Of a stretch of DNA of 35,930 bases, positions 1 to 35,930 are shown in pieces. The stretch comes from Saprospiraceae bacterium (GTDB lineage: Bacteria; Bacteroidota; Bacteroidia; Chitinophagales; Saprospiraceae), in the NCBI GenBank assembly GCA_020436935.1, contig JAGQWX010000021.1, forward strand, positions 45,383 to 81,312, given 5' to 3'. A program made the position numbers and the translations under genes. Position 1 is the stretch's first letter. Every line of letters begins with the position of its first letter. The notes beneath the pieces are model-generated. The model searched no databases. It worked only from the letters and a program-made list of their open reading frames with translations, and had not been told where the DNA came from.

Positions 1-45
1 TAATTAAAATAAATCTCCATTTCTAAACGAATAAAATCTTACGTC

Positions 46-1374
46 ATGAGAACTAATTTCAAATTATTTACCCTTTTGACAGCCCTATTAATAAGCTATT
101 CTATCCACGCTCAAAAAACACAATATTCACGAGCTGCTAGTCAGACAGGTATCAATGTCTTCGAACCAGGTAAGGTTTCAGAAGTTGACTTTGATGGTCT
201 AAAACTCCAAATAGGTGGTAACTTCAGACAATCTTTCCAAATGCTCAAGCATGAAAATATTGAGCTTACCTCAGACGCGAATACAAAACTTTATCCTTTG
301 GGAAATGGTTTCAACCTCGCTGCTGCCAACTTAAACTTCGACGTACAATTGGATGACGGTATCAGAATGTATCTTGAAAACTACATGGCATCAAGACACC
401 ACAATGAATTCTGGGTAAAAGGTGGTTATATCCAAATCGACAAATTGCCTATGTTCAATAACCCTACTTGGTTCAGTGACTATGTCAGAGTAAAAATAGG
501 ACATATGGAGATCAACTACGGTGACAGCCATTTCAGAAGATCAGATGGAGGTAATGCCATGTACAACCCTTTCATAGAAAACAACATCATGGATGCGTTT
601 GCAACAGAAATAGGTGGTGAAGTATACCTTTTCCCAACCAAAGACATCATGTTGATGGCAGGATTGACCAATGGATTGATTAAAAACAATATTCAGGATT
701 ACTCTCAAGCTCCGGTCGTTGCCCCAGGCATTGACTCAATCACAACCAAAGCTCCGTCTGTCTTACTTAAAGCTGCTTATGACAAATCTGTAAAAGACTT
801 GCGATTCAGAATCAGTGCCTCTATGTACCACAATGCTTCTTCACCAAGCAACACTTTGTTTTCAGGTGACAGAACAGGATCTGGATACTTTGGAGTATTG
901 GAAAATGCAGCCTGGACCAACAGCACAGCCAACCATACAAGCGGTAGATTCAATCCCGCATATAGAAATACAGTCACAACCTTCGTTATCAACCCATTCG
1001 TAAAATACAAAGGTTTGGAATTCTTCGGAACCATTGAAAAAGCAAGTGGCAAAAACGTGAATGAAAAAGCAGATGCTTATGACGGAAAAAACAGAGCTAC
1101 TTCTCAATATGCAGCAGAATTGGTGTACAGATTTTTACCTAGGGAACAGATGTTCGTAGGAGCTAAATACAACACAGTAAAAAGCCGCTTGCAAGGATAT
1201 ACAAATGATGTAACAGTAGACAGATTTGTAGTCGCTGCCGGATGGTTCCCAACTAAAAATTTGCTACTCAAAGGTGAATATGTCAACCAAACACACGAAG
1301 GATTTAAAGCTAACGACATCAGAAATGGAGGTAAATTTAATGGTGTTGTGATTGAAGCTGTTGTTGGATTCTAA
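46..1374 (+). CDS. Porin-like outer-membrane beta-barrel protein
   Basis: The protein has 442 residues. It starts with a Sec signal peptide (charged MRTNFK, a hydrophobic stretch, then a likely cut after IHAQ at about residue 23). The mature part alternates polar and hydrophobic residues, is rich in Gly, Asn, Tyr and Phe, and ends in a terminal Phe (EAVVGF), which is the usual signal for the outer-membrane barrel machinery. The stretch around residues 155-190 (IGHMEINYGDSHFRRSDGG) resembles phosphate-selective or other porin-like barrels of Bacteroidota, but I cannot name a substrate. The gene is monocistronic: a strong hairpin terminator follows at 1542-1574. The barrel assignment comes from the signal peptide, composition and C-terminus; a specific transport role would be a guess. 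Confidence 0.7.
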   Translation: MRTNFKLFTLLTALLISYSIHAQKTQYSRAASQTGINVFEPGKVSEVDFDGLKLQIGGNFRQSFQMLKHENIELTSDANTKLYPLGNGFNLAAANLNFDVQLDDGIRMYLENYMASRHHNEFWVKGGYIQIDKLPMFNNPTWFSDYVRVKIGHMEINYGDSHFRRSDGGNAMYNPFIENNIMDAFATEIGGEVYLFPTKDIMLMAGLTNGLIKNNIQDYSQAPVVAPGIDSITTKAPSVLLKAAYDKSVKDLRFRISASMYHNASSPSNTLFSGDRTGSGYFGVLENAAWTNSTANHTSGRFNPAYRNTVTTFVINPFVKYKGLEFFGTIEKASGKNVNEKADAYDGKNRATSQYAAELVYRFLPREQMFVGAKYNTVKSRLQGYTNDVTVDRFVVAAGWFPTKNLLLKGEYVNQTHEGFKANDIRNGGKFNGVVIEAVVGF

Positions 1375-1541
1375 TTTGGTAAAACTTAAAAGCCACAATT
1401 GCAAAGCTGTGAATTCCTGTACTGAGTTGAGATTTGAATATTTGATTTGGGAATTGAAATAGAAATTATTGAATAGTGCAATACTTCTGATTCAAATCTA
1501 TCAGAAAGGATTCACGAAAGCTTTAAGTCATCTCGCTTGTT

Positions 1542-1574
1542 AAGGTGGAGTTCTACATGGACTCCACCTTTTTT
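1542..1574 (+). terminator. Rho-independent terminator after the porin-like gene
   Basis: A perfect 10-bp stem, AAGGTGGAGT (1542-1551) with ACTCCACCTT (1561-1570), encloses a 9-nt loop and runs into a T stretch up to 1574. It lies between the porin-like gene and the YceI gene. It also shows that the open frame upstream of 1594 is not coding, because that extension would run through the hairpin. Confidence 0.85.
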
Positions 1575-1593
1575 AAATCCAAAAATAGAAAAG

Positions 1594-2184
1594 ATGAAAC
1601 TTACAATATTTACAGTCTTACTGATTTGCATGTCATTTATCAATCAGACCAACCATGAAGAATGGCTAGTAAAAGCCGACAGTAGTCTTTACATACATGG
1701 AAAAACAAATATCAATGCTTTTACATGTGGCATTCCTGGATTTAATAAAACCAACTATCTTTCTTACAACAGTGCAGGGAAGGAGAAGGTATCCTTTCAA
1801 CAGTCTTGCGAAATTGTCATTAATGTGGACGGATTCAAATGTGAAAACTCTATGATGACAAGAGATTTGCTTAAAACGCTTAATGCAAACTCCCACCCTA
1901 CCATGAATATCAAATTCAAAACCATTTCCCTGCCACTCTCCACAGTTTGCAGTGGACAAATCATCTCAAGTCGGGCAGCTATTGATCTCGCAGGGAAAAC
2001 AAGCATATATTCCATTGACTTGAAAGTCAGCGATGTAGATCAAAATAATCTAACTTTAAAAGGAAGCAGACAAATTTGTTTTTCTGATTTTGACCTGGTA
2101 CCACCATCCAAAATGGGAGGACTGGTAAAAGTGAATGATTTTATTGAAGTCAATTTCACTTTCAATCTGAGTCGGATGAATTAG
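1594..2184 (+). CDS. YceI-like secreted protein
   Basis: The protein has 196 residues from the ATG at 1594. The frame is open from an ATG at 1537, but that stretch crosses the terminator hairpin, and the 1594 start gives a proper signal peptide (MKLTIFTVLLICMSFINQ). The body follows the YceI lipocalin-like pattern: a first strand (WLVKADSSLYIHGKTNINAF) and a later block near residues 85-115 (INVDGFKCENSMMTRDLL, then NSHPTMNIKFK) equivalent to the family's M..D....L....YP.I.F block. Family members are periplasmic and bind isoprenoid-like lipids in an eight-stranded barrel; the ligand here is unknown. Several Cys residues (e.g. in FTCGI, QSCE, FKCE) could form disulfides. A short stem overlapping the stop codon has only a weak T run. 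Confidence 0.72.
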   Translation: MKLTIFTVLLICMSFINQTNHEEWLVKADSSLYIHGKTNINAFTCGIPGFNKTNYLSYNSAGKEKVSFQQSCEIVINVDGFKCENSMMTRDLLKTLNANSHPTMNIKFKTISLPLSTVCSGQIISSRAAIDLAGKTSIYSIDLKVSDVDQNNLTLKGSRQICFSDFDLVPPSKMGGLVKVNDFIEVNFTFNLSRMN

Positions 2185-2271
2185 TGCTTTTCAGCGCACT
2201 ACCCCTTTCAAAAATTGACTAAAATTGAGTCATTCTCCTGAGGTCGGGCAAGGAGTTACCATTTATTCTTC

Positions 2272-2279
2272 TAAATTTG
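2272..2279 (+). promoter_or_regulatory. Bacteroidota -7 box before trpS
   Basis: TAAATTTG matches the Bacteroidota -7 consensus TAnnTTTG at all fixed positions and lies 28 bases before the trpS ATG. I see no clear TTTG -33 element at the expected spacing, so this rests on the -7 box and its position only. Confidence 0.45.
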
Positions 2280-2307
2280 CAGCTTCAAATAAGCAGGCAA
2301 ACGATTT

Positions 2308-3315
2308 ATGGATAAAAAAACAGTCCTTTCTGCCATTCAGCCCACAGGAGATATTCACTTAGGAAACTATTTTGGTGCTGTTCGCAATTGGGTAGACTTA
2401 CAGGAAAAATACAAATGTATTTATGGCGTTGTAGACTATCATGCCATGACCATGCCTTATGATGTGTCGAAACTTCGCACCAACACCTGGGAATTGATCA
2501 CCAATCTTATGGCTGTCGGTGTTGATGCCGAAAACCTCTTCATCCAGTCACTTGTGCCGGAACATACCGAGCTCAATTGGATTTTCAATTGCTTTTGCTC
2601 TTACGGTCAGTTGACAAGAATGACACAGTTCAAAGATAAAAGTGCTCAGGTGAGCGAAAGTGGTAAGGAAGATTTCATTTCTGTCGGTTTATTGGACTAT
2701 CCCGTCCTCCAGGCTGCGGACATTTTGATATATAAAGCAGATTATGTTCCTGTTGGTAAGGATCAGGAACAGCACCTGGAGTTGTCAAGGGACATTGCAC
2801 AAAGATTCAACTTTCAGGTAGGAAAAGAATACTTTGTTCTCCCGGAAGCTTTATTCACCGAAACACCCAAAATAAAATCCACTGCCGACCCAACACGTAA
2901 AATGTCAAAATCTGCAGGAGAGAAGCATTATATTTCTCTTTTTGCAGATGCTGATCGCATCACCAAACAAATCAAATCAGCGGTAACAGATACTGGTGAG
3001 AAAAATGACGACCGAATGAGTGAAGGTGTTGAAAACTTATTCGAATTGCTCAAAGCATCCGGCGGTAAGGAGGACTATAATCAATTGATGGACGATTACA
3101 ACACCGGCCAACTAAAGTATGTAGCCCTCAAAGAAGCGACTGCAAAAGCTTTGGTCACCATGACAGGAGCATTCATCGAAAGAAAAAAAGAATTGAATTC
3201 AGATAAGAAAGCCATCAAAGATCAGGTGCGGGCATCCTCTGATACAATCAGAGCCATTGCCAAAGAAACTCTGAGGGAAGTTAAAGACCTGGTTGGTCTA
3301 TTGAATGTCAAGTAA
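2308..3315 (+). CDS. trpS: Tryptophan--tRNA ligase
   Basis: The protein has 335 residues, a normal length for bacterial TrpRS. It is a class I aminoacyl-tRNA synthetase that charges tRNA-Trp in the cytoplasm using ATP. The HIGH-like signature is [10 protein letters not shown] at residues 11-20. The second signature, KMSKS, is at about 198-202 within [10 protein letters not shown]. The TrpRS-type blocks [14 protein letters not shown] (about 127-140) and [16 protein letters not shown] (about 147-162) are present and identify it as Trp rather than Tyr. The gene is followed after 14 bases by guaA, so the two are probably cotranscribed from the -7 box at 2272. Confidence 0.97.
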
Positions 3316-3329
3316 ATTATATCTCCACA

Positions 3330-4871
3330 ATGAAGGAAAAAGTTGTTATTCTAGATTTTGGCTCACAATACACCCAGCTCATTGCCAGAAGGCTCAGGGA
3401 GCTCAATGTTTATTGTGAAATATACCCTTACAACAAAAATCTTGATGAAGTTGGTGAAGCCAATGCATTCATATTGTCCGGGAGCCCTTTCTCGGTGCTG
3501 GACACGAATGCCCTTTATTTTGATTTGAATCTAATAGCTGGAAAATATCCGATCCTGGCTGTTTGTTATGGCGCACAACTTACAGCGCATCAATTGGGTG
3601 GCAAGGTGCTAAAATCTGAAAAGAGAGAATATGGCAAAGCCAAAATGCATATCCTCGATGAGCAATGTGCCTTGTTTAGAGGATTGGAAGATGGCGCTCA
3701 GATTTGGATGAGTCATGGAGACACCATCAAAGACATCCCCGAGAATTTTGAGTTGATTGCAAACACAGATGATATTCCTGTTGCAGCTTTTCAGAGCAAA
3801 CCAAATGTATATGACAAGCCATTCATTTGCCTTCAATTCCATCCGGAAGTAACACATAGCCTTCAGGGAAAAGAGTTATTGGCAAATTTTGTATTTGATA
3901 TTGCAGGATTAAGCGGTGATTGGACTCCAGCTTCCTTTGTCGAAGAAAAAGTTGAAGATTTGAAATCTTTATTGGGTGAAGACAAGGTATTGCTTGGTCT
4001 TTCAGGTGGCGTAGACAGCAGTGTCGCAGCCTCTTTGATCCATAAGGCTATAGGAGATAGATTGTATTGTGTTTTCATAGACAATGGTCTTTTGAGAAAG
4101 AACGAATTTGAAATGGTGCTTGACTCTTACAAACACATGGGACTCAACGTCATAGGAGTGAATGCATCTGAAGAATTTTTGGGACAATTGGATGGCGTAG
4201 CTGATCCGGAGCTCAAAAGAAAAACAATTGGTCGGGTCTTTATCGAAGTTTTTGAGAGAGAAGCCAAAAAAATAAAAGATGTAAAGTGGCTGGCACAGGG
4301 CACCATCTATCCAGATGTAATTGAATCAGTATCTGTACACGGTCCTAGTGTAACCATAAAATCTCACCACAACGTGGGAGGACTTCCTGAAAAGCTTCAT
4401 CTTAAAATTGTTGAGCCGCTCAGGATGTTGTTTAAAGATGAAGTAAGAAGAGTTGGTAAACAACTCAACCTGGATGCTGCACTGATAGGCAGACACCCAT
4501 TCCCGGGGCCAGGACTTGCTATCAGGGTATTGGGCGCACTATCCAAAGAAAAGATCAGACTTTGCCAGGAAGCAGATGCTATATTTATATCAAAACTTAG
4601 AAAATGGGACCTGTATGACAAGGTCTGGCAGGCTGGTGCCATCCTTCTACCTGTGCAATCTGTTGGTGTGATGGGAGACGAAAGAACATACGAATTTGCA
4701 GTTGCATTGAGGTGTGTCAATTCAGTTGATGGCATGACCGCTGAATGGTCTAAACTCCCACATGACTTCCTTGCAGAAGTTTCAAGCGACATCATCAACA
4801 GCGTCAAAGGCATCAATAGGGTGGTTTTTGACATCAGCACTAAACCGCCTGCAACCATTGAGTGGGAATAA
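3330..4871 (+). CDS. guaA: GMP synthase (glutamine-hydrolysing)
   Basis: The protein has 513 residues, full length for GuaA, which converts XMP to GMP using glutamine and ATP in purine synthesis. The N-terminal class I glutamine amidotransferase domain has the nucleophile Cys79 in LAVCYGAQL and the His171/Glu173 pair in FHPEVTHS. The ATP pyrophosphatase P-loop is SGGVDS at 225-230. The C-terminal dimerisation domain has [15 protein letters not shown] and ends in KPPATIEWE as usual for the family. All catalytic residues are intact. It sits 14 bases after trpS in the same direction. No terminator is evident after it, although a separate promoter box for the next gene lies at 4901. Confidence 0.98.
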
Positions 4872-4900
4872 TAGAAAAATCTCTGGTATCGTTTGAACAT

Positions 4901-4908
4901 TAGTTTTG
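4901..4908 (+). promoter_or_regulatory. Bacteroidota -7 box before the lipoprotein gene
   Basis: TAGTTTTG matches TAnnTTTG. It lies 63 bases before the ATG at 4972 and overlaps an upstream in-frame TTG (4906), which argues against that TTG as the start. No TTTG -33 element is seen at 19-base spacing, and an 8-base match can occur by chance in AT-rich DNA. Confidence 0.35.
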
Positions 4909-4971
4909 CGGCAATTGCTTAAATTTAAACCAAACTTCAAGTTCGTGGGAATAAAGTTCTATAAAGTTTTC

Positions 4972-6300
4972 ATGAGGTCTTTGACTTCTTTAGTGCTATT
5001 GTCAATGATGGCAGTCCTGATTACTTCCTGTGGCACATCCAAAAAAACAAAAAAACAACCTCAGATTGTAAAGGCTGATGATGAAAAGGATAAAGATGTG
5101 CCAGCCAAAACAGACACAGTTGGCGTGGTAACACCGGATAAAAAGGATGATGGCGACAAAAAAGATCCTGACCAAACCAAGCCCTATAATTCAGATAAGA
5201 CATATAATGTTGCGCTTTTGCTTCCGCTTGATGCAGAGTCGGGAAGAATTGACAACAATTCCAACTTGCGGTTTATTCAATATTATGGAGGAATCAAACT
5301 CGCTGGGAAAGATCTGAATACTGATGGAGCAATCATCAACGTCAGCGTTTTTGATAGCAAGGAATTGCTTAACACCAATATGTTTCCTACACATCTCGAT
5401 TTGATCATAGGCCCCTATGCTTCAGCATCATCAGAATCTTCTAAAGCAGAGCTCCAAAAAATCATTGAATTCGGAAAGAAAAACAAAATCATGGTTGTTT
5501 CTCCTTGGTATTCCAATAGCAAGGCGACTGAAAACAACGAATATTACATCCAGATAAAACCAAATATCAGGGAACATTTCAACAAAATTGTTCAAAATAT
5601 TTACGATGAAGGAAATCAATCGAAGGTCGTGCTGGTAGGTAGAAACAACAACAATGATTACAAGTATCTGGAATATTTTCAATCTGTAGCAAAGGCATAT
5701 TCAAAAGGCAAGAGCAAAGATCAGCCCTTAGATCAGATCCTGATTAATGAAAAATCACTTTTTAATGATGATACCGTTTTCACTTCTAAAATTCAGCAAG
5801 GAAAATCTATTTTCGTTTTTCCGAATTACTCATATAATGATGAGGAATATTTGAGAAGTGTTCTTACCAAACTGGTGGGCGAAAAAGGAAGTAAAAATGT
5901 CACTGCTGTTGGTTTACCCATTATCCTTGAAAGCGAAAAGATTGGATACAATTTGTACCAGGGACTGAATATGGAACTCGTAGTTCCGGATTTCATTGAG
6001 AAAGATGATCATAGGGTCAGACAATTTACAAAATCCTACTATGAATTGTATCGAACAATTCCCGCATCCGACGCCTTTGAGGCCTACGACTTATTTAGCT
6101 TTATAGGAGAGGCGCTGTCAAAATATGGCAGGGATTTCATCAAAAAGATCCATTATATGGGTGATTATTATCTTCAGACATCTTTTGATATCAAGCCGGT
6201 TTATGAAGAAGGTGATGACTCCTTCTCAAAAGTGCAGTTTTACGAAAACAAACACCTGGACATCATCAGATTCAGAAATGGTGCATTTGAACGAATCTGA
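4972..6300 (+). CDS. Lipoprotein with a periplasmic-binding (type I) fold
   Basis: The protein has 442 residues from the ATG at 4972. This start gives a lipoprotein signal: MRSLTSLVLLSMMAVLITSC with a lipobox ending at Cys20. An in-frame TTG at 4906 would add 22 residues before the signal and is rejected. A charged, low-complexity Lys/Asp linker (about 23-75) follows. The rest resembles the type I substrate-binding fold of branched-chain amino-acid ABC receptors: KTYNVALLLPLDAES, GGIKLAGKDLN, LDLIIGPYASASS, KIMVVSPWYS, then a second lobe with DAFEAYDLFSFIGEALSKYG. Related Bacteroidota proteins often pair this fold with LysM repeats, which are absent here. No ABC permease or ATPase is adjacent, so a cell-envelope binding role is as likely as transport. 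trmH starts 11 bases after the stop. Confidence 0.72.
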   Translation: MRSLTSLVLLSMMAVLITSCGTSKKTKKQPQIVKADDEKDKDVPAKTDTVGVVTPDKKDDGDKKDPDQTKPYNSDKTYNVALLLPLDAESGRIDNNSNLRFIQYYGGIKLAGKDLNTDGAIINVSVFDSKELLNTNMFPTHLDLIIGPYASASSESSKAELQKIIEFGKKNKIMVVSPWYSNSKATENNEYYIQIKPNIREHFNKIVQNIYDEGNQSKVVLVGRNNNNDYKYLEYFQSVAKAYSKGKSKDQPLDQILINEKSLFNDDTVFTSKIQQGKSIFVFPNYSYNDEEYLRSVLTKLVGEKGSKNVTAVGLPIILESEKIGYNLYQGLNMELVVPDFIEKDDHRVRQFTKSYYELYRTIPASDAFEAYDLFSFIGEALSKYGRDFIKKIHYMGDYYLQTSFDIKPVYEEGDDSFSKVQFYENKHLDIIRFRNGAFERI

Positions 6301-6311
6301 TACAGCTATGC

Positions 6312-6974
6312 ATGTTATTTACTGAAGAAAGATTATTCAAATTAAAAAAACTGGTTGCAAGCAGGCAGTTTGATCTCACCGTAGTACTTGAAAATGTGCA
6401 TGATCCGCACAATTTGGGGGCTATTCTTAGGACATGCGAAGCCGTAGGCGTATTCACAATTCATGTAGTATATTCTGAAGAAGGCAAAAACAGTTCTGCT
6501 AAATACATAGGTAAAAAGGCTTCAAGAGGTGCCAGACGTTGGGTTGACGTAGTATTCCATACTTCGATGACAGATTGCCTTAACGAACTCAAAACCAGAG
6601 GGTTCCAAATTTTAGCGACCCACTTGTCAGAAGAAGCTTCTTCAATTTATGAGACTGATCTCTCCAGTAAATGCGCCATCGTGTTTGGAAATGAGAAAGA
6701 TGGGATTTCTGAAGAAACACTCCGAATGGCCGATGGCAATATCCTCATTCCCATCTATGGTATGGTTCAAAGCTTGAATGTTTCGGTGGCCTGTGCCATT
6801 AGCTTGTTTGAAGCCAGCCGACAAAGACAAATCAAAGGCATGTATGACAAACCATTTGATATCAATAATGAGCACATGAAGTCTTGCATCCTGCATTATG
6901 TATCAGACCAACACCCCCGAATTTTAGCGGCCAATCCCTCAGTACTTGACGATTTTATCCAATCCTTGAGTTAA
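6312..6974 (+). CDS. trmH: tRNA (guanosine-2'-O)-methyltransferase TrmH
   Basis: The protein has 220 residues and belongs to the SpoU/TrmH (SPOUT) family, which methylates the 2'-O of a guanosine in the tRNA D-loop using S-adenosylmethionine and a trefoil knot. Motif 1 is NVHDPHNLGAILRTCEAVGV (residues 28-47) with the catalytic Arg. Motif 2 is FGNEKDGIS. Motif 3 is IPIYGMVQSLNVSVACAISL, followed by EASRQRQIKGMY. The text QILATHLS and the RQRQ..GMY ending closely match E. coli TrmH as I remember it, favouring TrmH over the rRNA enzyme RlmB. It follows the lipoprotein gene by 11 bases. Its stop codon overlaps the stop of the convergent exonuclease gene in the palindrome TTAA. Confidence 0.92.
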   Translation: MLFTEERLFKLKKLVASRQFDLTVVLENVHDPHNLGAILRTCEAVGVFTIHVVYSEEGKNSSAKYIGKKASRGARRWVDVVFHTSMTDCLNELKTRGFQILATHLSEEASSIYETDLSSKCAIVFGNEKDGISEETLRMADGNILIPIYGMVQSLNVSVACAISLFEASRQRQIKGMYDKPFDINNEHMKSCILHYVSDQHPRILAANPSVLDDFIQSLS

Positions 6975-7720
6975 AGACCTTCTTTCCATTCTAAAATTTC
7001 AATCTGATCTTCATCCAGAGATCTTGCATGTAAGAATTTCAACATTACTTTTACTGTTGCAACCACATCATGAGCACAGTATTTGCAAATTCTTTCCAAA
7101 TCTTTATCCTCCCAGTAGACCTTGCCTACCATGCTGCCGTCAATGTCATTTTTTGGACTCTCTATATCCAAAACCGCACAAATCAAAGCCAGACTGGTAT
7201 ATCCTTTGATGTCACCAAATCTCCACATATCCAATGTATCAAGGAGATGCTCTGTCTGCCAGGGTCTCTTGCCGGCGATGTCCAACATATTGGGCATTGA
7301 TACCCCATGCTTAATCATTCTTCTGCAGATGTAGGGAATATCAAACTCCTTCAAATTGTGTCCACAAAAAAAATATGCCTTTGGATCATCAAAATGATGG
7401 GTCACCATTACAGCAAATTCTTCTAAGATCATGGCTTCATCATGTCCTGCAAAACTCTTCACCCGGAGATGGCCATCGGAAGTAATATATCCGGCTGAAA
7501 TGCAAATTATTTTCCCAAACTCCGCATAGATTGCCGCATTGTTTTTATACAAATCATGCTTTGCATCGTCGTAATTCATTCCACTTCCCAATAACCGACG
7601 CCCTTTCTTATCCCACAGTTCCTTAAAAATGGGAGATAACTCTGAATATTGGGCAACTTCAGACACTGTTTCTACATCGATAAACAAAGTGGAAGTCAGA
7701 TTTTTTATTGAATAGGTCAT
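6971..7720 (-). CDS. DEDDy-type 3'-5' exonuclease, PolB-like
   Basis: The protein has 249 residues and consists almost wholly of a DnaQ/PolB-like 3'-5' exonuclease domain without a polymerase. Exo I is LFIDVET (Asp15 and Glu17), Exo II is CGHNLKEFDIPYI, and Exo III is YCAHDVVATV, where Tyr plus Asp gives the DEDDy form. This matches the predicted PolB exonuclease-like family, whose members trim single-stranded DNA or RNA ends; the natural substrate is not established. The region around residues 130-150 (MLDIAGKRPWQTEHLLDTLDMWRFGD) is typical of that group. The gene is convergent with trmH and overlaps it by four bases, so no terminator fits between them. It has a divergent neighbour at 7846. 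Confidence 0.82.
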   Translation of the reverse strand: MTYSIKNLTSTLFIDVETVSEVAQYSELSPIFKELWDKKGRRLLGSGMNYDDAKHDLYKNNAAIYAEFGKIICISAGYITSDGHLRVKSFAGHDEAMILEEFAVMVTHHFDDPKAYFFCGHNLKEFDIPYICRRMIKHGVSMPNMLDIAGKRPWQTEHLLDTLDMWRFGDIKGYTSLALICAVLDIESPKNDIDGSMVGKVYWEDKDLERICKYCAHDVVATVKVMLKFLHARSLDEDQIEILEWKEGL

Positions 7721-7845
7721 ATGTCAGGGTTTTCCCTAGTAATTTACAATCGTGGTAAACATTGAATCTTCAAAAATGGTAGTTTTTGACGTAACAATTG
7801 CACATATTTGCATCGTTATCACGATAAAAATAAATACAATAAACT

Positions 7846-8826
7846 ATGGAGTCAACAAAATCGAAACAAAATTTCACAGCGTGGGCAATTGTAGCCATCA
7901 TCGGTCTACTTGGTCTTAATGCTTATCAGTGGTTTTCAAATAGCCAGTTGAAAACACAAAATTCAGCACAAATTGCACAAGTTGAGGAACTCTCAAAAGT
8001 TCAGGCTGAATTAGATCAGGACTACCAGACAGCTCTTGAGAGCCTCGAGCAACTCAGGGGAGACAACAAAGAATTGAACGAACTAATAGACAGTCAAAAG
8101 AAAGAGCTTGAAACTCAAAAAACCAAAATCAGTGAATTGATTTGGTCTAAGAGAGAATTGGACAAAGCTAAGGTTCAGTTGAAAGCGCTCAAAACTCAGG
8201 CTGAACAATATGTTGCTCAAATCAATAAATTGACAGAAGAAAACTCTTTGCTCGCCAGCGAAAATACAAATTTAAATGAGCAGAATCAGACTTTAAATGC
8301 TGATCTTCAGACTGAAAGAATCGCCAAGGAAGAGATTTCTCAAGCTAGAGCAATCCTTGCTTCTGAAAAAGAAAATCTTTCTAAAACAAATGAAAGTCTT
8401 TCTTCTAAAGTAGACATGGCCAATGCGGTAAAAATCAATTACCTCAGTGTAAAAGGTTTTGAAGTGCAGAAAAATGGTAAACTTGATGAGAAAACAAGAG
8501 CAAAAAATATTGACCTTTTGAGATTCTGTATCAAAACAGAAACCAACCTTGTAACTCCTGCGGGAACAAAGAAGTTTTACATTAGAGTTGTAAATCCTAT
8601 GGGTGAAACAGTTGCTGTTGAAGACAAAGGATCTGGTGTGTTGACCAACAAACTTGACAATACTCAAATCAGATATTCGACTTCAGGAGATGTTCAATAC
8701 AACAACCAGGACACTGATGCTTGTATCGACTGGACACTTTCTCAAACTTTGAGTGCAGGAAACTACGAGGTTGAAGTTTACAACAATGGTTTCATTGTTG
8801 GTAAAGGTAACTTCAAGATGAAATAA
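7846..8826 (+). CDS. Membrane-anchored coiled-coil protein of unknown function
   Basis: I do not recognise a named family. The protein has 326 residues. A short N-terminal tail leads into one transmembrane segment (about 12-30, TAWAIVAIIGLLGLNAYQW). About 160 residues of strongly heptad-like, Glu/Lys/Gln/Leu-rich sequence follow (about 35-195), predicted to be a long coiled coil. The C-terminal part (about 200-326) is beta-rich, with FYIRVVNPMGETVAV and a final AGNYEVEVYNNGFIVGKGNFKMK, and looks like a small beta-sandwich. The topology suggests a cytoplasmic N-terminus and a periplasmic coiled coil displaying the beta domain. The gene stands alone, ending at tandem terminators. A CATATTTG sequence at 7803-7810 is one mismatch from the -7 consensus. 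Confidence 0.75.
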   Translation: MESTKSKQNFTAWAIVAIIGLLGLNAYQWFSNSQLKTQNSAQIAQVEELSKVQAELDQDYQTALESLEQLRGDNKELNELIDSQKKELETQKTKISELIWSKRELDKAKVQLKALKTQAEQYVAQINKLTEENSLLASENTNLNEQNQTLNADLQTERIAKEEISQARAILASEKENLSKTNESLSSKVDMANAVKINYLSVKGFEVQKNGKLDEKTRAKNIDLLRFCIKTETNLVTPAGTKKFYIRVVNPMGETVAVEDKGSGVLTNKLDNTQIRYSTSGDVQYNNQDTDACIDWTLSQTLSAGNYEVEVYNNGFIVGKGNFKMK

Positions 8827-8855
8827 GGTTTCGAAATTAGTTTCAGAGCATTATG

Positions 8856-8885
8856 AGGTATCGGTTTTATAGCCGATACCTTTTT
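8856..8885 (+). terminator. Terminator 1 after the coiled-coil gene
   Basis: The stem GGTATCGG (8857-8864) pairs with CCGATACC (8873-8880), extended by an A-T pair, with an 8-nt loop and then TTTTT. It lies 30 bases after the stop codon at 8826. Confidence 0.85.
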
Positions 8886-8890
8886 AAATA

Positions 8891-8938
8891 AGAAAAGGGC
8901 ATTAATGTAAATACATTAATGCCCTTTTCTATTTTTTT
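8891..8938. terminator. Long perfect hairpin, second (possibly bidirectional) terminator
   Basis: A perfect 19-bp inverted repeat (8891-8909 with 8912-8930) with only two bases between the arms is followed on the plus strand by ATTTTTTT. It sits five bases after the first terminator's T run. The minus-strand secG gene ends at 8949 and reads into the same stem. On that strand the tail (TATTTAAAAA) is a weaker T run, so it may serve both directions. Confidence 0.75.
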
Positions 8939-8948
8939 TATTTGGCCC

Positions 8949-9215
8949 CTATTGTGGAGCAGACTGCAGTGGAATTTCTGTTGTTCCGCCACTTACGATG
9001 ATTGCAGTGATGATGCAAAGCACAAATAAAGAAGCAGCAAGGCCCCAGGTAAGCTTCTCAATCAAGTCAGTAGATTTTGAAGCACCAAAAAGCTGATTTG
9101 CTGTATTTCCTCCAAAGGTTGAGTCTACCCCACCTCCCTTTGGATTCTGAATAAGTACTACACCCATCAATAAAATGCAATTGATTGCAATCACTATCGT
9201 CAGGAAATTTACCAT
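8949..9215 (-). CDS. secG: Preprotein translocase subunit SecG
   Basis: The protein has 88 residues with two transmembrane helices (about 3-22 and 55-77) separated by the conserved SecG loop: LIQNPKGGGVDSTFGG, then ANQLFGA. SecG is the accessory subunit of the SecYEG channel in the inner membrane. The gene starts four bases after the stop of the upstream acidic TPR gene, so the two form an operon, and it ends at the hairpin at 8891-8930. Confidence 0.95.
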   Translation of the reverse strand: MVNFLTIVIAINCILLMGVVLIQNPKGGGVDSTFGGNTANQLFGASKSTDLIEKLTWGLAASLFVLCIITAIIVSGGTTEIPLQSAPQ

Positions 9216-9219
9216 TTTT

Positions 9220-10041
9220 CTAAGCTTTATTTTTTAATTCCTCTATTCGGGCTGCAAAGTAAGCACTTTTTTCCGGAATATTCAAAATTAATCGTTTATA
9301 CATTTCGATTGCTTCTAAATTGTGCCCCTGAGCTGCCAGTAATTGTGCCAGCGGTTCGGAGACCATTTGGGTATTTTTCTTAATAGACTTTTCAGCAGAC
9401 GCTTCTACCTTTGACTTTTTACTGTGTCTGGATTTGATTTTGTCCATTTGCCTGATGTGGCTGCCCTTCATCGGCTTGAGGGCTACCAGCCAGTTGCTGA
9501 AATCTGTTGAAGCCTCTTCATGCACGTCAACCACGTGTTTCAAACCTGACTTCTTCAACTTTTTCTTTAGTTTTTTTACTTCTGCCTTCTCGGACAATTC
9601 TTGCCGGGATGACAATGTAATGAAATCATCAGACCCACTTAGAGAGGAAATGGTCTCTTCTTGTTCTCCAGTAGGCAAGTCTTCCTGATCAGCCTCAACT
9701 TGTGTCAATTCCTGGATGTTTGCTACAGCTTCTTCTGTAAGATTCTCCTCAACCCAATCTTTCTCCTCCTCTTCATTTCTTGAATCAGTCTTGATCTGAG
9801 CACTTTCCAATTGGATTTGATCGTTTTCAAATGGTTCATCTGGTTCTGTATGCAACAACAAGCTTGAATTGATCACCTGATTGGACCTGACAGCCAATTT
9901 TTCTAAGCTTGCTAAACTTGGATCTTCACGTAGTGCATTTAAAAAGTCCACTGGATATTTTGATTTTGACCTATCATCCCGGCCCTTGATCTCTGCTCCT
10001 CCTCCTACACCCTCGGGTTCTAAGTATTCAAAATAAGTCAT
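9220..10041 (-). CDS. Acidic protein with a C-terminal TPR motif, partner gene of secG
   Basis: No firm family name can be given. The protein has 273 residues. The first 150 or so are acidic, low in complexity and probably disordered (for example NEEEEKDWVEENLTEEAVAN). A Lys-rich segment follows (about 155-165 and 195-220). The last 50 residues form one clear tetratricopeptide-like helical hairpin: SEPLAQLLAAQGHNLEAIEM, then a helix ending in ARIEEL. There is no signal peptide or membrane segment, so it is probably cytoplasmic. Proteins with this SEPLAQLLA..G....AIEMY ending occur upstream of secG in other Bacteroidota, as I recall. Tight coupling to secG suggests a link to protein export or its expression, but this is inference. 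Confidence 0.7.
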   Translation of the reverse strand: MTYFEYLEPEGVGGGAEIKGRDDRSKSKYPVDFLNALREDPSLASLEKLAVRSNQVINSSLLLHTEPDEPFENDQIQLESAQIKTDSRNEEEEKDWVEENLTEEAVANIQELTQVEADQEDLPTGEQEETISSLSGSDDFITLSSRQELSEKAEVKKLKKKLKKSGLKHVVDVHEEASTDFSNWLVALKPMKGSHIRQMDKIKSRHSKKSKVEASAEKSIKKNTQMVSEPLAQLLAAQGHNLEAIEMYKRLILNIPEKSAYFAARIEELKNKA

Positions 10042-10386
10042 ATATCAATGCTAATTTGAAACAAAGAAACAAAATCCTGACCAGTCAACCAAAGCCAGGG
10101 TAATGAGACATTGGTGGTTTATTCAATGGGCAATCATATTAGAATAATTACTAGAATGTAGTATATGACGATTTTTCAAATGTGTTGATAACACCTTCAG
10201 CAATGTTGAAAACTTTATAAACCATTTTCGAATCTCAGAAAATGTAAAAATTCTCATCAATACCCAAGATGCTATTGCCAATACAAAATGGTTACAACAA
10301 AATTATATTTGACTGACTTCAGCTAGAGTATACGATCTGTAAAATTCTTCATGAAAAATCACAAAATATATAAATAGGGTTGGCGC
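10042..10386. other. Gene-free stretch of 345 bases
   Basis: This lies between the start of the acidic TPR gene and the end of the small membrane protein gene, both on the minus strand. I see no open frame of useful length, no clear terminator for the penicillin acylase operon and no perfect CAAAnnTA (minus-strand -7) box. It must contain the promoter of the TPR-secG operon, but I cannot place it. Confidence 0.5.
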
Positions 10387-10701
10387 TTATACAAGGTCGG
10401 AATCTTTCCAGGATTTTTTGCCCTCATTGAAATCAGCCCTATCGAACTCCCTTAGGTCCAGATAGTCAGCCTCATCGTTCTGCTGCATTTTGCGTGCCTT
10501 GGTTTTTGCAATAAAAATCTTTTTGGCCAATGATATCATTAGAAAAATTGTAGGTATTAAAGCCCATCGCAGACCTGGAGTAAAATTAGAATTGATGATG
10601 TTTAAAGCAATGATAATCATCAACGTCTTAAAGACTTCAAAAATGATATAGTTTCTGTCAGTTGGTTCTAATCTTACCCTATCTCGTCTTCTATTTCTCA
10701 T
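10387..10701 (-). CDS. Small membrane protein of unknown function
   Basis: The protein has 104 residues. A basic N-terminus (MRNRRRDRVRLEP) is followed by two hydrophobic helices (about 22-40 and 46-60) and a charged C-terminal tail (EADYLDLREFDRADFNEG). The positive charges before helix 1 and after helix 2 predict both ends in the cytoplasm. I recognise no family. Its ATG overlaps the stop of the upstream membrane protein gene by one base (TAATG), which indicates translational coupling, and both follow the penicillin acylase gene. Confidence 0.65.
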   Translation of the reverse strand: MRNRRRDRVRLEPTDRNYIIFEVFKTLMIIIALNIINSNFTPGLRWALIPTIFLMISLAKKIFIAKTKARKMQQNDEADYLDLREFDRADFNEGKKSWKDSDLV

Positions 10702-11081
10702 TATATTTTTATTATTCCTTTATATATCAAATCAACCATAAATTTCGATAAATAATTTCCACTTAACCCAGCTATTCCACCAAACAAGCCAATTACCAGA
10801 CCAGTTATAACATATATCGGAAGTTTGCCGGTGTCATTGAATAAGGCAGAAATAATACCCGCAATACTGACATTCGCTCTATAATCAAAGTAAAAAGCAT
10901 AGGCCATCCAAAGGCTGGCACAAAAAACAAGCGGAATAAAAAAGGCATGGTAGTTTTTTTTAAACAAAAATAGTCCCAAAAAAAAAGCAACTATTCCCAG
11001 GGCATACCATGGAAGAAAACTTCCACCCAAGGCCACAATATTAAAAAGTAAAAAAGCCCACAATAAGGTGCTTAATTTCAT
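10701..11081 (-). CDS. Small multi-pass membrane protein of unknown function
   Basis: The protein has 126 residues and is almost entirely hydrophobic, with about four membrane segments (about 5-20, 24-41, 46-66 and 92-115) and a short basic C-terminus (YKGIIKI). I recognise no family. It begins nine bases after the stop of the penicillin acylase gene and overlaps the next gene by one base. The three genes therefore look like one operon; whether the small proteins act with the acylase is not shown by the sequence. Confidence 0.65.
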   Translation of the reverse strand: MKLSTLLWAFLLFNIVALGGSFLPWYALGIVAFFLGLFLFKKNYHAFFIPLVFCASLWMAYAFYFDYRANVSIAGIISALFNDTGKLPIYVITGLVIGLFGGIAGLSGNYLSKFMVDLIYKGIIKI

Positions 11082-11090
11082 GATATAAGA

Positions 11091-13478
11091 TTAGGGTGTT
11101 ACACGATACAGCTTACTTTCTTCATTCATCATATCTTCAGCCGAATGTAAAAAGTTTATTTTAAAATAATCCTTTTGGCTCCAGGTCGATATGAAGTCCT
11201 TATAATGTTTGCTTGCAGGATTACCACTTTGGCCACCCGGATATACACCCCAGGCTTGTGGTTGATCCCCCAATTCAACAATCATGCGCCAGGAAGGCCC
11301 CCAATCGGGTCTTTGGGCATTGAGACAGTCCTCATTACCACCCAGGCTAAGATTATTTACAGAGAATGATGGAATCCGTAAAATATGAGGGATATCAACA
11401 GATCTTGACGCCCCGTAAGTCTTCATGGGTTTCCCTGCTTCCTCGTCAAGTACTTCCTTAATGGCGAGATTGACGATGTCACCTAAATCCTCAACAAACT
11501 CTGTTGATTTCAAGTCAAATATTGGATGTTTGGGCTGAGACATCAGCATTTCCAGTCGTCGCTTGTTTGGCATAGCAGTCTCATATGTTGCATTATTGGT
11601 AAGTTCATCATAGGTGAGTGTTCTAATATTTTCATATATTTTATCAAAGATGACAGCGGCCTTTTCATCGGCATCGTAAGTAAAATCCCAATTTTCAAGC
11701 AATTCATCGTAGGCATTATACTTTCCTTCACTGTATTTTAGAATCAAAGGAACTACATTTTCTGCCTTCACTGAATGATTGTCTCTCTGAAATGCTTTGA
11801 AGTCCTTGGAAGAAAACTTATATCCTTCATTTAGAAGTCGATTGATTCTAAGGTTCCTGTAAGTCTCAAAATTGCCTCCCAAAAAATAGGGATATGTGGC
11901 ATCTATAGATTTTTGATTTGCTGAGCTTAAAAAGTCTGATGCAGGATTAGTCTGATGAGGCATATCTTCAAAAGGAATATATCTATTCCAAAGATTTTTA
12001 CTGCCGCTCCCCTCTTCAACAAAGACCCCATCATTGACACCTCTTGCCGGAATGTTCCCCATTACTCTTAGTCCAATATTCCCCAAATTGTCAGCTGTGA
12101 GAATATTTTGTGCAGGAGAACTGTACACCCTCAATTTTGCATCTAGATCCTGAATGTTTTTACTTTGCATAATGTCTGCAAATACGGTCACATCAAAAGG
12201 AGTTGTTCCGTCAAGTGCAACCCATTGGACAGCGAGATCGTTTTTCAAATCTTTGGAATAATACTTTATGGGGCCATACATGGTGAGATGTGTAGTATCA
12301 AATATGCTCTTCGTCCCTTTGATTTTTATTTCTGTTACCAGTTTTTCAACTTCCATATACTTTCCATCATACAAATATTCCTCCCTCTGGCCATCTTTCC
12401 ATTGAATTTTGATCAAATCTGCAACATCAATTGACCCATTGGTTTCTGCCCAGGCTACATCTTCGTTGAATCCGATCAAAATGCCTGGTATACCTGGAAA
12501 TGAGACACCATAAGCACTGAAGTCTGTGGCCGAGATTTGCAATTCATACCAAATGGAAGGAAGGTTGAGTCTAAGATGTGGATCGCTGGCAAGAATGGGC
12601 TTACCTGTTGCACTTTTAGATTTTGTGACCGCCCAATTGTTGGAACCAATACCATCAGGTGAACTGTACAGTTCTTTCATATTTATAGGCGATACAAGAA
12701 CTACACTGCTATCAGCATTTGTTTGGCTAAGCTTGGATATTACCTTTACGGGAGTAGTTATTACCGGGATATCACCAGTAAAGTCTTTCGAAAAAAGCTC
12801 ATTATACAGCTCTCCCCCTAAAGCATTCAAGGCATTGGTTTGCAAAATATCAGTAGTTTTTCCTGAAAGCACATCACACATATACAGATAAATCGAGGCG
12901 ATGTCTCTTACTTTGAAAGAAGATGGCTCAAAATCAAGGAGCTTATATTCTATGGGATAATCTTTGGGCTTGAGTTGGGCAATATAATCATTGACTCCCT
13001 TCAGGTAGCTGTTTAATCTGACCATCACTTTTTCCTGACGTGCCCAGTTTTCAACTGCACGGTCACCAGCAAGGCACATGCCTTTTCGAAGTGCAGCGCG
13101 ATCCAATTCCAGCCCTCTTTCTCCAAGCACTTCTGCTACCCTACCTGAAGCTCCTCTTGCGATCATTTCCATTTGGAATAAACGATCTCTGGCTTCCATA
13201 TACCCCTGGAGGTACAATGCGTCATTAATGTTATTTGCAAAAATGTGGGCAACCAGCCTTTCGTCTATAAGAACACTCGAAACTGAATCGGTGGAAGCAC
13301 CCGCCAACTCCTCAGGTAATTTTCGTTCTGCATTTTGCCATACTCCGTGCCATGGATTCAAGAACTTACCAAGAGGTGGTAGTGGATTCGACTTAATACT
13401 CAGATTTCCATTTAGAAATAAAAGCAAGCCCGTGCCGATCGAAAATGTAATTAGAAATAATATTAAGTTTTTAGTCAT
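11091..13478 (-). CDS. Penicillin acylase family N-terminal-nucleophile hydrolase
   Basis: The protein has 795 residues, a typical length for the S45 family. A membrane-anchor or signal-like N-terminus (about 3-24) precedes the alpha chain, with LQGYMEARDRLFQMEM..RGASGRVAEVLG (about 90-119). The spacer ends at GIGSN, giving the presumed autocatalytic cleavage before the nucleophile Ser279 (SNNWAV). After it come the family blocks ILASDPHLRLNLPSIWYELQ and GIPGILIGFNEDVAWAETNG, and the final RMIVELGD..QAWGVYPGGQSGNP. Such enzymes hydrolyse amide bonds of beta-lactams, N-acyl homoserine lactones or acylated amino acids in the periplasm; the substrate here cannot be told. The C-terminal KHYKDFISTWSQKDYFKINF fits the family end. 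It heads a three-gene operon. Confidence 0.9.
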   Translation of the reverse strand: MTKNLILFLITFSIGTGLLLFLNGNLSIKSNPLPPLGKFLNPWHGVWQNAERKLPEELAGASTDSVSSVLIDERLVAHIFANNINDALYLQGYMEARDRLFQMEMIARGASGRVAEVLGERGLELDRAALRKGMCLAGDRAVENWARQEKVMVRLNSYLKGVNDYIAQLKPKDYPIEYKLLDFEPSSFKVRDIASIYLYMCDVLSGKTTDILQTNALNALGGELYNELFSKDFTGDIPVITTPVKVISKLSQTNADSSVVLVSPINMKELYSSPDGIGSNNWAVTKSKSATGKPILASDPHLRLNLPSIWYELQISATDFSAYGVSFPGIPGILIGFNEDVAWAETNGSIDVADLIKIQWKDGQREEYLYDGKYMEVEKLVTEIKIKGTKSIFDTTHLTMYGPIKYYSKDLKNDLAVQWVALDGTTPFDVTVFADIMQSKNIQDLDAKLRVYSSPAQNILTADNLGNIGLRVMGNIPARGVNDGVFVEEGSGSKNLWNRYIPFEDMPHQTNPASDFLSSANQKSIDATYPYFLGGNFETYRNLRINRLLNEGYKFSSKDFKAFQRDNHSVKAENVVPLILKYSEGKYNAYDELLENWDFTYDADEKAAVIFDKIYENIRTLTYDELTNNATYETAMPNKRRLEMLMSQPKHPIFDLKSTEFVEDLGDIVNLAIKEVLDEEAGKPMKTYGASRSVDIPHILRIPSFSVNNLSLGGNEDCLNAQRPDWGPSWRMIVELGDQPQAWGVYPGGQSGNPASKHYKDFISTWSQKDYFKINFLHSAEDMMNEESKLYRVTP

Positions 13479-13869
13479 TCTGCTGATATGAATAAGTTAT
13501 TTCCGATCAGTTTTGTAGTCTTTTAAATACCGAAATTAAGTGCGAAAGAAAATGCCAGCTCAAAAATTCAAACCTCTCTGGTTCCAAAACCAATACCTTA
13601 TTGTGACCAATGTTTATAAGGCATTTTGATGGATAAGAATTACATTTTTCTTGAGACTACTCACCGCCAAACAAATATAATAAATGGATAATGGACCTGA
13701 CACAAATAGTTTGACCTTCCGATGAAAAAGTCGATCCCCGCGAAATCAATTGATATAATGTATTGGAAAAGATGTTTTAAGAAGGTCCTTGAAGACAGCC
13801 GGGACTAAAAATTATAGTAGGGATGTTGCCAATCCTGAATTAAAAATTGATGCTTTGACTTTGCCTGTA
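13479..13869. other. Gene-free stretch of 391 bases
   Basis: This lies between the start of the penicillin acylase gene and the end of yaaA. No coding frame is convincing on either strand and no hairpin terminator for yaaA stands out. The only signal I can support is the minus-strand promoter-like pair at 13672-13706, which would give the acylase operon a leader of almost 190 bases. Confidence 0.5.
13672..13706 (-). promoter_or_regulatory. Possible promoter of the penicillin acylase operon
   Basis: On the minus strand TTTG (13706-13703) and TATATTTG (13679-13672) are spaced by 23 bases. The -7 box matches TAnnTTTG fully, but the spacing is longer than the usual 19-21 and the box is 194 bases from the start codon, so a long leader would be required. 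Confidence 0.3.
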
Positions 13870-14658
13870 TTATTTTCTATCTTTTGGTTTTGGACGTACA
13901 AACATAAGTGACAAATCACTGGAAAGACTTTTCTCTAAAACATACCCTTCACTTGAAAAATCCTTCAGAGCTTCCATATCAGTAATATGGTTGTCAATGA
14001 CGTATCGTGCCATCAATCCTCTGGCTTTTTTGGCATCATAAGAGATGAACTTAAAATCACTACCCGCTATTTCCTTGAATTCCACATGGACAATCGGTCG
14101 AATAATCTTTTCCGCTTTTACGGATTTGAAATATTCATCTGAAGCAAGATTGAGCAGAAAGGATTTTTTGCCTTGAGATTTGAGTTCTTTGTTGATGATG
14201 TTTGTGATTTGTTCCCCCCAATACTGGTAAAGGTTTGTACCCTTATCAGTTTGTAAACGTGACCCCATCTCCAGACGATATGGTTGGGTTTTATCAAAGG
14301 GCTTCAGCACTCCATATAAACCTGAAAGTATTCTCAAATGCTTTTTCAGGAATTCATAATCATCTTTTTTGATAGATGCTGCATCTAAACCGGTATAAAC
14401 ACCTCCATCGAATAAAAACGCTGCAGGATAGCAATTTGAAGCCGGGTAAGTTTTCTTAAATCTTTGAATGCAGTCAAACGTTTCAGATGCAATGTCATCT
14501 GAAACCTTCATCATTTTTTTGATTTCTTCAACATTCAATTGTTTCAAAGAATTTACTAGACTAAGCGCATCATCCTTGAATGCAGGAATACTCTCTGCGA
14601 GGTAAGAGTTGGATTTGTCCGGGTTCATGGTCTTGGACGGAGACAGGATCATCAACAT
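13870..14658 (-). CDS. yaaA: YaaA family peroxide-stress protein
   Basis: The protein has 262 residues, the usual length of the YaaA (DUF328/UPF0246) family. In E. coli, YaaA limits free intracellular iron and DNA damage during hydrogen peroxide stress, and the fold binds DNA. Family blocks visible are MLMILSPSKTMN at the start, PAAFLFDGGVYTGLDA, LRILSGLYGVLKPFD..QPYRLEMG, LYQYWGEQIT, LLNLASDEYFKSV and the KKARGLMARYVIDN stretch near residue 210. It follows the DUF1573 gene in the same direction, but a strong terminator (14679-14712) lies between them, so it needs its own promoter, which I cannot identify. Confidence 0.93.
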   Translation of the reverse strand: MLMILSPSKTMNPDKSNSYLAESIPAFKDDALSLVNSLKQLNVEEIKKMMKVSDDIASETFDCIQRFKKTYPASNCYPAAFLFDGGVYTGLDAASIKKDDYEFLKKHLRILSGLYGVLKPFDKTQPYRLEMGSRLQTDKGTNLYQYWGEQITNIINKELKSQGKKSFLLNLASDEYFKSVKAEKIIRPIVHVEFKEIAGSDFKFISYDAKKARGLMARYVIDNHITDMEALKDFSSEGYVLEKSLSSDLSLMFVRPKPKDRK

Positions 14659-14678
14659 ATATAAAAACTTATATCAAT

Positions 14679-14712
14679 AAAAAAGCTCCGGCTTCAAACA
14701 AAACCGGAGCTA
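14679..14712 (-). terminator. Terminator after the DUF1573 gene
   Basis: On the minus strand AGCTCCGG (14711-14704) pairs with CCGGAGCT (14691-14684) around a 12-base loop and is followed by TTTTT. It lies about 22 bases after the stop of the DUF1573 gene and separates it from yaaA. Confidence 0.9.
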
Positions 14713-14734
14713 TTCTTTATGATTATACCACTAA

Positions 14735-15205
14735 TTATTTACCTCCCTTGATCACACTTGGTGCGCTGGATGGAACAGGTGCATCAGTCTTTTTCTCAAA
14801 AACTTCGCCCTGAACTCTGATATAGTGTTCTTTACCTTCGTTGGTAGTAATGGTAACCGTTTTAGTGAATTTTCCTACTCTGTTGGTGTCATACCTTACT
14901 TCAATTGCACTGGTCTGACCTGGAAGAATAGGCTCTTTTGGCCAGGTTGGAACAGTACAACCGCAAGATCCTCTTGCATTGTTGATGACCAATGGCTCAG
15001 TTCCTTCATTTTTGAAGGCAACTTTTCTCAAAGGATCAGCTCCTTTTTCGATAGTTCCATAGTCCAGAGTGGTATCTGAATTGCCATCTCCAAACATCAT
15101 TTTTGCTTTTGAAGCAGGTGGTGCCTCTACGTCTTTAATGGCCTGAGCATTAGATGCAAATCCAATAAACATAAAGAGAACACTTAACAATAGTACTTTT
15201 CTCAT
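14735..15205 (-). CDS. DUF1573 domain secreted protein
   Basis: The protein has 156 residues. It has a Sec signal peptide (MRKVLLLSVLFMFIGFASNAQA, cut near residue 20-22). One DUF1573 domain (about 40-135) follows, an immunoglobulin-like fold common in Bacteroidota: the signature is LDYGTIEKGADPLRKVAFKN, then EPLVINNARGSCGCTVPTWP with the hallmark CGC motif, then PILPGQTSAIEVRYDTN..GKF.KTVTITTN. The tail is Pro/Ser/Lys-rich. The function of DUF1573 proteins is not known; they are exported and may be structural. The gene is monocistronic, with a -7 box at 15229-15236 and a terminator at 14679-14712. Confidence 0.88.
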   Translation of the reverse strand: MRKVLLLSVLFMFIGFASNAQAIKDVEAPPASKAKMMFGDGNSDTTLDYGTIEKGADPLRKVAFKNEGTEPLVINNARGSCGCTVPTWPKEPILPGQTSAIEVRYDTNRVGKFTKTVTITTNEGKEHYIRVQGEVFEKKTDAPVPSSAPSVIKGGK

Positions 15206-15228
15206 TTGTATCTGAATTAAGTTAGTAA

Positions 15229-15236
15229 CAAATATA
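15229..15236 (-). promoter_or_regulatory. -7 box before the DUF1573 gene
   Basis: On the minus strand TATATTTG matches TAnnTTTG and ends 23 bases before the start codon, placing transcription start at about 15222 with a leader of about 17 bases. A second copy of the same box lies at 15273-15280. No TTTG -33 element is evident at 19-21 bases. Confidence 0.45.
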
Positions 15237-15337
15237 AAAAAATCGCAATAAATAATCTATTCATTTGCTATACAAATATAGGACGAAAATCATGCCGATT
15301 GGTTTCTACATCTGTCATTAAACTTATGTTAACAAAA

Positions 15338-16735
15338 TTAAAGATGTATACACTCATCATAAGCAGCAGCTGCAGCTTCCATTATTGCTTCACTCATAGT
15401 CGGATGCGGATGTATTGATTTGATGATTTCATGCCCTGTTGTTTCCAATTTTTTGGCTACAACCACCTCTGCTATCATTTCTGTTACATTTGCACCAATA
15501 AAGTGGGCTCCTAAAAATTCGCCATACTTAGCATCAAAAATTACTTTCACAAATCCTTCTTTTGAACCTGCGGCACTTGCTTTTCCTGATGCTGAAAACG
15601 GGAATTTACCTACTTTGATTTCATATCCTGCCTCTTTAGCAGCGGCCTCGGTGTATCCCACACTCGCAACTTCAGGCCAGCAATAAGTACAGGATGGAAT
15701 ATTGTCATAATTGATGGGCTCTACATGCATGCCTTTGATGTTCTCCACACATGTTATACCTTCTGCGCTCGCCACGTGTGCCAGGGCCTGTGTCGGGATC
15801 ACGTCGCCAATGGCATAAATACCAGAAACATTGGTGCGGTAATACTTATCAACTTTGATCATGCCTCTTTCTGTCTCGATACCCAGTAATTCAAGTCCTA
15901 TGTTTTCTGTATTAGGGCTTACACCGGCAGCAGACAAGACTACATCACACTCAATGACTTCTTCTTTGCCGTCTTTTTTGGCTTTCACATGTACCTTGAG
16001 CACATCGCCTGAAGTGTCAACCTTTTCTACTGCCCAACCAGCCTTTGTTGTTATGCCAGCTTTTGTGTATATTTTGGTCAACTCTTTTGAAATATCCGCA
16101 TCTTCTCTTGGCAACAAGCCCTGATCCATAAACTCTACTATAGTCACCTCAGTACCAATTGAATGATAGAAGTACGCAAACTCAACACCAATCGCACCAG
16201 CACCAACTACCACCATTCTCTTTGGTTGTGTGGGTAAAGACATGGCTTCACGATAACCAATGATCTTTTTACCATCGATGGGTAAATTTGGCAATTCTTT
16301 TGCTCTTCCGCCTGTCGCAATGATGATATGATCTGAAGTATACTCTTTTTTCTTTCCTTCCGCGTCTGTCACCACTACTTTTTTACCCCTCGCAAGTGTG
16401 GCTGTACCCATTATTACATTCACTTTATTTTTTTTCATAAGGAAGTTAACCCCCTTACTCATTCCGTCTGCAACCCCTCTGGATCTTTTGATGATGGAAG
16501 GAAAATCAGATGTCGGTTCTGCTACCTTGATTCCATAATCTTCTGCATGTTTGATGTAATTGAAAACCTGAGCGCTTTTTAGCAGTGCCTTGGTAGGAAT
16601 ACATCCCCAATTCAAACATATGCCTCCTAAACTTTCCTTCTCAATAATTGCAACGTTCATACCCAGTTGTGCTGCTCTGATTGCTGCAACGTAACCTCCA
16701 GGTCCGCTTCCAATAACTATAAGATCAAAATTCAT
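15338..16735 (-). CDS. lpdA: Dihydrolipoyl dehydrogenase (E3)
   Basis: The protein has 465 residues, full length for the FAD-dependent E3 subunit that reoxidises dihydrolipoyl groups of 2-oxoacid dehydrogenase complexes with NAD+. The FAD-binding GSGPGGYVAAIRAAQLG (residues 9-25) is followed by the redox-active disulfide Cys40/Cys45 in GGICLNWGCIPTKALL. The NAD site is VVVGAGAIGVEFAYFYHSIG. A second FAD block is YAIGDVI. The C-terminal catalytic His-Glu pair lies in HPHPTMSEAIMEAA. All key residues are intact. It can serve the fused E1 encoded about 5 kb away on the same strand; no E2 gene is in the window. It has a separate -7 box at 16770-16777, and a terminator upstream isolates it from the TPR gene. 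Confidence 0.96.
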   Translation of the reverse strand: MNFDLIVIGSGPGGYVAAIRAAQLGMNVAIIEKESLGGICLNWGCIPTKALLKSAQVFNYIKHAEDYGIKVAEPTSDFPSIIKRSRGVADGMSKGVNFLMKKNKVNVIMGTATLARGKKVVVTDAEGKKKEYTSDHIIIATGGRAKELPNLPIDGKKIIGYREAMSLPTQPKRMVVVGAGAIGVEFAYFYHSIGTEVTIVEFMDQGLLPREDADISKELTKIYTKAGITTKAGWAVEKVDTSGDVLKVHVKAKKDGKEEVIECDVVLSAAGVSPNTENIGLELLGIETERGMIKVDKYYRTNVSGIYAIGDVIPTQALAHVASAEGITCVENIKGMHVEPINYDNIPSCTYCWPEVASVGYTEAAAKEAGYEIKVGKFPFSASGKASAAGSKEGFVKVIFDAKYGEFLGAHFIGANVTEMIAEVVVAKKLETTGHEIIKSIHPHPTMSEAIMEAAAAAYDECIHL

Positions 16736-16769
16736 AAAATAAAATTTATTTCAGTTTTATAATTCTTCG

Positions 16770-16777
16770 CAAAAGTA
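16770..16777 (-). promoter_or_regulatory. -7 box before lpdA
   Basis: On the minus strand TACTTTTG matches TAnnTTTG, 34 bases before the lpdA start codon. A TTG lies 26 bases further upstream, more than the usual spacing. A terminator just upstream (16836-16872) makes a separate promoter here necessary. Confidence 0.5.
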
Positions 16778-16835
16778 CACTTTTACCGCTGAATAAATAA
16801 ACGCAATCTATACATCCATGTTTAAATATACACAG

Positions 16836-16872
16836 AATAAAAATGGGTGTGAACCAGAGGAACACACCCATT
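16836..16872 (-). terminator. Terminator after the TPR gene
   Basis: On the minus strand AATGGGTGTG (16872-16863) pairs perfectly with CACACCCATT (16851-16842) around an 11-base loop and is followed by TTTATT. It lies about 30 bases after the stop of the TPR gene and ends that transcript before lpdA. Confidence 0.85.
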
Positions 16873-16900
16873 AAAAATTATACTTTTTTAGGACTTAAGA

Positions 16901-18187
16901 CTAATTCTTTAGTGCATCAAGCCTTTCTTTATATGCATTCGCTGCATCAATTTTACCAAGTCTTACATGGATTTCTCTCAGTGCTAGAATGGTATTGTTG
17001 TCTTCTTTATTCAGCTCATCAGCTTTTAGGAAATAAGGCAATGCTTTTTCAAACAAGCCTGTCATTTCAGCTTTTGCTGCATTGTACTTTTTGGTACCCT
17101 GTGCTGTATAATCCTGAGCAAGGTCATTTACTTTTCCAGCCATCTTCGCAGCCTGATTGTAGTAATATGCACCAATGTTGTATTGTGCATCGAAATTGGT
17201 TGGATCCTTCTCGATGACCAATTCATAATACTTCAACGCTTCTTTGTTGTACTCCTCAGCTTTTACTGTATCGCCGGCTTCAAGATTTTTCTTAGCCAAC
17301 TGCTCATTCACACTACCTAATGTATTGATGATTGTCAGGTTATCAGGCTCTAATGCACTCGCTTCTTTCAATTTCAAGATCAGCTCATCCAATTTACCTT
17401 TTTTAAGTGCGAAATTGATTTCCGCAAAAAGAAGACCTGTTTCCTCTGGGAATTTAACTCTTCCTTCCTTCAAATATTTCTCAGCATTTGCGTCATCTTC
17501 TTTTGCGGTGTAAATTTCGTGCAAAACCTGATAGACATAAGATTTATCTGTTCCTTTGTTGTAAAGGTATTCTGCATAAGGAATAAGTCCATCTTTTTCT
17601 TCTGCAAGACTACCCGCTACCAAGGTATAGAAGTACAACTCGTCCTTGAGTTTTTCATCATCAAGCCTTGACTCGTTTTGGTTACTTTTCAATACTTCAG
17701 AGATGCGAATTGCCTCTTTAAAGTTGTTGTAAGAACCTTTGTAGTTTTGAGCATCGTACATGTTAGCTCCTATGTTGTACAAATTGGTTTCTGAAACATT
17801 TAATCCCTTAAGAGCAGACTTAGTCTGTCCTTTTTTCACTGATTTAGCCAAGGCTTGTTCAAAAGCTTTGGTTGCCATCATTGCTGCATCGGGATATCCA
17901 TTCTTATGATTGGGATCAATCAATGATTGTTTGAAATTCGCATCTATGATTTCATTGTACAATTCCCCTTTTGTAAGCCACGCTTCAGGATCACTTTCTA
18001 CTGCTGGATCCTGGAAAGCTTCATTAAGCGCTTTTAGGGCAGCTTCGAGGTTCGCACTGTTTGCTGCGACATTTTGGTTATATGTTGCTAATTCCTTCTT
18101 TGCATCCTTCAAAAGCTTTTTACCATCCTGTGCTTTAAGAGTAAATGCTAAAACGAAAGACAAAAGTAACAAAGTGAGTTTTTTCAT
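16901..18187 (-). CDS. Secreted tetratricopeptide-repeat protein
   Basis: The protein has 428 residues from the ATG at 18187, which gives a signal peptide (MKKLTLLLLSFVLAFTLKAQ, cut after AQ). The frame is open from an ATG at 18226, but those 13 extra residues precede the signal and are rejected. The mature part is helical with TPR-like units: for example NLYNIGANMYDAQNYKGSYN, the segments around YLKEGRVKFPEETGLLFAEI, DNLTIINTLGSVNEQLAKKN and FDAQYNIGAYYYNQAAKMAG. It is presumably periplasmic and mediates protein-protein contacts; the partner is unknown. It follows gyrA on the same strand after a gap of about 120 bases. A near-consensus -7 box (GAAATTTG, 18231-18224) precedes it and a terminator follows at 16836-16872. 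Confidence 0.8.
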   Translation of the reverse strand: MKKLTLLLLSFVLAFTLKAQDGKKLLKDAKKELATYNQNVAANSANLEAALKALNEAFQDPAVESDPEAWLTKGELYNEIIDANFKQSLIDPNHKNGYPDAAMMATKAFEQALAKSVKKGQTKSALKGLNVSETNLYNIGANMYDAQNYKGSYNNFKEAIRISEVLKSNQNESRLDDEKLKDELYFYTLVAGSLAEEKDGLIPYAEYLYNKGTDKSYVYQVLHEIYTAKEDDANAEKYLKEGRVKFPEETGLLFAEINFALKKGKLDELILKLKEASALEPDNLTIINTLGSVNEQLAKKNLEAGDTVKAEEYNKEALKYYELVIEKDPTNFDAQYNIGAYYYNQAAKMAGKVNDLAQDYTAQGTKKYNAAKAEMTGLFEKALPYFLKADELNKEDNNTILALREIHVRLGKIDAANAYKERLDALKN

Positions 18188-18308
18188 CTTAAACATTGTT
18201 TTTTTCTGATTACTAATATTTTTCAAATTTCGATATTTATAAACATTTGACGAAAATATTTTCGCAAGTATGTTTATATATTGTTAAAAAACGTCAACAA
18301 ATACTTAA

Positions 18309-20849
18309 CTATTCCTCTTCACCACTTTCAATGACGTCAGAAATAATCTCAGTTGGAGTCAGATCAGTTGGCATTACATCCTGATCTTCTTCCTCTTCTT
18401 CTCCGCTTCCACCAACAACAGCAACATCCGCAATGGAATCCTTACCGTCTAGTTTGATAACTTTTACACCCTGCGTAGCTCGTCCACTCACCCGAATATC
18501 ACTTACCTTCATTCTTATAAAAATTCCATCGGATGTTGTGATCAATAAATCATCTTCTTCATGTGCAGATTTAAGTGCTACCACAGTACCGGTTTTGTCC
18601 GAGATTTGTAAAGTTTTGACTCCCTTACCACTTCTGTTGGTTACTCTGTAATCTTCAAGGCTTGATCTCTTACCATTACCTTTCTCAGAAACTACCAGAA
18701 TAGTGATGGTTGGATCTTCCGGATCAACCGTTACCAATCCAACAATTTCATCCTGATCTCCATCAAGCTTCATTCCTGAAACACCCGCAGCTGATCTACC
18801 CATTGATCTCACTTTCGATTCATTGAACCTGATGGCTCTACCATTTTTATTTGCCATGAGAATCTCACTATTGCCATTGGTCAGTTTGACCTCCAGGAGT
18901 TGATCGCCCTCATTGATGGTAATGGCATTGATACCATTTGCTCTTGGTCTGGAGAAGGCTTCAACAATGGTTTTTTTGATGACTGCTTTTTTGGTACAGA
19001 ACACCAGATAATGGCTATTGATGAAAGCTTCATCGGTGAGGTCTTCAATCTTAATGTAAGCCCTCACTTTATCATCTGATGGAATTTGTACGAGGTTCTG
19101 AATCGCTTTGCCCATTGAAGTCTTTTGAGCCTCAGGAATTTCGAAAGCTCTTAACCAGAATACCCTTCCTAATTCTGTAAACAACAATATATAGTTGTGG
19201 TTATTCGCCACAAAGAGGTGCTCTATGAAGTCCTCGTTTTTGGTTTTACTGCCTCGCGAGCCTCTTCCTCCCCTGGATTGCTGTTTGTATTCAGTAAGTT
19301 TTGTTCGTTTGATATATCCTTGATGAGAGATGGTAATGGCTACTTCCTCATTTGGGATCAAATCCTCTATTGAAATCTCATCATCGGCATAGTGGATGTC
19401 TGTTTTTCTTGCATCGCCAAATTTCTGGTTCAATTCATCCAACTCCTGCTTGACAATGTCTTTTTGAAGTTGCTCACTGGCCAGAACAGACTTGAGGTAT
19501 TCAATGGTTTTCATGAGTTCGTCGTATTCGGCTTTGAGTTTTTCAACCTCCAGGCTTACCAACCTGTTGAGCCTCATATCCAGAATGGCTTTAGCCTGAA
19601 TCTCACTCAAACTAAACGTTGACATCAATCGCTCTCTGGCTTCATCTACCGTCGCACTACTCCTGATGATATGAATTACCTCATCAATATTTGCCAATGC
19701 GATGAGTAAGCCTTCCAAAATGTGAGCCCTCTCTTCCGCTTTCCTGAGTTCGAATTGAGTACGTCTTACAATGACCTCAATTCTGAATTTTATAAACTCG
19801 GTGATGAGTTGTTTGAGATTGAGCAATCTCGGCCTGCCATTGACGAGGGCGATATTGTTTACTCCGTATGAAGTCTGTAATGGGGTAAATTTATAGAGCT
19901 TGCTAAGGACCACACTTGCCATAGCATCTCTTTTCACCTCTACTACAATACGAAGACCATTCCTGTCCGATTCGTCTCTGAGGTCGGAAATGCCTTCAAT
20001 TTTACCTTCAGACATCAATTCGGCAATCTTTTCTACCAGACTTGCTTTATTGACCTGATATGGAATCTCATTGATAATGATGGTCTCTCTTCCATTATCG
20101 TGATTTTCAATATTGGCTTTACCTCTTACTATAACTTTTCCTCTACCTGTATGGAAAGCTTCCTTCACACCTGAATACCCGAAGATGGTACCACCCGTTG
20201 GAAAATCCGGTGCTTTGACGAATTCTATAAGTTCATCAATTGTAATCTCAGGATTATCGATCGTAGCTTTAATACCTTCAATAACTTCAGATAGATTGTG
20301 CGGCAACATATTTGTCGCCATACCTACTGCAATTCCTGAAGCACCATTTACAAGAAGATTAGGTAGCTTTGATGGAAGTACTGTGGGTTCAGTCAATGAG
20401 TCGTCAAAGTTGAGTGAAAAGTCAACAGTATCCTTATCAATATCCGACAACATTTCATCAGAAATCCTATCGAGTCTTACTTCTGTGTACCTCATGGCAG
20501 CCGGACTATCACCATCCATACTACCAAAGTTTCCCTGACCATCCACGAGTTTATATCTCAAAGACCAGGTCTGTGCCATCCTCACCATAGCATCATAAAC
20601 CGATGAATCACCATGAGGGTGATATTTACCCAGAACTTCCCCTACTATTCTGGCGGATTTTTTATGAGGTCTGTTGTACGGCAGGCCCAATTCATTCATA
20701 CCATAGAGCACTCTTCTATGCACGGGCTTCAAGCCGTCTCTTACATCGGGCAAAGCCCTGGAGACAATCACCGACATTGAGTAATCAATGTAGGCAGATT
20801 TCATCTCATCCTCAATGTTTATTGGAATAACTCTTTGATTATCAGACAT
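18309..20849 (-). CDS. gyrA: DNA gyrase subunit A
   Basis: The protein has 846 residues. It is the breakage-reunion subunit of gyrase, which introduces negative supercoils with GyrB. Catalytic Tyr121 lies in [12 protein letters not shown]. The quinolone-resistance region reads [14 protein letters not shown] (residues 77-90): the positions equivalent to E. coli Ser83 and Asp87 are Ser82 and Asp86, the susceptible residues. The C-terminal beta-pinwheel has a GyrA box (QSRGGRG, after KQ at about 540) that deviates slightly from QRRGGKG but still marks gyrase rather than topoisomerase IV ParC. The tail is acidic (EEEEEDQD and a final ESGEEE). Two -7 boxes lie just upstream. The TPR gene follows it. 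Confidence 0.97.
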
Positions 20850-20869
20850 ATATACATTTTTATAATCTG

Positions 20870-20894
20870 CAAAAATAAATAGTTTGCAAATTTA
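20870..20894 (-). promoter_or_regulatory. Two overlapping-type -7 boxes before gyrA
   Basis: On the minus strand TAAATTTG (20894-20887) and TATTTTTG (20877-20870) both match TAnnTTTG. The nearer box is 20 bases from the gyrA start codon, placing transcription start at about 20863. Neither has a clear TTTG at 19-21 bases upstream. Confidence 0.45.
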
Positions 20895-20986
20895 CATAAA
20901 AAGCACGAAATAATGGACTTTTTTTAGGAAAAAATAAGATTTAAAAAGGGTTTCAATAAGTTGATATACAAGTGATTATATATAGA

Positions 20987-21724
20987 TCAATTATTGAAAT
21001 TATAAAAGCCTTTGAATGCTTTCCTTCTCATGTCTATTACGCCGGAAATGGCTTCCATGATGATACTTCCATTCATTTTTGATTGCCCCTTTTCTCTGTC
21101 TTTAAAAATGATGGGAACTTCAATAATTTTGGCTTTATTGAGGAATGCGGTGTACTTCATTTCTATTTGAAATGCATATCCTCTTCTTGTAATTTTATTA
21201 AAATCAAATCTGCTTAGTAGTTTTGCACTGTAGCATTTAAATCCTGCAGTCGGGTCCTGAACGGGCATTCCAGTTATGATTCTTACATATAATGAAGCTC
21301 CCATAGACAGGATTTTCCTATTCATTGGCCAATCTACCAATCCCCCACCTTTGACATATCTGCTTCCAATTGCAAGATCTCCATTTTGCTCGACATTTGC
21401 TGAGAGCAATCTGGGAAGATCATTGGGGTTGTGGCTAAAATCAGCATCCATTTCGCATAAATAATCGAAGCCTTTCTCAAGGCCGTATTTAAAGCCAGCA
21501 ATATATGCTGTACCTAGACCAAGCTTTCCTGACCGCTTTAGCAAATGAATATTTGAATTGTTTTTCTGCAAATTTTCTACCATCTGACCAGTACCATCGG
21601 GTGAATTATCATCCACTATCAGAACATTAAAGTTGTTCCCCTGAGCAAGTACTGCATCAATGATTTCTGAAACATTTTCAGCTTCGTTATAAGTGGGAAT
21701 AATTACAAGACATGATGGTAACAT
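20987..21724 (-). CDS. Dolichyl/polyprenyl-phosphate mannose synthase-like glycosyltransferase
   Basis: The protein has 245 residues from the ATG at 21724. It is a GT-2 family enzyme of the DPM1 type, which moves a sugar from a nucleotide donor to a polyprenyl phosphate carrier at the inner membrane. Motifs are CLVIIPTYNEAENVSEII (start), VLIVDDNSPDGTG, SGKLGLGTAYIAGFKYGLE, the DxD metal site in EMDADFSHNP, GSRYVKGGG..DWP..R..LS, QDPTAGFKCY and the late block IIFKDREKGQSKMNG. There is no C-terminal membrane domain, as in the short DPM1 group. An ATG at 21751 is in frame but overlaps the promoter -7 box at 21749-21756, so the shorter form is preferred. It probably supplies lipid-linked sugar for glycan or protein glycosylation. 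Confidence 0.88.
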   Translation of the reverse strand: MLPSCLVIIPTYNEAENVSEIIDAVLAQGNNFNVLIVDDNSPDGTGQMVENLQKNNSNIHLLKRSGKLGLGTAYIAGFKYGLEKGFDYLCEMDADFSHNPNDLPRLLSANVEQNGDLAIGSRYVKGGGLVDWPMNRKILSMGASLYVRIITGMPVQDPTAGFKCYSAKLLSRFDFNKITRRGYAFQIEMKYTAFLNKAKIIEVPIIFKDREKGQSKMNGSIIMEAISGVIDMRRKAFKGFYNFNN

Positions 21725-21748
21725 AATAGCAAATAAGCCTGACATGAG

Positions 21749-21779
21749 CAAAAATAACCTAAGCCTATTATATTACAAA
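21749..21779 (-). promoter_or_regulatory. Bacteroidota promoter before the glycosyltransferase gene
   Basis: On the minus strand TTTG (21779-21776), a 19-base spacer and TATTTTTG (21756-21749) match the Bacteroidota consensus TTTG-N19-TAnnTTTG at both elements and in spacing. Transcription would begin near 21742, which is downstream of the ATG at 21751 and about 18 bases before the ATG at 21724; this decides the start codon. Confidence 0.65.
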
Positions 21780-21819
21780 TATTTATATGAAATAAAAAAC
21801 ATAAATATGAATGCCCTGC

Positions 21820-24231
21820 CTATTTATACACTTCAGGATTATATTCCTTCATGATGGAATATACTCTTTCAAATACTTCATCTACATTGGGTTTGGTGTA
21901 ATAATCACCGTCGCTTCCGTATGGTGTTCTATGTTCTTTTGCTGAAATACATATCGGCGCAGCATCAAGATATTTGAATGCTCCTTGTACTTCCAACACT
22001 TCTCTCATCATAAATGCTGAAGCCCCACCAGGAACGTCCTCATCAATAAAGACTACCTTATTTGTCTTCCTTACAGAATGCAAAATGATGTGTTCGATAT
22101 CAAATGGCATCAAAGTTTGTACGTCAAGTACTTCACACGAAATATTAAATTTTGCCAACATTTCTGCTGCCTTCATTACTATCCTCACGCAGGCACCATA
22201 AGTGACCAGGGTAATATCGTGTCCTACTTTAAGAATATCAGGAACTCCCAAAGGGATTTTTATTTCAGCAAGATTATCAGGTTCCAATTCCTTAAGACGG
22301 TATGCATTGAGACACTCGATCACTATTCCTGGGTCATCTGAATCCAGCAAAGTGTGGTATAAACCGGCGGCTTGTACAAAATTATGTGGCACGCATAGAT
22401 AAATTCCCTTCATACTATTGAGAATCATTCCCATTGGAGATCCAGAATGCCAGATTCCCTCCAATCTATGACCCCTTGTTCTGATAATCAGCGGACATCT
22501 CTGAATGCCATCTGTCCTGTATCTCAAAGTAGCTATATCATCAGATAATGGGGAGAAAGCATACCCCAGGTAATCCAGATACTGAATATCTACGATTGGG
22601 CGAAGTCCCCTCATTGATGCACCTTGAGCCTGACCAACGATGGTCCATTCTCGAATTCCTGTATCCATTATTCTCTCTTCCCCAAATATCTCCTGCAGAC
22701 CTGCAAACCCCTGATTTACATCTCCAATCTTTCCCAAATCCTCTCCAAATGCAATTAAATCATTCCTCCGTCTAAAAGCGCTTTCAAAAAACTTATTGAT
22801 GATCTGATAGCCTGTTTTCATTTGGCTGGATTCAGAATAAACCGGCTTAACAGGAATCTGATTAATGGCCGCATATGGGGTTTCACTGTACAACTTGTTG
22901 TGGAAATTTTGATTGGCTATAATTTGTTTTTCACCAATAAAACTTTTTAAAGTATCTGAATTGATGCCATTGTATTGAAGTGCAATTTGCACCCTTCTTG
23001 CCAAACTGTGCAACTCACTTCTGAATGGGTTGATTAATTTTTTAAGTTCAACAAAAACTTCCTTGATAGATGGCAAACTTTTTGCTTCATCCGGTAAGTC
23101 ATTTAGTAAAGCTTTCAAAACTTCCATCTCCTGCAAAATTGGGTCTTCAAATCTTCTCCAAACCACTTTTACAGTTTCTTTGACATAGTTTCTCGCTTCA
23201 TCATGAATTTCAATGACATCATCTTCAGTCAATAGGCCATTTGAGATGAGCCACTCTTCCATCTTGTAGTTGCAATCGTATTCCTTTTCCCAATCCAATC
23301 GCTCCTTTGACTTATATCTTTCATGAGAACCGGAAGTACTGTGTCCCTGAGGCTGAGTACATTCCTGAATATGCAATAAAACTGCCTTGTGCTTTTTTCT
23401 GGCAATATTTGAAGCTTTCTCAAATGCCAGGCACAATTCCTGATAATCCCAGGCTTTAGCTACAATGATGTGAATGCCTTTTCCGTCTTCATCTATCAAT
23501 AAACCTTCTAAAGCTTTGCTGATGCTGGCTTTAGTAGTTTGATACTCTACAGGCACTGAAATACTGTATCCGTCATCATATACAACTGCAACAAGAGGAA
23601 TATCAAGCACCCCCGCAGCATTCATCATTTCCCAAAACGGCCCCTCACTTGTAGAACCATCACCAATGGTCATGAAGCATATCTCATTTCCATTGTTCGT
23701 AAACTTTGAGAAATCCTCGGAATTGAGTTGTCTAAAAACTTTTGAAGCGAAGGCATGTCCTATTGCACGGGTTACAGATCCTGCAGTACATGACTGTACA
23801 GAGGAAACATTGTAAGTATCCTTGAGCGTCAACCATTCACCTTGCTCATCATAAATCCTGGTAGAGAAATGATTATTCATTTGCCTTCCTCCAGTGAAAG
23901 GATCATTATCACAATCAGCATACAATTGGAAAAAATAATCTTCAATGGTCATCAGTCCTTTTGCCAACATAAAAGTCTGATCACGATAATATCCTGAAAG
24001 CCAATCACCCTTTTGAAAACTTTTTGACATGGCAATCTGGAGTAACTCTTTTCCATCGCCCGTGATACCAAACTTAGCTTTACCGGTAAGCACTTCTTTT
24101 CTGGCCAGATAACTAACCTCTCTGCTGATTACTGCCGTAATAAAATCCTGGATGACTTCTCTTTTGAAATTTGAGAAGTCTTCTTCGACATCTACAAATT
24201 TTTCAAGAAGTGCATAAATCTTCTCCTGCAT
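21820..24231 (-). CDS. Fused alpha/beta 2-oxoacid dehydrogenase E1 component
   Basis: The protein has 803 residues and joins the E1 alpha and beta subunits, which are usually separate. It is thiamine-diphosphate dependent and decarboxylates a branched-chain 2-oxoacid or pyruvate, passing the acyl group to E2 lipoate. In the alpha part (to about 400) the ThDP motif starts GDGSTSEG (190-197) and ends VVYDDGYSISVP, where the usual NN is DD (219-220). The beta part (from about 465) has IAFGEDLGKIGDVNQGF, IREWTIVGQAQGASMRGLRPIVDIQYLDY, SGSPMGMI, the C-terminal transketolase-like LVTYGACVRIVMKAAEML and VVFIDEDVPGGASAFM. The fusion is common in Bacteroidota. It has its own -7 box. lpdA nearby encodes a possible E3 partner. 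The exact substrate is not decided. Confidence 0.88.
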   Translation of the reverse strand: MQEKIYALLEKFVDVEEDFSNFKREVIQDFITAVISREVSYLARKEVLTGKAKFGITGDGKELLQIAMSKSFQKGDWLSGYYRDQTFMLAKGLMTIEDYFFQLYADCDNDPFTGGRQMNNHFSTRIYDEQGEWLTLKDTYNVSSVQSCTAGSVTRAIGHAFASKVFRQLNSEDFSKFTNNGNEICFMTIGDGSTSEGPFWEMMNAAGVLDIPLVAVVYDDGYSISVPVEYQTTKASISKALEGLLIDEDGKGIHIIVAKAWDYQELCLAFEKASNIARKKHKAVLLHIQECTQPQGHSTSGSHERYKSKERLDWEKEYDCNYKMEEWLISNGLLTEDDVIEIHDEARNYVKETVKVVWRRFEDPILQEMEVLKALLNDLPDEAKSLPSIKEVFVELKKLINPFRSELHSLARRVQIALQYNGINSDTLKSFIGEKQIIANQNFHNKLYSETPYAAINQIPVKPVYSESSQMKTGYQIINKFFESAFRRRNDLIAFGEDLGKIGDVNQGFAGLQEIFGEERIMDTGIREWTIVGQAQGASMRGLRPIVDIQYLDYLGYAFSPLSDDIATLRYRTDGIQRCPLIIRTRGHRLEGIWHSGSPMGMILNSMKGIYLCVPHNFVQAAGLYHTLLDSDDPGIVIECLNAYRLKELEPDNLAEIKIPLGVPDILKVGHDITLVTYGACVRIVMKAAEMLAKFNISCEVLDVQTLMPFDIEHIILHSVRKTNKVVFIDEDVPGGASAFMMREVLEVQGAFKYLDAAPICISAKEHRTPYGSDGDYYTKPNVDEVFERVYSIMKEYNPEVYK

Positions 24232-24253
24232 CTAGGTTGGTTTATAATTGGTG

Positions 24254-24261
24254 CAAAGGTA
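24254..24261 (-). promoter_or_regulatory. -7 box before the fused E1 gene
   Basis: On the minus strand TACCTTTG matches TAnnTTTG, 22 bases before the start codon, giving a leader of about 15 bases. No TTTG is seen at 19-21 bases further upstream. Confidence 0.5.
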
Positions 24262-24380
24262 GTAAATTTTGAAGAAAATCTGAATTTACTTAAGTCACAA
24301 ACTAATGTTCTTTGTGAAATAAAAAAGAGCCCAATATGAATAAAATATCAGAAAGGTATATTGTTATCAGAGTTGTCTTA

Positions 24381-24417
24381 TATAAAAAACGGAATGCATA
24401 TGTAATGCATTCCGTTT
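24381..24417 (-). terminator. Terminator after the giant surface-protein gene
   Basis: On the minus strand AAACGGAATGCAT (24417-24405) pairs perfectly with ATGCATTCCGTTT (24399-24387) around a 5-base loop and continues into TTTTTTATA. It lies about 40 bases after the stop of the giant gene and ends that transcript before the E1 promoter. Confidence 0.9.
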
Positions 24418-24459
24418 GATTTGTTGTCCCACTTTTGGGCCCTGATTTAACTAAAACAT

Positions 24460-27400
24460 TTACCTAATCTTTATAAATCTGTGTGTAAACACTTCATTGT
24501 CGTTAATAACTACACGGTATGAGTAAGCTCCTACCGGAAGACTTTGGCCATTAATGGTAACTTCATGGTCTCCCGCATCATAATCTGATGTCCTTGAAAG
24601 AATCAGTTGGCCAGTTGCATCGAATATCTTCAAGTTTACAGAAGACTTTCTTACCAATTCCATTCTGAACGATGTTTGATCTACAAATGGGTTTGGATTC
24701 ACCTGGCTAACAAATGAACGTTTCTGTACTGCACCATTGATGATTTCGAGCGCTCTTTCTGAAAGCGATTCATCATAAGCTTCAGCACTAAGTCTATTGG
24801 TGAATTGTAATCCTCCAACTTCGTTTTTGCCAGTATTTAAGGTCAGCATTGGATTTCTCTCACCAAAGATATGACCCTGCTGATCAAACCATGAAACCAA
24901 AACTTCATCATCCACAATGTTAACTGCATCACGATTGACGATTGCATTCTCTACCAATGCCGGTTTTCCGGATTCGCCTGTAAAAGTAAGAGAGAATTGA
25001 TAACCACTAAGTTTTACATCTGACTCAGGGTATAGGTCAATTACTTTATTGCCTTGGCCATCAACTCTTGACTTTTGTAGCAGTCTTATTGGCTCACTTC
25101 TTTGTTGTGTCGAATTACCCAATGATGTATATGAATCATTGACGTCACCTACTTTAATGGCCGTATAGTTCACAATTTCATTTTTGGACAAATTCTCCAA
25201 CTGTATGACCTCTTCAAACGGCCATGGATTTTTCGAATCAACAAAGTTTATTCCTCTGCGAACAAACCTCCAGGCATTGGTTCTTGGGAATGTATTGTAA
25301 ACTTCCAGAATGACTTTCCTGATATCAACAAGGTCATTAACACTGATCTTCTGGTCGTTGTTGGCATCGGCGGCGATCAATTTTAAAGGATCATTTAAAT
25401 CCTTCAATCTCAAAACATGCCTTTGAATATGGAGCAAGTCAAGTGTATTAACACCTGCTCTGACTTCATCTTTCTTAGTAGGTGCTACCAGGTAATCATC
25501 ATACATAGGCAATTTGTCAAATTTATACTTCATATCTGATGAAGTGTAATCTTTCGACATTACTTGTGAACTGATACTGATATCATACTTATTGATAGGG
25601 AAGTTGGTTGAAGTGCGGATATCTCCGCTCACAGTTGCCTTACCTTGATTGTCAATACAGTAGTTGGTTGGATCTATTAGGGTCAGAATAATTGGACAGG
25701 TTTCAACATTTCCAGATTTATCTGTTACATATAGATCGACCCTGATTTTTGTTTCAGGATAAGTAATCATCAGATCGCAATTGATCAGAAGTGAATCGTC
25801 GAGTACATTTTCAGAGAATGACAACTCAACCGGCTCACCACAATTGTCATATGAACCTCTATCAAAATCAGAGGACCAAAGCCACCTGTCTTCACCATTT
25901 TTACCTATACTTGTTGACAACTCCTGATAACAATAAGCAACTGGTTTTTTACAATCTTTTACAGTAACTTTTTGATGGCACTCAGCCACGTTACCGCAAA
26001 TATCTCTTACTGTCCATATAACCAGGTGCTCACCTCTTGGGAAACTTCTGTTGTAAGTTTTTCCAGTAGACTCAAAATCTATTATACCATCGCTGCCCAA
26101 ATCTATGGCATAAGAATAGTAGAGATATGCTTCAGCCGTACAATCATCCTCTGCATTCAATGTATAACTAACCTGACCTATGCAAGTCGCATCATCCGCA
26201 CACATTTCGAGATCAGTGCAGTTCAAAATTGTTGGTTTCTCGCCATTCTTTACATCAATCCACTGGTGATACTCCCAAGTTTCAGCGCTACAGTACTTCA
26301 TAAGTCTCCATACTCTCTCAATCTTGTAACAACCTTCCTTCTTGTCTCCCCATATCCAATCAGAATAGTTGATACCAATAGATTCACAGAACCTTGGATC
26401 AATGATTGGTCTTCCTGTTATGGTGGTGTCTGTCTGCGCATCGCACGATGTTACTTCATAATCACACGGCCAAATCACCCCATCATTAGGATTGTCGTCA
26501 TCGCAGTCAGTGTCTGTTATGAAGAATTCAACACATGGAATTATCTTAATCCGTTGAACAGCCCTTGAAGAAAGCCCTTGTAGGTCTGTTGCCACGAAAG
26601 TTCTTGTGATCAGATACTCATCGCATAATTTGTCAATTTTATATGTCTCAACGACTTTTACATCACACGCATCCACGGCATAACCGCTATAGCCAACTAC
26701 AGTCTCAAACCTTTCAAAAGGATTATCTTCATCGAAAGCTTCATCATCGCTGCAAATCGGCTCTAAACCTATCACTTCCTCTCTGGTCGTTCTGTCGGTA
26801 TAAACTCTACCAAAGTACTTGCCCAAATCTTCTTTTACATACTCGTAATAGCAACTGACAGTCATGTCTGTTGGTGGCACTAATATTGGAGCAGTCTTAT
26901 CTTCAACCTTGACGATACCCCAGGTTTCATTGTATTTGTCAGCAACTCCGTTGACAACATCACCGAAGACACCTGAATGGTTTGCGTCATCCCATACCCT
27001 CAACCACACTTTGACTTCCTTTCCTACGTCTTCGCAACAGAATGTAACAAATTTTCCACTGTCAGTGTCTGCTGCATTGTCAAGAACATGGCCGTCATTA
27101 TTATATGTCAGATTGTTATTGTATCCATTTACACCGAGGTTCTTACATGCTGGAGATTGATCGTCTCTTCTGATCTCCATATGTATTGCGTTACAGTTGT
27201 CGTATGAGCCATTGTCAATGTGGAATGGATAAAGTTTGGCAAAGCCGTCTTTTATCAAATCCTTATCGTTGGTAAGACTTAGTGTCGTATATTCTCTTAC
27301 AATAGCAACAGGCGCATTGTTATCAATCACACGGATGATCAAAGAATCCAGGGCGATATTCCCACAGCAGTCAGTAGCACTGTAGTAAATGGTGTGATAC

Positions 27401-30400
27401 CCTTCGATCAAATCATATAAGATATAATCTTTGCCTTCCTTCACCATTCGACCCGATGATGACCAAACATTGTAGATGTTGTGTATATCTGAACAATTGT
27501 CCGTTATAGTAGGGACAGGAAGTTTATACCAGCCAAAACACTCAGTTCCGGAAATTTCCGCTGTTGTATCCTTTCCTGCATTGATGGCAATGACTGGCGC
27601 TTCTTTATCTTCAATTTTAATCAATTGCTCGAAGTATCTGAATTCTCCTGTACACCAGTCGAAAACGGTCCATTTTCTAATAATTTTTTTGCAAGATCCA
27701 TCTTCACATAGATTAATGATCTGATCATCAAATACATATCTGATGTTGAAGCATCCTGTTCCTCCAGGAACTCCTGTTACGGTTGTATCAGGTGCTCCGT
27801 TTGCAAGTCTGGCCCAATCTCCATCGCATGACAGGGATGGATTTTCGATTCCATCGTAATTGGCCGGAGGGATAACGTCATTCACTGTTGGCCTGGTGAA
27901 GCATATGGTATCTACTGCTTCCCCAGTTCTGCCAAATCCATCTATAGCTGTCCATTTTCTGTAGATCACATGACTGAATGGCCCCTGACATACATATGAA
28001 ACAATGCTGTCTTTCAGATATAAATCAACCAGGGTACAGTTGTCAAGACTGTCAACAATGTAGTGACTATCGGACACTTTTTTCACAATAACAAGATTCT
28101 CATCTGTTGGGAAACCAATCACTTCCGGATCAGTAACATCTCCACACATCAAAGTATCTTTTCCTCCAATGAGCATCGGTGCAATCTTATCTTCAAGTAG
28201 CAAATACCCCCAGCATGAATTGTTATTGGCTGTGTCTTTTATTTCATATATCAGCTTCTTACCAAGGAATGTCCTATCCAGAATAGTGTCATTAGGTATT
28301 TGGATGGTTTTTGCCTCATCCAGATAAACGCAAACTATATATAGATCCGCACACGCATATCCGTTTCCTGTGAGGAACATGTCTGCAGAAAGATAAATCT
28401 CACATTCTTCTGTGACAGAATAGTTCAACTGTTCCAAACATGAAAGATCTGCTTTACCATTGGGTGCTAAAACTGTTACCACAAAACTACAGGTATCCAT
28501 GTTTCCTGATATATCTCTGGCAATGTAGAAAAGTTCGTGTACACCAATTGTGAATGGTAAACCTCTACCAAATCTAGGGTTATGGAGTGAATCAATAATT
28601 GGGTCACCACAATTGTCTGTTGCAGAGATGACAAAGTCTATTAAAGTATCGCATTGGCCCAAAGGCAATTGAATCACCATATCCATCGGGCATTCTACAA
28701 AGGTAGGTGCAAGACCATCTAAAACTGTGGCATTAGGCTCACATATTGTCTCATTTCCACAGGCATCCACAAGCAGTATTTGGAATGTATTTCCCTGATT
28801 TAATGCACTACAATTGAAATCATCCAGGTTGGAACTTGCTGTGACCAGATTACAATCTGTATAGGAACTAACAATGTCCTCAATTGGAGGTGTTGTGGTT
28901 GCGTTGCCACTGTCGTCAACATTGATGGTAATGTCGTTGCATGTTAAAGACATTGGCGGAACAGTATCAACAACGAAGATGGTTTGGACAAAAGTAGCTG
29001 ATGTACCACAGGCGTTGGTAGCGACATACGTACGTCGAACAAAAATCGTATCATTCACACAACCTAATCGACCTACACTGTCGACTGTTTCTGTCAACAT
29101 AATATTTTCGGCCGGAATCTGTCCACAAGCTCCAAAAGCTTCCACACTTTCAGCAGGTGGAACCTGATCAAAACATGTAACCAAAGTATCTGGGCTCGTA
29201 ACCGTAAAATATGGGGTAACTGTATCTACTACGCTTATAATTTGCACCACACGTGTTGAATTCATACACGAATCTGTAAAAGTATAAGTCCTTGTAACAG
29301 TAATCGTGTCTCCAATGCACCCGGTATTTTCAGATATACTTTGCTGGACCGTAGCAGCAATAGGAGTAGAAGAGCAATTGTCTGAAGCAGTCAAATTCAA
29401 AGGTGCAGGTACATCTGCAAGACACATTACCAAAGTATCTGGAGCTGCACCAGAGAAAACCGGGGATATTGTATCCCTAACTGTAATTCTCCATGTTGTT
29501 GTGTCTCTGTTACCTACGGCATCACTAAAAATCCACCTTCTGATTACCAGATACTCACAATCTCTAATTTTAGTTGTTTCATCAATTGGAGATACTGTAT
29601 TGTTGCCACCACATTCATCACTGGCAGAAAGATTCTGTTGGGCTGGAATCTCATCAAAACACATAACTAATGTGTCAGGGAAATCAGCAGGCGCTGCTGG
29701 AGCTATGTTATCAGCAATACTTATCTGTTTAGATACTACTAATGTGTTGCCACATGAATCTGTAAATGTCCAAACTCTGTTGACAATGAATGGATTTTCA
29801 ACTGAACCATTACCTCCAGGTAATTGAGTATCAACCGGACTTACTGTAATATTACCATTGCAATTATCAAACGCTGTTAAATTACTTGGCGGAGGCACCT
29901 GACAACCAACAACTACATCAGAGGTATCAACTCCGTTCAAATTTTGAATTACAGGAGCAATATTATCTACAACCCTGATGAATTGAGTATCTGCAATTGC
30001 GTTACCGCACTGATCACTTACTCTCCAAATTCTTCTAATAACCAATGTATCACCTATGCAACCTGATCCACTGGTTGTTGTACTGTATTGAATTGGATTT
30101 ACCTGGCAATTGTCTTCTGCAGTCATCACAGAAGCAGGATATTCACTTGTATCTGCAACACAAGTTAAGAATTGATCCTCAGGAGCTGGTGAAGTAAATG
30201 TTGGATTGACATTGTCCAGAACTTTTATCTTTTGCGTTACCGTAATGCCATTGTTACATGCATCTCCGAATGTCCACGTCCTTGTAATAATGAGTGAATC
30301 TCCCGGACAACCACTTCCAACTGTATTTGTAGTGAAAATGGCATTGATCAGGCCTGAACAATTGTCATTTGCAGTAAGAACAGCAGCTGGGTACTCAGAT

Positions 30401-33400
30401 GTGTCTAAAACACAATCTAAAAATACATCAACAGGTATGGCTTCATTGATGACTGGCTCGACAGTATCTTTCACATAAATATTCTGCATCATAACAGACG
30501 TATTCATACAAGCGTCTGTCAATTTATAGGTTCTAACCCATCTTTGTCCCAAGGCATCAGTACATTGGGTATTAACTACTAGACTATCAGAAAATGTTGG
30601 TATGATAGGCATTCCACTACAATTATCTGTACCCGGCACTATAGTAGGTGGAGGCAATGGTAGACAATTGATGGTTGTATCGCCTGGAATACTTGAAGTA
30701 AACATTGGTGGAACATTATCCACCACATTTACGATTTGAACAACTGTCGTCATATTAAATGCACTATCAGTAAAAGTCCATGTCCTCGTAAATCTGAGGG
30801 TATCCATTGGACAGCCGGCACCACCATTACTGGTAACAACATATGTGCTGCTTCTAAGTGGACCGCAATTGTCTGTTGCAGTAACCACTGGAGCTTGCAT
30901 CGTGTCCTGGGCACAAGAAACATTTACAGGCGCTGGTTGTGATGATGCAACAGGTGGAATGGAGTCAATGACTGTTATTTTTTGGGTATCTCTAACGGTA
31001 AAGCAGTTGTCTCTTACTGTATAAACCCTCTGAATCATGTAAGGGGAGGCTTTACTTCCAATACCCATTGGAGGTAATGTGACAACAGTATTCTGTAAAA
31101 TTGGAGAACCTGGAGTGCAATTTTCTATGATCTCAGATGCAGCATTTAAAGTAGTTTGTGCAGGAATTTCCGATTTGCATGTAAAATTCAAATCAGGTCT
31201 TGGAATAATTTGAGGTGGAATGGTATCATAAAAGAAATACCTTGTCTGAAGTGAATCTTTATTCCCACATGCATCGGTGAAAACCCATTTATCCAAAACC
31301 TCAAATGGCATGTTACCAGTCATTAATGATAGAGGATTATTTTTGTCAACCAAACAACCCGGCCTTGGCACTAGAGTTCTTGATTTCACGCCAGCTATGG
31401 TCCCTGAACAGTTATCGTTCGCTACAGGTAAATCAATTTGCTGATTTTGTATAACAAAATTAACAGCACAACCATAAATTAACTGCGTATCTGGCAAAGC
31501 AACAATAGGTAACACGGGTTTGATGGTGTCTTTTACAACTATCGTTTGACTAACTGAAGTATCAGGTAAACTTACTGCTGACCTATCAAAAGTCCATGTT
31601 CTAATAATAGTATCTGAGCAACCATTCTCAATAAATTGAACAACCAGTTGGCCCACCGATGTCAAACCACATCCATTTGACAATATAAGAGTGGGAGAAG
31701 GCACAGTGTCCGTAATACACATAACAAGTGTGTCTGCAGGTGGGTTTGGCACTTGTGGCATAGTTGTGTTATTAATGGTATCGACAGAAGTCGCCATACT
31801 CATATTACCGCAAGCATCTGTAAACGTCCATTTTCTGACCACATAAATTGGATTTGCCGGACTGCCTGGATTTGGCCCCATTTCATTTAAAGTATCCAGT
31901 GATACTGAATAAATCCCATTTACTCCTGTTGGGCTACAATTATCTGTAGCTACAAGTGGCATACCTGCCACAGTATCTGACAAACAAGGATATGAAACTC
32001 CTAGAGGTGCCATTGGTGGCGTTGGTGCTTGTTGATCATTTACTGTAATAATGTGGTTAAATGTGGCACTATTTCCACAAACATCAGTTGCTACATAAGT
32101 TCTGGTAATGGTATACCTGTTGGCACATGTCTGGTTTGAAACGACATCAGCCATTACAGTAACATTCACTAAACCACCGCATCCATCAGTGGCATTGATC
32201 GATGCCGTATTAGCTGGTGGTACATTTTCTGTACAACTTACTGTAACATTTGCAAGTGGTGTAATGACCGGTGGTGTTTGATCATTGACCGTAATGATTT
32301 GGCTAAGAGTGGACGAATTACCACAAAGATCTGTTGCAACGTATGTCCTGGTGATTGTATACCTATTTGCACAGGTTTGATTTGTAATTACGTCTGGCTG
32401 AACTGTTATAGTCACTGTACCACCACAACCATCCGTTGCCATAACTCCAGCTTCACCAGTAGGTGGAACATTGTTAGCACAGCTTACTGTTACATTCGCT
32501 GGAATAGATGAAATAACTGGCGGGGTTTGGTCATTAACTGTAATGATTTGACTTTGGGTAGAAGAATTACCACAAAGGTCAGTTGCTACGTATGTTCTGG
32601 TGATGGTGTACCTATTTGCACAGGTTTGATTGGTGATTACGTCTGATTGAACGGTAATGTTCACTGTACCACCGCATCCATCGGTTGCCATCACAGCCCC
32701 GGTATTGGAAGCGGGCACAAGATTGGCACAGCTGACCGTAACGTTGACCGGTATTGATGAAATAACTGGCGGAGTTTGGTCATTTACTGTAATAATTTGA
32801 CTCTGAGTGGAAGAATTGCCACAAAGATCAGTCGCTACGTATGTTCTGGTAATGGTATACCTATTTGCACAGGTTTGATTGGTAATTACATCTGACTGCA
32901 CAGTAATGGTTACTGTACCGCCGCAACCATCGGTTGCTACTACAGCTCCAGTATTGGCGGCAGGCACTAGGTTGGCACAGCTTACTGTAACGTTGGCAGG
33001 AATAGTTGAAATTACCGGAGCAGTTTGATCATTTACTGTGATCAGCTGGATACATCTCGAAACATTATTACATGTGTCTGCTGCCTGGTAAATGCGGTGT
33101 ATCAGAAAACGGTTCGCACACGTTTGATTTGTTATAGAATCCTTGACAAAGGTAACATTTGCCGGACCTCCCTGTGGGTCTGTGGCCATTACCAGAGCTG
33201 TATTTGGTGCTGGAACCAGGTTTGCGCAACTTACAGTAATCGGTGCAGGGCAGGTAATTGTTGGTGCTTGGGTATCTGCATTAATTCTAATGGTTGCAGT
33301 GTCCATACATCCCACTGCGTCAGTTACAATTACAGAAAACGTAGTGTCAGTTGTCGCTGTAATATTTATTGTTGGAGTTGTTTGTCCTGTGCTCCAGACG

Positions 33401-33408
33401 TAAGACAA
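24460..33408 (-). CDS. Giant HYR-like repeat, dockerin and T9SS sorting-domain protein (3' part of an interrupted gene)
   Basis: The frame spans 2,982 codons from a TTG at 33408 and is open back to the TAA at 33469-33471. That TTG lies inside a PKD-like domain (LSYVWSTGQTTPTI) and no ATG precedes it, so this is very likely the downstream part of one gene with the 746-codon frame before it. Domains: the PKD-like domain; about 17 HYR-like repeats of 79-100 residues (about 45-1480) beginning D..PP and holding up to four Cys, plus two more divergent ones; a Cys-rich region with further repeat-like units; a dockerin-like segment (about 2645-2700) with LLHIQRHVL and AADANNDQKISVNDLVDIRK; a beta domain; and a T9SS type A sorting domain (about 2900-2982) starting NPNPF and ending HRFIKIR. 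No signal peptide is present on this part. It is presumably a cell-surface or released adhesin-like protein. Confidence 0.8.
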   Translation of the reverse strand: MSYVWSTGQTTPTINITATTDTTFSVIVTDAVGCMDTATIRINADTQAPTITCPAPITVSCANLVPAPNTALVMATDPQGGPANVTFVKDSITNQTCANRFLIHRIYQAADTCNNVSRCIQLITVNDQTAPVISTIPANVTVSCANLVPAANTGAVVATDGCGGTVTITVQSDVITNQTCANRYTITRTYVATDLCGNSSTQSQIITVNDQTPPVISSIPVNVTVSCANLVPASNTGAVMATDGCGGTVNITVQSDVITNQTCANRYTITRTYVATDLCGNSSTQSQIITVNDQTPPVISSIPANVTVSCANNVPPTGEAGVMATDGCGGTVTITVQPDVITNQTCANRYTITRTYVATDLCGNSSTLSQIITVNDQTPPVITPLANVTVSCTENVPPANTASINATDGCGGLVNVTVMADVVSNQTCANRYTITRTYVATDVCGNSATFNHIITVNDQQAPTPPMAPLGVSYPCLSDTVAGMPLVATDNCSPTGVNGIYSVSLDTLNEMGPNPGSPANPIYVVRKWTFTDACGNMSMATSVDTINNTTMPQVPNPPADTLVMCITDTVPSPTLILSNGCGLTSVGQLVVQFIENGCSDTIIRTWTFDRSAVSLPDTSVSQTIVVKDTIKPVLPIVALPDTQLIYGCAVNFVIQNQQIDLPVANDNCSGTIAGVKSRTLVPRPGCLVDKNNPLSLMTGNMPFEVLDKWVFTDACGNKDSLQTRYFFYDTIPPQIIPRPDLNFTCKSEIPAQTTLNAASEIIENCTPGSPILQNTVVTLPPMGIGSKASPYMIQRVYTVRDNCFTVRDTQKITVIDSIPPVASSQPAPVNVSCAQDTMQAPVVTATDNCGPLRSSTYVVTSNGGAGCPMDTLRFTRTWTFTDSAFNMTTVVQIVNVVDNVPPMFTSSIPGDTTINCLPLPPPTIVPGTDNCSGMPIIPTFSDSLVVNTQCTDALGQRWVRTYKLTDACMNTSVMMQNIYVKDTVEPVINEAIPVDVFLDCVLDTSEYPAAVLTANDNCSGLINAIFTTNTVGSGCPGDSLIITRTWTFGDACNNGITVTQKIKVLDNVNPTFTSPAPEDQFLTCVADTSEYPASVMTAEDNCQVNPIQYSTTTSGSGCIGDTLVIRRIWRVSDQCGNAIADTQFIRVVDNIAPVIQNLNGVDTSDVVVGCQVPPPSNLTAFDNCNGNITVSPVDTQLPGGNGSVENPFIVNRVWTFTDSCGNTLVVSKQISIADNIAPAAPADFPDTLVMCFDEIPAQQNLSASDECGGNNTVSPIDETTKIRDCEYLVIRRWIFSDAVGNRDTTTWRITVRDTISPVFSGAAPDTLVMCLADVPAPLNLTASDNCSSTPIAATVQQSISENTGCIGDTITVTRTYTFTDSCMNSTRVVQIISVVDTVTPYFTVTSPDTLVTCFDQVPPAESVEAFGACGQIPAENIMLTETVDSVGRLGCVNDTIFVRRTYVATNACGTSATFVQTIFVVDTVPPMSLTCNDITINVDDSGNATTTPPIEDIVSSYTDCNLVTASSNLDDFNCSALNQGNTFQILLVDACGNETICEPNATVLDGLAPTFVECPMDMVIQLPLGQCDTLIDFVISATDNCGDPIIDSLHNPRFGRGLPFTIGVHELFYIARDISGNMDTCSFVVTVLAPNGKADLSCLEQLNYSVTEECEIYLSADMFLTGNGYACADLYIVCVYLDEAKTIQIPNDTILDRTFLGKKLIYEIKDTANNNSCWGYLLLEDKIAPMLIGGKDTLMCGDVTDPEVIGFPTDENLVIVKKVSDSHYIVDSLDNCTLVDLYLKDSIVSYVCQGPFSHVIYRKWTAIDGFGRTGEAVDTICFTRPTVNDVIPPANYDGIENPSLSCDGDWARLANGAPDTTVTGVPGGTGCFNIRYVFDDQIINLCEDGSCKKIIRKWTVFDWCTGEFRYFEQLIKIEDKEAPVIAINAGKDTTAEISGTECFGWYKLPVPTITDNCSDIHNIYNVWSSSGRMVKEGKDYILYDLIEGYHTIYYSATDCCGNIALDSLIIRVIDNNAPVAIVREYTTLSLTNDKDLIKDGFAKLYPFHIDNGSYDNCNAIHMEIRRDDQSPACKNLGVNGYNNNLTYNNDGHVLDNAADTDSGKFVTFCCEDVGKEVKVWLRVWDDANHSGVFGDVVNGVADKYNETWGIVKVEDKTAPILVPPTDMTVSCYYEYVKEDLGKYFGRVYTDRTTREEVIGLEPICSDDEAFDEDNPFERFETVVGYSGYAVDACDVKVVETYKIDKLCDEYLITRTFVATDLQGLSSRAVQRIKIIPCVEFFITDTDCDDDNPNDGVIWPCDYEVTSCDAQTDTTITGRPIIDPRFCESIGINYSDWIWGDKKEGCYKIERVWRLMKYCSAETWEYHQWIDVKNGEKPTILNCTDLEMCADDATCIGQVSYTLNAEDDCTAEAYLYYSYAIDLGSDGIIDFESTGKTYNRSFPRGEHLVIWTVRDICGNVAECHQKVTVKDCKKPVAYCYQELSTSIGKNGEDRWLWSSDFDRGSYDNCGEPVELSFSENVLDDSLLINCDLMITYPETKIRVDLYVTDKSGNVETCPIILTLIDPTNYCIDNQGKATVSGDIRTSTNFPINKYDISISSQVMSKDYTSSDMKYKFDKLPMYDDYLVAPTKKDEVRAGVNTLDLLHIQRHVLRLKDLNDPLKLIAADANNDQKISVNDLVDIRKVILEVYNTFPRTNAWRFVRRGINFVDSKNPWPFEEVIQLENLSKNEIVNYTAIKVGDVNDSYTSLGNSTQQRSEPIRLLQKSRVDGQGNKVIDLYPESDVKLSGYQFSLTFTGESGKPALVENAIVNRDAVNIVDDEVLVSWFDQQGHIFGERNPMLTLNTGKNEVGGLQFTNRLSAEAYDESLSERALEIINGAVQKRSFVSQVNPNPFVDQTSFRMELVRKSSVNLKIFDATGQLILSRTSDYDAGDHEVTINGQSLPVGAYSYRVVINDNEVFTHRFIKIR
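28969..33276 (-). repeat. Tandem array of 17 HYR-like protein repeats
   Basis: Seventeen consecutive units of about 79-101 residues each begin with D(Q/T/N/S)..(P)P and end with a strand such as QIITVN, with a conserved C-terminal half (R.Y or R.W, then TD.CGN). Most have Cys residues at about positions 18, 36, 54 and 70 of the unit. Two weaker units (DTVPPMSLTC and DGLAPTFVECP) continue to about 28470. The spacing and pattern are close to the HYR domain, an Ig-like fold used in adhesins. Confidence 0.8.
32038..33030 (-). repeat. Near-identical 249/246-bp DNA tandem repeat (4 units)
   Basis: Units run 33030-32782, 32781-32533, 32532-32284 (249 bases each) and 32283-32038 (246 bases). The first two units differ at only six of 83 encoded residues. 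The encoded block ITNQTCANRYTITRTYVATD is shared exactly by the first three. The similarity is visible at DNA level as well, so these are recent duplications, while the other repeats of the array have diverged. Confidence 0.9.
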
Positions 33409-33468
33409 AGGCTCTACACCTCCTTCGATTTGAGGCGTTAAGGTGGTAGAAAAATTACCACAAACGTT

Positions 33469-33471
33469 TTA
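33469..33471 (-). other. In-frame TAA interrupting the giant gene
   Basis: The TAA lies between NGEDT and NVCGNFSTTLTPQIEGG. Both flanks are in the same frame: the stop at 33471 and the TTG at 33408 are exactly 21 codons apart. The next 20 codons are open and fit directly onto the PKD-like domain. No ATG, promoter box or ribosome-binding site is visible between the stop and the downstream frame. Confidence 0.85.
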
Positions 33472-35709
33472 AGTATCTTCTCCATTAATAGTAAGTGATA
33501 CAAGGGGGTTGGACAAATTAAATACCAAACATACTGCGCCTTGAACGCCCAAATCATTTTCAAATGCAAGAGTAATAGTATCAAAGCCTACTGATCCGGG
33601 CACTGGGAAATAAGTAAATGACAATGAATCAGGGTTTATTCTGATGTTTTGTGTCTGAGGGCCCAATTTACTTGCCTTTAATCTTATTGTTTCTTCAGAA
33701 CAACCTTCAAACGTTAGTGCTTGTGTAAAAGAGTCTAAATTACAAATGGCTGGTATAACTATAAGGTTCGTTGCAAGATTGGTTGAAGGATCTTTTGCAA
33801 ATAGTTTGCTGGTGAAAGAAGTGAGATAACCAAATGCACCTCCATCATTTGTTCCTACTACCTGTGATGCAGTGAAGTTTACATCGGATTCAATTGTGTT
33901 GGTTCCTGCTGCCAAATCAGCATTGGGAATTGTGATCGAAAAATAACCTGCAAGGCCCGGTACTGCAATCGGGCTACCTCCATAAGCAACTCCATTTAAT
34001 TCCAAACTTGCAAGACCAGCAAGTGGAATCACAACCTGTACTGCATTGGTCGCTCCATTGAACTTATTAAAAGAAATCTTTCTTGATCCACGGCATTCGC
34101 TGATTGAACCTACCAATCCCATGTCGACTTCATCTGTACTAATTCCAGATATATAATATACATAAGATGGAATGGAAGTTCTGATATATGTAGGTGTACC
34201 TGCAGGTTGATTCGGGTTGTATTGATAAAACTGACCTCTATCCAATGTAACTATAGGCGTAAGACTACCATTGATAAAAACCTCTGTAGTGTCTTCAACT
34301 GCCACTATAATTGCATATTCCTGCTTACTAATTGCCAAAGAACTTACGACAACGTGATCTGTTCCCAGGTTTTTAACCGGAATCAAAACATCGACTCCCC
34401 CATCCCTTTTCGGCGGATTGGATCCATCTGTACCCACTTGAGCGGTGTGCATCGACCCTGAAGTAACGGCAATGTCCTTATCAGCAGTGACCATTACTCC
34501 ACTTACTGTTGCATTGATAAGGGGATCTCTTAATAAATAAGTTTGGCCCCTGTCAAGCATAATACTGAAAGGAGATGTCAAGGTTCCTGCACCTCCATTA
34601 GACAATGGATTTGCAAAATTAAAATTAATAGTGGTGTTATCTTCTGAAGCCATTACTGAGATAAAGTGTGCTTCAGTATTTGTTACCGTTGAACTTGCTG
34701 CAACTCTGGCATTGGTTTGAGACGCAACAAAAAATGATTTGCCTAGACCTTCCGAGTTCTTACCTGTCACGATAAGTTTATTGAAGGCTGACTCATTGCT
34801 GTAGGTAACAAAAATCGGAACAGAAGAGGTTATAAGTATACCCTTACCATTTTCAATAACATTTGAATTTGCTGTTTGAGTAAAGCCCGAAGCATATGTT
34901 ATTGGAATATTCAATACAGTCCCTGCATTTACGCTATAATTTTGAGAAAAGCCGTCGAGATTGGTAATGGTAATATTGGCTGTTGGAAATAGAGTACTTA
35001 TATTAAATGAAACAGCGCTATTGAACAATGTTGGACCAGTGGTTAATTCATTATTTGGTGTTGTAGGATCATCAGCCGTAGGAATCATTCTCCATACAGG
35101 CGGAAAATAATAAGACAAGGCTTCTTCGCAATTCAGATCCAAAACATTTTCTCCCTGACCGATACAATCAACATCCATTTCATCAATCAAACCATCTCCA
35201 TCATCGTCCATGCCGTTACCGCAGATTTCAAAACCTGTGCTTGTGGGAAGATTGTAACAAGTCACCTGAGCATTCCATCCTTCTGGGTTAGAAGCCACAT
35301 AATCAGAATTATAAGCAACATCAAAAATTGTAGCCGGATTTGATACAAATTTAAATGTCAAACAAGTTTCAGTGCTGTAAAATGAACTTCTGATGTTGGT
35401 ATTACCAGTGAAAACTCCGATCAGGGGGGAAGATGAATTTGGTCCATCATAAACATACATGGAGTCTACTGTCTTAATGGTAAACTGGCTGAATATAACC
35501 CTAATACCTTGGTTTGGACTTGATGAGCAATAAGTATATTGCAAGTCACCATTTCCAGAACCTGGGCCTATGACATCATAGTCACTATTGCCCCCTAAAT
35601 CCTGGAAGGTTGAGTTACACGTGACAAACGTTTGTCCAAGTGCCTCAAATGAAAAGCCTGAAAATATTACAAAACAGACTGCATAAAAAAACTTAAAACT
35701 CCACTTCAT
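33469..35709 (-). CDS. Secreted CUB-like and IgGFc-binding-like protein (5' part of an interrupted gene)
   Basis: The protein has 746 residues to the TAA. It has a signal peptide (MKWSFKFFYAVCFVIFSGFS, cut after LGQ near residue 26). A CUB-like domain follows (about 27-150: FVTCNSTFQDLGGNSDYDVI, then TVDSMYVYDGPNSSSPLIGVF). A calcium-binding-like loop comes next (GNGMDDDGDGLIDEMDVDC). The main body (about 200-620) matches the IgGFc-binding N-terminal family: ILITSSVPIFVTYSNES, AHFISVMASEDNTTI, LLRDPLINATVSGVMVTADKDIAVTSG, DHVVVSS. A beta domain ends VSLTINGEDT at the stop. It has no T9SS sorting domain of its own, which the downstream frame has, so the two were probably one protein of about 3,749 residues. 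Binding to IgG or other ligands is not implied by the family name. Confidence 0.82.
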   Translation of the reverse strand: MKWSFKFFYAVCFVIFSGFSFEALGQTFVTCNSTFQDLGGNSDYDVIGPGSGNGDLQYTYCSSSPNQGIRVIFSQFTIKTVDSMYVYDGPNSSSPLIGVFTGNTNIRSSFYSTETCLTFKFVSNPATIFDVAYNSDYVASNPEGWNAQVTCYNLPTSTGFEICGNGMDDDGDGLIDEMDVDCIGQGENVLDLNCEEALSYYFPPVWRMIPTADDPTTPNNELTTGPTLFNSAVSFNISTLFPTANITITNLDGFSQNYSVNAGTVLNIPITYASGFTQTANSNVIENGKGILITSSVPIFVTYSNESAFNKLIVTGKNSEGLGKSFFVASQTNARVAASSTVTNTEAHFISVMASEDNTTINFNFANPLSNGGAGTLTSPFSIMLDRGQTYLLRDPLINATVSGVMVTADKDIAVTSGSMHTAQVGTDGSNPPKRDGGVDVLIPVKNLGTDHVVVSSLAISKQEYAIIVAVEDTTEVFINGSLTPIVTLDRGQFYQYNPNQPAGTPTYIRTSIPSYVYYISGISTDEVDMGLVGSISECRGSRKISFNKFNGATNAVQVVIPLAGLASLELNGVAYGGSPIAVPGLAGYFSITIPNADLAAGTNTIESDVNFTASQVVGTNDGGAFGYLTSFTSKLFAKDPSTNLATNLIVIPAICNLDSFTQALTFEGCSEETIRLKASKLGPQTQNIRINPDSLSFTYFPVPGSVGFDTITLAFENDLGVQGAVCLVFNLSNPLVSLTINGEDT

Positions 35710-35930
35710 GTTCAGAGATTATCTTTTGAAACTTTAGTGAAGTTTTCTTACTGTTTGAGACCTTAGAATCTATGGTAATGTATCGAAAATTTGTAGTTGG
35801 TCTTATTCCGATCTCAAAACACAACACGAATGTACAATAATGGCTTTTCACTATAAACTTATAGACATACCTAAAACATAGTATAATTCATAGAACTTTT
35901 TATTTAATATTTTATAAATTGATATTTAAT

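Follow-up and report, generated by a model that had tools for sequence, protein, structure and literature searches.

A giant predicted T9SS surface protein gene divided by a single in-frame TAA codon in a Saprospiraceae draft genome

Giant surface proteins exported by the type IX secretion system (T9SS) of Bacteroidota, such as SprB-like and HYR-repeat proteins, are the closest described counterparts of the gene examined here, which has in common with them a signal-like N-terminus (recognized by eye), a long array of repeat domains, and a C-terminal type A sorting domain. The gene differs from them in being interrupted by one TAA codon in the assembly. Surface adhesins often vary by on/off switching. 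Premature stops are also on record in the phylum: in the passages of PMC8400371 that concern gldB, a premature stop caused by a single mutation in this gene is reported for Flavobacterium psychrophilum FPS-S11B, an isolate without gliding. The likeness is that of a single-mutation premature stop in a Bacteroidota strain; the difference, on what those passages say, is that gldB is a gliding motility gene, whereas the gene here encodes a presumed exported surface protein with no known phenotype. According to the part of PMC11017572 on internal stops, assembly errors account for many of the pseudogenes with internal stops in public genome assemblies, and low coverage makes this worse. Our locus resembles the pseudogenes described there, real or spurious, in that a single in-frame stop interrupts a gene that is conserved otherwise; set against that part of the paper it shows no notable difference, the real and the spurious kind being separable only by reads. 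Literature searches on in-frame stops or readthrough in Bacteroidetes gave no like case among the matches listed, those on Saprospiraceae, the HYR domain, and gliding gave nothing on point among the matches listed, and those joining premature stops, sequencing errors, pseudogenes, and metagenome-assembled genomes found nothing.

The window, i.e., the whole 35,930-nucleotide stretch analyzed, corresponds to bases 45383 to 81312 of an 81,312-base contig from a draft genome of 5.8 Mb (181 contigs, 97.4% complete). Its relevant features, in the direction of translation, are as follows.

33472..35709, minus strand: upstream part, 746 codons, ATG start at 35709 (ORF listing and translation)
35635..35709, minus strand: signal-peptide-like N-terminus (read by eye from the translation)
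35335..35520, minus strand: CUB-like stretch (E 0.00068, 20.4 bits, under the Pfam cut-off of 21.4)
33865..34752, minus strand: IgGFc_binding domain PF17517 (E 1.5e-33)
33526..33553, minus strand: match to a Bacteroidota-type promoter-like pattern (3 in the window versus 2.3 expected)
33469..33471, minus strand: in-frame TAA (Leu sense codon opposite in the same-genus orthologue, G005)
24460..33468, minus strand: continuation of the frame downstream, 3,002 codons and the terminal stop (translation)
33406..33408, minus strand: TTG opening the called ORF 24460-33408, 2,982 aa (Ile codon opposite in G005)
32276..33039, minus strand: tandem array, 3.1 copies of a 249-bp unit with 81% matches, overlapping the best HYR_4C match; the TAA lies outside
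28471..28710, minus strand: HYR domain PF02494 (Pfam match)
24469..24699, minus strand: T9SS type A C-terminal sorting domain (TIGR04183, 30.3 bits, cut-off 23; PF18962, 27.4 bits, cut-off 27)

The preliminary description of this DNA had read the ORFs 33469-35709 (746 aa) and 24460-33408 (2,982 aa) as a single gene split by one TAA. Both indeed share one minus-strand frame, which picks up at 33468, directly past the TAA, and continues for 3,002 codons without a stop to 24460; the one-gene reading is further supported by an orthologue that is continuous over the column and by 33 of 33 other stop-free matches in the family (see below). The TAA is located about one-fifth of the way along the gene, with ~2.5 kb separating it from the contig end; the 9 kb of frame show no further lesion. 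Neither Rfam, at the gathering threshold, nor a tRNA scan gave any hit in the window, and an exact pattern spanning the junction had no match in viral contigs.

The TIGR04183 match spans residues 2924 to 3000 of the downstream part, which also contains eight HYR_4C stretches at E 0.001. The preliminary description had placed a signal peptide only in the upstream part and a T9SS domain only in the downstream part. The sorting domain is borne out by both profiles, and the signal-like N-terminus upstream is an assignment by eye; inspected in the same way, the downstream part shows no signal-like start, though it ends in the sorting domain. The ancestral whole gene is thus predicted, from its sequence features, to have encoded a giant surface protein exported by the T9SS. 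The SprB repeat (PF13573) had no match in the window proteins at E 0.001 and none in the window junction piece at E 0.5, while in G005 the junction piece scored 21.5 bits, under the cut-off of 28, and none was listed for the 2,442-residue frame at E 0.5; no match above the cut-off places the gene in the SprB family. The last 1,001 codons had 20 further matches in the window's own genome (contigs C77, C177, C118, C123, C125, and others), none with an internal stop, and these probably make up a large family of surface proteins. The 249-bp tandem copies are similar enough for assembly collapse or copy-number change. A structure prediction of the G005 junction region, run without alignment, had a mean pLDDT of 37 and the model was discarded.

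The preliminary description had proposed comparing the stop position with orthologues. We used a 397-residue junction query with X at the stop, searched in 60 relatives, 6 genomes of the genus (own included), and 398 genomes of the family. Four of the five other genus genomes were without a match at E 1e-12, and G005 was the only same-genus orthologue found. Its match to the query is stop-free at 68% identity, with a leucine codon at the TAA column; in the full alignment there is no gap nearby, and because of this the stop has the look of a base substituted in frame. G005 thus supplies the mark of a pseudogene that was looked for, an orthologue in a relative with a sense codon at this position. 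The G005 junction frame comprises 2,446 codons and reaches the contig end, and the last 1,001 codons of our gene match (60%) a 1,017-codon frame that opens at the edge of another G005 contig and has a similar C-terminus. Altogether, 1,653 + 984 of the 3,002 stop-free codons are covered by alignment to the two G005 frames, which end at contig edges, and hence their openness is more than chance; the ~365 codons between the two aligned parts correspond to the G005 contig gap or to alignment gaps. The two contig pieces are what a single gene would look like if only the assembly had broken it.

In the family sample, 23 of the 398 genomes, own genome included, match the junction query at E 1e-20. 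The other matches number 33 in 22 genomes (E up to 1e-20), all of them without a stop, and 18 extend past the stop column. All 17 that were aligned (G196:C16, with no locus, was left out) have a sense codon at the column, which is Leu in 5, Thr in 4, Val in 3, Ile in 3, Ser in 1, and Asp in 1. The placement of the column is reliable for G005 and less tight for the remaining homologues, at 27 to 40% identity; in the search, two of the 17, G360 and G093:C53, extended no more than two or three residues beyond it. With G005 and six homologues aligned, the sequences enter, a few residues past the column, a domain in which one Cys is invariant and most of the sequences carry a GG-PPY-Y-W-STG-like stretch, so that the stop sits at the entrance of this domain. 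Among the 60 relatives, G026 has on contig C22 (L006, L059) an 11,111-codon open frame of unusually long tandem architecture, with six matches to the junction query among the matches listed, all in the part on the IgGFc-binding side.

To look for decay downstream of the stop, pN/pS was computed against G005, giving 0.27 for the upstream part, 0.38 for the downstream part on the junction contig (first 60 codons included), 0.48 for these first 60 codons past the stop, and 0.35 for the C-terminal part, in a two-genome comparison with synonymous sites near saturation and changes that cannot be assigned to one branch. By this measure the parts on either side of the stop were evidently maintained as protein-coding sequence for most of the gene's history. 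The higher ratios downstream could hint at relaxed constraint, although repeat-domain regions may diverge faster anyway; the ratios neither show nor exclude a recent relaxation, and they do not date the stop.

Conjointly, these comparisons point very strongly to one ancestral giant gene that is nonsense-interrupted in the assembly, either by a real recent mutation or by a base error. Three other accounts of the interruption have to be weighed against it. That the parts are two separate genes, the second with a start of its own, is a reading to which we give practically no credence. It could draw on a TTG 21 codons and an ATG 55 codons past the stop and on the promoter-like match at 33553-33526. 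The preliminary description was mistaken in considering the TTG the only initiation codon available downstream, as GTG 33315, ATG 33306, and ATG 33189 are also there, yet the G005 codons opposite TTG 33408 and these three are, in this order, those for Ile, Ile, Lys, and Leu, so that none of the four candidates within 130 codons is kept as the second start of a two-gene operon. Its statement that no promoter is visible holds in that none was found beyond chance or conserved, and needs qualifying in that one pattern match exists; the TANNTTTG core of this match is not conserved in G005, the number of matches is at chance level, and the match is probably meaningless. A sigma-70-type scan of 33200-35930 likewise gave no excess (6 promoter-like sites versus 8.4 in shuffles). 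A conserved start or promoter between the parts, named in the preliminary description as what would speak against a single gene, was thus not found in the one orthologue, G005, whose continuity across the column contradicts the two-gene reading. A second part that lacks a signal-like start by eye and yet carries a T9SS sorting domain at its end also speaks against it. Programmed readthrough or recoding, by which a fraction of the ribosomes would continue through the TAA and yield the full protein, is very unlikely. The downstream frame is open and constrained, which readthrough would explain, but a recent change would leave the frame just as open. Moreover, TAA is the commonest normal stop of the genome (it ends 500 of 893 long coding segments sampled), the RNA past the stop folds little better than shuffled sequence (z -1.0, with 26 of 200 shuffles equalling or exceeding it), and the column is free of stops in all 17 aligned homologues. 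Still less probable is a real, tolerated TAA providing dosage control of a costly 3,750-residue protein, with a short secreted IgGFc-binding fragment and a giant adhesin made by low-level readthrough. Programmed phase or population-level on/off switching is no more credible than programmed readthrough, despite being a frequent mode of variation in surface adhesins: the gap-free G005 alignment near the stop indicates a substitution-like lesion, the only tandem array in the window (32276-33039) falls short of the site, and no reversible mechanism is visible. There is no direct or inverted repeat of at least 10 bases within 300 bases on either side of the stop, by a repeat finder that omits runs of 1- to 3-base units, of which only short A/T runs were seen by eye near the stop. 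Stop usage, folding, and repeats therefore lend no sequence support to the readthrough and programmed on/off variation that had been listed among the possible causes.

The other two causes listed there, a nonsense mutation (fixed or varying between strains) and a base error, both remain plausible. We give a real recent mutation, fixed or at strain level, about an even chance; a simple strain polymorphism at the stop is possible and is counted here. A consensus or base error in the 181-contig draft, with the organism's gene intact and the TAA a wrong base or the base of a minority strain, is a serious prospect at somewhat under even, and only reads can separate it from a real mutation. The draft status of the genome and a frame that is otherwise open, with no second lesion in 9 kb, are consistent with such an error, as is the share of spurious pseudogenes in public assemblies given in the part of PMC11017572 mentioned above. 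Against it, the stop is not at the very edge of the contig, and breaks of this sort are few: the window's own case and one frameshift-like candidate in 1.418 Mb. The survey behind this count covered same-frame neighboring coding segments in 1,418,069 bases (81 stretches, 24% of the window's own genome) and yielded 72 pairs, in 22 of which the first ATG is at least 15 codons past the stop. With limits set after the list had been seen (both parts 150 codons or longer, ATG/GTG/TTG absent within 15 codons of the stop, and a score of at least 0.1 past it), 11 of the 22 dropped out for having an ATG/GTG/TTG within 15 codons, 4 more for a part under 150 codons, and 6 more for scoring below 0.1 past the stop; the one pair that passed all three was that of the window, the candidates being sorted by start codon, length, and coding score only. 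Internal stops of this kind are rare in the genome, which is compatible with a true mutation or with a stray wrong base.

The proposed course of events would begin with a single frame encoding a giant T9SS surface protein, in which a base change presumably converted a sense codon into TAA. If the TAA is real, only a 746-residue product without sorting signal would be made, the remainder staying untranslated; this product would enter the periplasm without delivery by the type IX system, and the gene would be null in the strain, which would have lost one of its many giant surface proteins. Of the 33,732 possible single-base changes in the gene, 1,306 create a stop, and a gene of this length is hence a large target; the size of giant adhesin genes exposes them to nonsense changes and base errors alike. 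The locus is likely either a conventional inactivated copy or a sequence error of one base; it does not represent a novel gene organization. The case matters little by itself, its wider point being that ORFs lying side by side in a draft genome may be pieces of a single disrupted gene.

Two further pairs of open segments were observed. The frameshift-like candidate of the survey (L137, G000 C104:180001-200000), on the plus strand near base 5328, consists of segments of 268 and 162 codons in different frames. Within the window, the only other neighboring pair of open segments of at least 100 codons in the same frame is at 10701-13478 (minus strand), where a penicillin amidase is followed by a 126-aa ORF; because an ATG lies three codons past the stop, this pair looks like two ordinary genes.
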